A DNA stretch of 64,000 nucleotides from Isosphaeraceae bacterium EP7 (GTDB lineage Bacteria; Planctomycetota; Planctomycetia; Isosphaerales; Isosphaeraceae), in assembly GCA_038400315.1 (NCBI GenBank), contig CP151667.1, positions 1,561,174 to 1,625,173 of the forward strand, in the 5' to 3' direction. This document shows positions 1 through 64,000 of the stretch, one piece after another (within the stretch, counting starts at the first letter, position 1; the number at the start of each line of letters is the position of its first letter). The position numbers and the translations under genes are program-made. The notes under the pieces were generated by a model. That model saw only the letters and a program-made list of their open reading frames with translations, was not told where the DNA came from and ran no database searches.

Positions 1-125
1 GCCGCGCGGCCCATCGCCTGCGATTCGACGACCGTCGAGCGGTGTCCGCGACGTGCCAGCTCGTAGGCGATCGACAGCCCGATCACCCCGCCGCCTACGA
101 TCACGACCTCAGTGGATTCGTCCAT
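1..125 (-). CDS. FAD-dependent oxidoreductase, N-terminal fragment (runs off the window edge)
   Basis: Only the first 41 codons are inside the window. They encode an N-terminal Rossmann dinucleotide-binding motif, EVVIVGGGVIGLSIAYELAR (GxGxxG), followed by a basic segment and a beta strand ending in an acidic residue (TVVES). This is the FAD-binding start of glycine-oxidase/DadA-like (DAO family) oxidoreductases. The substrate cannot be told from this fragment. The ATG at 125 overlaps the TAA stop of the upstream beta-propeller gene in the sequence TAATG, so the two are probably translationally coupled and co-transcribed. Confidence 0.8.
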   Translation of the reverse strand, partial: MDESTEVVIVGGGVIGLSIAYELARRGHRSTVVESQAMGRA

Positions 126-985
126 TACTTCCCGGCCCGCGCCCTGGCGGCCTGCCAGGTCGCTTCCTTGATTCGATAGACACCGCGAAATTCGCCCGCG
201 AGCAGCAGGTCGGCCCCGTCCCAGCTGATCGATTCGATCTGATCCAGGACGATGAATCGGAGCGACCTGTGCGGCGTCAGCGTGCCGTCGAGCCCGCGAT
301 CATAGACCCGCACTCCCCCCATCCAGCACACGGCCAGCCGTCGCCCGTCATCCGAGAGCGAGCAGCCGGTCGCCGCGTCCTCGAACCCTTCAAGCTTGCC
401 GAGCCTCACCGGGATCGCGGGCTTCGAGGGGCCGGTCGGGGTCATCGGGATCCTGAACAGGACCGCGTCGCGGCGGTCGAATTGCTTGGTGATCAGGATG
501 ATCGAGGTGCCGTCGAGGTAGAAGGCTTCGGCATCGAAGCGATTCTTCTTGCCGCCGTCGAATGCGTAGTGGATCGCCTCGCGGACGGGCAGGGGGCCTT
601 CGGGGGCGGGCAGGGCGGGGTCGGGCTCGTCGATACGATAGATGGCACGATTCGCCAGGGCTCCGCCGTTGTTGCCGATGTCGCCGATCCAGATCGATCC
701 GCGGTCGTCGACGATCAGCTCTTCCCAGTCGACATTCGGCGCTTCGACGGCATATTCGCGGATCAAGGACCCGTCGGCCCGCACGGCGAAGAGGGCCGGG
801 GGGTTGCCCGAGTCATTGATAACCCAGAAGACCCCGGGGTGACGGCGGCTGCGGGCCAGGCCCGAGGCCTCGCGGATGGCCGGGTGTTTCAGGGTCCCGG
901 CGCGTTCGAGCTTGACCTTGTCATCGGCGACGCCCGGCGAAGCGACCAGGGCCAGCCAGACTGCTGTGACTGCCGTCGTATTCAA
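125..985 (-). CDS. Secreted beta-propeller-like protein, function unknown
   Basis: Predicted 286-residue exported protein. After a hydrophobic leader (TAVTAVWLALVASPGVA, then DDK) come repeated propeller-like blades with short Gly/Asp turns: ASGLARS, FWVINDSG, WEELIVDDRGSIWIGDIGN, ISWDGADLLLAGEFRGVYRI. This resembles SdiA-regulated, esterase-like or phytase-like propellers, but no catalytic motif is clear. The frame has no ATG or GTG at its 5' end. The start is placed on TTG at 985, preceded by GGGGAAGA, and an upstream TTG at 1060 is possible. Its stop overlaps the start of the FAD oxidoreductase gene. A role as a periplasmic substrate-sensing or ligand-binding propeller is inference. Confidence 0.65.
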   Translation of the reverse strand: MNTTAVTAVWLALVASPGVADDKVKLERAGTLKHPAIREASGLARSRRHPGVFWVINDSGNPPALFAVRADGSLIREYAVEAPNVDWEELIVDDRGSIWIGDIGNNGGALANRAIYRIDEPDPALPAPEGPLPVREAIHYAFDGGKKNRFDAEAFYLDGTSIILITKQFDRRDAVLFRIPMTPTGPSKPAIPVRLGKLEGFEDAATGCSLSDDGRRLAVCWMGGVRVYDRGLDGTLTPHRSLRFIVLDQIESISWDGADLLLAGEFRGVYRIKEATWQAARARAGK

Positions 986-1217
986 CGATTCTTCCCCTCG
1001 ACGCCTGGCGCCGGATGACGCCCCTCCGCTATCAGACCCAATCTGATGAGTCCCGGTCAACCGAGCCCCGTCGGCTGGCCCTTGTGGGCGGCCCTTCGAG
1101 CGGTCACATTGGGGGCGACTCCGGCCGGATCGGACCGGACTTCCTCAACGATGCGCAGGTCGACATCCCATGGAAAGCCCGCAAGTCCGCCCCGGTCTCG
1201 TCAAGGACGAAGGACCG

Positions 1218-1448
1218 ATGACCCGCGTGGTGGCGTTCTTCTATAACGCCGCCCAGGGGAACGTCACGATCCAGATGCTCGCGGCCATCGGCATCCCCAG
1301 CGACAAGCTCGGAGTGACGCCGCCCGAGAAGATCGAGACCGGCCAGGGGATGCTGCTCTCGATCCCCTGCCCGGACGAGAAGAAGCTGCAAGCCGTCGAG
1401 AAGCTCTGCCGCCAGCAGGGGGCTGAAGTCCACCGCCAGCGCCGCTGA
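1218..1448 (+). CDS. Small conserved-looking hypothetical protein (76 aa)
   Basis: A 76-residue soluble protein that begins MTRVVAFFYNAAQ and ends with the basic tail VHRQRR. The start at 1218 is preceded by AAGGA at good spacing, whereas the frame extension upstream lacks a ribosome binding site. It has one alternating beta strand (RVVAFFY), an LLSIPCP segment and a C-terminal amphipathic helix (KKLQAVEKLCRQQ). This could be a compact alpha/beta fold such as a small ACT-like or ferredoxin-like domain. I do not recognise the family. It stands alone between a minus-strand gene pair and the DUF1080 gene. Confidence 0.6.
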   Translation: MTRVVAFFYNAAQGNVTIQMLAAIGIPSDKLGVTPPEKIETGQGMLLSIPCPDEKKLQAVEKLCRQQGAEVHRQRR

Positions 1449-1554
1449 GGGAGAGGGAGGCGAGACTCTGGCGGGGGGGCTTCGCGCCTGCTACGATCCG
1501 GCCCGCCAAGCCCGGATGACCCCGCCCCAACTCCCCCCTCCCGAGAGGACTGCG

Positions 1555-2394
1555 ATGCGTCTGCCCAAGCCCCTGGCGGCCCTCGGCACCTGCCTGGCCG
1601 CCCTCATCCCGCTCTGCGCCCTGGCCGACTCGCCGGCCGTTCCCGACTACGCCAAGAACCCGCCCAAGGTCGAGTCGGGCCCGCCGGTCTTCGCCTTCAA
1701 CGGCAAGGACCTGACGGGCTTCTACCCCTACACCCACAAGAACAAGTTCGCCGATCCGGACAAGGTCTTCACCGTGGTGGACGGCCAGATCAGGATCTCG
1801 GGCGAAGACTTCGGCGGCCTGGCCACCGGCGGCAACTTCAGCGATTACCACCTCGTCACCGAGTGGCGTTGGGGGACCAAGACGTGGCCTCCCCGAGTCA
1901 AAGCTTCGCGCGACTCGGGCATCCTGCTCCATTGCGTCGGCGCCGATGGCGCGGTCGGCGGGCACTGGATGGAATCCCAGGAGTGCCAGATCATCGAGGG
2001 GGGCGTCGGCGACTTCATCGTCGTCGCGGGCAAGAACAAGCCGAACATGACCTGCGAGGCGCGGCTCGGGCCCGACAAGCAGCTCTACTTCGAAAAGGGG
2101 GCGCCCCCCGTCACCCGCGACGCGGGCCGCATCAACTGGTGGGGCCGAGACCCCGCCTGGACCGACACGCTGGGCATCCGCGGCAAGCGCGACGTCGAGA
2201 AGCCGACGGGCGAGTGGAATCGACTGGAAGTGATCTGCGATGGCGGCAATATTTCCGTGATCCTCAACGGATTGCTGGTCAACCAGGCGAGCAAGTCGAG
2301 CCACACCGAGGGGAAGCTCCAGTTCCAGTCGGAAGGGGCAGAGCTGTTCTTCCGCAAGATCGAGATCAGGCCGCTGATCAAGCCGACGAAGTGA
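1555..2394 (+). CDS. Secreted DUF1080 family protein (3-keto-disaccharide hydrolase-like)
   Basis: Predicted 279-residue exported protein with a basic n-region and Ala/Leu-rich signal peptide (MRLPKPLAALGTCLAALIPLCALA). The mature part has the DUF1080 hallmarks: an early FNGKDLTGFYPY, the SGILLHC strand, ESQECQIIEGGVGDF, then EWNRLEVICDGG and a terminal LQFQSEGAELFFRKIEI. DUF1080 domains adopt a concanavalin/LamG-like jelly roll. Some hydrolyse 3-keto-glycosides formed during oxidative sugar breakdown, and they are greatly expanded in planctomycetes. The substrate here is unknown. The ATG at 1555 is chosen because an earlier in-frame start at 1516 would bury the signal peptide. Confidence 0.85.
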   Translation: MRLPKPLAALGTCLAALIPLCALADSPAVPDYAKNPPKVESGPPVFAFNGKDLTGFYPYTHKNKFADPDKVFTVVDGQIRISGEDFGGLATGGNFSDYHLVTEWRWGTKTWPPRVKASRDSGILLHCVGADGAVGGHWMESQECQIIEGGVGDFIVVAGKNKPNMTCEARLGPDKQLYFEKGAPPVTRDAGRINWWGRDPAWTDTLGIRGKRDVEKPTGEWNRLEVICDGGNISVILNGLLVNQASKSSHTEGKLQFQSEGAELFFRKIEIRPLIKPTK

Positions 2395-2499
2395 GCGGCG
2401 AGGGATGAAATTGAGGGGATGTGGTCCCAATCGGCCTCCACGGGCGTACAATCTAGGGCGTGCCCACGCATGTCCGGCCCGGGTCGAGAGCACGTCGAC

Positions 2500-4143
2500 A
2501 TGACCCATCCCCTCCGCATCTTCGGCCTGGCGATTGCGACCCTCCTGGGTTCGTCATCGCAGGTGCATGCCCAGGTCGAGGGAAACAACCCGGCGATTGG
2601 CCGCGGCGTGGCCTTCCTGCGAGGTCGCGCGTCGGGCGGCATGCAGGTGGGCGAGTCGGCCCTGATGGCCTTGGCCCTGATCAAGGCCGAGGTCCCGCCC
2701 GGCGATGCCGCGCTCGGCCTGCTCATCTCCAAGATCATGACCCGCTTCCCGGGCGGCGGCAGTTATGACCCCGAGCGACGCGGCGGGCATGACATCTACG
2801 AGGCGGGCGTGGTCACCCTGGCGCTGGTGAACCACGACCCCAAGGCCCACAAGCCCCTCATCAAGGCCGTGGCCGAATACCTGATGTCGAAGCAGAAGCC
2901 CAACGGGTCGTGGGACTACGACGCGCGGACCGCCGGCGACACGTCGATCAGCCAGTACGCGGTGCTCGGGCTCTGGGAGGCCGAGAATGCCGGCGTCGAC
3001 GTCAGCCCCGAGGTCTGGGACCGGGCGGCGCAGTGGTATCTGTCGGTGCAGAGCCCGATCGGCAGCTGGAACTATCACCGGGACGACGGCGCCTCGCCCG
3101 AGACCGTCTCGATGACCGCCGCGGGCCTGGGCAGCCTGCTCATCTGCCAGCGTCAGCTCAACCTGCACCGCCAGTTCGCCAGCGTCTCCAACCCGCTGCT
3201 CATCCCCTTGAACCCGATCGGCTCGGGCGGACGGAACCTGCTGTACAAGCCGACGACCTCCAACCCGCGCATCAGCCAGGCCGTGGCCCGGGGGATCAAC
3301 TGGATCGGCCGGAACTTCTTCATCGGCGGCGATGCACGCACCGGCATGTCCCGCTATTACGCCCTCTACGGCGTGGAGCGGCTGGCCGCCCTGAGCGATC
3401 GCAAGATGATCGGATCGATCGACTGGTATGCGATGGGCGAGCGGTACATCCTGTCCGCGCAGAAGCCCGACGGCGGCTGGACGGACCGGTTTGGCGACGA
3501 GGCCGAGTCCTCCTGGGCATTGCTGTTCATGACCAAGTCGACCGCCAAGTCGATCAAGGCGGTCGAGGTCCGACGGCTGGGGGCCGGGACGCTGCTCGGC
3601 GGCCGTGGCCTGCCCAAGGATCTCTCCAACCTGACCGTCGCGGGCGGGCGTGTCGTCGTCAGGCCGATGAACGGGGCGGTCGAGGGGATGCTCGCCGTTC
3701 TGGAAGACCCCCGCGCCACCGATGCCGACGCGGCACTGGCCGGACTGGTCACACGCTACCGGACCGAAGGACCCTCGGCCCTGAAGCCGCAGCGTGATCG
3801 ATTCCTCAAGCTCATCGGCGACCGAGATCCGGGTGTCCGCAGGGTCGCGGCCTGGGGGCTGGCGCGGATGGGAGAAATCGACCTGGCGCCGAGCTTGATC
3901 TCGGCACTGAACGACCCCGATGACGCCGTGGTGGGCGAGGCCCGAGCGGGCCTGCAACTGCTCAGCCGCAAGCCCGAAGGCCTCGGCCCGCCGATTCCCC
4001 CCACGGCCGAGCAGCGAGCGGCGGCCGTCAAGGCCTGGGGCGACTGGTATCGATCGACCCGGCCGATCAGCCTGGACGATGAAGAGGAGCAGAAGAAGCC
4101 TCAGGCCCCCGCCGCCAAGACCGATGCGAGGGCCACGCCATGA
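2500..4143 (+). CDS. Exported terpene-cyclase-fold (QW repeat) protein with C-terminal HEAT repeats
   Basis: Predicted 547-residue exported protein with signal peptide MTHPLRIFGLAIATLLGSSSQ ending VHAQ. Residues about 25-330 contain alpha/alpha-barrel repeats of the prenyltransferase/squalene-cyclase superfamily with QW-type motifs (KQKPNGSWDY, QSPIGSWNY, AQKPDGGWTD). Residues about 400-500 are HEAT-like (DRDPGVRRVAAWGLARMGE, LNDPDDAVVGEARAGL), followed by a charged Pro/Ala tail. I see no DxDD acid motif of squalene-hopene cyclases, so this is probably a scaffold and not a cyclase. It is the first gene of a five-gene plus-strand run; its TGA overlaps the next ATG (ATGA). A TACAAT lies 48 bases upstream of the start. 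Confidence 0.8.
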   Translation: MTHPLRIFGLAIATLLGSSSQVHAQVEGNNPAIGRGVAFLRGRASGGMQVGESALMALALIKAEVPPGDAALGLLISKIMTRFPGGGSYDPERRGGHDIYEAGVVTLALVNHDPKAHKPLIKAVAEYLMSKQKPNGSWDYDARTAGDTSISQYAVLGLWEAENAGVDVSPEVWDRAAQWYLSVQSPIGSWNYHRDDGASPETVSMTAAGLGSLLICQRQLNLHRQFASVSNPLLIPLNPIGSGGRNLLYKPTTSNPRISQAVARGINWIGRNFFIGGDARTGMSRYYALYGVERLAALSDRKMIGSIDWYAMGERYILSAQKPDGGWTDRFGDEAESSWALLFMTKSTAKSIKAVEVRRLGAGTLLGGRGLPKDLSNLTVAGGRVVVRPMNGAVEGMLAVLEDPRATDADAALAGLVTRYRTEGPSALKPQRDRFLKLIGDRDPGVRRVAAWGLARMGEIDLAPSLISALNDPDDAVVGEARAGLQLLSRKPEGLGPPIPPTAEQRAAAVKAWGDWYRSTRPISLDDEEEQKKPQAPAAKTDARATP

Positions 4144-5087
4144 GCGCCTCGATTGCGTCACCGACGGGGAAGGTCCCCGCGCGGGTCGATCCCAGGGTCA
4201 GGGGCGAGTCGGACTTCGACCGCGTCAGCTCGATGCTGATGGCCGTCGTCGTCGGCACCAGTCTGGTGGTCGGCTGGCTCTTTCTCGTCTACCTGACAAA
4301 CCAGGGGTACAACGGCCGGGTCGCGGCCCCGCTGGAGATCGTCGATGTGTTCGGCGGAGGCGGCGGGAGCCCTGACGGCACGCCCGGCTCGACCGAGTCG
4401 ATCGACGTGCCGGGCGCCGAGGCGGGGGCCGTGGCGTCGAACAACGAGGAAGTGGCCGCCGACTTCGAAGAGCCCTCGGTGATGAACACGCCCGCGGCGA
4501 TGCTCGACGCCGTGTCCGAGGCGGGCGAGAGCCTGGCCGAGGTCGACCTGGGCGCGGTGATGCCCAACGGCGGCGCCGTGGCCAGCGGCAAGAGGTCATC
4601 GAAGCTCGGCACCGGAGGCCCCGGCCTAGGCTTCGGGCCCGGAGACGGCGGAGTCCCGCGCGAGCAGCGATGGAGCATCCTCTACAACCCCGGTCAGACC
4701 GCCGAGGAATATGCCCGCCAGCTCGACGGACTCGGGGTGGAACTCGCGGTAGTCTCGGGCAAGCAGATGCTTTACGCCTCGGGGCTCTCGTCGGACAAGC
4801 CCAGGGTCCGCAGCGGATCGGGCCAGGGGGACGACCGGCTCTACTTCCTCTGGCAGGGCCAGGGGCGCAAAGGTTCCGACGTCGCCTTGCTGAAGAAGGC
4901 CGGCATCGACCCCGGCGAGATGCCCCTGTTCCATTTCTACCCGAAGGGTGTCGAACAGACCCTGGCCCAGCTCGAAGTCAGATACAAAGGGCGCCAACCC
5001 ATCGAGATCCGGATGACCCGGTTCAATGTCGTGCCCAAGGGTGACGGCTACGGCTTCGACGTGATGGCCCAGGATTTACTCCGCTGA
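4140..5087 (+). CDS. Single-pass membrane protein of the envelope operon, function unknown
   Basis: A 315-residue protein with a short cytoplasmic N-terminus, one transmembrane helix at about residues 32-52 (MLMAVVVGTSLVVGWLFLVYL), a low-complexity Gly/Ala/Glu-rich stalk (about 65-175) and a compact C-terminal domain (about 178-315) starting QRWSILYNPGQTAEEYARQL. The C-terminal domain is mixed alpha/beta with FLWQGQGRKGSDVALLKKAG and ends in a beta-rich FDVMAQDLL. The layout resembles TonB- or ExbD-like periplasm-projecting proteins, but I do not recognise the domain. Translation is coupled to the upstream gene by a 4-base overlap, and a 67-base gap separates it from the FHA/PQQ gene. Confidence 0.75.
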   Translation: MSASIASPTGKVPARVDPRVRGESDFDRVSSMLMAVVVGTSLVVGWLFLVYLTNQGYNGRVAAPLEIVDVFGGGGGSPDGTPGSTESIDVPGAEAGAVASNNEEVAADFEEPSVMNTPAAMLDAVSEAGESLAEVDLGAVMPNGGAVASGKRSSKLGTGGPGLGFGPGDGGVPREQRWSILYNPGQTAEEYARQLDGLGVELAVVSGKQMLYASGLSSDKPRVRSGSGQGDDRLYFLWQGQGRKGSDVALLKKAGIDPGEMPLFHFYPKGVEQTLAQLEVRYKGRQPIEIRMTRFNVVPKGDGYGFDVMAQDLLR

Positions 5088-5154
5088 GAGACGCCGCGGC
5101 GGGCCGGCGATCCCCGCTCGATCGAATCCCCTCGACCCAGGACCGGAACCCTGC

Positions 5155-8100
5155 ATGGCGACGCTCGAAGTGCACGACGGCCGCGGAGGTGTAAGGCGGG
5201 AGGCGATCTCCCGCGAGAGCACGCTCCTGTTCGGGACAAGCCCGAAGTGCGACATCGTGCTCGAAGGCGAGGGGATCGAGCCCATCCACGGGCGGATCCG
5301 CTGGAAGGGGAGCCGGTTCAAGGTCGACGCCTCGCCCGATTGCCCGCCCATCGAGGTCAACGGCAAGCTCCTCACCTCGTCCAGCCTGCGGAAAGGGGAC
5401 GAGGTCCGGGTCGGCAACTGCCGGATCTTCCTGATCCGCGACGATGCCCAGCCCGCCGCCGACGAGCCGACGATTGTCCAGGCCCCGCCCACGGCCCGAA
5501 CGCCGAAGTCGGGCACCCTGAAGGCGGCCAGGGCTAAGGCCGTCGCCAGGAAGGCCGTCCAGGCGAGTCGCCCTTCGAAGCTCGATAGCCCGGATTGGTT
5601 CGAGGCGCTGGGAGTCGCCCCTTCCAAGCAGGTCGTCGAGCAGGAGTTCGTCCCCGAGCCCAGGCGAGAAACGCTCTCGGCTCGCCTGTTGCGGAAGTTC
5701 CCGCTCGAACGCCTCACGTCATGGATTCCCCGAGACGACACCCCGGGTCGAGAAGAGATCGCTCGCTCCCCGCTGATCCTTGGTCTCGCCGCGTCGATCG
5801 TCGCGCTGACTTTACTTGGCTGGGCGCTGTATGGCGTCATCGTACGCACGACGGCGAACAACCTGTTCCTTCAGGCGATCGAGGACTACGACGGTGGGAA
5901 CTATCGCAACGCGGCGGATAAGTTCGATCGGTTCCTCGCCGCGAACAAGACCGATTCCAGGGCCGGACGCGCGACGGTGATGAGCGCGCTCTCCGGTGTC
6001 CGCCAGTTCGCCTCGGGCGCCGCCCCGTCGTGGTCCAACGCCGTGACCGCGGCGCGGGAGATGGTGGGGAAGGTCGGCGAGGTTCCCGCCTACCGCGATT
6101 ACAATGTGGAACTGGGCGAACTGGTGGTGGCCGCGACCGAGGGGCTGGCCGACCGCGCCAAGGTCTCCGGCGACCCCGCAGGCCTGGCCGAGGCCGAGGC
6201 CGCCCTCCAGCTCCACCGATCGATCGCGGGCGAGGCGACCGACGCTCAGCTCAACCGGTCGCGGGCGCCCGCCAAGTTGGCCGACGCCCGAGCCGCCGTC
6301 GCCAAGGCCCAGGCCCGACTCTCGACGCTGGCGGCGATGGATGCCGCCATCAAAGCTTCTTCACCCGACGGCGCATACGACGCCCGCGATGCGCTCGTGG
6401 CCGCCTATTCCGACCTCGCCGGCGACCGGTCGCTGATCGAGCGGCTGACGAAGGCGAACGACCTGATCCGCGCCGCGGCGAAGTTCGACCCGTCGCGGCG
6501 TCCCGCCGAGAGCCAGCCCGGCATCGAGCCGCTCGGCCCGCCGACCACCCTCGTCCTCCGATCTCCGCCCGCCGCGGCGCCGCCGGACACGCCGACGCCT
6601 CCGATGGTCTTCGCGCTCGCCGATGGCTTCGCGTTCGGCCTGGATGCCAGGTCCGGCACGCCGCTCTGGCAGGTCCCCGTCGGGCTTTCGAGCCCCTTCA
6701 GGCCGCAACTGATCCCCGGCGATGAAAGTTCGGTCCTGGCCTTCGATTCCCGCCACGACGAGCTGCTGAGGCTGGAAGCACGCACCGGCAAGCTGCTCTG
6801 GCGCCAGCCCATGGGCGAGCCGATCGTCGCGCCCCCACTGGTGCTCGGCGACCAGATGGTGCAGGCGATGCCCGGCGGAACCTTGGTGGTGCTGGACCTG
6901 GGAAGCGGGGAAGTGCGCGGCACGTTATCACTGAATCGGCCGCTCGCGGGGGTCGTCGCGGCCGACGAGGCGGGCCAGTTCTTTTATGTGCCGGGCGACG
7001 AGGCGACCCTGTTCGTCGTAGCCCGCGACCCGATGGCCTGCACCTCGGTGGAATACCTGGGCCACGACTCGGGGACCATCCCGTGTCCCCCGGCACGCAT
7101 CGGCCGCTATCTGGTCGTCACCGAGAACCAGGGGATCGACGCGGGCCGCTGGCGGGTCTTCGTGCTGGAACAGGACGGCGCGAGGCCCAGGCCGGTGCAG
7201 ACCGTGCCGCTCGCCGGCTGGGGCTGGGGCACCCCCGCGTCGTCGGGCTCGGTGATCTGGGGCGTCAGCGACCGCGCCGGAACGGTGGCGTATTCGCTGG
7301 GCCCTTATGAGTCCAAGGCACCGTTCACTCCCGTTGCACGGCTTGCCCCCGACGCCGAGTCGTCGGGCCCGGCCTACGCACTGGCCACGACCGATCGGGA
7401 CGTTCTGATCGCGTCGGGCCGTTCGACTCGCTTGACGCTCGACCCAGAGCGTGCCGCCCTGGCCAATGCCTGGACGCTGGGCGAGGCGGGCCCGGCGCTC
7501 GCGCCGCCTCAGCTCTCCGGCTCGCTCCTGATCCTCACCCAGAAGTACACCGAAGCTCAGGGTGTCGCCCTCTGGGGAGTCGATCCCGCCTCGGGAGCCG
7601 TGCGCTGGAAGACGATCCTCGGCTCTGCCTGGCCTCTACCTCCCACGGCCATGCCCGACCGCGCGGCGATCGGTGTGGTCGACGTCCGCGGCAAGCTGGC
7701 CCCGCTGGCCTCGGAACGGCTGCACGCCGGCGGCTTCATCGAGCGTCCCCTGCCGCAGCCCGGCACGTTCCGGTTGCCCGCAGGCGAGCTGGCCCGAGTC
7801 GAGGTCGCCGGCAGCGTGATCCTGGTGCCTCGCGGCCAGGTGGATGATGTGCTCGTCGAGGACGTGGCGGGCGACCCCAGGAAATTGGCCCTGCCCACCC
7901 CGCTGGCCGCAACTCCGCTGGCCTGGGGCGACGGCCTGCTGGTGCCCGGTGTCGATGGCCTGGTCTACTGGATCGACCCCAAGACAGGCGCCTCGCGGGC
8001 AGAGCCCCTGGTGCCGACCTTCAATCGCTCCAGCCCGACCCGCTGGCTCGCCCCGGTCGCGCTTGAGGACGGCTCGGTCGTCCTGGCGGATGCGTCGGGC

Positions 8101-8619
8101 AAGCTCCGCAAGCTCGAGCTGCCCAAGGGACCGGCACCCAGGCTTGTCGCGTCGCAGGAGGTCTCGCTCGATCAACCCCTGGTGGCCGACCCCGCATCGA
8201 CGGGCACCTCGATCGTCGTGGCGACGGCCGACGGCCGGGTCCGCTCGCTCTCGGGTCGTGACTTCAGCCCCTCGGGCGCCTGGCCAATCGAAGCACGACG
8301 GGTCGTCGGCCCGGTTGCGGTCGACGGGCACGTCTTCGTGGCCGACGCCGCGGGAAACCTCCTGCTGATCGGGCCCGACGGTCGTCGGCTCTGGAGCCAG
8401 CGGCTGCGCGAGTCATCCGCCGCGGGGCCTCCCTCGATCCGCGAGGGCCAGATCTCCGTGGTCGGCCGCGACGGCGCCGTCAGCCGGTTTGCGCTCGCCG
8501 ACGGCACGCCCATCGATCGCCGCGAGCTTGGCGTCGTCCCAGTCGGCGGCCCGATCCCGCTCGTCGATGGCGTCGTGTTGCCGACCGGCCTTGGCACCTT
8601 GCAGCTCATTCGACCTTGA
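5155..8619 (+). CDS. FHA-like / transmembrane / PQQ-type beta-propeller protein
   Basis: A large 1154-residue membrane protein. Residues about 15-95 form an FHA-like sandwich (LLFGTSPKCDIVLEGEG, then PIHGRIRW, GDEVRVGNCRIFLI). A Lys/Ala/Pro-rich linker follows, then one transmembrane helix at about 205-229 (LILGLAASIVALTLLGWALY), a helical TPR-like region (about 235-440; QAIEDYDGGNYRNAADKFDRFLA) and PQQ/BamB-type propeller blades from about 485 to the end (FAFGLDARSGTPLWQVPV, LLRLEARTGKLLWRQP, VYWIDPKTGASRAEP). A cytoplasmic FHA domain with a periplasmic propeller suits a protein linking cytoplasmic phosphoprotein signals to envelope assembly. Residues that usually bind phosphothreonine look substituted. 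It sits 20 bases before the next gene. Confidence 0.82.
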   Translation: MATLEVHDGRGGVRREAISRESTLLFGTSPKCDIVLEGEGIEPIHGRIRWKGSRFKVDASPDCPPIEVNGKLLTSSSLRKGDEVRVGNCRIFLIRDDAQPAADEPTIVQAPPTARTPKSGTLKAARAKAVARKAVQASRPSKLDSPDWFEALGVAPSKQVVEQEFVPEPRRETLSARLLRKFPLERLTSWIPRDDTPGREEIARSPLILGLAASIVALTLLGWALYGVIVRTTANNLFLQAIEDYDGGNYRNAADKFDRFLAANKTDSRAGRATVMSALSGVRQFASGAAPSWSNAVTAAREMVGKVGEVPAYRDYNVELGELVVAATEGLADRAKVSGDPAGLAEAEAALQLHRSIAGEATDAQLNRSRAPAKLADARAAVAKAQARLSTLAAMDAAIKASSPDGAYDARDALVAAYSDLAGDRSLIERLTKANDLIRAAAKFDPSRRPAESQPGIEPLGPPTTLVLRSPPAAAPPDTPTPPMVFALADGFAFGLDARSGTPLWQVPVGLSSPFRPQLIPGDESSVLAFDSRHDELLRLEARTGKLLWRQPMGEPIVAPPLVLGDQMVQAMPGGTLVVLDLGSGEVRGTLSLNRPLAGVVAADEAGQFFYVPGDEATLFVVARDPMACTSVEYLGHDSGTIPCPPARIGRYLVVTENQGIDAGRWRVFVLEQDGARPRPVQTVPLAGWGWGTPASSGSVIWGVSDRAGTVAYSLGPYESKAPFTPVARLAPDAESSGPAYALATTDRDVLIASGRSTRLTLDPERAALANAWTLGEAGPALAPPQLSGSLLILTQKYTEAQGVALWGVDPASGAVRWKTILGSAWPLPPTAMPDRAAIGVVDVRGKLAPLASERLHAGGFIERPLPQPGTFRLPAGELARVEVAGSVILVPRGQVDDVLVEDVAGDPRKLALPTPLAATPLAWGDGLLVPGVDGLVYWIDPKTGASRAEPLVPTFNRSSPTRWLAPVALEDGSVVLADASGKLRKLELPKGPAPRLVASQEVSLDQPLVADPASTGTSIVVATADGRVRSLSGRDFSPSGAWPIEARRVVGPVAVDGHVFVADAAGNLLLIGPDGRRLWSQRLRESSAAGPPSIREGQISVVGRDGAVSRFALADGTPIDRRELGVVPVGGPIPLVDGVVLPTGLGTLQLIRP

Positions 8620-8638
8620 TCCGAACGGGGCCGGCCTC

Positions 8639-11062
8639 ATGCTCTCCGTGAATCGATCGGGAACCTTCGGACGCGCCCTCGCGGCCTGCCTGGCCGCGAC
8701 CTGCGTGGTCGCCTGCGCCTGGGCGGAAGACGCGGAACGGCCCGCCGACCTGCTGAGCGGCAGCCCATTCGATCGGATCACGCTGGTCGACAACAGCGTC
8801 TACGACATCGAGCCGCTCGCCCCCAGGCCGCTGCCCGAATACGATCCGGCCAAGGAGAAGAAGGCCGAGGACGTGCCCGTCCGCGCCAGGAACAGGCGCA
8901 AGAACCGGCAGGCCAAGGACGAAGGCCCCGAGGAGGTGAAGGACGACGACGGGCCGCCCGGCAGCATGGTCGTCATCCATCTGCTCGAAGGCGAGATGCG
9001 CGACTACAAAGTCAAGCGCAAGAATATCAAGAAGATCGAGTATTTCGAGGACATGCTCATCGCCGAGGCCGACAGGCTGGCCCGCGATCGCGAATTCGGC
9101 AAGGCCTTCGAACGCCTCCTCGTCGTCCGCCAGCGCGATCCCGCCTGGAGCGGGCTGGAAGAGAAGGTGAACACCCTCCTTTACGAGGAAGGTGCCCAGG
9201 CCCTGATGGACAACGACCGCGACCGCGGTCTGAGGCTGCTGGGCGACCTTAGCCGACGCAAGCCCGACTACCCAGGCCTGGCCGAGCAGCTCGCCAAGGC
9301 CTACTCGTCGCGCGTTGACCAGTCGCTGCAAGTCGGCGCCTTCGCCAAGGGACGTGCCCTGATCCGCGAGCTGGACTCGATCGCCCCCGGGCACCCCGTG
9401 GTGGTCGCCTCGACCGCGAGGTTCGTCGAGCGGGCCAGGGGGGCCGCCGACTCGTCGGACAAGCTCGAAGGCTTCGCGAAGCTCGACGCCCTCACCGAGG
9501 CGGCCCGCGTCTGGCCTTCGCTGGACGGACTGACACCCCGATTCGCGGAGGCCTTCCGCGCCGCCCCCACGCTGTTCGTCGGGGTCAACGAGGTCGCGGG
9601 CGTGCCTTCCCCTTGGCCTCGTTCGCCCGCCGCGGACCGTCAGGCGCGGCTGATCTATCGTCCCTTACTTGCGCGTGACGACGATGCCTCGCGCAAGGGA
9701 GAGACGCCCGGTCAGGTCTCCTCGGGAATCGAGGTGGCCGAGCTGGGCCGTCGCCTGGAGATCCGCGTGAAGGAGGGCGTCCCCTGGTCTGATGGCAGCC
9801 GCCCGGTTTCCGCGATCGACGTGGCACGCAACCTGACCGATCGAGCGGTGGCCAGCTCGCCCGGCTATCAGGCCCGCTGGGCCGACCTCCTGGATCAGGT
9901 GGAAGTCCTCGACGAGAGACGTGTCGGCCTGCGATTCACGCGATCCGTCCTCAAGCCCGAGGCCTGGCTTCTCGACCCGGTCGGCCCTGCGCACGGCGGC
10001 CGTGAAGGACTGGTGCCGACGCAGGATCGCGGTCGGATTGCGGTCTCCGACGGCGCCTACCAGCTCGGCGAGGTCGCCTCAGATCGCACCACCTTCTTGG
10101 CGACCGGTCCCGCGCCGATCCGCCGGATCGTCGAGCTTCCTCGAGACGCGGCAAAGGCCACCGTCACGGCCCTGGTGCGCGGTGACGTCAGCCTGCTCGA
10201 ACGCGTCCCGCCCGATCGCATTGCCGAGCTTTCCGCCATGCCGGGCATCAAGATCGGCAGTTACAACCGCCCGAGCCTGCACCGGATCGCGCTGGATGGC
10301 CGCAACCCGCTGCTGCGGAACAGGACGCTGAGGCGCGCCATGTCGACGGCCATCGATCGGCGATTGCTGCTGGAAGATGTCCTGCTCAAGCACCCGGTCG
10401 ACGACGTGAACCGGCCGCTCGACGGCCCGTTCGCCAAGGGGAGCTACGCTGACGCTCCCGACGTCCCCGCGCTCGGGTACGACCCGCTCCTGGCTCGGAT
10501 GCTGGTGGCCGCCGCGCGTAAGGAGCTGAACGGCGTGGCTCTCGCCTTCGACTTCGAGTATCCGGCCAGGCCCGACGCTCGGGTTGTGGCGGCCAGGATT
10601 GCCGAGATGCTCACGCTTGCAGGCGTCGAGATCAGGCTCATCGAGCGGCCCGAGTCCGAGCTGGAATCGGCCCTCAGGGCGGGGCGGAAGTTCGACCTGG
10701 CCTATCGCGTTGGCCGGTGCGCCGAGCCTGCCTGGGACGCGGGCCCGTTCCTCTGCCCGGGCTACGACGCGGCCCCCTCGGCCGATGCGCTCGCGTCGAT
10801 CGCCAGCCCGAGGATCAGGCAGCTGCTGCTCCTGCTCGACAGGGCCCCGGAGTGGCCGACCGCCCGAGCCCTGGTCATCCAGATCGACCGCGAGGTGCGA
10901 GACGAGCTGCCGATCCTCCCGCTCTGGCAGCTCAAGGACCACTACGCCTGGCGCGACCACCTGAAGGGCCCCGCCGAGGCGGCCGACGACTTGTATCAAA
11001 ACATCGAAACCTGGGAGGTCGAGCCGTGGTTTGCACGAGACGCCGCGCCCTCCTCGCCCTGA
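8639..11062 (+). CDS. Exported TPR-like / solute-binding-protein family 5 fusion
   Basis: Predicted 807-residue exported protein. A signal peptide (RALAACLAATCVVACAWAED) is followed by a planctomycete-style segment (SVYDIEPLAPRPLPEYD), a basic linker and a helical repeat region (about 130-320; EADRLARDREFGKAFERLLVVRQRDP). Residues about 335-790 match the family 5 extracellular solute-binding fold of DppA/OppA: VPWSDGSRPVSAIDVARNL, ALDGRNPLLRNRTLRRAM, SADALASIASPRIRQLL and the C-terminal ILPLWQLKDHYAWRD. No ABC permease or ATPase gene is nearby, so it may act as an envelope receptor. Start 8639 is the ATG that leads directly into the signal peptide; the open frame upstream overlaps the previous gene. 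Confidence 0.8.
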   Translation: MLSVNRSGTFGRALAACLAATCVVACAWAEDAERPADLLSGSPFDRITLVDNSVYDIEPLAPRPLPEYDPAKEKKAEDVPVRARNRRKNRQAKDEGPEEVKDDDGPPGSMVVIHLLEGEMRDYKVKRKNIKKIEYFEDMLIAEADRLARDREFGKAFERLLVVRQRDPAWSGLEEKVNTLLYEEGAQALMDNDRDRGLRLLGDLSRRKPDYPGLAEQLAKAYSSRVDQSLQVGAFAKGRALIRELDSIAPGHPVVVASTARFVERARGAADSSDKLEGFAKLDALTEAARVWPSLDGLTPRFAEAFRAAPTLFVGVNEVAGVPSPWPRSPAADRQARLIYRPLLARDDDASRKGETPGQVSSGIEVAELGRRLEIRVKEGVPWSDGSRPVSAIDVARNLTDRAVASSPGYQARWADLLDQVEVLDERRVGLRFTRSVLKPEAWLLDPVGPAHGGREGLVPTQDRGRIAVSDGAYQLGEVASDRTTFLATGPAPIRRIVELPRDAAKATVTALVRGDVSLLERVPPDRIAELSAMPGIKIGSYNRPSLHRIALDGRNPLLRNRTLRRAMSTAIDRRLLLEDVLLKHPVDDVNRPLDGPFAKGSYADAPDVPALGYDPLLARMLVAAARKELNGVALAFDFEYPARPDARVVAARIAEMLTLAGVEIRLIERPESELESALRAGRKFDLAYRVGRCAEPAWDAGPFLCPGYDAAPSADALASIASPRIRQLLLLLDRAPEWPTARALVIQIDREVRDELPILPLWQLKDHYAWRDHLKGPAEAADDLYQNIETWEVEPWFARDAAPSSP

Positions 11063-12633
11063 TCGTCGTCGCTTCGGCCTTCGCCACCTCGCTCGCCCGC
11101 GCCGAGGACTCCAAGCCCGCGACTCCGACCGAGCGGACCCCCTACGCCATCCGCGTCTCGCTCTCGACGGCGCCCGAGGCACGCATCGACCCCAAGGGGC
11201 GTGCCGCGCTGGTGGCTTCCTGGCGTGATCTGGTCAACCGCTTCGTCGGCTCTCCCTGGAAACTGGACGTCGTCGACGGCGAGGGGGAGCTCGCGGTTTC
11301 GCTCGGCTCGATCGATCCGGCCTCGCTCTCCGAACCCGCCAAGGGGGCCGACCGCCTCTGGCTGATCCGTGTCGAGCCTTCCGGCACCGGCCTGGACGTT
11401 TCGGGCCGATCCTTCGACCCGGAGACGGCGACCCTCGGGCCGATTCACCTTCGTACCGCAATCGTCCCGGCCGAGCTGCCAAGGGCCTTGTTTCGCGTCG
11501 CCCTCGACCTGTTCGTCCCGAGCGCACGCATCGACGAATCGGCGGCCGGCGGAGTGTCGATCACCGTCCAGGGCGCGGGCCTCGCCGCGGCATCTCCCCT
11601 GGGACAGGTCGTCGCGCCCGGCACCGTGTTCAGGCCCTATCGAATCTTCCAGTCTCCCGACGGGGCGACGCTCAAGATCGACGAGATCCGCTGGAGCTAT
11701 CTGAAGGTCGATTCGCTGGCGGGCGCCGTCGCTCGCTGCTCGATCGTCAGCGGCCTGCGTGACCCGCTCACGCGGAGAGTGGCCCGCCGCAACCGCCTGA
11801 TCGCGCGAGGGGTGAAGCCCTCGGATCAGCCGACCTTGTTCCGCTTCACCACCGAACCCGACAAGGCACCCGCCGCCGGGTATGTTCTGACGGCCCGGAC
11901 CGTGCCCGACGGGGCGCCCTTCGAGGTGGGCACCACCGATCGCGACGGCCGAATCGCGCTCGGCCCGGGCGTGCGTCGCGAGTTGCTCGTCTTCCGGTTG
12001 CTCAGCGGATCGGTGGAACCGATGGTCGAGTTCCCCGCCATGCCCGGCGACGTCAGCGGCGAGCACACCATCCCGTTCGACCCCAAGACCCTGACCGTTG
12101 CCCTTGAGATCCAGCTCGACTCCCTCAAGGACGCGATCGTCGACGTCGTCGCGGTCCGGGCCCGTCTGGAATCGAGGCTCAAGGCTCGCCTGGCCGGGAG
12201 CGACTGGAACGCCGCCGACGAGTCGCTGGCCGAGTTCCGCAAGCTCACCCCCAAGGCAAGCTTCGCCGACCGCCTCGCCAAGCTCAAAGATGAGGCCGCC
12301 CGGAAGCAGGCGGCGACGAAGACCCCGATCCTCACCAAGACCGCCCAGGCCCAGGTCGCCGACGTCCAGGCGCTCATCGACCGCTACCTCGACGACGAGG
12401 CCTTCAACGCCTATGCCGAGGCCATCGCCCAGGGCCGCGCCGCGCCCGCCGAGGGCAAGGACAAATCCAAGGCCGCCAAAAAGACAGCCGGCACCGAGAT
12501 CCCCAAGGTCTTGCCCGGCGCCGCTGCCTTCGCCCAGCCCGAGTCCGTGACGGAACCGGCTGCCCCGGCCGAGGTGCCCGCTGCCCCGGCCGTCAAGAAA
12601 CCCGCGCCGGCGAAGGGAGGTGTCCCGTTCTGA
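11026..12633 (+). CDS. Secreted operon-terminal protein, function unknown
   Basis: Predicted 535-residue exported protein. It starts at GTG 11026, preceded by GGGAGG seven bases upstream, and this places a clean signal peptide (TRRRALLALIVVASAFATSLARAED) at the N-terminus. The start lies 37 bases inside the end of the previous gene, so coupling is likely. The mature part has beta-rich segments, a carboxypeptidase-regulatory-like stretch (about 275-310; FEVGTTDRDGRIALGPG), a helical region (LKDEAARKQAATK) and a Pro/Ala/Lys-rich tail. I do not recognise the family. As the last gene of the FHA/PQQ operon it probably works with those envelope proteins. Confidence 0.75.
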   Translation: MVCTRRRALLALIVVASAFATSLARAEDSKPATPTERTPYAIRVSLSTAPEARIDPKGRAALVASWRDLVNRFVGSPWKLDVVDGEGELAVSLGSIDPASLSEPAKGADRLWLIRVEPSGTGLDVSGRSFDPETATLGPIHLRTAIVPAELPRALFRVALDLFVPSARIDESAAGGVSITVQGAGLAAASPLGQVVAPGTVFRPYRIFQSPDGATLKIDEIRWSYLKVDSLAGAVARCSIVSGLRDPLTRRVARRNRLIARGVKPSDQPTLFRFTTEPDKAPAAGYVLTARTVPDGAPFEVGTTDRDGRIALGPGVRRELLVFRLLSGSVEPMVEFPAMPGDVSGEHTIPFDPKTLTVALEIQLDSLKDAIVDVVAVRARLESRLKARLAGSDWNAADESLAEFRKLTPKASFADRLAKLKDEAARKQAATKTPILTKTAQAQVADVQALIDRYLDDEAFNAYAEAIAQGRAAPAEGKDKSKAAKKTAGTEIPKVLPGAAAFAQPESVTEPAAPAEVPAAPAVKKPAPAKGGVPF

Positions 12634-12643
12634 AGCCCGAACA

Positions 12644-13207
12644 TCAAGGCTTCTGGGCGACGGTCTCGGCCGGCTCGTGGCCGACGAGGCCGAAGATCTT
12701 GGCGATCTTGGCGCCACCGGCAAACAGGCGTTGCAGCGCGGGGGTCGGCATCCGGTCGATGTAGCCGTACCAGGCGGTCACCATCCGCGTGAAGTCGAGC
12801 ATCTTCTCGAGCTGCTCGCGGGTGTATTGCTCGGCGTTTCCGCCGGCATTGGCCTCCTGGACGCAGTGCTCCAACAGCGCGATGGTCGGGTCCATCTCGC
12901 GCCGCTTGCGCTCGGCCATGATGACGTGGAACGTCTCCATCACGTCCTTGAGGGCCTCGAATCGGTCGCGGCGGTCGCCGATGATATGCACACGCCGCAC
13001 CACGCCCCAGGTGATCAACTCGCGCAGGCTCGTCGAGACGTTCGATCGGCTCACATCGAGGAGGGCGCTGATCGACTCGGCATCCAGTGCCTCCGGCGAG
13101 ACGAACAGGAGCGCGTGCACTTGCGCCATCGTCCGGTTGATGCCCCAGGCCTGGCCCATCTCTCCCCAGTGGAGCACGAACTTCTTCGCCGCCGGCGTCA
13201 ATTCCAC
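12644..13207 (-). CDS. GbsR/MarR-type transcriptional regulator
   Basis: A 187-residue winged-helix DNA-binding protein. The motif string GINRTMAQVHALLFVSPEAL, then DVSRSNVSTSLRELITWGVV and RRVHIIGDRRDRFEA, is typical of the GbsR family, which in Bacillus represses choline/glycine-betaine genes. The C-terminal half is helical and may bind an effector. Start GTG 13207 is chosen because AAAGGACGG precedes it at good spacing; the alternative TTG at 13240 would overlap an inverted repeat. The gene diverges from the DUF1549/DUF1553 operon and converges on the end of the envelope operon with a 10-base gap. The ligand is unknown. Confidence 0.85.
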   Translation of the reverse strand: MELTPAAKKFVLHWGEMGQAWGINRTMAQVHALLFVSPEALDAESISALLDVSRSNVSTSLRELITWGVVRRVHIIGDRRDRFEALKDVMETFHVIMAERKRREMDPTIALLEHCVQEANAGGNAEQYTREQLEKMLDFTRMVTAWYGYIDRMPTPALQRLFAGGAKIAKIFGLVGHEPAETVAQKP

Positions 13208-13219
13208 GTCCCACCGTCC

Positions 13220-13246
13220 TTTCGGTCGCGACAGTCCCAACCGAAA
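13220..13246. promoter_or_regulatory. Perfect inverted repeat upstream of the GbsR-type gene, candidate operator
   Basis: TTTCGGT at 13220-13226 and ACCGAAA at 13240-13246 form a perfect 7-bp dyad with half-site centres 20 bp apart, two helical turns. It lies 13 bases upstream of the regulator start and about 65 bases upstream of the divergent promoter. This position suits autoregulation and control of the neighbouring operon. Binding is inferred from position and symmetry only. Confidence 0.5.
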
Positions 13247-13310
13247 TGTTAGACCGCCGGCCGGGGCCGGTCAATGAGAGGCGGGCCGTTTCGGCCTGGA
13301 TTCGGAGGAC

Positions 13311-13339
13311 TTGCCAAAACGATGTTCACGATTTAGGAT
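13311..13339 (+). promoter_or_regulatory. Sigma70-type promoter for the DUF1549/DUF1501 operon
   Basis: TTGCCA at 13311-13316 and TAGGAT at 13334-13339 are separated by 17 bases. The predicted transcript starts near 13346, about 50 bases before the ATG at 13399, with a strong GGGGGAGGGG ribosome binding site in between. Matches to consensus are 4/6 and 5/6. Confidence 0.55.
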
Positions 13340-13398
13340 GGGACCTCACTTCGACGTTTGTCAGGGCCTTCGATCCCCCGCGGGGGAGGGGTCAGCAC

Positions 13399-15861
13399 AT
13401 GCCCAGACGATCGATGCTCGGCGGCCTCCTGCTCGGATTCTCGGCCGGCTGCGGCGGCAACATCCCGCTTCCGGATCCGCAGCCCGTCCCCAAGGCGGCC
13501 GTCAAGACGGCCGTCCAGGTTCGGGTTCCCCCCAGCCTGGTCGTCTCCCCGCCGGCTGCAACGCTTGGTCCCGATGACTCGGGCCTCCAGCTCATCGTCG
13601 TCGGATCGGATGCGAAACTGGCCGACGCGACCTGGACGGCGTCCCCCGCGGGGGTGGTCTCCGTCGACTCGGGCGGCTACGTGCGAGCGATCGGGCCCGG
13701 AGAGGCGGTGGTTGCGGTCAAGGCGGGACTCGCCACGGGGCGTGCGACGCTGAACGTGGCCGAACGGTCGGGCCGGCCCTGGAGTTTCGGCCAGGACATC
13801 GTGCCGATCCTGACCCGTGGCGGGTGCAACGCAGGCGGATGTCACGGCAAGAAGGACGGCCAGAACGGCTTCAAGCTGTCGTTCACCGGTTACGACCACG
13901 AGGCCGATTTCGTGGCTATTTGCCGCGACTCGTCCGGCCGGCGGGTCTCGCTGCTCGACCCCAAATCGAGCCTGCTGGTGACCAAGGCGACCGGCACCGT
14001 CGGCCACGCCGGCGGACTCAGGTTTACTGCGGGGAGCGACGAGGCGAAGACGCTGATGGCCTGGGTCGCCGCGGGGGCCCCGCGCGAGCTGGGCAAGCCG
14101 CACGGCCCTTTGAAGTCGCTGGCCATCGAGCCCGGTTCGATGATCCTGCCCGGCCCTGGGATCAGGCAACTCAGGGTCGAGGCTATCTACGCCGACGGCC
14201 ATCGCCGCGACGTGACCCGTCTTGCGGCGTACTCGTCGCTCGACGACTCTTCGGCGACCGTTGATGCCAACGGACGGGTCGAGCTGAAGCGAAGGGCGGA
14301 GGTCGACTTGGTCGTCAGGTATCAGGACAAGGTCGTCAGCCTCCGCGTGGGGACACCGATCAACCCCGACCTGGCGTATGACTTCAAGGCGAGACCTCGT
14401 GCGAATTTCATCGACGAGATGCTCTTCAAGCGGCTCGAATCCGTGAAGGTCCCGCCCAGCCCCGTGGCCGGCGACGTTGCGTTTCTGCGACGAGTCTCGC
14501 TCGACCTGACGGGCGAGCAACCGACGCCGGAGCAGGTCCGGCTTTACCTGGCGGACCGCGACCCGAAGAAGCGCGACAAGCTGGTCGACCGGCTGCTGGC
14601 CAGCCGCGACTTCGTTCGGTTCTGGCAACTCAAGTTCGGCGACCTGCTGGCCATCACGTCGGCACGGCTCGGGGCCGGGGCGGCGCGATACGAGACCTGG
14701 CTGGCCGAACGCCTGACGTCGAATACGCCCTATGACGCGATGGTCCGAGAGCTTCTGACAGCGACCGGAAACCCGTCCGGTTTCGAAGGGGGCGCGGCGA
14801 ATTATGCGCTCGACAGCCCCGACCCCAAGGTCCAGGCCGAGCTGGCCGCCCAGAGGTTCCTCGGTCTGCGGATCCGCTGCGCCCAGTGCCACGACCACCC
14901 GTTCGACGTCTGGACCCAGGACGATTACTACGGACTGGCCGCCGCGTTCACTAAGGTGCAGAGCGGCGGGATGGGCCGGATGACGGTCCGGATCAATCCC
15001 GAAGGGAAGCTTGACCACCCGAGGACCGGCAAGCCGGCCACGCCCCGGCAGTTGGACGGCACCCCAATCGTGGTGGCCGCCGCCGAAGATCCGCGCAAGC
15101 CGCTCGCCGCTTGGATCACCGACCCCAAGAATCCGCAGTTCGCCCGAGCTTCGGCGAATTGGGCCTGGTCGCAGTTCTTCGGCAAGGGGATCGTCGACCC
15201 GCCCGACGATCTGAGCCGATCGAATCCGCCGGTCCACCCCGAGCTGCTCGAGGCGCTTGCAGGCCACTTCATCGCGCACAAGTTCGATCTGCGCGACCTC
15301 GTCCGCACGATCGCCACGAGTGAAGCCTATGCGTTGTCGTCGGCGACCGTGGCGGGCAATGAGCACGACTCGCGGTTCTTCTCGCACCAGATGCCCCGGC
15401 CCCTCACGGCCCACCAGATGGCCGACGCCATCGCGCAGGCGACGGGCGTGCCCAATCAATTCGCCGATCAGTTGAGCGCCCGGCGCGCGATCGAGATCGT
15501 CGATCCCGCGAAGCCGAGCACAATCCTCGACGCGTTCGGCCGCTGCGGGCGGATGACCGGATGTGCGTCGGTGGCCACGCCGTCGCTGAGCTTGCGGCAG
15601 TCGCTGCTGCTCATCGGCGGCGACGTGATCGAATCGAAGGTGACGAGCCTGGGAGGCTATCTGACCCACCTGCTCGAACTGGCGCCCGAGCCCGACGAGG
15701 TGGTCGAGAACCTCTACATGCGCACCGTCTGCCGGGCCCCGACCGACCTCGAACGCGACCACTGGGCCGCCGAGCTGAAGAAGGATCCTTCGATGCGTGA
15801 GGCGGCGGAAGACCTGTTCTGGTCGCTCCTGAACTCGCGTGAGTTCGCCTTCAACCACTGA
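13399..15861 (+). CDS. Planctomycete cytochrome-c-type lipoprotein with Ig-like, DUF1549 and DUF1553 domains
   Basis: Predicted 820-residue exported protein. The leader ends in a lipobox-like FSAGC, so it may be a lipoprotein. A bacterial Ig-like (BIG2-type) domain covers about 40-115 (ATWTASPAGVVSVDSGGYVRAIGPGEAVVAV). A heme-type CNAGGCH motif with three intervening residues is at 143-149, a DUF1549 domain starts near 337 (FIDEMLFKRLE) and contains RCAQCHDHPFD at 493-503, and DUF1553 follows (WAWSQFFGKGIVDPPDDL, DLRDLVRTIATSEAY). Such proteins are abundant in planctomycetes and nearly always precede DUF1501 genes, as here. Redox or polysaccharide-linked roles have been proposed, with no assigned reaction. 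A GGGGGAGGGG site supports this start. Confidence 0.9.
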   Translation: MPRRSMLGGLLLGFSAGCGGNIPLPDPQPVPKAAVKTAVQVRVPPSLVVSPPAATLGPDDSGLQLIVVGSDAKLADATWTASPAGVVSVDSGGYVRAIGPGEAVVAVKAGLATGRATLNVAERSGRPWSFGQDIVPILTRGGCNAGGCHGKKDGQNGFKLSFTGYDHEADFVAICRDSSGRRVSLLDPKSSLLVTKATGTVGHAGGLRFTAGSDEAKTLMAWVAAGAPRELGKPHGPLKSLAIEPGSMILPGPGIRQLRVEAIYADGHRRDVTRLAAYSSLDDSSATVDANGRVELKRRAEVDLVVRYQDKVVSLRVGTPINPDLAYDFKARPRANFIDEMLFKRLESVKVPPSPVAGDVAFLRRVSLDLTGEQPTPEQVRLYLADRDPKKRDKLVDRLLASRDFVRFWQLKFGDLLAITSARLGAGAARYETWLAERLTSNTPYDAMVRELLTATGNPSGFEGGAANYALDSPDPKVQAELAAQRFLGLRIRCAQCHDHPFDVWTQDDYYGLAAAFTKVQSGGMGRMTVRINPEGKLDHPRTGKPATPRQLDGTPIVVAAAEDPRKPLAAWITDPKNPQFARASANWAWSQFFGKGIVDPPDDLSRSNPPVHPELLEALAGHFIAHKFDLRDLVRTIATSEAYALSSATVAGNEHDSRFFSHQMPRPLTAHQMADAIAQATGVPNQFADQLSARRAIEIVDPAKPSTILDAFGRCGRMTGCASVATPSLSLRQSLLLIGGDVIESKVTSLGGYLTHLLELAPEPDEVVENLYMRTVCRAPTDLERDHWAAELKKDPSMREAAEDLFWSLLNSREFAFNH

Positions 15862-15887
15862 TCTCAAGGCTCTCAGGAGGACGACCG

Positions 15888-17228
15888 ATGCCCAGCTCAG
15901 CCGCCTCTCACCTGTGCCGTGGCCCAAGTCGCCGCGATGCCTTGCGCGTCGGGATGCTGGCGGCGTTCGGGCTGGGGGTTGATGACCTGTTCCGGCTGCG
16001 CGCCCTGGCCGCGGGCCCGTCGAGCCACGTCAGTCCGATCCAGGCCAGGGCCAAGAGCTGCATCCTCGTCTGGCTTGCCGGCGGGCCGTCGCACGTCGAC
16101 ACGTTCGACCCGAAGCCAGACGCTCCGGCCGAGATCCGCGGCGAGTTCAAGGCGATTAACTCGTCGGTGCCCGGCCTTCAGTTGAGCGAAGTTTTTCCCG
16201 CGATCGCGCAGCAGATGGACATGGCGACTCTGATTCGGGGTGTTACGTCGCCCGAGGGAGATCACGATCGCGCGGCTCACCATCTCCTGACCGGGTATCG
16301 GCCGAGTCCGGCCCTGGTCTATCCGAGTTTCGGCAGCGTGACCGCGAAACTCGGTAACGACGCGAGCAGCCGGCTTCCCTCGTACGTAGCCGTGCCGGAC
16401 GCTCCGCTCTTCTCGTCGAGCGGTTATCTGACCCCTGCCTTCGACCCGTTCTCGATCAACGGCGATCCGAACAGCGCGGGGTTCCGGGTCCGTGACCTGA
16501 CGCCCCCCGACCGCCTGACGCTCGATCGACTCAAACGGAGGCGGTCGATGGTCCATCGACTGGACGGGTTCGCCGGCGAGGTCGGGCAGAGTTCCTTGAC
16601 GGTCAGCCGCGACCAGTTCAGCGAGCGGGCCTACGACCTGCTCACCTCGAACGCCGCGCAATCGGCGTTCCAGATGGACGCGGAGACCCCAGAAACCCGC
16701 GACCGCTACGGCCGGAATGCGCTGGGGCAGGGGTGCCTGCTCGCCAGGAGGCTGGTCGAGGCGGGCGTCCCGTTCGTCACGGTCAATGACCGGGGGGCGG
16801 GCCAGCTCGGCTGGGACACGCATCAGGAGAATTTCAAGCGAATCCGCGAGGACCTTGCGCCCAGGCTGGACCGCGGGGTCGGGGCTCTGCTCGCCGATCT
16901 GCGAGCCCGCGGGCTGCTCGATTCCACGCTCGTGGTGGTGATGGGGGAGTTCGGGCGGACCCCCAAGATCAACCCGATGGCGGGCCGCGACCATCACGGT
17001 CGGGCCAACTGCGCGCTGCTGGCCGGCGGCGGGATCCCGAAAGGCCTGCTGTTGGGCCGGACCGATGCCAAGGCCGATTCGCCGCTGGACAACCCGGTCA
17101 CGCCGGCCGACCTTGCCGCGGTGATTTACAGCCAGCTCGGGATCAGCCCCGACCTCCAGTTCGAGACGCCCGACGGCCGACCAATCCGACTGGTCGACGG
17201 CGGCAAGGTACCGAAGGAATTGGCCTGA
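15888..17228 (+). CDS. DUF1501 family exported protein (sulfatase-superfamily fold)
   Basis: A 446-residue protein directly following the DUF1549/DUF1553 gene (26-base gap) with AGGAGG seven bases before its ATG. The N-terminus has a twin-arginine-like signal (SRRDALRVGMLAAFGLG), so Tat export is likely. DUF1501 motifs include CILVWLAGGPSHVDTFDPKP near the N-terminus, EGDHDRAAHHLLTGYRPSP, GWDTHQENFKRIREDLAP and VVVMGEFGRTPKINPMAGRDHHGRA. The family shares the alkaline-phosphatase/sulfatase fold and its pairing with DUF1549/DUF1553 is a hallmark of planctomycete genomes. The enzymatic activity is not known. Confidence 0.92.
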   Translation: MPSSAASHLCRGPSRRDALRVGMLAAFGLGVDDLFRLRALAAGPSSHVSPIQARAKSCILVWLAGGPSHVDTFDPKPDAPAEIRGEFKAINSSVPGLQLSEVFPAIAQQMDMATLIRGVTSPEGDHDRAAHHLLTGYRPSPALVYPSFGSVTAKLGNDASSRLPSYVAVPDAPLFSSSGYLTPAFDPFSINGDPNSAGFRVRDLTPPDRLTLDRLKRRRSMVHRLDGFAGEVGQSSLTVSRDQFSERAYDLLTSNAAQSAFQMDAETPETRDRYGRNALGQGCLLARRLVEAGVPFVTVNDRGAGQLGWDTHQENFKRIREDLAPRLDRGVGALLADLRARGLLDSTLVVVMGEFGRTPKINPMAGRDHHGRANCALLAGGGIPKGLLLGRTDAKADSPLDNPVTPADLAAVIYSQLGISPDLQFETPDGRPIRLVDGGKVPKELA

Positions 17229-17305
17229 ACGACCGCGGGCGGGCCAATCCGGTTGGACGGCTCGCCCGCTGGGTTGAAGTCTGTTGGGCCTGGCGGCCGG
17301 CAGGA

Positions 17306-17572
17306 TCAGGAGATGGCGCGCGGTCGGGCGGCGAAGAAGCCGAACGCGAGCACGATGATCGCGCCCAGGATGGACATGATCCAGCCGCCCGGCTGGTAGG
17401 GCGAGGTCCCGAGCTTGAGGGCGTAGGCGATGCCGCCACCGACCAGCGAGCCGATGACGCCCAGGATAATCGTGGAGCCGATCCCGAGGTCATCGGGTCC
17501 CGGGTGGATGGCTCGTCCGACGAGGCCGGCGATGAAGCCGAAGACCGTCCAGGCGATGAGACTCGTGATCAT
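17306..17572 (-). CDS. GlsB/YeaQ/YmgE family small membrane protein
   Basis: An 88-residue, three-helix hydrophobic protein with the family pattern: first helix SLIAWTVFGFIAGLVGRAI followed by HPGPDDLG, Gly-rich second helix STIILGVIGSLVGGGIAYAL and third helix IMSILGAIIVLAFGFF. These Gly-zipper proteins (transglycosylase-associated, Pfam Transgly_assoc) are general-stress membrane proteins of unknown mechanism. The ATG at 17572 is preceded by AAGGA. The gene is monocistronic, convergent with the DUF1501 gene and divergent from the dehydratase gene. Confidence 0.9.
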   Translation of the reverse strand: MITSLIAWTVFGFIAGLVGRAIHPGPDDLGIGSTIILGVIGSLVGGGIAYALKLGTSPYQPGGWIMSILGAIIVLAFGFFAARPRAIS

Positions 17573-17784
17573 CTGAGAAATCCTTGAAGCGGGACATGAC
17601 GACCGGGGGAAGTGGCCTCCCGGGGGAGTTCTTAGTCGCAATGTAATGCATCCCCTATGCCAATCTCGGGCGAAAGCAAGGGGGGCGTTGTGTGTGGGGC
17701 GTGATCCTGGTCTGATCGGGGAACGGCCGACCCACCTCGGGACGGTTGCCTCCGCTCCGACCCCCAGCCTCTTTGGATCCAGGG

Positions 17785-19773
17785 ATGCCCAACTCACGCA
17801 GCTCGCCGACGTTCGAGGAGATCGTGGAGACTCGCGACCCGTCCCTGTTCTCGGTCGCCACCAAGGCGGCCGGGCCGGCGGGGAGCCTGCCTTTGACCGA
17901 CGAGATGCTGCGGCAGTGGCCCTCGGGCGACCTGTTCGGTCTGAGCCAGGACGCGGGGATGGGGTGGGACCCCTCGTCGGTGAACCGCGACCAGTTCCTG
18001 ATCCTGAGCACCCAGGGGGGGATGCGTGCTGAGGACGGCAGCCCCATTGCGCTGGGGTATCACACGGGTCATTGGGAGATCGCACTGCTGGTGAAGGCGG
18101 CAGCTGAGGAGTTGCGCGCGCTGGGCCGACTGCCTTTTGCCGGGATGGTCAGCGATCCATGCGACGGGCGTTCGCAGGGGACCACCGGCATGATGGACAG
18201 CCTGCCGTACCGCAACGACGCCGCGATCGTCTTCCGCCGCCTGATCCGGTCGCTTCCCAGACGCAAGGGGGTCGTCGGCATCGCCACCTGCGACAAGGGG
18301 GCGCCGGCGATGCTGTTGGCGCTGGCGGGGTGCAAGGGGTTGCCCTCGGTGTTCGTGCCGGGCGGGGTCACGCTGCCCCCGGCCTGGGGCGAGGACGCCG
18401 GCAAGATCCAGACGATCGGGGCGCGGTACAGCCACGGCGAGATCTCGCTGGAAGAGGCCGCCGACATGGGTTGCCGGGCCTGCGCCAGCCCGGGGGGTGG
18501 CTGCCAGTTTTTGGGGACCGCCGCGACGGCGCAGGTGGTGGCCGAGGCCCTGGGCATGAGCCTGCCGCACTCGGCACTTGCCCCCTCAGGCCAGCCGATC
18601 TGGACCGATATGGCCCGGCGTTCGGCGCGGGCCGTGGTGGCGATGGCGCAGAAGGGGATTACGACGGCCTCGATCCTGACCGACGGGGCCATCCGCAACG
18701 CGATGGTGGTGCACGCGGCGTTCGGCGGTTCCACCAACCTGCTGCTGCACATCCCGGCGATCGCCTTCGCGGCGGGCCTGCGGCGGCCGACCTCGGCCGA
18801 CTGGCACGAGATCAACTGCAAGGTGCCGAGGCTCGTCTCGGTGCTGCCCAACGGGCCCGAGTCGCACCCCACCGTCCGCGCGTTCCTGGCCGGCGGTGTG
18901 CCCGAAGTCATGCTGCATCTCCGGCCGTTAGGGCTGCTGGATGAGGACGTCTCGACGGTTGCCGGCGTGCCGCTGGGCGCGGTGCTCGACTGGTGGGAGG
19001 CCAGCGAGCGGCGGCGGCGGAGCCGTGAGTGGCTGTTCGAACAGGACGGCGTCGAGCCCGACCGGGTCATCATGAGCCCGGACCAGGCCAGGGAGCGGGG
19101 CCTGACCAGCACGGTCACGTTCCCAACCGGAAACCTGGCGCCTGAAGGGTCGGTCATCAAGAGCACGTCCATCGACCCGAGCGTGGTCGATGGCGACGGT
19201 GTCTATCGCAAGCTGGGTCGGGCCAGGGTCTTCACCAAGGAGCGGGATGCGGTCGCGGCGATCAAGGGGCAGGGGGGCTTCAGCCCGATCGTCGGCGGCG
19301 AGGTGATCGTCCTGATCGGCCGGGGGCCGATGGGTGCCGGGATGGAGGAGATCTATCAGGTCACCTCAGCCTTGAAGTTCCTGCCGTTCGGCAAGCACGT
19401 CGCGGTGATCACCGACGCCAGATTCTCGGGCGTCTCGACCGGCGCCTGCGTCGGTCACGTCGGGCCGGAAGCCCTGGCGGGTGGGCCGGTGGGCAAGGTC
19501 CGCGACGGCGACCTGATCAGGATCGTGGTGGACAGGCTGAAGCTGGAAGGGACGGTTGACCTCGTGGGGGCGGATGGTGTCGAGTTCGGTGCAGAGCGCG
19601 GGGCCTTTGTTCTGGCAGGCCGGGCAGCGCATCCAGACCTGGCCCCGGACCCCGACCTGCCCGACGACACCCGGCTCTGGGCGGCGCTCCAGGCCGTCGG
19701 CGGCGGCACCTGGGGGGGCTGCGTCTACGACCCCGATGCCATCATCGACAGGCTCAACCGGGGACGAGGCTGA
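17785..19773 (+). CDS. yjhG: YjhG/YagF-type sugar-acid dehydratase (IlvD/Edd family)
   Basis: A 662-residue cytoplasmic dehydratase that matches the Escherichia coli YjhG/YagF branch of the IlvD/Edd family along its whole length: GELPLT-like [124 protein letters not shown]. The three conserved Cys (in DPCDG, ATCDKG and GGGCQF) are expected ligands of an Fe-S cluster. YjhG and YagF dehydrate D-xylonate to 2-keto-3-deoxy-xylonate, and this enzyme probably acts on an aldonic acid. No sugar-acid transporter or aldolase lies beside it. Its last 20 bases overlap the convergent EEP-family gene. Confidence 0.9.
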
Positions 19774-20473
19774 AGTCGATCCGCAACGGGAGGTGGTCGC
19801 TGGCCCGGCGCGATCCGTGGGTCTTGACGATCTGGGCGTGGTCGACGTTGATCGCGCCCCGAGTGAATGCCTTATCGAGCGAGCCCATGGCCATCCAGGC
19901 GGGGAACGACCGGAAACGGCTGGGGGGTGCGGTCACCTGGCTGAACCCTTGGTGGGCGAACGGGCCTCTCGTCAGGGTGTTCCTCCAGTCATTGAAGTCG
20001 CCGATGATCAAGGTCGGCAGGTGGGCGGATTCCAGGAAGAGGGGGTGATTCAGCAGGTGGGCGGCCTGCCAGTGGCGTTCCTTCTCGGCCAGGCCGAGGT
20101 GCCAGTGAACCAGGTGAAAGTTTCCCTGAGGGGTGTCGATGACGACGAGTTGGGCACCCCTCGGCTTGCGACGGCCGAGCTTGAGCGAGACTTGATGCGA
20201 CGTCAGGACGGGCCAGCGGGTGACGATCAGATTGCCATAACCCCCTTCCAGCTTGGGCACATTGAGCTGGTACAGGAGGGTACTGTTCTTCAAAGTCTCG
20301 GCGATGAGCCGCGGCTGATCGTCGTGCCTCGAGCGGCGGACGTTGAGGTCCACCTCCTGGAGGCAGGCGATGTCGGGCTCCTCATGCTCGATGACCTTCA
20401 GGATGCGTTCGAGGCGGTATCGGCGGTCTCGGCCGCCGACCCCTTTGTGAATGTTGTAGCTCAGAAGTCGCAT
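19754..20473 (-). CDS. Endonuclease/exonuclease/phosphatase (EEP) family protein
   Basis: A 239-residue protein with no signal peptide that carries the EEP metal-dependent hydrolase motifs in order: LSYNIHKG at the N-terminus (Asn ligand), [10 protein letters not shown] (catalytic Glu), HLVHWHLG (His strand), LIIGDFNDW (Asp and Asn ligands) and SLDKAF, then [10 protein letters not shown] (final Asp-His pair). The family includes AP endonucleases, nucleases and sphingomyelinase-like phosphodiesterases, so the substrate cannot be assigned. The 3' end overlaps the dehydratase gene end by 20 bases in a convergent arrangement. Confidence 0.88.
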
Positions 20474-20566
20474 CGACGGCGCCGTGATCGAGGTAGATTG
20501 GCCTGTTTGGAGCGGATGATGCCCCGGATCGGCTCATCATAGCGTCCCAGGAGACTCGATGCCGGC

Positions 20567-21178
20567 CTAGGCCGCGAGATCCGAGGTTTGGTCGACTTCC
20601 GACAGCAACCGGTCGCGGTCCAGGTCCCCCTTGATCGAGCCGTCCAGCACCTCAGAAGGGTGCCAGGCGGTCGGCAGGCGGTCCTTCAATGCGACGCTGA
20701 TGCCGCGGAGGGCCAGCAGGTGCGAGACGGCGCGGAAGACGAACCAGTAGCCGATCAGATTCGGGCCGGGGAACGGGGCGAGCAGCAGCGATAGGGGCGC
20801 CAGCAGCAGGTTTGCCACCAGCCAGATCGTGTGCGAGATTCGCCGACGCCGCAGGTAGGTGTTCCATGCCTGCCTGGCCTCGATCTCGGTCATCGCCGAA
20901 GGGTGGTGGATGGCCAGTTCCTGGGCCAGCCGGAGGTTCGTGAGCATCGACTCGTCCGACGGGATCAGCCCGTGCAGCCAGTCCCAGGTCTTCGCAAGTC
21001 CTTTGCCAACACCCTTCTTCGACTTGCGGATGGCGTCCCGGGCGGCGCGAAATTTATCCTCCACCCAGCCACGCGCGGCCCCCTTGCGCGACTCGTTCAG
21101 GGCCCTCTCTGAGTGGTTGAGCCCTTCGGAGTGGAACGCGGTGCCGACCACTTCGACTCGGTAGACGTAGATCTTCAT
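20567..21178 (-). CDS. Putative mitochondrial K+/H+ exchange-related family (Mit_KHE1-like) membrane protein
   Basis: A 203-residue protein with a soluble N-terminal half, rich in charged residues (RKGAARGWVEDKFRAARDAI, KSKKGVGKGLAKTWDWLHGL). A hydrophobic hairpin at about 120-165 follows (WLVANLLLAPLSLLLAPF, then PGPNLIGYWFVFRAVSHLLA). The PGPN...YW..FRA.SH..AL pattern recalls the Mit_KHE1 family described from yeast, implicated in mitochondrial K+/H+ exchange. This is a family resemblance from memory, not a search result. GAGGTGG precedes the ATG by six bases. It may contribute to ion homeostasis alongside the upstream cardiolipin synthase gene on the same strand. Confidence 0.55.
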   Translation of the reverse strand: MKIYVYRVEVVGTAFHSEGLNHSERALNESRKGAARGWVEDKFRAARDAIRKSKKGVGKGLAKTWDWLHGLIPSDESMLTNLRLAQELAIHHPSAMTEIEARQAWNTYLRRRRISHTIWLVANLLLAPLSLLLAPFPGPNLIGYWFVFRAVSHLLALRGISVALKDRLPTAWHPSEVLDGSIKGDLDRDRLLSEVDQTSDLAA

Positions 21179-21285
21179 GCGACCACCTCGACGAAGTTCG
21201 GGGCCAACTGTTGCGGGCGATCGACGCGCCCCATTAATACGACGGTTCCATGATCTAGTTCGGCCACGAGTTTCGTTTCTTCGGC

Positions 21286-22815
21286 TTACAGGTAAGGGAA
21301 GAAGAGGCCGGCGGCTCCGTCCCTTAACTTGGCCGGCAGCGACCTCTGCCTGATTGAATCAAGCGTCACGGCTTCGGCCGACTGCTTGTGCGCCGACAAG
21401 ATCTTGAGCAGTTTCGAGGCCAATTCGGGGCAGTAGCACTCCAGGTTCAGCTCGAAGTTGAGTCGGAGGCTCCGAGGGTCGAGGTTTGCCGAGCCCAGGA
21501 AGGTCCACGAGCCGTCGACGACCATCAGCTTGGTATGGTCGAATGGCGGGCTGGTCCACCAGACGCGGCAGCCCCCTTCCAGGACCTGCTCGATCAATGA
21601 GGTTGAAGCCCACTTCACGAAGGCCAGATTGTTTTGGGAGGGGAGCAAGATATCGACCTCGACGCCCCTCATGGCGGTGACCTGGAGCGCCGAGATCAGG
21701 GCTTCGTCGGGCAGGAAATAGGGGGTCACCAGCAGGACCGATCTCCGGGCCTCACCCAGGCCGCCCAGGATCATGTTCTGGAGCGGGTCGGTGTCGTTGT
21801 CGGGCCCGTCCATCACGGCGCGGCTGAAGACGGAGCCTTCCTTCTCCAGTCGAGGGAACCAGCCTTCGCCGCGGAGGATCTCACCGGTCGTGAAGCTCCA
21901 GTCGTCGGCGAAGACGCGCTGGAGGGTCTTGACGATCGGGCCCTGGACGCGGAAGTGGAGGTCTCGCTTGAGTTTGGGCGGATCAAGACTCTCCTGGTAA
22001 TCGGCCAGGATGTTCATCCCGCCCGTGAAAGCGATCGACCCATCGACGACCATGATCTTGCGATGGTTCCGCAGGTTGAAGAACGGCAGTCGCAACGGCG
22101 TGGACGTCGGCAGGAAGGCGGCGTGCTTGATGTCGGTCGATTTCAGGACCTTCAGGATCGTCGGCCAGTTGTAGCGAGCCCCGACGTCGTCGACCAGGAC
22201 GCGGACCTCGACCCCACGGTCGACGGCCCGCTGGAGGGCCCCCACGAATTGCTTGCCGGCGTCGTCGTTGTTGAACAGATACGAGCAGAGCGAGACGGTC
22301 CGGGAGGCCCCTTCGATGGCGGCCAGCATGGCCGGATAGGTCTCGTCGCCGCTTTCCAGCGGCTCGATCTGGTTCCCCTGGAGCAGCGGCAGGTTCGTCA
22401 CGCTGCCGCCCAGATGTTCGAGCGAGCGGAGCTGCCAGTCCTCGGGCGTCTTGGCCGACCTCGGTTCGACCGGCTCGGCCATCTCGGCGAAGTTCTGGAC
22501 CTTCAGCTTGCGTCTCTGCTGGAGGCTACGCCCCCTCCGGTTAATTCGATTGATGCCGAGCATGACATAAAGGACCGTGCCGATGATCGGCGAGAGCCAG
22601 ATGAGGCCGATCCAGCTGACCGCCGATCGCGGGTTGCGCTTGGTCAGCAAGACGTGCCCGCTGGCAATGAGACTGACGACGATATCCAGCAGCGTGACGA
22701 GAATTCCGAACCACGTTGAGATCTCGAAGCGGATGTTGGGAATTTGGAACACTTCAACCTCACCATCGACAATCAACGCCGCGGCCGGCACCGGCAGTCC
22801 GCCTCGAAGGGTCAT
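21286..22815 (-). CDS. cls: Cardiolipin synthase (phospholipase D superfamily)
   Basis: A 509-residue membrane enzyme. Two N-terminal transmembrane helices (about 33-54, LVTLLDIVVSLIASGHVLL; about 66-86, VSWIGLIWLSPIIGTVLYVML) precede two PLD domains with complete HKD motifs: NHRKIMVVDGSIAFTGGMN and DHTKLMVVDGSWTFLGSANLD. Bacterial Cls condenses two phosphatidylglycerol molecules, or related donors, to cardiolipin. The length and the order helix-helix-PLD-PLD are standard for ClsA-type enzymes. GGGAGG eleven bases before the ATG supports the start. It lies on the same strand as the K+/H+-related gene, 107 bases upstream of it. Confidence 0.93.
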   Translation of the reverse strand: MTLRGGLPVPAAALIVDGEVEVFQIPNIRFEISTWFGILVTLLDIVVSLIASGHVLLTKRNPRSAVSWIGLIWLSPIIGTVLYVMLGINRINRRGRSLQQRRKLKVQNFAEMAEPVEPRSAKTPEDWQLRSLEHLGGSVTNLPLLQGNQIEPLESGDETYPAMLAAIEGASRTVSLCSYLFNNDDAGKQFVGALQRAVDRGVEVRVLVDDVGARYNWPTILKVLKSTDIKHAAFLPTSTPLRLPFFNLRNHRKIMVVDGSIAFTGGMNILADYQESLDPPKLKRDLHFRVQGPIVKTLQRVFADDWSFTTGEILRGEGWFPRLEKEGSVFSRAVMDGPDNDTDPLQNMILGGLGEARRSVLLVTPYFLPDEALISALQVTAMRGVEVDILLPSQNNLAFVKWASTSLIEQVLEGGCRVWWTSPPFDHTKLMVVDGSWTFLGSANLDPRSLRLNFELNLECYCPELASKLLKILSAHKQSAEAVTLDSIRQRSLPAKLRDGAAGLFFPYL

Positions 22816-23287
22816 TCTACAGTAGACCTCCCGCCGTCGCTGTCCTCCGACGCAAACCGAGAAACAAACACGAGATCGGAGGCGCCGGGTTCGTTTCGAA
22901 ATCTTCGTTCGAGCGATCGGAACGAACCCATCTGCCAGATCGAAATGCCCTATCCCAGACGCAATGTCTTTGTATGCTCGAGAGGCGGACCAATTCGGGA
23001 GTGAACACTCACCGACCTAGGTTGAGAAATTCGCGAATCCCTCATGAATACCATCGTTCGAACTGGCGATTTTCTCCCTAGAACTTGAGGAAATTTCCAA
23101 ACTTTTGCTCAGTCTTGACATAACCACTGATTTAGACATGGCTTAAAACTTTGTCGTTCGGCCGAATCATGCCGCCCCCGCTCTGGCTCTTGCATGGGCG
23201 AGCGGGAAGGCTTACTCTCCGACTGTTGTCATTGGAAGGAGCGTGGGCCCCGAGTGTTCCTCGCCGCGAGAATTGCGAGTTCCACCG
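22816..23287. other. 472-base intergenic region without a supported gene
   Basis: Divergent spacer between cls and the plus-strand membrane protein gene. It is visibly less GC-rich than the flanking genes, notably 22850-23160. A TTGACA occurs at 23115-23120 but no -10 hexamer stands at a usable distance. I see no RNA gene or conserved peptide here. Confidence 0.5.
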
Positions 23288-23794
23288 ATGGTGCAGACCG
23301 AGGCTACCGACGTTGTCCGGCGGACTTCCTTGGTTCGGTCGATGATCCTCATCGCGATCTTCGCCGCAGACATGGCATTCCTGCGCTCCATCGAAGTTCG
23401 GGCGCTTCCCGATCCCGGAATTATGGTGATGGTGATCGTGCTGGAGGTCGGGCTCTGGCGTAAGACGGCTCGACGAGCGCGAATCGTGCCGGAGTGGGTG
23501 GGCTTTCAGCTCGCGGGATGGGCTTACGTGGCCGTCCTCGTCATCTATGCCAGGCCGATCAGGCTGTTGTCGGCCCAATTCTTCCTGAGGGTGATTCTGG
23601 GCAGCCCGGTCTTCATGGACAACCGGCAGCGCTGGGCCTTCTTCGCGATCTCATGGGGGGGGCAGTTGGCGATCGCGCTGAGCCTGGCCATGCTGGGCGG
23701 GTTTATCGCTGGCCGGTTGTGGGAGCTGATCGGGAGCCCTGAATCCATCGAGGCGATCCGGGAGCGAGAGACGCCCCTCGATGCGCTGGGCTGA
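23288..23794 (+). CDS. Four-helix membrane protein, function unknown
   Basis: A 168-residue hydrophobic protein with four likely transmembrane helices (MILIAIFAADMAFL; GIMVMVIVLEVGLW; GFQLAGWAYVAVLVIYA; AFFAISWGGQLAIALSLAML) and a charged C-terminal tail (ESIEAIRERETPLDALG). I do not recognise the family. The ATG at 23288 lacks a good ribosome binding site. An upstream GTG at 23243 follows GGAAGGAGC almost directly, so the start is unsure. The coding pattern fits the local gene style, but the gene has no partner on its strand. Confidence 0.6.
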   Translation: MVQTEATDVVRRTSLVRSMILIAIFAADMAFLRSIEVRALPDPGIMVMVIVLEVGLWRKTARRARIVPEWVGFQLAGWAYVAVLVIYARPIRLLSAQFFLRVILGSPVFMDNRQRWAFFAISWGGQLAIALSLAMLGGFIAGRLWELIGSPESIEAIRERETPLDALG

Positions 23795-23913
23795 CGGGAC
23801 CAACCGGAGTTCTGTCGCCGACCGCAGGTCAGGGCCCGGCGATCGGCAACGGAGTCTCATCTCGGTCAGACACGAGCCGGAGGCTCGGACCTCGTCGAGC
23901 GGGTCTGCGACGG

Positions 23914-24465
23914 TTAGACCACGGACCTGCGGAGTCGCCAGAAGGCCAGGGCGAGCAAACCCAGGCCGCCGCTGACGATCGATGAGGGTTCGGGCACGAC
24001 GGTGGTCGCGATCGTCACCGTGCCGGATCCGCTGCCGTTGGGCAGACCCGCGAACGAATTGATGTCGATGATCGCGGCGTAGGTGCCCGGGATGAGTGAC
24101 AGGCCGGGGTCTGTATAGACCTGGTCGCCGTAGAAGTTCAGGGTGTTGCCGTCGTCGAAGTTGAGGTCGAAGAGGCCCCCAGGCTCGAGCGGGAAGAATT
24201 CGACGCTCGACAGCGTCGTGTTCACCAACGACCCGTCGAGGAAGTACTGGAAATTGAACGCCGTCGAGGTCGGATTCGCATCAAGCGGGTCGGGCACGTC
24301 GAAGGAGAAGGACCAGAGGCTACCCGGGGCCGAGTAGTCCGACACCGGTGCGTCGGCGCCCCAGGTCCCCGACCCCGAGATCGTGACGAGGTCGGCCCGG
24401 GCGGCCGTTTGCGCGAAGAGCACGCATGCGCATGCCGCGGCGATCGAAAATGCTCTTATTTTCAT
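23914..24465 (-). CDS. PEP-CTERM sorting-domain secreted protein
   Basis: A 183-residue exported protein with a signal peptide (RAFSIAAACACVLFAQTAARA) and a beta-rich body (TISGSGTWGADAPVSDY, LWSFSFDVPDPLDAN). It ends in a textbook PEP-CTERM tail: VVPEPSSIVSGGLG, a hydrophobic stretch LGLLALAFW and the basic RLRRSVV. PEP-CTERM proteins are processed by an exosortase and linked to exopolysaccharide production, but no exosortase gene is in this window. The start at 24465 puts the signal peptide directly at the N-terminus. The gene diverges from the LEPR-XLL protein gene. Confidence 0.9.
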   Translation of the reverse strand: MKIRAFSIAAACACVLFAQTAARADLVTISGSGTWGADAPVSDYSAPGSLWSFSFDVPDPLDANPTSTAFNFQYFLDGSLVNTTLSSVEFFPLEPGGLFDLNFDDGNTLNFYGDQVYTDPGLSLIPGTYAAIIDINSFAGLPNGSGSGTVTIATTVVPEPSSIVSGGLGLLALAFWRLRRSVV

Positions 24466-24925
24466 GTCACAATGTCCCCGAGTTGGGATGGCGGGGCCTC
24501 TTCGTGCATCCCGAGATCGATCGAAGCGTATGGGTTCGGGAGAGTATGGGACGGCCTGGAAGGCCCGGTCAACAGATTCCCTAGATAGACATCGATTCGT
24601 CCCATTTGGGGGACATATCTTGACACGCAAACGCATAAGCCTGATTAAGCCGGTTGTTCATTTGGGCCCCTGGCAAGGGGGAAGGGCCTTGCCCCAACGG
24701 ATTCCGCGTGCTGATAATCCCCGTTCAGCTCGGCCGCATCGACCGCCGGCCGACGCATCTCTTCCCCTCCGAAACCGCCGGGAATCGACCGCGGAATCAG
24801 TCCGTATCAATGAATGTCTTCGTCAATGCGGCAGGCCGTCCGGCCTCCCGGAAGGCCCGTCGGCACGAGTCAGAGATTCGGAAACGATCGAACACACCCG
24901 CTAAGGGTCAGCCGGGGAACACATC
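24466..24925. other. 460-base divergent intergenic region between two surface-protein genes
   Basis: Separates the PEP-CTERM gene (minus) from the LEPR-XLL propeller gene (plus) and must hold both promoters. TTGACA at 24620-24625 faces the plus-strand gene, but the best -10 at 17 bases is only GATTAA. No RNA gene or peptide is supported. Confidence 0.45.
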
Positions 24926-26596
24926 ATGATGCCTTCAGCTTCGGGCAGGGTGAGTCTGGCGGGTCGAAGATCAACCGGGTCAAAGCGCGGGCGAAGGCCG
25001 GGGGTCGAGACGCTCGAGGGGCGGCAGATGCTCGCCGCGGACATCAGCGTCGGCGGCGATCCCATCGTCCACCCCGCCGATTTCCGGATCACGACCTTCG
25101 CCAGCGGGCTCAACTATCCGCACGGCTTGCAGGCGCTGCCCGACGGCTCGATGCTCGTGGCCGTGAACAATCCCAATAACGGGGGCGCCAACATCTTCGA
25201 CTCGACCGGTGCGCTGCTCCGGTTCGTCGACGCGAACGGCGACGGCGTGGCCGACGGCGCGGGCAAAGTCCTCTTCGACGGCTTGCCGGGGCCGGTGACC
25301 GCGGTCAAGCAGGTGGGCCACTTCATCGCCGTGACGAGCAGCCCGGCGGGCGGAGAAAAGATCTCGTTCCTGCGTGTGGGCAGCACCCCGGCCGCCCCGT
25401 TGAAGCTGGTCGGCAGCATCAATTTCAACTTCGGCGACCCGAGCTGGGAGCACACGACCTTCGCCCTGGCGACACGCCCGACCCCGGGCCAACCGGGGAA
25501 TTACGACCTCTTCTTCAACATCGGCTCGCAGCTCAATGGTGTGGTGATCGGCAGTAATGGTCAGGTCACGCTCGACGCCAACGGGAACCCGATCCCGCAG
25601 CCCACGCTGGGGACGGTGCAGGCCACAGGCCTGCTCTCGGCCACGCTCAATGGGGATGCGATCCACATGGTGACGGTCCGCGACGTGCGGGGCACCCCGC
25701 GCCTCGTGAATCTCAGGCAGGTCGCCTCAGGCCTGCGCAACGCGGCGAGCATGTCCGTCGATCCGAAGACGGGCGACCTCTGGCTGGCTGACAATGGGAT
25801 CGACGGGAACGAAGGCAGCAACGCGGCCTGGAGCACCGACGAGCTCGACAAGGTCCCCGCCGCCGAGATCGGCAAGGTCGTCCAGAATTTCGGATTCCCC
25901 TACAGCTACGTGAAGACGGTCGACCATCCGGGTGACCCGGTCACGGTCGTCAACCCGACCTTCGGCGTCCAGCCGGTGATCGCCTTCCAGCCCATCCCCG
26001 ACGCGGCCGGGACACCGGCCGGTTCCCAGAGTGAAGGGGCCTCGGGCTTCGCGCTCTCACCTTCCGGGTTCCCGGTCGGCCTGAATCAAGGGGTCTTCAT
26101 CGGGTTCCACGGCAAGTTCAACCAGGGGGGGACTGATAATGAGGAGAATCCGCTCGTCTTTGCCAATCCCATCACGGGTCACTATTTCGACTTCATCAGC
26201 AACGACCTGACCAACATCGGCCACCTCGACGAGCTCTTCTCGACCAGCGACTCCCTCTTCGTGGCCGATCTGTCCTCCTCCGGAGATCTCTTCAGCCCGA
26301 CCGGTGTGGGCGACGGGAAGATTTACCAGATCAAGGCGATCCCACAGCCCAGCATTGTGGCCAGGGCCGCGGCGATCGCCCCAGTCTCGAGTGCAAAGAA
26401 GACACCGGTCGCGCCGAAGCTGAACACGTCCGGGATCATCCTCCCGGTCGTTCCTGGCACCGTACCCCCGGCCAAAAGCCAGCCAGTCGCCGTCCGGATT
26501 GCGCCGGTCCCGCCGAAGGTCGTGCGCTCGAACGTCTCGACCCAGGTCAAGGACAGGCTGCCTCGCCAGGGGACGACGGACACTGACCTCCCCTGA
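24926..26596 (+). CDS. LEPR-XLL-type surface protein with sorbosone-dehydrogenase-like propeller
   Basis: A 556-residue protein with a basic N-terminus (LAGRRSTGSKRGRRPGVETL) running into LEGRQMLAA, the planctomycete LEPR-XLL motif that stands in for a classical signal peptide in many of their secreted proteins. The rest looks like a TIGR03118/sorbosone-dehydrogenase-type beta-propeller: ITTFASGLNYPHGLQALPDG near 53, then VDANGDGVADGAG, LRNAASMSVDPKTGDLWLADNG, VFIGFHGKFNQGG and GDGKIYQIKAI. A Pro/Ala/Val-rich tail follows (about 480-556). The quinoprotein activity is not verified, and a Ca-binding or structural role is possible. GGGGAA lies upstream of the ATG, and a second ATG follows directly. 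Confidence 0.85.
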   Translation: MMPSASGRVSLAGRRSTGSKRGRRPGVETLEGRQMLAADISVGGDPIVHPADFRITTFASGLNYPHGLQALPDGSMLVAVNNPNNGGANIFDSTGALLRFVDANGDGVADGAGKVLFDGLPGPVTAVKQVGHFIAVTSSPAGGEKISFLRVGSTPAAPLKLVGSINFNFGDPSWEHTTFALATRPTPGQPGNYDLFFNIGSQLNGVVIGSNGQVTLDANGNPIPQPTLGTVQATGLLSATLNGDAIHMVTVRDVRGTPRLVNLRQVASGLRNAASMSVDPKTGDLWLADNGIDGNEGSNAAWSTDELDKVPAAEIGKVVQNFGFPYSYVKTVDHPGDPVTVVNPTFGVQPVIAFQPIPDAAGTPAGSQSEGASGFALSPSGFPVGLNQGVFIGFHGKFNQGGTDNEENPLVFANPITGHYFDFISNDLTNIGHLDELFSTSDSLFVADLSSSGDLFSPTGVGDGKIYQIKAIPQPSIVARAAAIAPVSSAKKTPVAPKLNTSGIILPVVPGTVPPAKSQPVAVRIAPVPPKVVRSNVSTQVKDRLPRQGTTDTDLP

Positions 26597-26654
26597 AGCA
26601 AGTCTCGGAAGGACTGCCACACAACGGTTCCCCTGAGTCTCCGGAAGGTCGACG

Positions 26655-26694
26655 ACGACGGGCTCCTCCTCTTTTTTGAGGAGGAGCCCGTCGT
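26655..26694. terminator. Hairpin terminator between convergent genes
   Basis: A 17-bp perfect stem (26655-26671 with 26678-26694) closes a six-base TTTTTT loop. It lies 59 bases past the end of the LEPR-XLL gene and 45 bases past the end of the opposing membrane protein gene, so it can serve both strands. There is no U-tract tail. Confidence 0.75.
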
Positions 26695-26738
26695 TGAATT
26701 TCGATCGCGGAACGAGCGAGGAAATGAACTCCTCCGAG

Positions 26739-27626
26739 TCAGCTCCCCACTTCCTGGTCGGTGGTCACGCGCACTTCCAGGCGGCTCATCAGCTTCTTGA
26801 GCATCTCCTCCTTCTGGGTGATGCGCAAGACGTTGTCCAGGATGATCGCCTTATTCTCGCTGGCGACGTGCAGGACCAGGCGGCCCGAGCCGAACATGAA
26901 GTGCTCGAAGATGTCGGGCACCTCCTTGTCGAACTTCAGGTTCATGGTCGGGAACCGCTCCAGGTCGCTCCAGGGGCCGTGATGGTGGAGGATCTCGTTG
27001 GGCAAGATCTCCCAGTAGTCCAGCCAGCGATACAGGAAGATCGTGCCGTAGATGAAGATCAGGGCCAGCGTGAAGAAGAAGTAGAACTGGGCGTTGGCCG
27101 CGACGTAGATGCCGGACATCAGCACGCGGATGGGCGTGAAGAGGTCGAAGTAGGTGGCCAACCAGAGCATCAGGAAGAGGATGGTGGTGATCAGCAGCAG
27201 GCCGGCGACCACGGTGAACCTCGGGAAGTCGATGGCCAGCACCAGCAGATTCAGCACGAAGATGCCCAGGAAGAGCAGGGCCAGCATGTTCTGCGGGCTC
27301 TTGAAGTCGCGGAAGTCGCGATCCTGGCGCTCTTGCTTGGTGGTCGGCGCGGCCGGCTTGGCGGTGGTCTTCTCGACGACAGTCGTGGTCTTGGTTTCAC
27401 CCTTGCTGTCGGCCTTGGTGATCGCGCCCGACTCGATCGTCGAGACTGCGGTTGCCGAGGGGGCGTCGACCTCGTCGCCGGTCATCAGCATGCCGATCCA
27501 GCAGACCAGGGACATGATGAGGGTCGGGAACAGGAAGATGATCTTCGGATAAGTGAAGATCTTCACGCCCTTCTCGCGGTTGGTCACGACCTTGTTGGCG
27601 GGCAAGCCCTTATTGATGGCGGACAT
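26739..27626 (-). CDS. Four-helix membrane protein with cytoplasmic tail, function unknown
   Basis: A 295-residue integral membrane protein. Helices are at about residues 28-48 (IIFLFPTLIMSLVCWIGMLM), 115-133 (MLALLFLGIFVLNLLVLAI), 139-161 and 173-195 (FYFFFTLALIFIYGTIFLY). A Thr/Lys-rich soluble loop separates the first two. The C-terminal 100 residues are soluble (RWLDYWEILPNEILHHHGPWSDLERF, DNVLRITQKEEMLKKLMSRLEV). I do not recognise the family. ATG 27626 has GGAGA upstream; the frame extension upstream is basic and unlikely to be translated. It faces the terminator hairpin shared with the LEPR-XLL gene. Confidence 0.75.
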   Translation of the reverse strand: MSAINKGLPANKVVTNREKGVKIFTYPKIIFLFPTLIMSLVCWIGMLMTGDEVDAPSATAVSTIESGAITKADSKGETKTTTVVEKTTAKPAAPTTKQERQDRDFRDFKSPQNMLALLFLGIFVLNLLVLAIDFPRFTVVAGLLLITTILFLMLWLATYFDLFTPIRVLMSGIYVAANAQFYFFFTLALIFIYGTIFLYRWLDYWEILPNEILHHHGPWSDLERFPTMNLKFDKEVPDIFEHFMFGSGRLVLHVASENKAIILDNVLRITQKEEMLKKLMSRLEVRVTTDQEVGS

Positions 27627-27872
27627 GGCGCTGATGCTCTCCGTGGTCGGGCGACGGCCCCGGGCGGAACGCCGGGGCGGAGCGGTCCGGGCGCGTTGGT
27701 TCGGTCCGACGACGCCCGGGTCGAAATCGTAACCTTCGCGGCGCAAAGGGGAAAGCCTCACCCCCGCCGATGGGGGTCGTTTCCGCGAGGGGCCCGCGCG
27801 CCGCGACCTTATCCAACCATTCGAGGCCTGCGTCTCGATCTTGGATGGGTCCGCCCCCAGGCGACCCGCACG

Positions 27873-28187
27873 TCACGGGCCGTCGATCGCCGCCAGGCCG
27901 GCGCGGACCTCGCCCAGGCCGGGTCGGGACACTTGCTCGAGCACGGCCCCGTCCTTCATGAACACCAGAGTCGGCCAGAGCTTCACCCGGAATGAGCGGC
28001 CAAGAGGCCGGCCCGGCCCGTCCTCGACCTTCAGGTGAGTGATTTTCGGATGATCCTCCAGCATCTTTGCCAGCGCGGGGGCAAGCTGCCGGCAGTGGCC
28101 GCAGTCGGTGGCGCCAAACTCGACGATCACCGGCCCCTGCATCGCGTCGATCTCGTCACGTTTCGGCTCGGGCTGTTGTTCGCTCAT
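27873..28187 (-). CDS. Thioredoxin-fold protein with CGHC site
   Basis: A 104-residue cytoplasmic thioredoxin-like protein. The redox site is DCGHC (Cys29, Cys32) in VIVEFGATDCGHCRQLAPAL, and the cis-Pro loop is LWPTLVFMKDG. The Trp usually found before the first Cys is Asp here, and the CGHC dipeptide resembles protein disulfide isomerases, which suggests a shifted redox potential. The ATG at 28187 has GAGGA nine bases upstream. The gene diverges from the sulfatase gene with about 100 bases between starts, so the two might share regulation. Confidence 0.88.
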   Translation of the reverse strand: MSEQQPEPKRDEIDAMQGPVIVEFGATDCGHCRQLAPALAKMLEDHPKITHLKVEDGPGRPLGRSFRVKLWPTLVFMKDGAVLEQVSRPGLGEVRAGLAAIDGP

Positions 28188-28216
28188 CAATCATTTCCTC
28201 GAATCTCGATCGGGAT

Positions 28217-28245
28217 TCGATCGAACCTCGATCATCCGGTACAAT
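28217..28245 (+). promoter_or_regulatory. Possible promoter of the sulfatase gene
   Basis: TCGATC at 28217-28222 and TACAAT at 28240-28245 are 17 bases apart. The -10 is 5/6 and the -35 weak. Transcription from here would start about 28252, downstream of an ATG at 28244, which favours the GTG start at 28292. Confidence 0.35.
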
Positions 28246-28291
28246 GGGGCCTTGGACGCAAACAACGCGCCGGCCCGAGAGTGATCCAATC

Positions 28292-29923
28292 GTGCAGTAT
28301 CGACGTCTTACGCCCTTGCTCGTCTCCGCGCTACTGGCCTGCTTGACCCTGATGGGTGCGATTGCGGCCGAGAAGGCGCCTCGCAAGCCCCCCAATATTG
28401 TGGTCTTCCTGGCCGACGACATGGGGTTCTCCGACGTCGGCTGTTACGGAGGCGAGATTGCCACGCCCAACCTCGACGCGCTCGCCGCGGGCGGGGTCCG
28501 GTTCAGCCAGTTCTACAACACGGCCCGCTGCTGGCCATCAAGGGCCTCGCTGCTGACGGGATATTATGCCCAGCAGGTGAACCGCGATCCGATGGCCAAT
28601 CGACCGAAGTGGGCGGCACTGCTCCCGCAACTGCTCCAGCCGGCCGGCTATCGGTCGTATCAGACGGGCAAGTGGCACGTCGATGGGCCCGTGCTGGCCG
28701 GCGGGTTTTCTCGGTCATACGAGCTGCTCGACCACAACCGGAACTTCAACCCGAGGCAGCACAACCTCGACGATACGCCCCTGCCGCCCGTCCCCCCCGG
28801 CACCGATTACTACACAACCACGGCCGTCGCCGGGCACGCCCTTGAGTTCCTCGACGAGCACGAAACGAAACACAAGGCCGACCCGTTCTTCCTCTATGTC
28901 GCGTTCACCACCCCGCACTTCCCGGTGCAGGCCCCCGAGGCCGACATCGCCCGATACCGGGGCAAGTACAGCGATGGCTGGGACTCGGCCCGCGAACGTC
29001 GCCTGAAACGGATGCGCGAACTCGGAATTTATGACGGGACCCTCTCGACACGCGACCCCCTGACCATCCCCCCCGGCAACAAGCCCAACGCCCTGACGGC
29101 CAAGATCGGCCCAGGCGAAGTCGGCCACGCCGTGGCCTGGGACACACTGTCCGACGAGCAGAAGGCGTTCCAGGCCGAGAAAATGGCGATCCACGCGGCG
29201 ATGGTCGACCGGATGGACCGCGAGATCGGCCGCGTGCTCGACCGCCTGAAGGCGCAGGGGCACGAGGAAGACACGATCGTGCTGTTCGCCTCGGACAACG
29301 GAGCCAGCGCGGAAGAACTCATCCGCGGCGACGGCCACGATCCCGCGGCGCCCGCCGGTTCGGCCGGCAGCTTCCTCTGCCTCGGCCCGGGATGGTCCAC
29401 GGCATCCAACGCCCCGTTCCGACTGCACAAGATGTGGAACCACGAAGGGGGGATCTCCACCCCCCTGATCGTGCGCTGGCCCGCCGGAATCCCGGCCCGG
29501 GGCGAGATCCGCCGCAGCCCCGGCCACCTGGTCGACTTCGCGCCGACGTTCCTCGACCTGGCAGGCCTGAAGGCCCCCAAGACCTGGTCAGGCGAGCCCA
29601 GGCCCGAATTCCCCGGCAAAAGCCTGGTTCCTTCACTGGTCGACAACACCCCGATCGAGCGCGACTTCCTCTTCTTCAAGCACGCGGGCAACCGCGCCCT
29701 GCGAGCCGGCAACTGGAAGATCGTAGCGGCCGGCCCGAACTCTCCCTGGGAGCTGTACAACCTGGCCGTCGACCGTGGCGAGACCACCAACCTGGCCGCC
29801 GCCCATCGCAATCAGGTGCAGCAGATGTCCGATACCTGGGCCAAGGCCGATCTCCAATACACCGCGCAGGGGGCTACGGGGGGTTCTACACCGGTCAAAG
29901 CGAGGACCGCTCCCGATCGTTAG
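28292..29923 (+). CDS. Secreted arylsulfatase (type I sulfatase)
   Basis: A 543-residue exported sulfatase. After a signal peptide (RLTPLLVSALLACLTLMGAIAAEK) comes NIVVFLADDMGFSDVGCYGG with the metal-binding Asp pair. The active-site C80-WPSRASLLTG (C-x-P-S-R) predicts Cys80 is converted to formylglycine. Other motifs are GYRSYQTGKWHV, DRMDREIGRVLDRL, VLFASDNGASAEE and the EGGISTPLIVRWPA strand. Type I sulfatases are abundant in planctomycetes and release sulfate from algal glycans; the substrate here is unknown. Start GTG 28292 is set by signal-peptide position, with ATG 28244 as alternative. No formylglycine-generating enzyme lies in the window. Confidence 0.92.
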   Translation: MQYRRLTPLLVSALLACLTLMGAIAAEKAPRKPPNIVVFLADDMGFSDVGCYGGEIATPNLDALAAGGVRFSQFYNTARCWPSRASLLTGYYAQQVNRDPMANRPKWAALLPQLLQPAGYRSYQTGKWHVDGPVLAGGFSRSYELLDHNRNFNPRQHNLDDTPLPPVPPGTDYYTTTAVAGHALEFLDEHETKHKADPFFLYVAFTTPHFPVQAPEADIARYRGKYSDGWDSARERRLKRMRELGIYDGTLSTRDPLTIPPGNKPNALTAKIGPGEVGHAVAWDTLSDEQKAFQAEKMAIHAAMVDRMDREIGRVLDRLKAQGHEEDTIVLFASDNGASAEELIRGDGHDPAAPAGSAGSFLCLGPGWSTASNAPFRLHKMWNHEGGISTPLIVRWPAGIPARGEIRRSPGHLVDFAPTFLDLAGLKAPKTWSGEPRPEFPGKSLVPSLVDNTPIERDFLFFKHAGNRALRAGNWKIVAAGPNSPWELYNLAVDRGETTNLAAAHRNQVQQMSDTWAKADLQYTAQGATGGSTPVKARTAPDR

Positions 29924-30016
29924 CGGACAAACGGTCGAGCGACGATTTGATCGCGACGGGACGAATCGGACCTCGATGGGACGGGATGGCCGGGACCTGG
30001 GCTCGGGGGCGATGAC

Positions 30017-30229
30017 TCAAAGGCCACACGCGAGATCGATCAGTTGTTTAATGCTTTTGCATTTGTGAATATCAGCAACTGATGCTTCCTTGCCCGCCCG
30101 GTCGATCAGCGCGAGAATGCTCATGATCTCGATCGAGTCCCAGGTCTTGGGGGAGATGGCCAGGTCCTCCGTCAGCGAGTCGTCTTCGAGGATCTTGCGG
30201 ATGCCGTCGAGGCATTGGGGACGTTCCAT
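30017..30229 (-). CDS. Acyl carrier protein of the acyl-biosynthesis cluster
   Basis: A 70-residue four-helix carrier protein. The phosphopantetheine site is Ser32 in TWDSIEIMSILALID, where the canonical DSL is DSI. GAGGAG precedes the ATG. Its shortness and non-canonical motif suggest a dedicated carrier and not the housekeeping fatty-acid ACP. It is the last gene of a minus-strand group following the KASIII gene by 20 bases, with an acyltransferase and an SDR upstream. Growing or starter acyl chains would be tethered here. Confidence 0.85.
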   Translation of the reverse strand: MERPQCLDGIRKILEDDSLTEDLAISPKTWDSIEIMSILALIDRAGKEASVADIHKCKSIKQLIDLACGL

Positions 30230-30249
30230 CGGCGATCGCTCCTCGAATA

Positions 30250-31281
30250 TCAGGGAATTCTGATCAGGGTCGCGGCCCACGAGTAGCCGACGCCGAACCC
30301 GACAAGCATGACCCGGTCGCCCGGTCGCACCTCGCCCCGGGCCGTGGCCCGCTCCAGGGCGATCGGGATGCTGGAGGAGACCGTATTGCCGGTGTCCTCC
30401 ATGTCGATTGCAAACTTCGCGGGGGGGATGTCTAGCTTGTCACGCAGCCGCTCCAACATGAATTTGTTGGCCTGGTGGAAGAGGAAATAATCGACATCCG
30501 CGATGCCGAGGCCGGACCTTGCCAGGAGTCCATTCACCGCGGCCGGCACCGAACGCAGGGCGAAGGCAAACACCTCGGCACCGTTCATGGACAAGTTCTC
30601 GTCGGATCGGAAATTGCCGGCATCGTCGGACCTCTCGATGCTCGTCTCACGAGTGGCCGGGCATCTCATCCCCCCGGCCCTCACGATCAGGTTCGGGGCG
30701 CCACCGCCGTCGGTGCCGAAGAGGAACGGGCCGATCGATTCTTCGTCGTCCGACTCAGTGCTTTGCGCGATGAGGGTCGCCGCGGCCCCGTCGCCGAAGA
30801 TCGACCGCGTGCTGCGGTCCCTCGGGTTGATGAACTTCGAATAGGTGTCCGAGGTGATCAGCAGGACATTCTCGGCGACACGACTCTCCACGAGCCCTTT
30901 CGCCACCGCCAGGCCGTAGAGATACCCGGAACAACCCTGGTTGATGTCGACCGCCGCGCAACTCTCCCGGAGGTTCAGGCCCGCGTGGGCGAGGCATGCG
31001 GTCGTCGGCAGGAAGTGGTCCGGGCTCTGGGTGCAGAAGAGGAGGAAGTCGACATCTCGCGGGTCGCATGCACCCGCTGCAAACAAGGCCTTCGCCGCGG
31101 CGATGCCGAGGTCCGAGGAGCACTCATCGCGGGCCGCGATCCTCCTCGCGGCGATGCCCGTCTTGGACCTGATCTTGTCCCCGTCCCAATCCCCGAATTC
31201 GCGGACGAGCTGCTCGTTCGTCAGCGAATACTCGGGGAGATGAGAGGCGACCTGCTTAATCGCGGCTCGAATCCGGCCCAT
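30250..31281 (-). CDS. 3-oxoacyl-ACP synthase III (KASIII/FabH-like)
   Basis: A 343-residue thiolase-fold condensing enzyme with an intact triad: Cys117 in INQGCSGYLYG, His269 in FLFHQAN and Asn299 in EDTGNTVSSS. The C-terminal VMLVGFGVGYSWAATLIRI is the family's final motif. KASIII joins acyl-CoA and malonyl-ACP in a first condensation; branches of the family also make non-fatty-acid products. AGAGGAG precedes the ATG. The gene start overlaps the end of the acyltransferase gene by 26 bases, and the ACP gene follows after 20 bases, so this is one transcription unit. Confidence 0.9.
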   Translation of the reverse strand: MGRIRAAIKQVASHLPEYSLTNEQLVREFGDWDGDKIRSKTGIAARRIAARDECSSDLGIAAAKALFAAGACDPRDVDFLLFCTQSPDHFLPTTACLAHAGLNLRESCAAVDINQGCSGYLYGLAVAKGLVESRVAENVLLITSDTYSKFINPRDRSTRSIFGDGAAATLIAQSTESDDEESIGPFLFGTDGGGAPNLIVRAGGMRCPATRETSIERSDDAGNFRSDENLSMNGAEVFAFALRSVPAAVNGLLARSGLGIADVDYFLFHQANKFMLERLRDKLDIPPAKFAIDMEDTGNTVSSSIPIALERATARGEVRPGDRVMLVGFGVGYSWAATLIRIP

Positions 31282-32719
31282 CGCTGGCGCTCCTCTCGTC
31301 GTGTCGCACCGGAAGATCCGGGTCGACGGCCCCCGCCAACTCAGTCAGCGAGCGGAGATAAATCTCCAGGAATTGCAGGGCCGCCCGGCGGTCGAACAAG
31401 GCCCTGCGATAGCGGAGGGCGAGATGGATCCGGCCCCTGAGGAATGCGGCATCCATGCCGAGTCCCATGGGCATCGTGACGGGCGGCGAGGCCCAGAACT
31501 CCGTCAGGTCGCCGGCGCCCGGGCCGAAGCCGGAAATCTTCCGATCGATCCGGCCCATGTTCGCGAACAGCATCGAATCCACGGGCCCCTTGATCGAAAC
31601 GGGGACGACCCGCGGCGTGTACAGGATCATCGGCAGGATGGTGTTCGAGATCAGCCAGCGCACCCATTCCGGTCGGCCCAGGAATCTGGAGAATCCAGGG
31701 CCGGAGCGGATTCGATTCATCTGCGAGGTGACCGCCGCGACGAGTGCCCTGTGGTCCGCCCGGTCGTTGGGCGTGGTCGCATTTCGATCGACGATGACGA
31801 CCATCGAGGCCACCTCGTTGCTCCATTCGATGGGCCTGAGATTGACCGGGACCAGGATCGAGATCCGGTGGCTGTCCCCGCCGCACACCCGGTTCCAGCG
31901 CTCGATTGTCAGGTGCAGACCTGCCAGGAGCAGGTCATTGACGGTCGTGTCGCGCCCGTACACGCTCGGATCGAAGCGGTCGCATTGTTCCGCCGAGATG
32001 ACCTGGTGAACGATCCCGAAGCCGGGCTCGTCTCGGTCCACGACGCGGGCGACCCCTGAGACGATGCCAGACGAGGTTTGAGGGGCGACCTCGACGCTGG
32101 TGGTCGGCGCGCACTCGGGCACGAAGGCGCTGAGATCGCGCACGGACAACGGGTCGACCTCGGGCACGGGATCGGCCCGTCCTGCGTACGCTCGCGCCAC
32201 CGAGTTGACCCAGCGGATGGCCCCGATCCCATCCATCAGCGAATGATGAATGTTGAAGAGCAGGCTGTCGCCTCCGAGGCGGTGGACCAGCAGGGCGCGG
32301 ATCGCGGGCGCCTTCCTCAGATCCGGGAGGCTGCTGTAGAACTCGTCGCGGAGCGAGTTCAGTGCCTCCTCGTTGTCAATGACCTCGGAACAAACTACAC
32401 CTTCCGCGCCGACGCGGCCGATCGCCCAGCGAGGTGCCCGGGCCAAAAACCGCCCGGAGACGAGCCGGGCGCGAGACATGGGGTGCTTCGCCAGCGCGGC
32501 GGCGATGGCATCATTAAGCCTAAGCTCGCAGATCGATCCCGAGACGCGGACCTCGAACTGCATACTTTGCGGCTCGTCGGGGAGATTCGGGGCGAAGATC
32601 TCCTCCCCGGGGCTCATCGGGAATGGCTTCACGCGGGTCCGATCGCCGGGCCTATCCTCGGGCGGCCCACCTGCCGGGCTCAATGCGGGGATGGGCCTGA
32701 TCCTCTCTTCCTGAAGCAT
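31256..32719 (-). CDS. HHxxxDG acyltransferase / condensation-domain superfamily protein
   Basis: A 487-residue protein of the CoA-dependent acyltransferase fold shared by NRPS condensation domains, PapA5-like and wax-ester/WS-DGAT enzymes. The active-site motif is FNIHHSLMDGIGAIRWVN, with His159 as expected general base and Asp163. Supporting elements are TTVNDLLLAGL and VPVNLRPIEWSNEVASMVV, where other members place the second substrate-contact region. The acceptor could be an alcohol, an amine or a lipid. The N-terminal 34 residues are Pro-rich and weakly supported, with a second ATG at 32617. The 3' end overlaps the KASIII start by 26 bases. Confidence 0.8.
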   Translation of the reverse strand: MLQEERIRPIPALSPAGGPPEDRPGDRTRVKPFPMSPGEEIFAPNLPDEPQSMQFEVRVSGSICELRLNDAIAAALAKHPMSRARLVSGRFLARAPRWAIGRVGAEGVVCSEVIDNEEALNSLRDEFYSSLPDLRKAPAIRALLVHRLGGDSLLFNIHHSLMDGIGAIRWVNSVARAYAGRADPVPEVDPLSVRDLSAFVPECAPTTSVEVAPQTSSGIVSGVARVVDRDEPGFGIVHQVISAEQCDRFDPSVYGRDTTVNDLLLAGLHLTIERWNRVCGGDSHRISILVPVNLRPIEWSNEVASMVVIVDRNATTPNDRADHRALVAAVTSQMNRIRSGPGFSRFLGRPEWVRWLISNTILPMILYTPRVVPVSIKGPVDSMLFANMGRIDRKISGFGPGAGDLTEFWASPPVTMPMGLGMDAAFLRGRIHLALRYRRALFDRRAALQFLEIYLRSLTELAGAVDPDLPVRHDERSASDGPDSSRD

Positions 32720-32785
32720 GGATTCCCCCGGTGGTCGCGGGCACCGACTGATCGACTGGCGTCGGCTCAGGATGGGTCGTGACGG

Positions 32786-33550
32786 CTACTGGGCGGTAAA
32801 TCCCCCGTCGACGACCAATGTCGTGCCGGTGATCCATCGGCCGGTCTCGGCGAGTAGGAACGCGATCGCGTTGGCCACGTCGACCGGCTCTCCGAGGCCG
32901 AGCGGGTGCAATAACTCGACGGCGGATCGCTGGCCCTCGTCGAGGTTCTTCAGGATACGGTCGGTCATCGCTGTCTTGACGAGTGAAGGGGCGACGCAAT
33001 TTACGCGGATGTTCTCGCGAGCCATCTCCATCGCTGCCGACTTGGTGAAGGCGATCAATGCCCCCTTCGTCGCGGCGTAAGCCGAGACTCCGGGTTGACC
33101 AGTCAGTCCGGTGATCGACGCGAGCAGCACGACGCTCGAGGGTCGGCTGGCGACCCCTTTCTGACGGAACCCGCGGACGAGCTGGACGGCCGCAGCGACG
33201 TTGATCCGCCAGAGACCGTCGAGTTCCCCGGGCTCGAGCATCCGGATCGGGACAATCGAATGAAGGCCCGCCGCGTGGACAAGGCCATTCAGGCCACCCA
33301 CTCGCCTCCCCAGCTCCTTGACCCAACCCATGATCGGCTCGGGCTCGGAGAGGTCATGCGACTCGATGATGTGCCCCGCTCCGGCCAGCCGGAGGGCCGT
33401 CTCTTCGAGGCGTGCTCGGTCGCGCGCGATCAAGATGAGTCGCGCCCCCAACTGGCTGAGCAGCACGGCCGTCTCGCGGCCGATCCCCGAGGACGCCCCA
33501 GTCACCAGGACGGTCCGACCGCTGAGATCCATGGGATTGACGATGGTCAT
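32786..33550 (-). CDS. SDR family 3-oxoacyl-reductase-like protein
   Basis: A 254-residue classical short-chain dehydrogenase. The cofactor motif is VLVTGASSGIG (18-24), and the catalytic region is SSVVLLASITGLTGQPGVSAYAATKGAL, with Ser in the first part and Tyr-x3-Lys (YAATK). The C-terminal tail WITGTTLVVDGGFTAQ is FabG-like. The residue after the glycine motif is Arg, compatible with NADPH. As first gene of the minus-strand acyl cluster it probably reduces the beta-keto product of the KASIII. Start codon is uncertain (ATG 33550 or GTG 33559). The next gene follows after 66 bases. Confidence 0.87.
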   Translation of the reverse strand: MTIVNPMDLSGRTVLVTGASSGIGRETAVLLSQLGARLILIARDRARLEETALRLAGAGHIIESHDLSEPEPIMGWVKELGRRVGGLNGLVHAAGLHSIVPIRMLEPGELDGLWRINVAAAVQLVRGFRQKGVASRPSSVVLLASITGLTGQPGVSAYAATKGALIAFTKSAAMEMARENIRVNCVAPSLVKTAMTDRILKNLDEGQRSAVELLHPLGLGEPVDVANAIAFLLAETGRWITGTTLVVDGGFTAQ

Positions 33551-33628
33551 CCGGAACACCCGCGAAAGGACAACAACCGGGATGCGCCGCCAGGTCCGAC
33601 ACCTCGGTCGCCCTGGGACTTGTGATCG

Positions 33629-33656
33629 ATCTTACTCTAGTCGTGCCTCGTGACAA
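33629..33656 (-). promoter_or_regulatory. Promoter of the SDR-acyltransferase-KASIII-ACP operon
   Basis: Read on the minus strand, TTGTCA (33656-33651) and TAAGAT (33634-33629) are separated by 16 bases. Matches are 5/6 and 4/6. It lies about 80 bases upstream of the SDR start and faces that operon. Confidence 0.5.
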
Positions 33657-34273
33657 AGCGGCGGCCGTGTTCGGTTCATACTTTGTTTGGAATCGACTCC
33701 TGAACCTACGAACTACGCGGCATGTCCGCCTCAAAGCGAAGGCATAGACCGGGCGAATCCGAGGCCCCGAACCTTCGAGAGGCCGACCGATCCTCGGTCG
33801 TCGATGAAAGACATCCTTTCTTGTTATATTAATGATCTAATTACATAGCTAAGTTCCAATCGGGAGCAGGAGCCGGACTTCTCGATCTCGGACGTCGATC
33901 TGCGCCAAACTCCGACGCTCGATTTCGATCACTGGAGGCGTGCAGCCGTGTATTGCCGTCAATTCCGATCTGGAAGGCGGCCGATGAAGGCGGACGGGAT
34001 TCCCGACGTCGCCAGGTCGTGGCAACCTCGCAAGACGCCCGTGACACGTTCCGAAGGTGGAGACCGAGGGCCGAGGGCAAATGCCTCGAAACACGCTTCA
34101 ACCGCGAACGGCACCCGTCCCGTCCGGGCTTCCGGATTAATCCCGCCGCCGCAGCAGGGACAGGTAGAACTGGAGGACGTTGCCGGGTAGAGTACTCTCT
34201 CCTCATCGTGAACCGCCGGCTCAGAGATCGGCTCAGAAGCGACATCGATCGGGCGAGTTTGCAGGTGAGTATA
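33657..34273. other. Gene-free stretch upstream of the tRNA-Ser gene
   Basis: No coding region is supported. It includes a conspicuously AT-rich patch at 33820-33860 (TTGTTATATTAATGATC and neighbours), unusual in this genome. Short frames here lack ribosome binding sites and codon bias. Confidence 0.45.
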
Positions 34274-34306
34274 GACGCAAGCTTCTGAATAGGAATGACT
34301 TGCGTC
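34274..34306. repeat. Perfect 8-bp inverted repeat just upstream of tRNA-Ser
   Basis: GACGCAAG at 34274-34281 and CTTGCGTC at 34299-34306 flank a 17-base spacer, ending four bases before the tRNA acceptor stem. It could form a leader hairpin in the precursor or be a protein site. Confidence 0.5.
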
Positions 34307-34310
34307 AATC

Positions 34311-34395
34311 GGAGAGGTGACAGAGCGGCCGATTGTGCGGCACTGGAAATGCCGTGTACCGAAAGGTACCGAGGGTTCGAATCCCTCCCTCTCCG
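34311..34395 (+). tRNA. tRNA-Ser (anticodon GGA)
   Basis: An 85-base class II tRNA. The acceptor stem pairs GGAGAGG (34311-34317) with CCTCTCC (34388-34394), with G as discriminator. The anticodon stem CGGCA/TGCCG encloses the loop CTGGAAA, so the anticodon is GGA, reading UCU and UCC. The long variable arm (around 34356-34369) and the T arm GAGGG-TTCGAAT-CCCTC agree with serine tRNA. CCA is not encoded. Confidence 0.96.
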
Positions 34396-35239
34396 CTTGA
34401 GATTCCCCCGTTGAGATCCTCCCGTCGCCGGTATCGAGACGCGGAATCGCGAATCGAAGCCACGGCGATGAAAGCGTCTGGGTTATCCGACTGGTCAAGG
34501 GTCGGAAAGAACGATCCAAACGTGGGGAAGATCGATCGGGGACGGGCCAGGCGCACCGAGATTCGATCGCGAAGGCAGATCGAGAATCTCGACAGAGATC
34601 GCCAGAGGCCGCAGGAATTCTCGTGCCCCAGGCTTGAAGGTTGGGCACGAAAACAGAGTCTCTGAGACTCGTCCCAATTCGAGTGGGCCTAGGTCAGTTG
34701 CGCCGTTCCCTCGCCCACACTGGGAGGGGGCCGCGAGGTTATACGCTACCTGGTCATCAGTCCACTCCGAATCGCGTCCGTTGCACCGACCGCCAGTGAC
34801 GGGCCAATTCGGGAGATGTGCCCCTCGAGCACACGCTATCTGAGGGGCGAAGCAACTCCCCCGCACTGCGGAGGGATTGTTACGCGCAGTTGCATTCGAT
34901 TCCTAAGGACAAAGGAACGACCGAGCGATTCCATGCGAGACGTTCTCAGTCCAGTCTTCCGCCAAGGACCCAGAAGGGAAGAGCAGGGGGGAGCGAACTG
35001 ACCTCCACCTGGGGCGTCGCGAACGGTAGATCGTCACGTAAGAGCGTAATTGCCGCCGTGACAAAGAACATGAGACGAAGACGGCCACAGTAAGCTGAGA
35101 TTTCCGCCGTAGAATGGTCAAACTCCGAACGAGAATGTGCAACTCCGTGAGGCTTCGGGATAACAACTGGACAGGGCGCCATATAGAGGAAGGAAAACAG
35201 CGAAAGGGGCCGAATTAATTACGAAGCGAGACGAAAGTG
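34396..35239. other. 844-base gene-poor region between tRNA-Ser and the rRNA promoters
   Basis: No gene, RNA motif or repeat is supported. Base composition is visibly less GC-rich than in the coding regions, and all open frames are short and unbiased. Confidence 0.45.
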
Positions 35240-35267
35240 TTGACTGTCCGTGAAGCTCGGGTAATAT
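35240..35267 (+). promoter_or_regulatory. rRNA operon promoter P1
   Basis: TTGACT (35240-35245) and TAATAT (35262-35267) with a 16-base spacer, facing the rRNA genes. Both hexamers match consensus 5/6 and 4/6. It lies about 630 bases upstream of 16S, as usual for rRNA promoters in organisms with long leaders. Confidence 0.6.
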
Positions 35268-35441
35268 CCCCCTTGTCGCCAGTGACGAGACGCGGAGACG
35301 CGAAACGACACGAAGGGTGACTCAAACGTCCGGTTCACTCGAGTCCGCGGTCAGGCCTCTCGGGGCAAAGATCGCAAGACCCGACGGGTGGATCATTCAA
35401 GACGTGGCCCGGTCGAGACGACGGGGCCGAAAAAATCGGGG

Positions 35442-35471
35442 TTGACGCCTGACGGGGCCACGCGATACAGT
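35442..35471 (+). promoter_or_regulatory. rRNA operon promoter P2
   Basis: TTGACG (35442-35447) and TACAGT (35466-35471), 18-base spacer, on the same strand as 16S and nearer to it than P1. Tandem promoters are common upstream of rRNA operons. The sequence right after -10 is GC-rich. Confidence 0.5.
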
Positions 35472-35632
35472 GGCCCCTCCTGACGCGAAACGCTGCGGAA
35501 ACGCGGTGACGCGGATGCGGGTGTCGAAGGTGGCCGGGGGGTTCGAGGGGCGTGCAGACGCCCGGAGACGACCCGGTCGCGACGGGCGGCGAGCGATCGC
35601 GGCCCCGGTATCGACTGTTCGGTTCGAGTCGG

Positions 35633-35679
35633 TTCTTTGACAATTCGGTCGATCGAGAAGACAGTCCACATGAGTGGAC
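35633..35679 (+). promoter_or_regulatory. 16S leader boxA plus hairpin (antitermination site)
   Basis: TTCTTTGACAAT at 35633-35644 matches the bacterial boxA antitermination element, close to TGCTCTTTAACAAT in Escherichia coli. A 6-bp hairpin GTCCAC-ATGA-GTGGAC follows at 35664-35679. The same boxA-then-hairpin pair recurs in the 16S-23S spacer. NusB-NusE binding to boxA would allow read-through of the long operon. Confidence 0.65.
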
Positions 35680-35790
35680 CCTTGAGGGAAGCCGATGCGA
35701 GTCGTCGCACTCATCGGGACGGGGGGCTCTTCGGAGTCGCTCGGACGGATGATGCGGGCGGACTCAGCTCCGGCCGGGGGGGTTAAAGCC

Positions 35791-35816
35791 CTTGGCTGGT
35801 GCGACCAAGTTTTTTT
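35791..35816 (+). terminator. Terminator-like hairpin inside the rRNA leader
   Basis: CTTGG (35791-35795) pairs with CCAAG (35805-35809) across a nine-base loop and is followed by seven T residues at 35810-35816. This is a weak intrinsic-terminator layout, 82 bases before 16S. It may be an attenuator that boxA antitermination overcomes, or a processing signal. Confidence 0.4.
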
Positions 35817-35897
35817 CCTCGACCCAGAGGAATGGTTCGGAGGAGGAGTGCGGGACGGGGATTTATTCCCGGACTACGCTTCTCTTATCTCGACCTC

Positions 35898-37420
<1,523 letters not shown>

Positions 37421-37985
37421 CTAAGGATGTCTCCAAGTTATCGGCACCGCCCGCAACCGCGGCGGCACGCGTCGGCTTCCCTCAGAGGTTCACACGCTGG
37501 ATCTGTCTTCTCGCTCGATCGATCACCGCGCGGATAGTCGCCGGCCGGGTTCGTCCCGTCCGGCGATTGTTCACTCGGATGGTTTGGGGATTCGGTCCCC
37601 CCCCCCTGCTTCACCGGGCGGGGGGCGTCGCCTGCACTTGACTGTGCGGACGTCGCCCTCCGGCCGGTGGCCGGGTCTCTCGGCGGCTTCGGCCGTCGGA
37701 GGGACACTCTTTGACAATCCGGTGTCAGTCACGCAAGAAGTTTCTAGGACGTGATACATCTCCGCCTCCGGCGGGCGTGGGCTTCGGCCCATGAGCCTCG
37801 GAGGGGCGACTTGCACGTTTCATCTCCACGAAAGTGGACCTTCGGAGCGATAGTGATAAGTCAGTCCTCGCCGTGAGGCGACGATTGACTTGCAGAGCAG
37901 AGAGAGGACCGCATCGGTCCGGATGAGCCAGGCTGGATCAAGGCCGAAAGGTCGTGGGTCCGACAGGGCGGGTTCGGGTCGGCGT
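37421..37985 (+). other. 16S-23S internal transcribed spacer without tRNA genes
   Basis: 565 bases with no tRNA cloverleaf; neither tRNA-Ile nor tRNA-Ala motifs are seen. It holds several GC-rich hairpins, a boxA element and the left arm of the 23S processing stem. No coding region is supported. Confidence 0.8.
37707..37838 (+). promoter_or_regulatory. 23S leader boxA plus hairpin
   Basis: CTCTTTGACAAT at 37707-37718 repeats the 16S leader boxA almost exactly. A TCCAC-GAAA-GTGGA hairpin (GNRA-type loop) at 37825-37838 is followed by CCTT, like the hairpin of the 16S leader. boxA sits 268 bases before 23S; the 16S boxA is 254 bases before 16S. Confidence 0.6.

Positions 37986-37992
<7 letters not shown>
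37967..37992 (+). other. Left arm of the 23S precursor processing stem
   Basis: These 26 bases can pair with 40794-40819 with only two mismatches and two wobbles, so they enclose the whole 23S rRNA. This is a typical RNase III substrate. The inner end coincides with the GGTCAAG/CTTGACC ends of mature 23S. Confidence 0.65.
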
Positions 37993-40793
<2,801 letters not shown>

Positions 40794-40800
<7 letters not shown>

Positions 40801-40819
40801 ACCCCGACTCGGCCCCGCC
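40794..40819 (+). other. Right arm of the 23S precursor processing stem
   Basis: Complementary to 37967-37992; see the left arm. Extends the 23S terminal helix by about 19 bases into the 23S-5S spacer, giving an RNase III-like processing site before the 5S gene. Confidence 0.6.
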
Positions 40820-41063
40820 CCCCAAGGCGGGCCACCCGAGACGAACAGGGTGTGTCCTCAACCTGCCGCGAGTGCCCGCACCCTCGACCTCCGTCGAGAT
40901 GCGGAATCACCGCTCCGGCCCATCTTTCGCCACGAGACGAGGCGTCCAACGACGCCCCTCGCGGACGATCGCATCCCGCCCGAAGATTCTGATCGCGTGA
41001 CTGACCGGATTGCCAGAGCAGCATCCACCGCGAACGTCGGGCCTGACCGCCCGCCGTCCGCTT

Positions 41064-41172
41064 TCCCGGCGACCATACTGGCGGGGCCACACCCGTTCCC
41101 ATCCCGAACACGGCCGTTAAGCCCGCCAGGCCCATGATAGTGCGCAAGCGCGAAAGTCGGTCATCGCCGGGA
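41064..41172 (+). rRNA. rrf: 5S ribosomal RNA
   Basis: A 109-base 5S rRNA. Helix I pairs TCCCGGCGA (41064-41072) with TCGCCGGGA (41164-41172). The conserved CCCATCCCGAACACGG core is at 41099-41114 and the TGATAGTGCG segment follows. It lies 263 bases after 23S and 16 bases before the operon terminator, so the rRNA genes are linked in the standard 16S-23S-5S order. Confidence 0.92.
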
Positions 41173-41187
41173 TCCCCCACTGACCCG

Positions 41188-41225
41188 ACGCCCCGCCGAT
41201 TCCCCCCACGGAATCGGCGGGGCGT
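41188..41225 (+). terminator. rRNA operon terminator hairpin
   Basis: A perfect 16-bp stem (41188-41203 with 41210-41225) with a six-base loop, 16 bases after 5S. It is very GC-rich in its lower part. The following TCGGCGTTTCG is only weakly U-rich, so Rho-independent function rests on the stem. Confidence 0.88.
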
Positions 41226-41868
41226 TCGGCGTTTCGAAAGATCGATCCGATCCGATGTAGCCATTTTGTTCTCTCAACGACGATCATCGAGCTTTTTTCT
41301 TCTCAGGTTTGATTTGGTCCCTTGGTCGACGTTTCGGTGGTGATTCATGGGGCAGGAGTCGAAACGGCGGCCAGCTTTGTTACTGATCAATGCCTGGCTG
41401 TCCACTGCCTCAATTGTCGTTTGATCTTGTCGCCTTGCCTATGTTTCCTCGTGATGTCCAATTGTTGTGGATGATCGTTCTGATGGACCAGGCGTCATCG
41501 AGTCCCAGCACCTTTTGATTTTCTTCGACCTGTCTCCGCTCCGCGTGTTCCCGCGTTACTGCTATTAAGTGGCTTGATTCCCTCGTAACGGTCACAGGAG
41601 CGGACCGCAATTTGATCTTGCGTGCTCTGCTCATCTTGCCGCGTCATTCCGATGAGTTTCGCCGAGATCGAGATGGCCCTGCCAGGGCTGAAGGGCGAGG
41701 TCGTCGTTGCTGACGCGCCAGGACTGCATCTCTCGGCTTGGATCGATCGCGGGGGCTCTCGCCGGAGGGATCTCGACTACATGGATCAAGGCCCTTCGGC
41801 TACGATCGCAGTCCGTCCCCCGGTCTCAGGAGGGAAGGGGGCCCGTCTCTCGAAGGAGCGATTTGACG
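41226..41868. other. 643-base region after the rRNA operon without a supported gene
   Basis: Lower GC than the coding DNA, with short T-rich runs (TTTTTTCTTCTC near 41293). Open frames here lack ribosome binding sites and codon bias. AAGGAG at 41852-41857 belongs to the next gene. Confidence 0.45.
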
Positions 41869-43242
41869 ATGCCCCGATCAAGGCGCAGGCGGCCCGGTCA
41901 AGGCGGGCCCGGCATCTCCGTCTCCTTCCTCGAAGGGCGGGCATTGCCCAGCGGCTCCGCATGGTCGATTGCGTTGCCGACCACGATGTCGGACGTTGGC
42001 CCCTCCGTCTCCTTCCTGGAAGGGCGGGCATTACCCAGCGGTCCTGTCTTTGCGATGGCCTCGACGACACCGATCAAGGTCGTTGGCCCCCTGAATGTGT
42101 CGATTGGGACATCCATGCCCTCCCCAGCCCTCGACCACACGTCCTGGACGTGGTCGCATTCGGGTGCTTCGAGGCTCACCCCCGGCGCAGGGCCCCAGTC
42201 GGCCGCGGGCATCCGTGCATGGGGGGGAGCATCGCCTGCGACTTCGGATGGCTCCGATCGTGGGCCGTCCGACTGGGTGATTCCGACATCGAACGGGCCG
42301 AGGGCGGTCACCGTCGGGTTTGTCCGTGGCGAAATGATGTCGCGCGAATTTCGGGCATTCGGTTCGGATTCGCCGGTGATTTTATCCATGTCTACTCAGA
42401 TCGACGGCGGCCCGACCTCGGCGACCAGCGTGGCTCCCGATGCCGATCATGGCCGCGACACGCCGCAGATTGACGACGGTGCGGAGCGTTCAGCTCCCGG
42501 CGGGCCCACCAACGACTTGTCGAGCTCGCCTCGCGGCTGGCATGCCGACGGACCTAAGCCGGCGATGTTTCCGGGGTATAAGGCGCTCGCACAGATTGCA
42601 GCAGGAGGTCATCCGGGGGCCTCGCGGATGATGGACCTTGCTTCGATGCCGGTGAGTTCAGGCCCGTCGGCGGCGCCGTTCGTCGCGGCCGACTCCGGCA
42701 TTGCCTCCGATTCGGCTTCGAATATGACTGGTTACGACCAGGGCACGTCGGTTGGCGCATTAAACTCACTGCCCACGGTCGAGGGAGTCGCCCGGGTGAT
42801 TTTCGGATCGAGCGAGGTCGATCTCGACACGGCCGAGCTTGCGGGGACGCCCCGAGGGACGAAGAGCCTTGAGCCGCCGGCTCGGAGGTCGATTGCGGCC
42901 GATTCCGTGACTGAGGCGGTCGACGCGTTGACGCTGCTCCCGGCCCCGCAGGCTGCGGACTTGCTGTCCGAGTTCTTGCCGACCTCGGGTGTGGCGTTGG
43001 TCAGGGCGGTCGACGATTTCCTCGCCTCGATCGACGAGCTGGCTCCCCCAGAGGAGCCCGGCGCTGGCCTGCCGATCCAGGTTCGCGAGCCGCTCGCGTG
43101 GCTCGCCTCGGGAGTGGCCGTCGAGGTCATTCGCCGGAGCCTCTCGAGGCGAGAGAAGGAGCAGGACGAGGAGACGAGGTCGCATCACGACCGGCCGAGC
43201 TGGCCGGGGGTGCCGAGGTTCCTGGGCTTGCCCGGTCGTTAA
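41869..43242 (+). CDS. Protein with duplicated LEGRALPSG motif, upstream of an ECF sigma factor
   Basis: A 457-residue protein. A basic N-terminus (MPRSRRRRPGQGGPG) precedes VSFLEGRALPSG, which repeats 29 residues later as VSFLEGRALPSG; this motif is the planctomycete LEPR-XLL type. The central part is low-complexity (Ser, Pro, Gly, Ala) with no fold I recognise. The C-terminal 130 residues are helical (DALTLLPAPQAADLLSEFLP, REPLAWLASGVAVEVIRRSL) and end in a charged tail. AAGGAG eleven bases before ATG 41869 supports the start. The ECF gene follows after 24 bases, so the protein may act as its surface-linked partner or anti-sigma factor; that is inference. Confidence 0.65.
   Translation: MPRSRRRRPGQGGPGISVSFLEGRALPSGSAWSIALPTTMSDVGPSVSFLEGRALPSGPVFAMASTTPIKVVGPLNVSIGTSMPSPALDHTSWTWSHSGASRLTPGAGPQSAAGIRAWGGASPATSDGSDRGPSDWVIPTSNGPRAVTVGFVRGEMMSREFRAFGSDSPVILSMSTQIDGGPTSATSVAPDADHGRDTPQIDDGAERSAPGGPTNDLSSSPRGWHADGPKPAMFPGYKALAQIAAGGHPGASRMMDLASMPVSSGPSAAPFVAADSGIASDSASNMTGYDQGTSVGALNSLPTVEGVARVIFGSSEVDLDTAELAGTPRGTKSLEPPARRSIAADSVTEAVDALTLLPAPQAADLLSEFLPTSGVALVRAVDDFLASIDELAPPEEPGAGLPIQVREPLAWLASGVAVEVIRRSLSRREKEQDEETRSHHDRPSWPGVPRFLGLPGR
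41916..42041 (+). repeat. Tandem 39-bp direct repeat encoding the LEGRALPSG motif twice
   Basis: Copies at 41916-41954 and 42003-42041 differ at two bases, both silent or conservative (Leu codon CTC/CTG and Leu codon TTG/TTA). The 87-base offset is exactly 29 codons, so the reading frame and the motif spacing are kept. This points to a fairly recent in-frame duplication. Confidence 0.85.
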
Positions 43243-43266
43243 CTCCTCGGGGAAAGGGAGCCGCCG

Positions 43267-43851
43267 ATGCATGACGTTCAACTGGACGAGCTCATCCAAC
43301 GCCTCAACGAGGGCGACCACGCCGCCGCCGAGCAGGTCTTCATCGAGTATGAGCCATACCTGCGGATGGCCGTGCGCCGGCAATTGACCGGGGCGCTGCG
43401 TGCCAAGCTGGACTCGATGGACATCGTGCAGACGGTCTGGGCCGACGTGCTCAAGGGGTTCAAGGAATCGGGGTGGCGGTTCGCCGACCGCGGCCAGCTC
43501 CGCTCATTCTTGACGACCCTGGCGCGGCACCGCCTGATCGACCGCCGCCGCCACTACCGCAGGTCGATGGAGAGCGAGCGGCCCATGGGCGACGCCGACC
43601 CGGGGGACTTCCCGGCGTCGGGCCAGCCCCGTCCGAGCGAGGAGGCGCAGGGGATGGAGCTCTGGCGCCAGATGCTGGGACTCTGCCCGCCGCAGCATCG
43701 TGCGCTCCTGGAGCTGAAGCGCCAGGGGTTGCCGCTCGCGGAGATCGCCGCCCGCGTCGGCCTCCACGAGGGGAGTGTGAGGCGGATCCTGTATGAACTC
43801 GCCCGCAAGCTCGCCGAGGTCCGCGAGCGCGAGCTTGCCGAGGCGGAATGA
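43267..43851 (+). CDS. ECF-type RNA polymerase sigma factor
   Basis: A 194-residue sigma factor with region 2 (LDSMDIVQTVWADVLKGF, then FADRGQLRSFLTTLARHRLIDRRR) and region 4 (MLGLCPPQHRALLELKRQGLPLAEIAARVGLHEGSVRRIL). The DSMDIVQTVW segment is typical of the planctomycete-expanded ECF groups. A short C-terminal extension (LARKLAEVRERELAEAE) follows region 4. GGGAG eight bases before the ATG is a good ribosome binding site. It follows the LEGRALPSG gene by 24 bases and precedes the kinase gene region, suggesting surface-signal-to-transcription coupling. Confidence 0.9.
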   Translation: MHDVQLDELIQRLNEGDHAAAEQVFIEYEPYLRMAVRRQLTGALRAKLDSMDIVQTVWADVLKGFKESGWRFADRGQLRSFLTTLARHRLIDRRRHYRRSMESERPMGDADPGDFPASGQPRPSEEAQGMELWRQMLGLCPPQHRALLELKRQGLPLAEIAARVGLHEGSVRRILYELARKLAEVRERELAEAE

Positions 43852-43979
43852 GTTCGGATTCGCTGCGAGCGACTCGCGGTCGGCAACGATCGCGTTGAGG
43901 TGAGTTGAAGACTCGGCGTCAGGGAGCGAACTCCGATTGCCGAGGCATTCTCAGCTCGAAACGCTCCAGAGAGCCAGCG

Positions 43980-44573
43980 GTGATCGACCCACACGGAGCC
44001 TCGAATCAGGCGACCGATCCGGCCCGAGCCTGGCGATTCAATCTGGGGGATGGGATCGTCTCGATCGGCGCGATCGCTGCGTGCCTGGGGCTCGCGCGGG
44101 TGTTCGTCCCCTGGATTCGACTCGGATTCCGAGGGCTCCCCTTCGAATCGATCTCGGGTGTCTCGGGCTGGTGGACTTACGTTCTGAATCACCCGAAAGT
44201 TGCCGGGGGATTTGCACTCTACGCAAGTGTGGTGTCGATCGCCTTCCTGATGATCTGGTCGATCGCTTATGTCATGATGTGCATGCGCAGGCCCGGGCCC
44301 GGCTTCGTGGAATCGGTATCCGAGTCCGGGATGGTCGCGATCGGGGCATTGTTCGCGGCGTTCGCCTTTGCCTTCGTGCTGGGCAACCTCTGGGCACCCG
44401 GATTACTGCTGTGGGTGGTGCTCTCCGCGGCGATACCGACGGCCTGGGCGACCCTGGTCCTGACCGGCTGCTGGGAGTCCAGGCCCGATTGGATCCATCG
44501 GTTCGGCCGGATGATTGGATTCCTCTGGTGCCTGATGATTCCGCTTTATAGCTTGCTCATTTTGATTCAGTAG
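43980..44573 (+). CDS. Five-helix membrane protein, function unknown
   Basis: A 197-residue hydrophobic protein with about five transmembrane helices (GIVSIGAIAACLGLARVFV; YASVVSIAFLMIWSIAYVMM; GMVAIGALFAAFAFAFVLG; LLLWVVLSAAIPTAWATLVL; GFLWCLMIPLYSLLILI). I do not recognise the family. No ATG starts the frame; GTG 43980 preceded by AGAGAG is chosen, with TTG 43905 as alternative. It lies between the ECF sigma factor and the kinase gene on the same strand, so it may belong to their signalling group. Confidence 0.6.
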   Translation: MIDPHGASNQATDPARAWRFNLGDGIVSIGAIAACLGLARVFVPWIRLGFRGLPFESISGVSGWWTYVLNHPKVAGGFALYASVVSIAFLMIWSIAYVMMCMRRPGPGFVESVSESGMVAIGALFAAFAFAFVLGNLWAPGLLLWVVLSAAIPTAWATLVLTGCWESRPDWIHRFGRMIGFLWCLMIPLYSLLILIQ

Positions 44574-44704
44574 GCTTCGACCAACCCGAGGAAATCGGCG
44601 GACCGATGATTGCACGTCCGACTGCTTCCTCACGGGACATGACCACGTCGATGCCGTAGAATAGGTCCTCCCTGCCTTGCTGGCGACCGCGGCGGAGCCC
44701 GCCC

Positions 44705-47245
44705 ATGGATGCACACGGATCGACGCCCGAGATGCGACCGACGACCGACCCGGTGGTGCGCTCGGACGGGGTCGATGACTGGATCGACGAGCAGGTCGAG
44801 CAACTGGCCGATGCCTGGGCCCGCGGGCAGCGGGTGACGGCCGCGGAGCTGCTCGCGCAGAAGCCGGGGGTGGCCGACGAGGACGCGCTGCGACTGGTCT
44901 TCGAGGAAGTTTCGCTCAGGCGCGATGCGGGAGGGGGGGGTGAGACCAGCCAGGTGGTCGCGCGGCATCCCCGTCTGCGATCGAAGCTGGAGGCGCTGCT
45001 GGCCTGCGACCGCCTGATGCGGCCCGAGGCGCCGGTCGGCTTCCCCGAGTTGGGGGAGACTCTGGGCGACTTCCAGCTGCTGGAGGAGCTGGGACGGGGC
45101 CGGTCGGGGCGGACGTTCCTGGCGGTGCAGGTCTCGCTGGCCGACCGGCCGGTGGTGCTCAAGGTGATGGCGCTCGACGAGGAAGAATACCTCAGCCTGG
45201 CGCGGCTCCAGCATACGCACATCGTCCCGCTCTACTCGATCCTCGCCGACGAGGACCGGGGGCTCATGGCCCTTTGCATGCCCTACCTGGGCGGGGCGAA
45301 TTTTTCCCAGATTCTGGCCGCACTGGGAGACATCCCTCCCGAGCGACGCACGTCCGCGGACTTGCTCCGGGTGCTGAACGGCTTCCCGGCGTCGCCCACT
45401 CAGCTGGAGGCCGGGCCCGGGCCGTATCGCGATGCGCTGGGGCGTGCGACGTATGTTCAGGCGATTTGCTGGATGATTTCGTGCCTGGCCGATGCGTTGC
45501 AGTATGCCCATCAGCGCGGGCTGGTGCACATGGACGTCAAGCCATCGAACGTCCTGATCGCGGCCGACGGCCAGCCGATGCTCCTGGATTTCCACCTCGC
45601 TCGCGGGCCCGTGCTGCGGGGCGAGGACCGGCCTGCGCGGCTTGGAGGCACGCCGGGATGGATGTCCCCCGAGCAGCGTGCGGCGATGCGACAGATCAGC
45701 GAGGGGCGGGCGGTCGCCGCCGAGGTCGACGGTCGCTCGGACATCTATTCGTTGGGGCTCTTGATGCACGAGGCCCTGGCGGGCCCCTGCGACCCCGACT
45801 CGCCGTCTCGTCGGTCCCGGCTCGACCGAGTAAATCGGACGGTCAGCGTCGGGCTTGCCGATCTCGTGGAGCGTTGCATCCAGGCGGATCCCGCGAGGCG
45901 CTACCCCACCGCGGGCGAGCTGGCCGATGACCTGCGGAGGCACTACGATGACCTCCCCCTGAAGGGGGTCGTCAACCGGAGCCACGCCGAGCGACTGGCC
46001 AAGTGGCGCAAACGCCATCCCCATGCGTTGACGCGAGGCCTGGCGCGGATGTCCATCGTCCTGGCCATCGCGATCGTCGGCCTGGCCGCCTGGCTGGTCT
46101 ACCTCCAGCGCCTCCGGGAGGTCGACGCCTCTCTCGAAGACGCGCGGAACTATCAGGCCAGGGGGGCCTACGACGACGCTCGGCGCGCGGCGAGTCGCGG
46201 CCTGACGCTTGCCTTGAAGACCCCGGGCCTGGGGGCAGTGGTCAAGGCGCTGGAGACGCAGCACCGCCTGGCCCTGCGCAGCCGCAAGGCCGTCGAGTTG
46301 CACCGACTCGCCGACCTGATCCGCTTTCGCTACGGGGTTGATCCGGCGTCGGGAGTCGAGGCCCATAAGCTCGTGGATCTCGGGCGAGCTCTCTGGTCGG
46401 ACAAACGCCTGATCAAGCCCCCGCCAGGTCTGGCCCTGGCCCCCGAGGTCGAGCATGAGCTTGGCCTGGACCTGCTGGAACTGGCGGTGGTCTGGGCCGA
46501 CCTCCGGGTGCGGATTGCCCCCGACTCCGAGGTCGGACAGGCGAGGCTCGATGCCCTGAAGGTCCTGGACGAAGCAGAGGCCACCTTCGGGTCGAGTCCG
46601 TCGCTGCGCCGCGAGCGCGCCGTCCATGTGCTGGCGCTCGGGCTGAGGGACGTCGTTCCGGGGGCGGATTTGCCGGCGAAGACGCCCTGGGAACACTACG
46701 ACCTGGGCCGCTCACTGCTGCGGGCCGGCCAGTTCGCCGATGCCGCCGCCGAATTCCGGGCCACCATCGACGAGAGGCCTCAGGACCTCTGGCCCAACTT
46801 CTATCAAGGGCTCTGCGCCTACCGCCTCGGTCAGCACGCCGACGCCCTGGCCGCCTTCCGCGCCTGCGTGACCCTCTCGCCCCGCTCGGCCGAGTGCCTC
46901 TTCAACCGGGGGCTGGCCAACGCCGCTCTGGGCCGGGTGGATGAGGCGAGGGCCGATTATACGAGGGCCCTGACGATCGACCCCACGCTCGCGCGGGCCG
47001 CCCTGAACCGGGGGATCCTCGCGTATGAGTCTGGCCAGCCCGGGCGGGCCCTCGATGACTATCGACGGGCCCTCGAAGCCAGTCCCGAGGGGCAGCTCGC
47101 GGGTCAGATCTCGTTCAACCAGGCCTTGGCCCACCTCGCGCTCGGCGATCGGCCCGCCGCGCAACACGCTGCAAACCAGGCGCTGAGACTTGGCCACGCC
47201 GAGGCCAGGACTCTCGTGGAGACCCTTGGCCCTGTGATTCCCTGA
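44705..47245 (+). CDS. Ser/Thr protein kinase with transmembrane helix and TPR tail
   Basis: An 846-residue membrane kinase. Residues 1-115 are a helical N-terminal segment. The kinase domain (about 120-420) has GRGRSGRTF as glycine loop, VVLKVM with the ATP-binding Lys, HMDVKPSNVL as catalytic loop and LLDFHLARG where DFG is expected, then SPEQ and DIYSLGLLMHEAL. One helix (about 449-468, MSIVLAIAIVGLAAWLVYLQ) crosses the membrane and the exterior part ends in TPR repeats (about 655-840; FNRGLANAALGRVDEARADYTRAL). Such kinases are expanded in planctomycetes. The catalytic Asp and Asn are kept, but the HRD Arg and DFG Gly are replaced. Confidence 0.88.
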   Translation: MDAHGSTPEMRPTTDPVVRSDGVDDWIDEQVEQLADAWARGQRVTAAELLAQKPGVADEDALRLVFEEVSLRRDAGGGGETSQVVARHPRLRSKLEALLACDRLMRPEAPVGFPELGETLGDFQLLEELGRGRSGRTFLAVQVSLADRPVVLKVMALDEEEYLSLARLQHTHIVPLYSILADEDRGLMALCMPYLGGANFSQILAALGDIPPERRTSADLLRVLNGFPASPTQLEAGPGPYRDALGRATYVQAICWMISCLADALQYAHQRGLVHMDVKPSNVLIAADGQPMLLDFHLARGPVLRGEDRPARLGGTPGWMSPEQRAAMRQISEGRAVAAEVDGRSDIYSLGLLMHEALAGPCDPDSPSRRSRLDRVNRTVSVGLADLVERCIQADPARRYPTAGELADDLRRHYDDLPLKGVVNRSHAERLAKWRKRHPHALTRGLARMSIVLAIAIVGLAAWLVYLQRLREVDASLEDARNYQARGAYDDARRAASRGLTLALKTPGLGAVVKALETQHRLALRSRKAVELHRLADLIRFRYGVDPASGVEAHKLVDLGRALWSDKRLIKPPPGLALAPEVEHELGLDLLELAVVWADLRVRIAPDSEVGQARLDALKVLDEAEATFGSSPSLRRERAVHVLALGLRDVVPGADLPAKTPWEHYDLGRSLLRAGQFADAAAEFRATIDERPQDLWPNFYQGLCAYRLGQHADALAAFRACVTLSPRSAECLFNRGLANAALGRVDEARADYTRALTIDPTLARAALNRGILAYESGQPGRALDDYRRALEASPEGQLAGQISFNQALAHLALGDRPAAQHAANQALRLGHAEARTLVETLGPVIP

Positions 47246-47324
47246 ACTGTCTCGACTGGGGTGATTCGATCGATCTTGGAGGCGAGTCGATCCATCACTC
47301 CGTACTTGGTCCGATCCGCTTATG

Positions 47325-48155
47325 TTACGAGAATTCCTGGATCACCCTTGCGACGGACGGAGTGTGCGGGGCGGGGGGGAGCTCGTCGGCGGGCTGGACC
47401 AGGGGTCGGGCCATCTTCAACTCATCGAGGATCGTCCCCTGGAGGGTACGCTCGATGTCGAGGAGGCGGCGGGCGACGTAGGCTCCGTCGAGGACCCGGT
47501 GGTCGTAGATGAGCTTGACGACGACCTGGCCGGAGTCGGCGATGGGGCCGAAGGTGAGGGTGGTCGTCAGGGGTGAGATCGGGTGGAGGGACTCTGCGCC
47601 CAGGGCCCCGTAGCTGGTCAGGCCGAAGGTGCCGAACCGCTTGGCCCGCTTGTAGCCCGAGACGTGCAGGGTGCTCCACCAGAGGGTCCGGCGGATGGGC
47701 GTGGGCACCCGGCTTAGGCGCAGGGCCTGGCGGAAGATGCCCACCTCTTCGAGGGGCTGCTTCTTGTACCAGTTGAGCGCGGCGTGGAGCTGCGCCAGGG
47801 ACTGGCACTCGGGGGCCCGGAAGAGGCCGACGAAGATTCCTTCCTCGCCGCCGTGGACCCGCTCAAGGGCGAGGGCGCAGGAGGTCTGCGGGTGCTCGTA
47901 CAGGCGAGTCCAGGGGAAGTTGAGCAGCGCCCGTCGCAGCGGCGGCTCGCCGGCGCAGACGAGGGCGTAGGCCTTCATGAACAGGACCGCCCACGAGGGC
48001 CGCGATGGGTGCGACTCGCGGGGGCCGAACAAGGCCCCGACATTCATGGTCCGGCTCACCGGGATGCTGGGAACCCGGTGCGCGAAATGGACCAGGTCGA
48101 TGATGAAGCGGCGTGGACCGGTGATCGGCACCGATCCCCCCTTCGGCTCGTGCAT
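47325..48155 (-). CDS. Stand-alone 2-oxoacid-dehydrogenase E2-type acyltransferase domain
   Basis: A 276-residue protein homologous in pattern to the catalytic domain of dihydrolipoyl acyltransferases and chloramphenicol acetyltransferase. The N-terminal FIIDLVHFAHRVPSIPVSRTM resembles the domain entry, and VVVKLIYDHRVLDGAYVARRL contains the DHRxxDG active-site motif. It has no lipoyl or subunit-binding domain and no dehydrogenase neighbours, so a role outside pyruvate-type complexes is likely. ATG 48155 was chosen because the frame upstream is GC shadow. Its promoter region is shared with the divergent comB gene. The acyl acceptor is not known. Confidence 0.75.
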   Translation of the reverse strand: MHEPKGGSVPITGPRRFIIDLVHFAHRVPSIPVSRTMNVGALFGPRESHPSRPSWAVLFMKAYALVCAGEPPLRRALLNFPWTRLYEHPQTSCALALERVHGGEEGIFVGLFRAPECQSLAQLHAALNWYKKQPLEEVGIFRQALRLSRVPTPIRRTLWWSTLHVSGYKRAKRFGTFGLTSYGALGAESLHPISPLTTTLTFGPIADSGQVVVKLIYDHRVLDGAYVARRLLDIERTLQGTILDELKMARPLVQPADELPPAPHTPSVARVIQEFS

Positions 48156-48399
48156 CCTTGCACCTCGACCAGACGGAAACTTCACCAGCCCGCCGGAGCC
48201 CGTCCGTGGGACCGACGCCGGGTGTCGCACGGGGCGACCTGGCGAGAGCAAGGCTACTGCAAACCGGCCGGGGCGTGAAGCCGAAGGTTGGCACGAGGCC
48301 GATCCGGGGTCGGCCCTCCCCAAGTCGGGCGTCGGCATGCCATAATGGCCGACCCGGGTGCGACCGGGGGTCGAAGATTCCCGGTCCCGAGGCCGCTCG

Positions 48400-49173
48400 A
48401 TGTCCGCAGAGCCGTCGCAAATTTTCGTCCACCTCCTGCCCGCCCTCATCCCGGCGGGCGCCTTGCGCGGCGGAGTGGCCGTGGTCATCGACGTGCTCAG
48501 GGCGACCACCGCGATGGTCCACGGCCTCGCCGCCGGGGCCACGCACATCGTCCCCTGCCTGGAGATCGACGAGGCCCGCGGCGTCGCCGCCGCCCTGCCT
48601 CCGGGCACCGCCGTGCTGGCCGGAGAACGCCTGGGTGTGCCGATCGAGGGATTCGACCTGGGCAACTCGCCGGCCGACTTCAACGCCAGCACCTGCCGGG
48701 GCAAGACCCTGGTGATCACGACCACGAACGGCACTCGCGCGATCCATGCCAGCCGCGAGGCCGAACGCGTCCTCGTCGCCGGCTTCGTGAACCTGGAGGC
48801 GACCGCCCGGGCGCTCATCGCCGACGGACGTCCGGTGCACCTGGTCTGCGCGGGGACCGACGGGCAGATCAGCCTGGAAGACACGCTGCTGGCCGGCGCG
48901 ATCGCCGAGACGCTCAGGGATCGAGGCTGGACCCTGGAGAACGACCCGGCGCGGATCGCCTCGATCTTGTGGTTCGATGTGGATTACCGGATCGACGAGG
49001 GCGAGACTCTCGCCGGAGTCCTCTCCGACGGCCGGGGCGGTCGTCGGGTGCGCGAGCTGAAGTTGGCCCCCGACATCGAGGCTGCGGCGACCCTGAACCG
49101 GTTCGACCTGGTCGCCGAGCTGGTGTCCAATCCGCCGGGGATCGTCGCGGTCCCGGTCGTCGAGCCGGAGTGA
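48400..49173 (+). CDS. comB: 2-phosphosulfolactate phosphatase
   Basis: A 257-residue enzyme of the ComB family, which removes phosphate from 2-phosphosulfolactate in the methanogen coenzyme M pathway and is also found in many bacteria. Conserved stretches are VAVVIDVLRATTAMVHGLAAG, VLAGERLGVPIEGFDLGNSPADF, VITTTNGTRAIHAS and VCAGTDGQISLEDTLLAGAI. No other coenzyme M gene lies beside it, and the bacterial substrate may be sulfolactate or a related compound. The upstream start at 48358 adds 14 residues with no homology, so ATG 48400 was chosen. It lies upstream of glyQS by 160 bases. Confidence 0.88.
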   Translation: MSAEPSQIFVHLLPALIPAGALRGGVAVVIDVLRATTAMVHGLAAGATHIVPCLEIDEARGVAAALPPGTAVLAGERLGVPIEGFDLGNSPADFNASTCRGKTLVITTTNGTRAIHASREAERVLVAGFVNLEATARALIADGRPVHLVCAGTDGQISLEDTLLAGAIAETLRDRGWTLENDPARIASILWFDVDYRIDEGETLAGVLSDGRGGRRVRELKLAPDIEAAATLNRFDLVAELVSNPPGIVAVPVVEPE

Positions 49174-49333
49174 TCGCCCGGGTTTCGAACGACGCCCCTG
49201 ACCGGGATCGTTGGCGGTGTCATGGCCGGACACCCGGCCGGTCGATCAAGTCGTTTCTCCTTCCTGTCTTCCCAACGCAACCAAAGGTGGGGGTGGGCCC
49301 TGCCAAGGTCAGAGCCCCCGGAGAGAGCCAAGT

Positions 49334-50863
49334 ATGATGGACATGGACAAGCTGGTCTCGCTCTGCAAGCGTCGCGGGTTCATCTTCCCGTCGAGCGAGA
49401 TCTACGGCGGGATCAACGGCTTCTGGGACTACGGCCCGCTGGGCGTCGAGCTGAAGCGGAACATCAAAGATGCCTGGTGGCAGGACACGATCCGGTCGCG
49501 CGACGACGTGGTGGGCCTGGATTGCTCCATCATCATGAATCCGCGCGTCTGGGAGGCCTCGGGCCACGTCGGCGGGTTCAACGACCCGATGGTCGACTGC
49601 CGCGAGACCAAGGAGCGCTACCGGGCCGACCAGCTCTATGTCTTCCAGTGGAACTTCCCGGCCCCCGAGGGTGGGGCCGCCGCGCCCGAGCCGCTCTGGC
49701 TGTCGGCGATGGGCGCCTCGGCCGAAGACGCGATCACGGCGGTGGAGAAAAAGGCCCAGAAGATGGCCAACAAGCGGGGGGTCCGCACCAAGGATATTCC
49801 CGAGCCGTTGGCCGTGCCCTACCTGAGCCTCGCCGAGCCGGAGCGGGCCAAGGTCATCGGGCCGGCGACCGAGACGCCGGGAACCTTGACCGAGCCCAGG
49901 CAATTCAACCTGATGTTCAAGACGAGCGTCGGGGCCTTGGAGACGGCGTCGAGCGTGGCCTATCTGCGGCCCGAGACGGCTCAGGGGATCTTCGCCAACT
50001 TCAAGAACGTGGTCGACACCGGGCGGGTCCGGCTGCCGTTCGGCATCGCGCAGATCGGCAAGAGCTTCCGCAACGAGATCACCCCGCGCAACTTCATCTT
50101 CCGCTCGCGCGAGTTCGAGCAGATGGAGCTCGAGTTCTTCTGCCGGCCCGACGAGAGCGCCGAGTGGTACTCCTACTGGCGCAAGACGAGGTTTGACTGG
50201 TACACCGGCCTGGGCCTGCGCAGCGACAAGCTCAGGCTGCGCGACCACGACAAGGACGAATTGGCGTTTTACTCGAGCGCGACGGCCGACATCGAGTATG
50301 AGTTCCCGTTCGGCGTGAGCGAGCTGGAGGGGATCGCCCATCGTGGTGCGTATGACCTGACCCAGCACCAGACGCACAGCGGCAAGGACCTGAGCTACTT
50401 CGACGAGGAGAAGAAGGAGCGGTTCATCCCGCACGTCATCGAGCCCTCGGCCGGCGCCGACCGCGCGACGCTCGCGTTCTTGTGCGAGGCGTACGAGGAG
50501 GACACGATCGCCGGCGAAGTCCGGACGGTCCTGAAGTTCCACCCCAGGCTCGCGCCCATCAAGGCCGCGGTCTTCCCCCTGGTGAAGAAGGACGGGATGC
50601 CGGAGACGGCCGACAAGATCTATCGCGACCTGAAGAAGCACTACAACGTCTTCTTCGACGAGAAGGGCGCAATCGGCCGCCGCTACCGCAGGCAGGACGA
50701 GGCGGGGACGCCGTTCGGCATCACCGTCGACGGCCAGACGGCCGAGGACGGCACGGTGACGATGCGCGACCGCGACTCGTGCAGGCAATGGCGTGTCCCC
50801 TCGGCCGGGATCGTGCAGGCGATGCGCGACCTGCTGGACGGGCAGGGCGTACCTGCCGAGTGA
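49334..50863 (+). CDS. glyQS: Glycyl-tRNA synthetase, dimeric class II type
   Basis: A 509-residue single-chain glycyl-tRNA synthetase that attaches glycine to tRNA-Gly. Motif 1 is FWDYGPLGVELKRNIKDAWW, and the active-site motif 2 is KSFRNEITPRNFIFRSREFEQMELEFFC. Motif 3 appears as PHVIEPSAGADRATLAFLCEAYEED. The C-terminal anticodon-binding domain starts at about 400 (LAPIKAAVFPLVKK). The dimeric type is normal in planctomycetes and the length fits. GGAGAG lies before the ATG; a second ATG follows directly. Confidence 0.97.
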   Translation: MMDMDKLVSLCKRRGFIFPSSEIYGGINGFWDYGPLGVELKRNIKDAWWQDTIRSRDDVVGLDCSIIMNPRVWEASGHVGGFNDPMVDCRETKERYRADQLYVFQWNFPAPEGGAAAPEPLWLSAMGASAEDAITAVEKKAQKMANKRGVRTKDIPEPLAVPYLSLAEPERAKVIGPATETPGTLTEPRQFNLMFKTSVGALETASSVAYLRPETAQGIFANFKNVVDTGRVRLPFGIAQIGKSFRNEITPRNFIFRSREFEQMELEFFCRPDESAEWYSYWRKTRFDWYTGLGLRSDKLRLRDHDKDELAFYSSATADIEYEFPFGVSELEGIAHRGAYDLTQHQTHSGKDLSYFDEEKKERFIPHVIEPSAGADRATLAFLCEAYEEDTIAGEVRTVLKFHPRLAPIKAAVFPLVKKDGMPETADKIYRDLKKHYNVFFDEKGAIGRRYRRQDEAGTPFGITVDGQTAEDGTVTMRDRDSCRQWRVPSAGIVQAMRDLLDGQGVPAE

Positions 50864-51050
50864 TCGGGAAATGACGGACAGGCCGGCGGCGCATCGAGCG
50901 ATGCGCCGCCGGCCCCTTGGCAATCCGCTGGCCAGAGGCCACGATGTTACGGGACCGCCCTTGATGGTAGAAATCGACCACCTCGGCTGCGGATGCCCGT
51001 CGGCCACCCGGGTCTTGCCGCCACGCCTTCCGAGATCGGGACGCCCGTCG

Positions 51051-51923
51051 ATGAAGCTTTGTATCGCCCAGGCCACGACGATGAGCTCGACCTTCGAGGC
51101 CGACCTGCAGGCCTATTCGCGGGCCGGATTCCCCGCGGTGGAACTCTGGCTGACGAAGCTGGAAGAATATATCCGCGAGCACGGAGTCGGGGCCGCGCGC
51201 GACTTGCTGGCGAGCAACACCCTCACGCCGCTGGCCGCGGCCGGGCAGGGGGGCCTGCTTCTCTCCGAGCGTGCCGAGCGTCAGGTCCACTGGGACCTGT
51301 TCCGGGCGAGGCTCGAGCTGCTGAGAGACCTGGGCGTGCCGACGATGGTGGTCGCCGTCGACTTCGTCCGCGAGATGGCCGAGGAAGACTACGGCAAGGC
51401 GGCAATGAGGCTCAGGGAGGCCGGGACTGTCGCGGCCGACCACGGCGTGCGCATCGCCCTGGAGTTCCAGAAGACGGCCCGCTTCTGTTCCAGCCTCGAC
51501 ACGACGATCGCCCTGGTGATGCAGGCCTCGTCCCCCGCGGTCGGCGTCTGCTTCGACCTCTTCCACTACTACACGGGCCCGAGCAAGTTCGAGGACCTGG
51601 CCTACCTGTCGCCCTCGAATCTGGCCTGGGTCCAGCTCTGCGACGTGGCGGGGACCCCGCGCGAGATCGCCGGCGATGCCGACCGGATCTTCCCGGGCGA
51701 GGGCGATTTCCAGATCACGCCGATCCTCGACCACCTGGCGGCGATTGGCTATGAAGGCGGGGTCTCGCTGGAAGTCCTGAACCCGCTGCTATGGTCGATC
51801 CCGGCCGATCGCGTGGCAGATATGGGCTATCAGGCGATGTCGCGGGCCCTGGGCGATCGCGCATTGGGAGGCCGGTATGCATCCGGCCCCATGCCCGATC
51901 CGGCGACCGGTGCGGGGGCCTGA
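51051..51923 (+). CDS. Sugar phosphate isomerase/epimerase family TIM-barrel protein
   Basis: A 290-residue (beta/alpha)8 protein of the xylose-isomerase-like/AP-endonuclease-2 superfamily. Conserved strands and metal positions occur in VELWLTKLEEYIREHG, IALEFQK (Glu ligand), VGVCFDLFHYYTG (Asp and His), WVQLCDVAGTPR and GGVSLEVLNPLLW (Glu). These enzymes use a divalent metal to isomerise or epimerise sugars and sugar derivatives. The substrate is unknown. The ATG at 51051 is the first codon of the fold; upstream bases are open but unrelated. The next gene starts three bases after the stop, so they are co-translated. Confidence 0.85.
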   Translation: MKLCIAQATTMSSTFEADLQAYSRAGFPAVELWLTKLEEYIREHGVGAARDLLASNTLTPLAAAGQGGLLLSERAERQVHWDLFRARLELLRDLGVPTMVVAVDFVREMAEEDYGKAAMRLREAGTVAADHGVRIALEFQKTARFCSSLDTTIALVMQASSPAVGVCFDLFHYYTGPSKFEDLAYLSPSNLAWVQLCDVAGTPREIAGDADRIFPGEGDFQITPILDHLAAIGYEGGVSLEVLNPLLWSIPADRVADMGYQAMSRALGDRALGGRYASGPMPDPATGAGA

Positions 51924-51926
51924 CGC

Positions 51927-52451
51927 ATGTCGGTCGGGACCCTCCAGCCGCCGGCAGCCCTGTACCGCGAAGATCAGACGTTCGGGTGGTGGGTCTACGC
52001 GATCATGCTGGCCGTCACCGCGCTGAACGTCCCCTGGTTGGCCGCCGAACCGGTCCAGGGGCAGGATTGGAGCGACGTCGGGCAAATCGCCACGTTCGCC
52101 CTGAAATCGCTCCTCCTCGTCGGGCCGGTTTTCTTCGTCATCGGCCTGGGCCGGCTGACGACGGTGGTCACCCCGGCGCAGGTCCGCGTCTGGTTCGGCC
52201 TGATCCCAACCTATCGGCGATTCCTCCCCGTCGGGTCGATCTCCGCCGTCGAGGTCGTCGAATACCAGCCGATCCGCCACTGCGGAGGCTGGGGCATCCG
52301 CCGCGGGAGAGGCGGCGAGCTGGTCCTCAACGCCCGAGGCAGCCACGGCGTGCGTCTTCACCTGGTCGACGGTTCGAGGATCCTGATCGGCAGCCAGCGG
52401 CCCGAGGAGCTGGCGGCCGTGATCCGCGGGGCGATCTCGCCGCTGGGCTGA
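51927..52451 (+). CDS. Two-helix membrane protein with PH-like domain, function unknown
   Basis: A 174-residue protein with two helices (about 21-39, WWVYAIMLAVTALNVPWLA; about 62-80, LLLVGPVFFVIGLGRLTTVV). A beta-rich domain follows (about 85-174; RVWFGLIPTYRRFLPVGSIS, then LVLNARGSHGVRLHLVDGSRI), which resembles a PH-like YdbT/DUF fold. I do not recognise a precise family. It starts three bases after the sugar isomerase, which implies operon membership. The C-terminal SGAISPLG is short. Confidence 0.65.
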   Translation: MSVGTLQPPAALYREDQTFGWWVYAIMLAVTALNVPWLAAEPVQGQDWSDVGQIATFALKSLLLVGPVFFVIGLGRLTTVVTPAQVRVWFGLIPTYRRFLPVGSISAVEVVEYQPIRHCGGWGIRRGRGGELVLNARGSHGVRLHLVDGSRILIGSQRPEELAAVIRGAISPLG

Positions 52452-52463
52452 GATCGCTCCGAC

Positions 52464-53576
52464 TTAGAGGTTGAGCATCCGGTCGCGGGCGACGATGTCC
52501 CAACGTTCGACGACCTCGCCGTTCTCGATCACATAGGCCTGCCTGTGCAGCGCGCAGGTGGGACAGATGTGGGATGGCATGGCGAGGAATGTCGTGCCGG
52601 GGGGATAGTCCTCGGCGTGGGGGGTGTCCAGGACGAGATGCTCCTCGCTCTGGAAGGCGACCGTGGCGTCGGGCAGGTCGGGGAAGACGACCCGGCTTGC
52701 GACCGGGGGATCGCTGGCGACGGCCTTGTAGCCGAGGTCGAGCGTGATCCGCCCGGGGCGGGGTCGGCTGATGACGCGGGTGAGGAGCAACGCCGAGGGG
52801 ACGAACGGGAGGTCGGGATAGCGGGTCGCGTAGCCGTAGTCGTGCAGTGAGCAGGTGCCCGGGGAGAGTTCAAGGCCGGGAATGTCGAGCCTGGCGTGCA
52901 CCGGGAAGGTGGGGGTGCCGCCGAAGACAACGATCGAGACGTCGTGGCCGGCGTCGATGAGCCGCTGTCGCAGCGCGAGGGTCGCCTCCTGGCCGGGGCG
53001 GGCGGCCTCGATGCGCTCGGAAAGGTCGGTGACCGCGATCTGGCCGTCGTAGGCCTGCAGGCCGTCGGGCCTGAGGTTCGGCAACGTGGCCAGGTGCTCG
53101 TAGAGCTGGAAGGCGGCGTCGCCGGGATCGATCCCGGTGCGGCCCATGCCGATGTCGAGGTCGATGAGCGTCGAGATCGTCTCGTTCGCGGGGAGGCCGG
53201 CGGAGAGGGCCGAGGCGGCGTCGGCGTCGTCGACGACCGTGCGGAAGGTCGCCTTGGGGTAGCCCCGGACCAGGCGGGCGAAGCGGGCGATGTTGGGCCC
53301 GACGATCGGGTAGGCGATCATGATGTCGGTGCCGCCGGCCGCGGCGACCATCTCGGCCTCGGCGATGGTGGCGCACTTATGCTTGCGGATGCCCAGCGAC
53401 TCGGCCAGGCGGATCATCGCGGGCATCTTGTGCGTCTTGACGTGCGGGCGGAGGCGATTCGCCCCGCCGGCCACATCGATCATCGCCCGCAGGTTGGCCG
53501 TCACCAGGTCTTTGAAGATGACGAGGGAAGGGCTCAGCATCGAGTCGGTGTTGTTCAGGGCGTAGCGGGGATCCAT
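52464..53576 (-). CDS. D-threonine-aldolase-type PLP enzyme
   Basis: A 370-residue PLP enzyme of the alanine-racemase-fold D-threonine aldolase family. The N-terminal RPHVKTHKMPAMIRL carries the Lys expected to bind PLP. Other landmarks are VDDADAASALSAGLP, LIDLDIGMGRTGIDP and GTCSLHDYGYATRYPDLPF. The C-terminal HICPTCALHRQAYVI holds the His/Cys pair typical of the metal site in this family. Members cleave D-threonine or other beta-hydroxy-amino acids. GGGAGG precedes ATG 53576. The gene is monocistronic and diverges from the nitrilase-like gene. Confidence 0.85.
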   Translation of the reverse strand: MDPRYALNNTDSMLSPSLVIFKDLVTANLRAMIDVAGGANRLRPHVKTHKMPAMIRLAESLGIRKHKCATIAEAEMVAAAGGTDIMIAYPIVGPNIARFARLVRGYPKATFRTVVDDADAASALSAGLPANETISTLIDLDIGMGRTGIDPGDAAFQLYEHLATLPNLRPDGLQAYDGQIAVTDLSERIEAARPGQEATLALRQRLIDAGHDVSIVVFGGTPTFPVHARLDIPGLELSPGTCSLHDYGYATRYPDLPFVPSALLLTRVISRPRPGRITLDLGYKAVASDPPVASRVVFPDLPDATVAFQSEEHLVLDTPHAEDYPPGTTFLAMPSHICPTCALHRQAYVIENGEVVERWDIVARDRMLNL

Positions 53577-53752
53577 CGGCGAATCAGCCTCCCTTTGAGG
53601 GTCGGGGGTGCGGCACCGGGGCCCACCGACCACGAGGAACCCTAGCCTCTCGGCGCCTCCGGGTCAATGATGGCGACGCCTTCGGGGGTTGTTCCGGGGT
53701 GACGCATCGGTCAAGATGTGAGATGAGTCGCCCCAACACGGAGGTCTCCGCC

Positions 53753-54706
53753 ATGCCGCTTTCCGCTCGCCGCAGGCCAATTCGCGTCGCAGGCGTCTCG
53801 CACCGGCCGGGCTCGGGGACCGACACGCCGGAGGGGACCGACCGGTTGATGGCCAAGGCCGGCATGCTGATCGAGCGGGCGGCGCGGATGGGGGCGGACC
53901 TCGTTGCCTTCCCCGAAATCTACCCGCAAGTGACCGTCGTCGACCCCTACCATCACGCCGAGCCCGCCGAGGGGGGGACGCTCGATCGGGCTCGCGAGCT
54001 GGCACGCAAGCATCGGCTCTATCTCGTCTGGCCGAGGGTCGAATATTCGACCGAGCGGGGGATCCGCAACACGTCGATCCTGATCGATCGCGCGGGTGAC
54101 GTCGTCGGCCGATACGACAAGATGTTCCCCACTCCCGGTGAGATGCAGCAGGGCGCGATCCCAGGGACGGAAGCCTCTTGCTTCGAGACCGATTTCGGCC
54201 GAGTCGGGATGCTGATCTGCTTCGACCTGAATTTCAGGGAAGTCCGGGAGTCGCTGGCGGCGGGAAAGCCCGACCTGGTCGTCTTCTCGTCGATGTACCG
54301 GGGCGGGCTCCAGGCCTCGGCGCTGGCGTTCGAGCTGGGATCGTTCGTCGTCACAGCCATCGACGCCGAGCTGGGGCAGGTGATCGACCGCTGCGGGCGA
54401 GTCCTGAAGGAATCGACGTATGAGACCTTGACGCTGGCGTCGATCAATACCAACAGCGTCGCGCTCCACATGGACGACAACTGGGGAAAGATGGACGCGA
54501 TGCTGGCCAAGTACGGGCCGACTCTCTCCTTCGACTACCACACTCGCGAGGGCTTCTACGTCATCGAATCGACGGGACAGGCCGACGTCTCCGAGATCAG
54601 TGCCGAATTCGGGCTGATCCCGGCGGACGACTACTGGGCGCGAACCCGTCGGGTGAGGGCGGAGGCCCTGGCGAAATTCGACAAGGCCCGTGCAGCTCGC
54701 GGGTGA
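53753..54706 (+). CDS. Carbon-nitrogen hydrolase (nitrilase superfamily)
   Basis: A 317-residue amidase-type enzyme with the Glu-Lys-Cys triad: ADLVAFPEIYPQ (Glu), VGRYDKMFPTPGEM (Lys) and VGMLICFDLNFREV (Cys). The C-terminal region (IDRCGRVLKESTYETLTLAS) fits the same fold. Nitrilase-superfamily members cleave amides, nitriles or carbamoyl bonds, and the substrate cannot be read from sequence. ATG 53753 has GGAGG at eight bases; starts upstream at 53723 and 53699 are less well supported. The stop lies 10 bases before the end of the convergent M20 gene. Confidence 0.88.
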   Translation: MPLSARRRPIRVAGVSHRPGSGTDTPEGTDRLMAKAGMLIERAARMGADLVAFPEIYPQVTVVDPYHHAEPAEGGTLDRARELARKHRLYLVWPRVEYSTERGIRNTSILIDRAGDVVGRYDKMFPTPGEMQQGAIPGTEASCFETDFGRVGMLICFDLNFREVRESLAAGKPDLVVFSSMYRGGLQASALAFELGSFVVTAIDAELGQVIDRCGRVLKESTYETLTLASINTNSVALHMDDNWGKMDAMLAKYGPTLSFDYHTREGFYVIESTGQADVSEISAEFGLIPADDYWARTRRVRAEALAKFDKARAARG

Positions 54707-54716
54707 GCCTTCGTTT

Positions 54717-56009
54717 TCAGCGTTTTGGCGGCAGCAGCTCGACGACCGCGGAGGTCATCGCGGCGATGCCGGTGCGGATGCTTGGTGCAGGGTCGGGGGC
54801 GAAGAGGGCCGAGTGCAGCGAGGGGAGGGGCTTGTCGCTGGCCTTGAACTCGGCGACACGGGCCGCTGGGATTGTGCCCAGGCGGAACATGAAGGTGGGG
54901 ACGCCGTCCCGACCGTAGAGGCCGAAGTCCTCGGCCCCCATCGTGGGATCGACGTTGACCAGATTTGCCTCGCCGATCGCGCGTTTCAGGGCGGGGACGA
55001 CCTTGGAGACGAGGTCGGGCGTGTTGATGGTCGGGGCGGTCCCGTACGCCACGGTCACCGAGGGCGCGGGGGCCTTGTGGCCCTGGGCGAGCGCCTCGGC
55101 GCGGCGGCGAATCCCGCTGAGGAGCAGGTCACGGATGTCGTCGCGGAAGGCGCGGATCGTGAGCTGGAGGCGGACCTCGTCGGGGATGATGTTGTGGCGG
55201 GTCCCGCCGTGGATCGAGCCGACGGTGACCACGGCGGGCTGAATCGGGCTGATCTCGCGGGAGACGATCGTCTGCATGTCGAGGACCAGCAGCGACGCGA
55301 GCACGATCGGGTCAACCGTCTTGTCGGGCATCGCGCCATGGCCCCCTTTGCCGCGGACGACGACGTCGAGCGAGGTGGAGCCCGCCATCGCCGGGCCTGA
55401 GATGTAGCCGATCTTGCCGGTCTCGAGGTCGTGCGCGACGTGCAGGGCGAGGGCGAAATCGGGCCTGGGAAAGCGAGTATACAGGCCGTCTTCGAGCATC
55501 GCCTTGGCGCCACCGATGGCTTCCTCGGCAGGCTGACCGATCAGGATGACGGTGCCCGACCATCGGTCCTTGTGGTCGACCAGCCAGCGCGCGGTGCCGA
55601 CGAGGCAGGTCATGTGGATATCGTGGCCGCAGGCGTGCATCACGGGGACGGCCTGGCCCGCGTCATTCTTGCCGGTCGCCTTGCTGGCATAGGGAAGCCC
55701 GGTCGCCTCGGCAACGGGCAGGGCGTCCATGTCGGACCGGACGAGGACGACGGGCCCGTTCCCGTTCTTCAGGATCCCCACCACGCCGAGCTTGCCGACG
55801 TTGGGGGTCACCTCGGCGCCGAGCCCGGACAGCTCGCCGGCGATCCGCTTCGCGGTCTCGACTTCCTGATAGGAAAGCTCGGGGTGGGCGTGCAGGTCGC
55901 GATAGAGGGTGACCAGGCCGTCGATCTTGCCATCAAACCAGGGGTCCTGCCCCCTGGCCTCGACGGCGATGATCGCAAGGAGGCAGGAGGCCAGCAGGGT
56001 GCGGGTCAT
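54717..56009 (-). CDS. Secreted M20-type amidohydrolase (peptidase/IAA-amino-acid-hydrolase family)
   Basis: A 430-residue exported hydrolase (signal peptide LLASCLLAIIAVEARGQ). The zinc-binding motif is HACGHDIHMT, preceded by RSDMDALP and followed by GQPAEEAIGGAKAML with the catalytic Glu pair. ALHVAHDLETGKIG and GGHGAMPDKTVDPIV belong to the lid domain, and GAEDFGLYGRDGVPTFMFRLG carries the C-terminal His/Asp region. M20D enzymes release amino acids from N-acyl amino acids or short peptides, consistent with a scavenging role in the periplasm. It is convergent with the nitrilase gene and downstream of the TPR gene on the same strand. Confidence 0.9.
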   Translation of the reverse strand: MTRTLLASCLLAIIAVEARGQDPWFDGKIDGLVTLYRDLHAHPELSYQEVETAKRIAGELSGLGAEVTPNVGKLGVVGILKNGNGPVVLVRSDMDALPVAEATGLPYASKATGKNDAGQAVPVMHACGHDIHMTCLVGTARWLVDHKDRWSGTVILIGQPAEEAIGGAKAMLEDGLYTRFPRPDFALALHVAHDLETGKIGYISGPAMAGSTSLDVVVRGKGGHGAMPDKTVDPIVLASLLVLDMQTIVSREISPIQPAVVTVGSIHGGTRHNIIPDEVRLQLTIRAFRDDIRDLLLSGIRRRAEALAQGHKAPAPSVTVAYGTAPTINTPDLVSKVVPALKRAIGEANLVNVDPTMGAEDFGLYGRDGVPTFMFRLGTIPAARVAEFKASDKPLPSLHSALFAPDPAPSIRTGIAAMTSAVVELLPPKR

Positions 56010-56072
56010 CGTTGAAGGTGCCTCGTGGGGTGGTCGGCCCGGTCGTCCTCGGTCGCGGCCCGGTCTGGGGCG

Positions 56073-56393
56073 TTATTCCAGGCCCATCTGCTTGTTGTAG
56101 GCGAGCGCCTTGGCGTGCTCGGCCTCGGGGATCTTGCCGCAGCGTTGGTAGATGACGGAAAGCGCGGTGTAGCTGAAGGTGTCGTCGGGCTCCAGTTCGA
56201 CCACCTTCTTGGCGTGCATGATCGCCTTCTCGGTCTCGGCCAGGTCGGTGAAGAGCTTGGCGAGCATGCCGTGGCCGATGGCGAAGGCGGGGTCTTGCGC
56301 CACCGCTTCTTCGAGCTTGACGACGGCGGCGGGCTTGTCGCCGGCGTCCCTCAGGTCAACGGCCTGGTCATACAACTCATCGGGCGTGGGCAT
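56073..56393 (-). CDS. Small TPR protein (106 aa)
   Basis: A 106-residue cytoplasmic protein built of about three TPR motifs: ELYDQAVDLRDAGDKPAAVVKLEEAVAQDP, then HGMLAKLFTDLAETEKAIMHAKKVVELEP, then YTALSVIYQRCGKIPEAEHAKAL. TPRs bind peptide tails and organise complexes. ATG 56393 is the first in-frame codon that starts the repeats; the open frame upstream does not fit them. It lies 63 bases upstream of the M20 gene on the same strand, so the two may be co-transcribed. Its partner is unknown. Confidence 0.8.
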   Translation of the reverse strand: MPTPDELYDQAVDLRDAGDKPAAVVKLEEAVAQDPAFAIGHGMLAKLFTDLAETEKAIMHAKKVVELEPDDTFSYTALSVIYQRCGKIPEAEHAKALAYNKQMGLE

Positions 56394-56416
56394 AGGGCGT
56401 GGCTCCGCGGCGGGTC

Positions 56417-56444
56417 TCGACTCTCGGGCAATCAAGTTTAGAAT
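56417..56444 (+). promoter_or_regulatory. Possible promoter of the aldo-keto reductase gene
   Basis: TCGACT (56417-56422) and TAGAAT (56439-56444) with a 16-base spacer, about 65 bases before the ATG at 56509. The -10 is 5/6 and the -35 is 4/6. It overlaps the divergent TPR gene's upstream region. Confidence 0.4.
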
Positions 56445-56508
56445 GCAGCGGCCCGGATTGACAGGGGCCGCCCAGACGACCGACCACCACCCACGAGCCA
56501 ACCGACCG

Positions 56509-57525
56509 ATGAAATACAACCCCCTGGGCAAGACCGGCGTCCTCGTGAGCGAACTCTGTCTGGGCACGATGACGTTCGGCGAGGGCTGGGGATTCGGCGG
56601 GATCGATGCGCCCCAGGCCGACGCGATCGTCGGGGCCGCCCTCAACGCCGGGATCAACTTCGTCGACACGGCCGACGTCTACAGCGAGGGGCAGTCGGAA
56701 GTCCTGCTCGGCGGTGCGCTCCAAGGCGAACGACGCGACCGGGTCGTGCTGGCGACCAAGGGATTCGGCCGGATGGGCAAGGGGGCCAATGACACGGGCC
56801 TGAGCCGCTACCACCTGATCCGCGCCTGCGAAGCCTCGTTGAAGCGCCTGAACACCGACCGGATCGACCTGTATCAGATCCACGGATCGGACGCGGCAAC
56901 GCCCATGGATGAGGTGCTTTATGCGCTGGACATCCTGGTGAGGTCGGGCAAGGTGCTCTATGTCGGCGAGTGCAACCTGGCCGCATGGCAGACGGCGCAG
57001 GCTCTGGGTCGGTCCTCGACGCTGGGCCTGCCGAAGTTCGTGAGCGCCCAGATGTATTACAGCCTGGTGGGCCGGGACGTCGAGCACGAGGTCGTGCCGC
57101 TCTGCCTGGATGAAGGCCTGGCTCTGCTCCCGTGGAGCCCGCTGGCGGGCGGGTTCCTCACCGGCAAATACCGTCAGTCCCAGGCGAAGCCGCCCGAGGG
57201 AAGCCGGTACGCAACGAGCAAGTTTGGCGAGTTCCCGCCCCGCGACAAGGAGCTTGGCGAGCGCGTGGTCGACCGGCTCGTCGAGCTGGCCGAGGCACGA
57301 GGAACCACGCCGGCCACCCTGGCGATCCGCTGGCTGCTGTCGAAGCCCGCGGTGGCGTCGGTGATCATCGGGATTCGAAGGCTGGAACAGCTCGCGGATA
57401 ACCTGGCGGCGACGACCCTGGAGCTGACTCCCGCGGAGCTCGACTCGATCGACGAGGTTTCGCGGCCCGCCGCGTTGTACCCGGCCTGGATGATCCAGCG
57501 GCAGGCACGGAATCGGGTCATTTAA
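56509..57525 (+). CDS. Aldo/keto reductase
   Basis: A 338-residue NADPH-dependent oxidoreductase of the AKR family. The catalytic tetrad is in place: Asp and Tyr in NFVDTADVYSEGQSE, Lys in VVLATKGFG and His in IDLYQIHGSD. SAQMYYSLVGRDVEHEV and SVIIGIRRLEQLADNLAA match the substrate and cofactor loops. It reduces aldehydes or ketones, but the substrate is unknown. ATG 56509 lies at the start of the family N-terminus MKYNPLGKTGVLVSELCLG. It diverges from the TPR gene. Confidence 0.93.
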   Translation: MKYNPLGKTGVLVSELCLGTMTFGEGWGFGGIDAPQADAIVGAALNAGINFVDTADVYSEGQSEVLLGGALQGERRDRVVLATKGFGRMGKGANDTGLSRYHLIRACEASLKRLNTDRIDLYQIHGSDAATPMDEVLYALDILVRSGKVLYVGECNLAAWQTAQALGRSSTLGLPKFVSAQMYYSLVGRDVEHEVVPLCLDEGLALLPWSPLAGGFLTGKYRQSQAKPPEGSRYATSKFGEFPPRDKELGERVVDRLVELAEARGTTPATLAIRWLLSKPAVASVIIGIRRLEQLADNLAATTLELTPAELDSIDEVSRPAALYPAWMIQRQARNRVI

Positions 57526-57574
57526 TGCGGGAATTATGGCTCAAGGTGCGAGCCGGCGCGGCCGACAAGCGACG

Positions 57575-57603
57575 TTGACGGGTCGCCAAGGCTGGCGTAC
57601 CAT
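57575..57603 (+). promoter_or_regulatory. Sigma70-type promoter of the repeat-containing secreted protein gene
   Basis: TTGACG (57575-57580) and TACCAT (57598-57603) with a 17-base spacer, 60 bases upstream of the ATG at 57662. Matches are 5/6 and 4/6. Confidence 0.5.
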
Positions 57604-57661
57604 CCCGCCCGCTCGGGTCGTCTGATCCCCGAGGAAGACCTTCAGGGAGGGAGGCACTCGC

Positions 57662-59446
57662 ATGCACGTCGCGCTCGCACTTCTGGCCATGTCCGCGGCC
57701 CCGCTGGCCGCCAATCCGCAACCGCCCACGCTCGACAAGCAGGTCTCCTTCGAGATCCGCGTCGTCGAGATGAAGGGGCTGGGCTGGAGGGCCGACTTCC
57801 AGCAGCAGCTCAAGCCCGTCTCGACCCGCGAAGGCAAGTCGGCCTGGACGATCGACCAGGTGGTCTTGAAGTCGCTCCTGGAAGAGTGCAATGAGACGAC
57901 CGCCGCGCCTCGGGTGACGACCTTCGAAGGGGCGGACGCCACGGTCAAGACCGGCAAGCCCTGGAAGATCGTCTCCTCGGTTCGAGAGGTCGTCGACGCC
58001 CCCAAGGGCGTGATCAAGGGTGCCGCGTACCTCCCCAAGGTCGCGTCGGTTGACAGCGGCGACTCGGTCAAGGCCTCGGGCCGTCAGCTCGAGCAGGGGA
58101 TGCTGGTCGACGTCTCCTGGGACGTGCAGCAGGTGCTTGCGTTGCACAACGTCACGCACAAGGGGGTCGAGGTCGAAGGCCAGGGCAAGATCAACGCGCA
58201 ATATCAAGTGCCCGAGATCGTCAAGGACAGCTACAAGGGCGAATGGCTCGTCCCCGAAGACAGCGCCCTGGTGCTGAGCATGGGCCCGCGCACGGTCGCA
58301 GGCCCCCTGAACCTCGCCCAGGTCCGCGAGCGGGTCCTCGTCGTCACGGCCCGTCACGTGTTGACCCCGGCCGAGGAGAACGAGGCCCTGACCAACCAGG
58401 CGACCTTCTCGACCCCGCCGGTCACCGCGCCCGAGCCCAAGGCCTGGATGCCGACCCCGACCCCGCCCAGCCGCGCCCTGCCGCAGGCCCCCGCGGTCGA
58501 CGGCTCGCTCCCCCCGCTGCCCGACGACACAATGCACGTGACCCCCGAGAGCGGCGACGTCGACCCCAAGGCCACCCCGCAGATGCGGGCCCCCGAGAAG
58601 AAGCCCGGCGAGGAGGCACCGAAGGCCGTCAAGCCGGCTGGCGAGCCCGAGAAGCCGGTCGCCGATGCCAGCCATGTTCCCGCCCCTCATCGGGCGACGG
58701 CTCGGGTCGAACCGCCGGTCAGCGGTGGCCCCGTTCTGTTTGGTGAGAACTTGGCCGACGTGGGACCCGATCGCCAGGAACCCTTCCAGAATCGGACGTA
58801 TGCCGACATCGTCATAGATGTTAAGGAGATTGCTGCGGGGAAACTCATCCCCGGGGTTGGTTCTAAGAGCACCGACGACCTTATCCTCCAAGGAATCTAC
58901 CTCCAGAGTGCTCTGAATAAGGCCAAACAACAGTGCGATCCCACGACCCAGCGATCTGTTGCAACCGGAGGGTCCGTGTCACCGGCTTGCGCGGCCAGCA
59001 GTTCTGATTTTGATAAATCATTGTCGGTGGCGGCGGACGGCTTTCCCTTGGCGGATTACATGCGCGAGATCGCCATCGGGCGAGCTGAGCCCTTCCCAAA
59101 CGGGTCACATGGGGACATCGTCACAAAGGTCGATGAGTCGCCCAAGGGCCGGGCGATGTTCAGCACCGCAGCCTCTAGCTTCACCGACCGCCATCCCGAG
59201 CTTCTCCATCCTTCGGCGACCGTCTTCGACTCGCAACTGCTCAAGTCCGGTCTCACCGAGAAGATGGGTGCGATCATGAGCGCGAAACTCGATTTCGACG
59301 CCGAGGCACTCAGCCGACTCCAGACCGAGACGAAAGTCACGCGGATCCCGATGGCCGGAAATCTGGCCCTTGAGATTACCGCCCGCGTGGTGCCCGCCCC
59401 CAAGGTGGCCAGCGACGCGGCCCCGGAATGCCCTCTGGCGAAGTAA
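57662..59446 (+). CDS. Secreted two-domain protein with degenerate C-terminal repeat, function unknown
   Basis: A 594-residue exported protein with a short signal peptide (LALLAMSAAPLAANP). The N-terminal domain (about 20-250) is beta-rich (VSFEIRVVEMKGLGWRADFQ, LVLSMGPRTVAGPL) and may be a secretin-like or BIG-like domain. A Pro/Ala-rich linker (about 265-370) leads to a C-terminal half in which EPFQNRTYADIVIDV (from residue 373) and EPFPNGSHGDIVTKV (from 476) repeat. The C-terminal half has markedly less GC-rich codons than the N-terminal half. I do not recognise a family. GGGAGG precedes the ATG. Confidence 0.7.
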   Translation: MHVALALLAMSAAPLAANPQPPTLDKQVSFEIRVVEMKGLGWRADFQQQLKPVSTREGKSAWTIDQVVLKSLLEECNETTAAPRVTTFEGADATVKTGKPWKIVSSVREVVDAPKGVIKGAAYLPKVASVDSGDSVKASGRQLEQGMLVDVSWDVQQVLALHNVTHKGVEVEGQGKINAQYQVPEIVKDSYKGEWLVPEDSALVLSMGPRTVAGPLNLAQVRERVLVVTARHVLTPAEENEALTNQATFSTPPVTAPEPKAWMPTPTPPSRALPQAPAVDGSLPPLPDDTMHVTPESGDVDPKATPQMRAPEKKPGEEAPKAVKPAGEPEKPVADASHVPAPHRATARVEPPVSGGPVLFGENLADVGPDRQEPFQNRTYADIVIDVKEIAAGKLIPGVGSKSTDDLILQGIYLQSALNKAKQQCDPTTQRSVATGGSVSPACAASSSDFDKSLSVAADGFPLADYMREIAIGRAEPFPNGSHGDIVTKVDESPKGRAMFSTAASSFTDRHPELLHPSATVFDSQLLKSGLTEKMGAIMSAKLDFDAEALSRLQTETKVTRIPMAGNLALEITARVVPAPKVASDAAPECPLAK

Positions 59447-59613
59447 GCACGTCAGACTCAACACAAGCCGTCGAGACCCGCCCGCGCCGCTCGCTGAACC
59501 GGCGCGGGCGGGTCTGTTCGCACCTTGAGGTTCTGGCCCGTACGGATACGTTGGCTTATGATCTGGGGTCATTCCGCCCCATTCGAGACATTTCGACGAG
59601 GTCCGCCGCCATC

Positions 59614-60729
59614 ATGCCCGACCCCCGCTGGGATACGCTCGCGGAGTTGCTGATCAACCACTCCACCAGGCTGGCGCGGGGGGAGAAGATCCTCATCGAG
59701 TGCTTCGACCTGGAGGATAGCACCCTGCCTCGGCTCCTGGTGCGCAAGGCGGCCCGCAAGGGGGCGCATGCGCTGGTGGAGACGAAGGATACGCGGGTGG
59801 TGCGCGAGATGGTGCGCAACGCCACGGCCGAGCAGATGCGGCTGATCGGCGAGACCGAGCTTTATCGGATGGAGCGGGTCGACGCGTATATCGGGCTGCG
59901 GGGGGCGCGGAACATCAACGAGATGTCGGATGTCGCGCCCGAGCAGATGAATTTGTATAACACGCACTTCCTCAAGCCGGTGCACTTCGACTGCCGGATC
60001 AAGCACACCCGCTGGTGCGTCCTGCGGCTGCCCAACGCCAGCATGGCGCAGCAAGCCGGAATGAGCACCGAGGCGTTCGAGGATTTCTACTTCGACGCCT
60101 GCACGCTCGACTATGCGCTGCTGTCGAAGGCTCTGAAGCCGCTGGTCGACCGGATGAACGCGGCCCGCGAGGTGACCATCACCGGGCCCGAGACTGACCT
60201 GCGGTTCTCGATCGAGGGCATCCCCGTGATTCCCTGCGCCGGAGAGATGAACATCCCCGACGGCGAGGTCTTCACCGCCCCCGTGCGCGACTCAGTCCAG
60301 GGCTACGTCCAGTTCAACACGCCGACCGTCTACCAGGGGAACTCGTACGACTCGGTCCGGCTCGAATTCAAGGACGGCAAGATCATCCGGGCCGACTGCA
60401 AGGGGGGGGACGTCAAGAAGCTCCGAAGGATCTTCGAGACCGACGACGGGGCGAGCTACACCGGCGAATGGTCGATCGGATGCAACCCTCGCATCCTGCA
60501 TCCGATGCGCGACATCCTGTTCGACGAGAAGATCGCCGGCAGCTTCCACCTGACCCCGGGCAATGCCTACGACGAGGCCTTCAACGGCAACCGATCGAAG
60601 ATCCACTGGGATCTCGTCCAGATCCAGCGCGAGGAGTACGGCGGCGGCACCATCTCGTTCGACGGCGTGCCGATCCGCGTCGACGGCAAGTTCATCCCCG
60701 AAGACCTGCAGGCGCTCGACCCCGAGTGA
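59614..60729 (+). CDS. M29 family aminopeptidase (AmpS-like)
   Basis: A 371-residue metallo-aminopeptidase. The family motif GEMNIPDGEVFTAPVRDSVQG, with its metal-binding Glu residues, lies at about 210-230, and GAYTG-like GASYTGEWSIGCNPRI and HLTPGNAYDEAFNGNRSKIHWDLV carry the C-terminal His/Asp ligands. M29 enzymes (AmpS, AmpT, PepS) trim N-terminal residues from peptides in the cytoplasm. There is no signal peptide. ATG 59614 starts the family N-terminus MPDPRWDTLAELLINHS. A TATGAT about 55 bases upstream could be a -10. Confidence 0.93.
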   Translation: MPDPRWDTLAELLINHSTRLARGEKILIECFDLEDSTLPRLLVRKAARKGAHALVETKDTRVVREMVRNATAEQMRLIGETELYRMERVDAYIGLRGARNINEMSDVAPEQMNLYNTHFLKPVHFDCRIKHTRWCVLRLPNASMAQQAGMSTEAFEDFYFDACTLDYALLSKALKPLVDRMNAAREVTITGPETDLRFSIEGIPVIPCAGEMNIPDGEVFTAPVRDSVQGYVQFNTPTVYQGNSYDSVRLEFKDGKIIRADCKGGDVKKLRRIFETDDGASYTGEWSIGCNPRILHPMRDILFDEKIAGSFHLTPGNAYDEAFNGNRSKIHWDLVQIQREEYGGGTISFDGVPIRVDGKFIPEDLQALDPE

Positions 60730-60744
60730 GGCCCGGTTGCTCGA

Positions 60745-61386
60745 TCAAGGGCGGGCGGCGGCCGTCGCGGTCGGTGGGCTGATCCAGAGATAGTGGCCGA
60801 CGAGCAGGCCGCCGACGAACGAGAGCGCCAGGCCGAGCAGGACGAAGAACATCCAGGCCGTGACGACCGACGGCGAGAGGGTCACCTCTCGGCCCCGACC
60901 GCGACGCGACGCGATGTCACGGTCGACGACCCTGGGCGGATCGAGGCGGATCTCGGCGGCGATGATCTCGTCGGGGATGAACGGGGCCGTCTCGGGCGGC
61001 TGGACGAGCAACTCGGCCGAGAAGGGGGGGGCGACGTCGGTCGAGGCGCGGAAAGGGCTCGATTCGCGGCGGATCACCGGGTCGACGAGCCTGGTTGGCG
61101 CGATCTCGATTGAGCCCAGGTCGAACTCGAGGACGGGGTCGCCCGAGAGCCGCTCGGGCGTTGATGGGGCCTGAGCGGGAAAATCAAATGACCCGGCCGG
61201 GACAGGGGCCGGCGGCTCGATGGCGGATTCCGGGGCCACCGATTCGACGGGCTCGGCTTCGGGGGTCGGGACGAGCAGCTCGGCCCGGCAACGCGGGCAG
61301 GTGGCGGTACGGCCGACCTTTGAGGCGGAGACGCCCAGGAGCTGGTCGCAACGGTAGCAGCGGAATCGGACGATTGGGGCAGACAT
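60745..61386 (-). CDS. Zinc-ribbon membrane-anchored protein, function unknown
   Basis: A 213-residue protein that begins with a zinc ribbon (RFRCYRCDQLLGVSASKVGRTATCPRCRAELLV, two CxxC knuckles) and ends with one transmembrane helix (about 178-203, VTAWMFFVLLGLALSFVGGLL) plus a short tail. The middle is Pro-rich and unstructured. The ribbon-linker-helix layout is widespread in planctomycetes, with the ribbon in the cytoplasm. Function is unknown. It is convergent with the M29 gene, with ends 15 bases apart. Confidence 0.8.
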   Translation of the reverse strand: MSAPIVRFRCYRCDQLLGVSASKVGRTATCPRCRAELLVPTPEAEPVESVAPESAIEPPAPVPAGSFDFPAQAPSTPERLSGDPVLEFDLGSIEIAPTRLVDPVIRRESSPFRASTDVAPPFSAELLVQPPETAPFIPDEIIAAEIRLDPPRVVDRDIASRRGRGREVTLSPSVVTAWMFFVLLGLALSFVGGLLVGHYLWISPPTATAAARP

Positions 61387-61542
61387 CGCGGATCAATCTC
61401 CGGGGTCGTTGCTGCACCGCTCCAGGTTATGCCCGGGCGATCCCGACGCCAATGGGCGTGATCCCGCCGGGGCCCGATCCCGATCGATTGAACCAGCCGT
61501 GCGCCCGAGGAAGATCCGGCGCGAGCGACGGCGGGTGTCTGC

Positions 61543-61570
61543 TTGACCGGCCGGGTCGGTGCCCCACAAT
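61543..61570 (+). promoter_or_regulatory. Promoter of the hydrolase-fold protein gene
   Basis: TTGACC (61543-61548) and CACAAT (61565-61570) with a 16-base spacer, about 80 bases before the ATG at 61652. The -35 is 5/6 and the -10 is 4/6. Confidence 0.45.
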
Positions 61571-61651
61571 AGAATCGTTGCCAGGGATCCCGTTGACGCG
61601 CAACCTGACGCGGCCGGGCCGAAGACACGCGGGCGCGGGAGGCCCTTCTCG

Positions 61652-63958
61652 ATGCGACGGATGCGCAAGTTGCTGGAGAGGGCGGCGTTCGGCCTGACGC
61701 TGACCGGCCTGGTCGTCGCGGCCAGGGCGGACATCGTCACGCTGAAGAACGGGACCGTCCTGAAAGGGGCGGTCGACAAGGATAACACGGTTGTCTCGGT
61801 GTTTGACGGCCTGAAACGGGTGATCGTCCGCGACACCAAGATCGCCAAGACCGATCCCGAGGCGACCTACGCCAACGCCGAGTCGTTCCGGTTCATCCAG
61901 CCGCTGGAGAAGCACGCCGGCAGCATGCCCAGGTACGCCATCGGCATTAAGGCCGGCCCCTGGAGCGACCGTGCGAGGCGCAGCTACCAGTATGTCGGCC
62001 CCAAGTCTTCGAAGCCCGTGGCCATGACCCAGGCGATCATCGACCTGGGCCCCCGGATCTCGAAGCTGCGCGGCGTCGATGAGTTCTGGACCGGGCAGAT
62101 CCCCACGTCGACCCTCCCGCGCGACGTGGTGATGGGCCTGCTTGGCAATATTATCCAAAAGGAAAATAAGAGCGAACGACTGGCCAAGGGCCGGTTCCTG
62201 ATCCAGGCGGAGTGGTACCCCGAGGCGATGGCCGAGCTGGCCTCGATCGAGGCCGATTTCCCCGAGGAGAAGGAGAATATCGGCGTGGCCTTGAGGAACA
62301 TCCGCGACCTCGAAGCCCGCCGGGTGCGGGCCGAGATCGACGTGAGGCGCTCGGCGGGGCAGCCGAAGAAGGTGGCCGAGCTGCTGAAAGGCTTCCCGAC
62401 CGGCGAAGGGGTCTCCGAGGAACTGCTCCAGGAGGTGCGCGACCTCCTGAAGCAGGACGAAGATCAGGCCGCCGCGGATCGGGCCCTGGCCGAGCAGATC
62501 AGGACACTCCCCGATGAGCTGATCGAGGTCCAGGACAAGGCGGACTGGAAGAATCGCATGATCGAGGTCCTCCGGTTCTTCGACGAGGCACCCGATGCGA
62601 TCCGCCCGAGGTTCGAGCCCCTGCTCAAGGCCGACTCCAGCCTCGATGCCCGGGGAAAGCTGGCGCTGGCCGTCTCCGGCTACGTGCTCGGGGCCGAGGG
62701 GGCGGTGTCCAATCTGGACGACGCTTCGACGCTCTGGAAAGCCCGCGACATCGTCCGACGCTATCTGGCCTCCCGCCCCGAGGATGACCGCCCGGCCATG
62801 GCCGCCGAGCTGCAGGCGCTAAGCAGGCCGGGGCCCGACGGGGCGACGCTGCCGATGGATTTCACCACGGTCGGCCGCATCGCCAGGGTGCTGCCGCCCC
62901 CGTTAATGGACTCGAAGGAATCCCCGAAGGCCATCCGGACGCATCGGGTGCGCGACGACGCGAGCGAGTCGCCGACGGAATACACCCTGATGCTTCCGCC
63001 GGAATATCACCCGCTGCGGAGCTATCCGCTCGTGGTCGCGCTGCACTCGGGCCGGGGCCCGGCGTCGGCGATCGACTGGTGGCAGGCCGAGGCGACGCGT
63101 CGCGGTTACATCGTGCTGGCGCCGGAATACAACCTGCCCGACCAGTCGCCCGACTATCGCTATTCCGCCACGGAACATGCGGCGGTCGAGCTGGCCTTGC
63201 GCGATGCGCGGCGGCGGTACTCGGTGGACTCCGATCGCATCTACCTGGGCGGCCAGTTGCTGGGAGGGAACATGGCGTTCGACTTCGGCCTGGCTCACCC
63301 CGACCTGTTCGCCGGAGTCGTCGTGGTCTCGGGCCTCCCCGCGAAGTACGTCCCGCGCTACACGCAGAACGCACAGAACCTCCCGCTTTACGCAGCTTAC
63401 GGCGAGTTTGCTCCTGCGGCGAACGAAGTCATCTTCGGTACGCTGCTCAAGCCGCTGATCTCCAAAGGCTGGGACGTGACTTACGTCGAGTATCAGCGGA
63501 GAGGGCTCGAGGAGTTCCCGGAGGAGGCCGTCCCGGCCTTCGATTGGATGGACCGGCGGCGGCGAGACCCCTATCCCAAGGCATTCAAGTTCGATTCGGC
63601 GCGGGGGAGCGACAATCGGTTCTTCGGCGTGGTCATCGACTCCCATCACAACGGCCGGACCACCGAGCCCGATGCGGTCGACCCCGTGGGCAAGAACCTC
63701 AATCCGGCGCGTGTGGAGCTGAAGATCGGCGCGAGCACCAACCTGGTGAACCTCAAGACCGCCGGCGTCCGCAGGCTCTATATCTGGCTGGGGCCGGCCG
63801 AGGTCGACTTCTCGAAGCGGGTCGAGCTGCGGGTCAATGACAGCCCCAAGCCCGTCTACCGGGCCGTTCCCCCCGTCTCGTTCGGGCCGATGCTGGACGA
63901 CCTGCGGATCCGCGGCGATCGGCAGCAGATGTACGCCCTGAAAATCCCGGTGGGATAG
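61652..63958 (+). CDS. Secreted alpha/beta-hydrolase-fold protein with helical N-terminal region and altered nucleophile
   Basis: A 768-residue exported protein with signal peptide (LLERAAFGLTLTGLVVAARAD). Residues about 25-400 are helical and planctomycete-type (GTVLKGAVDKDNTVVSVFDG at the start, then VDEFWTGQIPTSTLPRDVVMG). The C-terminal half (about 430-690) is a dienelactone-hydrolase-like alpha/beta fold: SYPLVVALHSGRGPASAIDWW, GYIVLAPEYN, and DSDRIYLGGQLLGGNMAFDFGLAHPDLFAGVVVVSGL. The G-x-S-x-G elbow reads GGQLLGG with Leu in the Ser position, so the esterase activity is probably lost. The rest of the fold is intact and there is no frameshift. The gene ends 42 bases before the window edge. 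Confidence 0.82.
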   Translation: MRRMRKLLERAAFGLTLTGLVVAARADIVTLKNGTVLKGAVDKDNTVVSVFDGLKRVIVRDTKIAKTDPEATYANAESFRFIQPLEKHAGSMPRYAIGIKAGPWSDRARRSYQYVGPKSSKPVAMTQAIIDLGPRISKLRGVDEFWTGQIPTSTLPRDVVMGLLGNIIQKENKSERLAKGRFLIQAEWYPEAMAELASIEADFPEEKENIGVALRNIRDLEARRVRAEIDVRRSAGQPKKVAELLKGFPTGEGVSEELLQEVRDLLKQDEDQAAADRALAEQIRTLPDELIEVQDKADWKNRMIEVLRFFDEAPDAIRPRFEPLLKADSSLDARGKLALAVSGYVLGAEGAVSNLDDASTLWKARDIVRRYLASRPEDDRPAMAAELQALSRPGPDGATLPMDFTTVGRIARVLPPPLMDSKESPKAIRTHRVRDDASESPTEYTLMLPPEYHPLRSYPLVVALHSGRGPASAIDWWQAEATRRGYIVLAPEYNLPDQSPDYRYSATEHAAVELALRDARRRYSVDSDRIYLGGQLLGGNMAFDFGLAHPDLFAGVVVVSGLPAKYVPRYTQNAQNLPLYAAYGEFAPAANEVIFGTLLKPLISKGWDVTYVEYQRRGLEEFPEEAVPAFDWMDRRRRDPYPKAFKFDSARGSDNRFFGVVIDSHHNGRTTEPDAVDPVGKNLNPARVELKIGASTNLVNLKTAGVRRLYIWLGPAEVDFSKRVELRVNDSPKPVYRAVPPVSFGPMLDDLRIRGDRQQMYALKIPVG

Positions 63959-64000
63959 TCGCCACGTTGGCGGATGGGCATGATTAATGCGATCTGGCCC

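Follow-up and report, generated by a model that had tools for sequence, protein, structure and literature searches.

A VioS/VioR/ACP-type module joined to a stand-alone HHxxxDG acyltransferase in a planctomycete operon predicted to transfer a short 3-hydroxyacyl group

In the 64,000-nucleotide stretch of the Isosphaeraceae bacterium EP7 genome analysed here (hereafter, the window), a minus-strand operon encodes a KASIII, an SDR-family reductase, a small ACP and a stand-alone acyltransferase with an HHxxxDG motif. This operon probably makes a 3-hydroxyacyl group of short chain length, with 3-hydroxybutyryl as the likeliest candidate, and the HHxxxDG enzyme would transfer it to a hydroxyl or an amine. 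Judged from their sequences, the KASIII, the SDR and the ACP belong to a widespread and partly characterised VioS/VioR/ACP-type module for the acylation of surface-glycan and flagellin sugars. The first-pass annotation of this DNA had proposed a self-contained acylating system with a possible new acyl-chain product. Indeed, the locus is not a housekeeping one, it has a dedicated ACP and its motif points to acyl transfer, but a new kind of system is not supported: its supply module has been described before, and only the swap of the acyltransferase and the missing sugar genes are novel.

Read on the minus strand, the operon begins with the SDR-family 3-ketoacyl-ACP reductase (VioR-like; 32786-33550, ATG start at 33550, with alternative starts at GTG 33559 and ATG 33532), followed by the stand-alone acyltransferase of the condensation/WS-DGAT/PapA superfamily (31256-32719), the VioS-like beta-ketoacyl-ACP synthase (KASIII; 30250-31281) and the ACP, of 70 aa with an ATG start (30017-30229). 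According to the ORF calls, the acyltransferase gene shares 26 bases with the KASIII gene, with gaps of 66 bases between the SDR and acyltransferase genes and 20 bases between the KASIII and ACP genes. None of the four frames is interrupted, and their catalytic motifs are in place. The overlap and the gaps agree exactly with the first-pass annotation, whose catalytic residues, acyltransferase motif and dedicated ACP were likewise recovered (see below). Its promoter fared otherwise: the letters of the sigma-70-like hexamers TTGTCA-N16-TAAGAT are present (33629-33656, minus strand), but one such site was observed against 0.6 expected (sd 0.7) in the shuffled stretch, and this chance-level match, which gives no evidence of function, was dropped.

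The operon is flanked on one side by a convergent sulfatase gene (28067-29923) and on the other by a tRNA-Ser gene (at 34311) and then by a plus-strand rRNA operon (16S-23S-5S, complete; 35898-41172), ~2.4 kb from the four genes. The window also encodes PSCyt2/PSD1 and DUF1501 proteins, which point to a genome of planctomycete type, and a minus-strand ORF (26739-27761; 340 aa, hydrophobic in several stretches and unmatched in Pfam) that is adjoined by a thioredoxin-like gene (27873-28190). No sugar, glycosyltransferase, aminotransferase or flagellin gene was found among the scanned window proteins, which are a subset of the ORFs.

The KASIII matches PF08541 with 112 bits, its nearest PDB entry is 3gwa (E 1.7e-111), and its residues Cys117, His269 and Asn299 are common to 70/70 of the main homologues compared. 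When each species was represented by a single genome, a scan recovered 80 loci whose KASIII is 47-60% identical to that of the window. In a tree of 113 sequences, for which the Burkholderia glumae vioA-linked locus served as reference in place of Pseudomonas syringae VioS, the window KASIII lies within the large clade of these homologues (the glycan-locus KASIII clade), and E. coli FabH pairs at 100 with the genome's best other KASIII (FabH-type) outside it. Its own subclade (7 rows, support 98) includes homologues from Sporomusa, a Magnetobacteriaceae bin, a Margulisiibacteriota bin, an acidobacterium and a planctomycete of the same family (G439), and the other members come mostly from loci with glycan or flagellar genes. 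The window enzyme is thus placed in the VioS-like KASIII clade with its Cys-His-Asn triad. Note that this clade also holds a group from Planctomycetota, mostly Thermoguttaceae (L043, L054, L055, L058, L059, L061-L064, L066, L070, L074, L075, L078, L082, L085 and L086), several loci of which lie beside Tex and argininosuccinate-lyase genes; the loci so linked are free of module genes, and this group may be the housekeeping FabH of those genomes. Many module loci also carry, near the ACP and SDR, a KASIII of another, separate clade in which Cys-His-Asn is intact (e.g., L019:5452-6564 and ~25 similar genes in other loci), with a second elongation or the choice of starter as candidate roles.

The SDR matches PF13561 (160 bits) and PF00106 (137 bits) and displays TGxxxGxG together with Ser142, Tyr155 and Lys159, which are kept in 51-52/52 homologues. 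It is 53-57% identical to the SDRs adjoining related KASIII genes (57% to the module SDR from Geobacteraceae), and its tree places it inside the module SDR clade, apart from E. coli FabG with support of 100/99. The small ACP scores 17.0 against Pfam PP-binding, under the cut-off of 20.8, and 34.6 bits against a profile built on the ACPs of related loci; its predicted modified residue is the invariant Ser of W-D-S (TWDSIE; aligned motif W-(D/S/N)-S). A match to the holo-ACP synthase family was found in the genome. A housekeeping fab locus was rejected on the basis of both trees, in which the KASIII groups apart from FabH and the SDR apart from FabG. Moreover, the operon contains no FabD, FabF, FabZ or FabI, and the first-pass statement that the first three are missing was correct.

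The module is conserved far beyond the window. Among 65 related KASIII loci, an ACP was present within 5 kb in 60/65, an SDR in 55/65 and a left-handed-beta-helix (LbH) acyltransferase in 41/65, followed by a DegT aminotransferase (29/65), a GT2 glycosyltransferase (19/65), a bacterial sugar transferase (18/65) and a PglF-like dehydratase (15/65); these counts describe the module and are no independent test of it, as the module-gene profiles were made from neighbour clusters of the same 65 loci. In a separate set of KASIII loci from planctomycetes, 0/18 had these module neighbours. KASIII, SDR and ACP are kept together across many phyla, and module loci often lie amid sugar or flagellin genes. 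The transferase, for its part, differs in type among loci: a GNAT adjoins the SDR in Azospirillum, an aminoglycoside-3-N-acetyltransferase-like protein adjoins the KASIII in an acidobacterium, and an LbH protein is found in G439. The transferase slot of the module thus appears exchangeable, which makes a swap in the window plausible.

The full four-gene order, searched with the acyltransferase, was found in the source genome alone (7.2 Mb, 5 contigs as searched), among ~450 planctomycetes and the limited collections searched outside the phylum. The first-pass annotation had named an order restricted to this genome as an outcome that would refute its reading, and within this search the order is so restricted. 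A locus from an uncultured bacterium (L018, 3100-9842) was considered as a second case, with a VioS-like KASIII, a sulfotransferase, a module-type SDR that is sister of the window SDR with weak support (82/68), and a condensation/PapA_C protein. The latter carries SHAISDA in place of HHxxxDG, with the first His missing, it lies 5.4 kb from the KASIII, and the locus also holds a truncated copy of the condensation-type gene, so that L018 was retained only as a weak parallel. Open-access titles and abstracts gave no direct match for a precedent in planctomycetes or for an HHxxxDG-KASIII pairing.

The acyltransferase carries HHSLMDG at residues 158-164 and has, in common with related proteins, an invariant Asn-Asp as well as a Pro...Arg pair. 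When nine relatives were made into a profile, it recovered solved structures of C domains (E 1.7e-19), PapA (2.7e-11), PapA5 (7e-9) and WSD (5e-8), and together with the motif this profile similarity places the enzyme in the HHxxxDG acyltransferase superfamily. None of the named identities fitted: an NRPS condensation domain was rejected since the PF00668 score (30.4 bits) falls just short of the cut-off of 30.6 and the enzyme is the sole Condensation-like match in the genome; a WS/DGAT was rejected since TIGR02946 (wax ester synthase/DGAT) gives 27.4 against a curated cut-off of 309.95; and a PapA5-type enzyme was rejected since PapA_C (PF16911) has no match up to E 1. An AlphaFold model from a two-row alignment was discarded, with a mean pLDDT of 30. 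Relatives are rare: the nearest (39-40% identity), from a genome of the same family (G014), is a solitary gene that lacks a KASIII in its vicinity, others are distant and lie elsewhere in the phylum, with one 27% match in Embleya, and none of those found adjoins a VioS-like KASIII. By sequence inspection, stand-alone HHxxxDG proteins in other planctomycetes (L113, L114 and L117) lie near SDR, reductase, PPTase-like and large PKS-like genes, possibly an uncharacterised lipid pathway.

Altogether, we infer the chain length, the ACP as donor and the acyl transfer as follows. The KASIII would condense acetyl-CoA with malonyl on the dedicated ACP to acetoacetyl-ACP, the SDR would reduce it to 3-hydroxybutyryl-ACP, and the HHxxxDG enzyme would pass this acyl group on from its carrier to an acceptor with a hydroxyl or an amine, the role of the LbH protein VioB in related loci. 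PapA5 and C domains accept acyl groups from carrier proteins. The missing FabD, FabF and FabZ agree with one condensation followed by one reduction, so that a short 3-hydroxyacyl group is more likely than a lipid chain; a C4 3-hydroxy group is likewise in keeping with an operon that lacks FabF, FabZ and FabI. Because the relatives of the module act on surface-glycan sugars, a sugar of a surface polymer would, by analogy, be the first guess for the acceptor. Two observations count against this model of 3-hydroxyacyl transfer, namely the missing sugar genes among the scanned window proteins and the lack, among the loci found elsewhere, of a close relative of the acyltransferase beside a VioS-like KASIII.

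The former observation also favours a reading that we regard as unlikely, in which the four genes form a small natural-product or lipid operon. Its KASIII would take a longer or a branched acyl-CoA as starter, and the HHxxxDG enzyme, in the manner of PapA or WS/DGAT enzymes, would join the acyl group by an ester or amide bond to an acceptor other than a sugar (an alcohol, an amino acid or a lipid). The profile matches to PapA, PapA5 and WSD structures besides C domains are in keeping with it, as are the distant stand-alone relatives that, on inspection, lie beside apparent type I PKS and reductase genes in other planctomycetes and the KASIII-ACP pair of the same broad group that lies beside PKS/NRPS genes in Deinococcus QL22. 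However, the KASIII, SDR and ACP are all of the glycan-module type, and the operon holds no further chain-building enzymes.

An auxiliary role in fatty-acid initiation, with the operon supplying ordinary membrane lipid synthesis and the acyltransferase as an incidental neighbour, is very improbable. The KASIII and SDR families share FabH and FabG chemistry, but the genome has a separate KASIII that pairs with E. coli FabH, the window SDR lies outside the FabG side of its tree, and the overlap of the acyltransferase and KASIII genes speaks against an incidental neighbour. The least probable reading is a decaying or recently assembled gene set with no coherent joint product; although the restriction of the full order to the source genome and the truncated condensation-type gene in the partly similar L018 set would agree with it, the four intact frames with their catalytic motifs, their tight spacing and overlap, and the maintenance of KASIII, SDR and ACP together across many phyla do not.

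Returning to 3-hydroxyacyl transfer as the preferred reading, we tentatively suggest that a condensation/PapA-superfamily enzyme may have replaced the LbH transferase of the 3-hydroxybutyryl-sugar module and thereby converted a kit for glycan N-acylation into a portable four-gene operon, which in this planctomycete could place the 3-hydroxyacyl group onto a different, possibly hydroxyl-bearing acceptor. If so, a common hydroxyacyl-ACP supply module can couple to transferases of unrelated folds, and the module, rather than the transferase, would predict the acyl group. The operon would also offer a compact, testable example in which an HHxxxDG enzyme comes with an ACP donor of its own, and would point to an acylated molecule of a planctomycete that is so far uncharacterised.

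The closest characterised system is the viosamine island of P. syringae pv. tabaci 6605, which comprises vioS (KASIII), vioR (reductase), acp, vioB (acyltransferase), vioA, vioM and vioT, and whose flagellin glycan ends in a viosamine bearing a 3-hydroxy-1-oxobutyl group (PMC3927599). By mass spectrometry, the vioR mutant loses the modified viosamine, as did vioA, vioB and vioT mutants in earlier work, the individual VioS and ACP steps being predictions of that study, which also points to counterparts (orfB-orfE) in the glycosylation island of P. aeruginosa PAK (PMC3927599). The window operon resembles this island in grouping a KASIII, an SDR reductase, a small ACP and an acyltransferase, and in the predicted passage from acetoacetyl-ACP through 3-hydroxybutyryl-ACP to acyl transfer. 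In contrast, its transferase is a condensation-superfamily enzyme with an HHxxxDG motif, which holds the position of the LbH (VioB/PglD-like) sugar N-acyltransferase, and no vioA aminotransferase, methyltransferase, glycosyltransferase or flagellin gene was found nearby among the scanned window proteins.

On B. glumae pBGF3 (NZ_DQ996271), flagellin, fliD, vioA, KASIII, ACP, SDR and acetyltransferase genes follow in one row. The KASIII is 51% identical to that of the window, and its grouping in one row with ACP and SDR is shared with our operon, there together with an acetyltransferase, whereas this plasmid has vioA, flagellin genes and another stretch that resembles KASIII, and no HHxxxDG enzyme. 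Compared with PapA5, WS/DGAT and NRPS condensation enzymes, the window acyltransferase shares HHxxxDG and detectable profile similarity but differs in scoring under the PF00668 and TIGR02946 cut-offs, in lacking PapA_C and in being a stand-alone enzyme paired with a KASIII-SDR-ACP set. Finally, contig C149 of the same-family planctomycete G439 holds, in row, a polysaccharide deacetylase, an LbH (Hexapep-like) protein, a KASIII (58% identical) and an ACP. Although the slot gene there encodes an LbH protein preceded by the deacetylase, and the contig stretch seen contains no SDR, an acyltransferase-like gene lies directly upstream of the KASIII-ACP pair, as the HHxxxDG gene does in the window.
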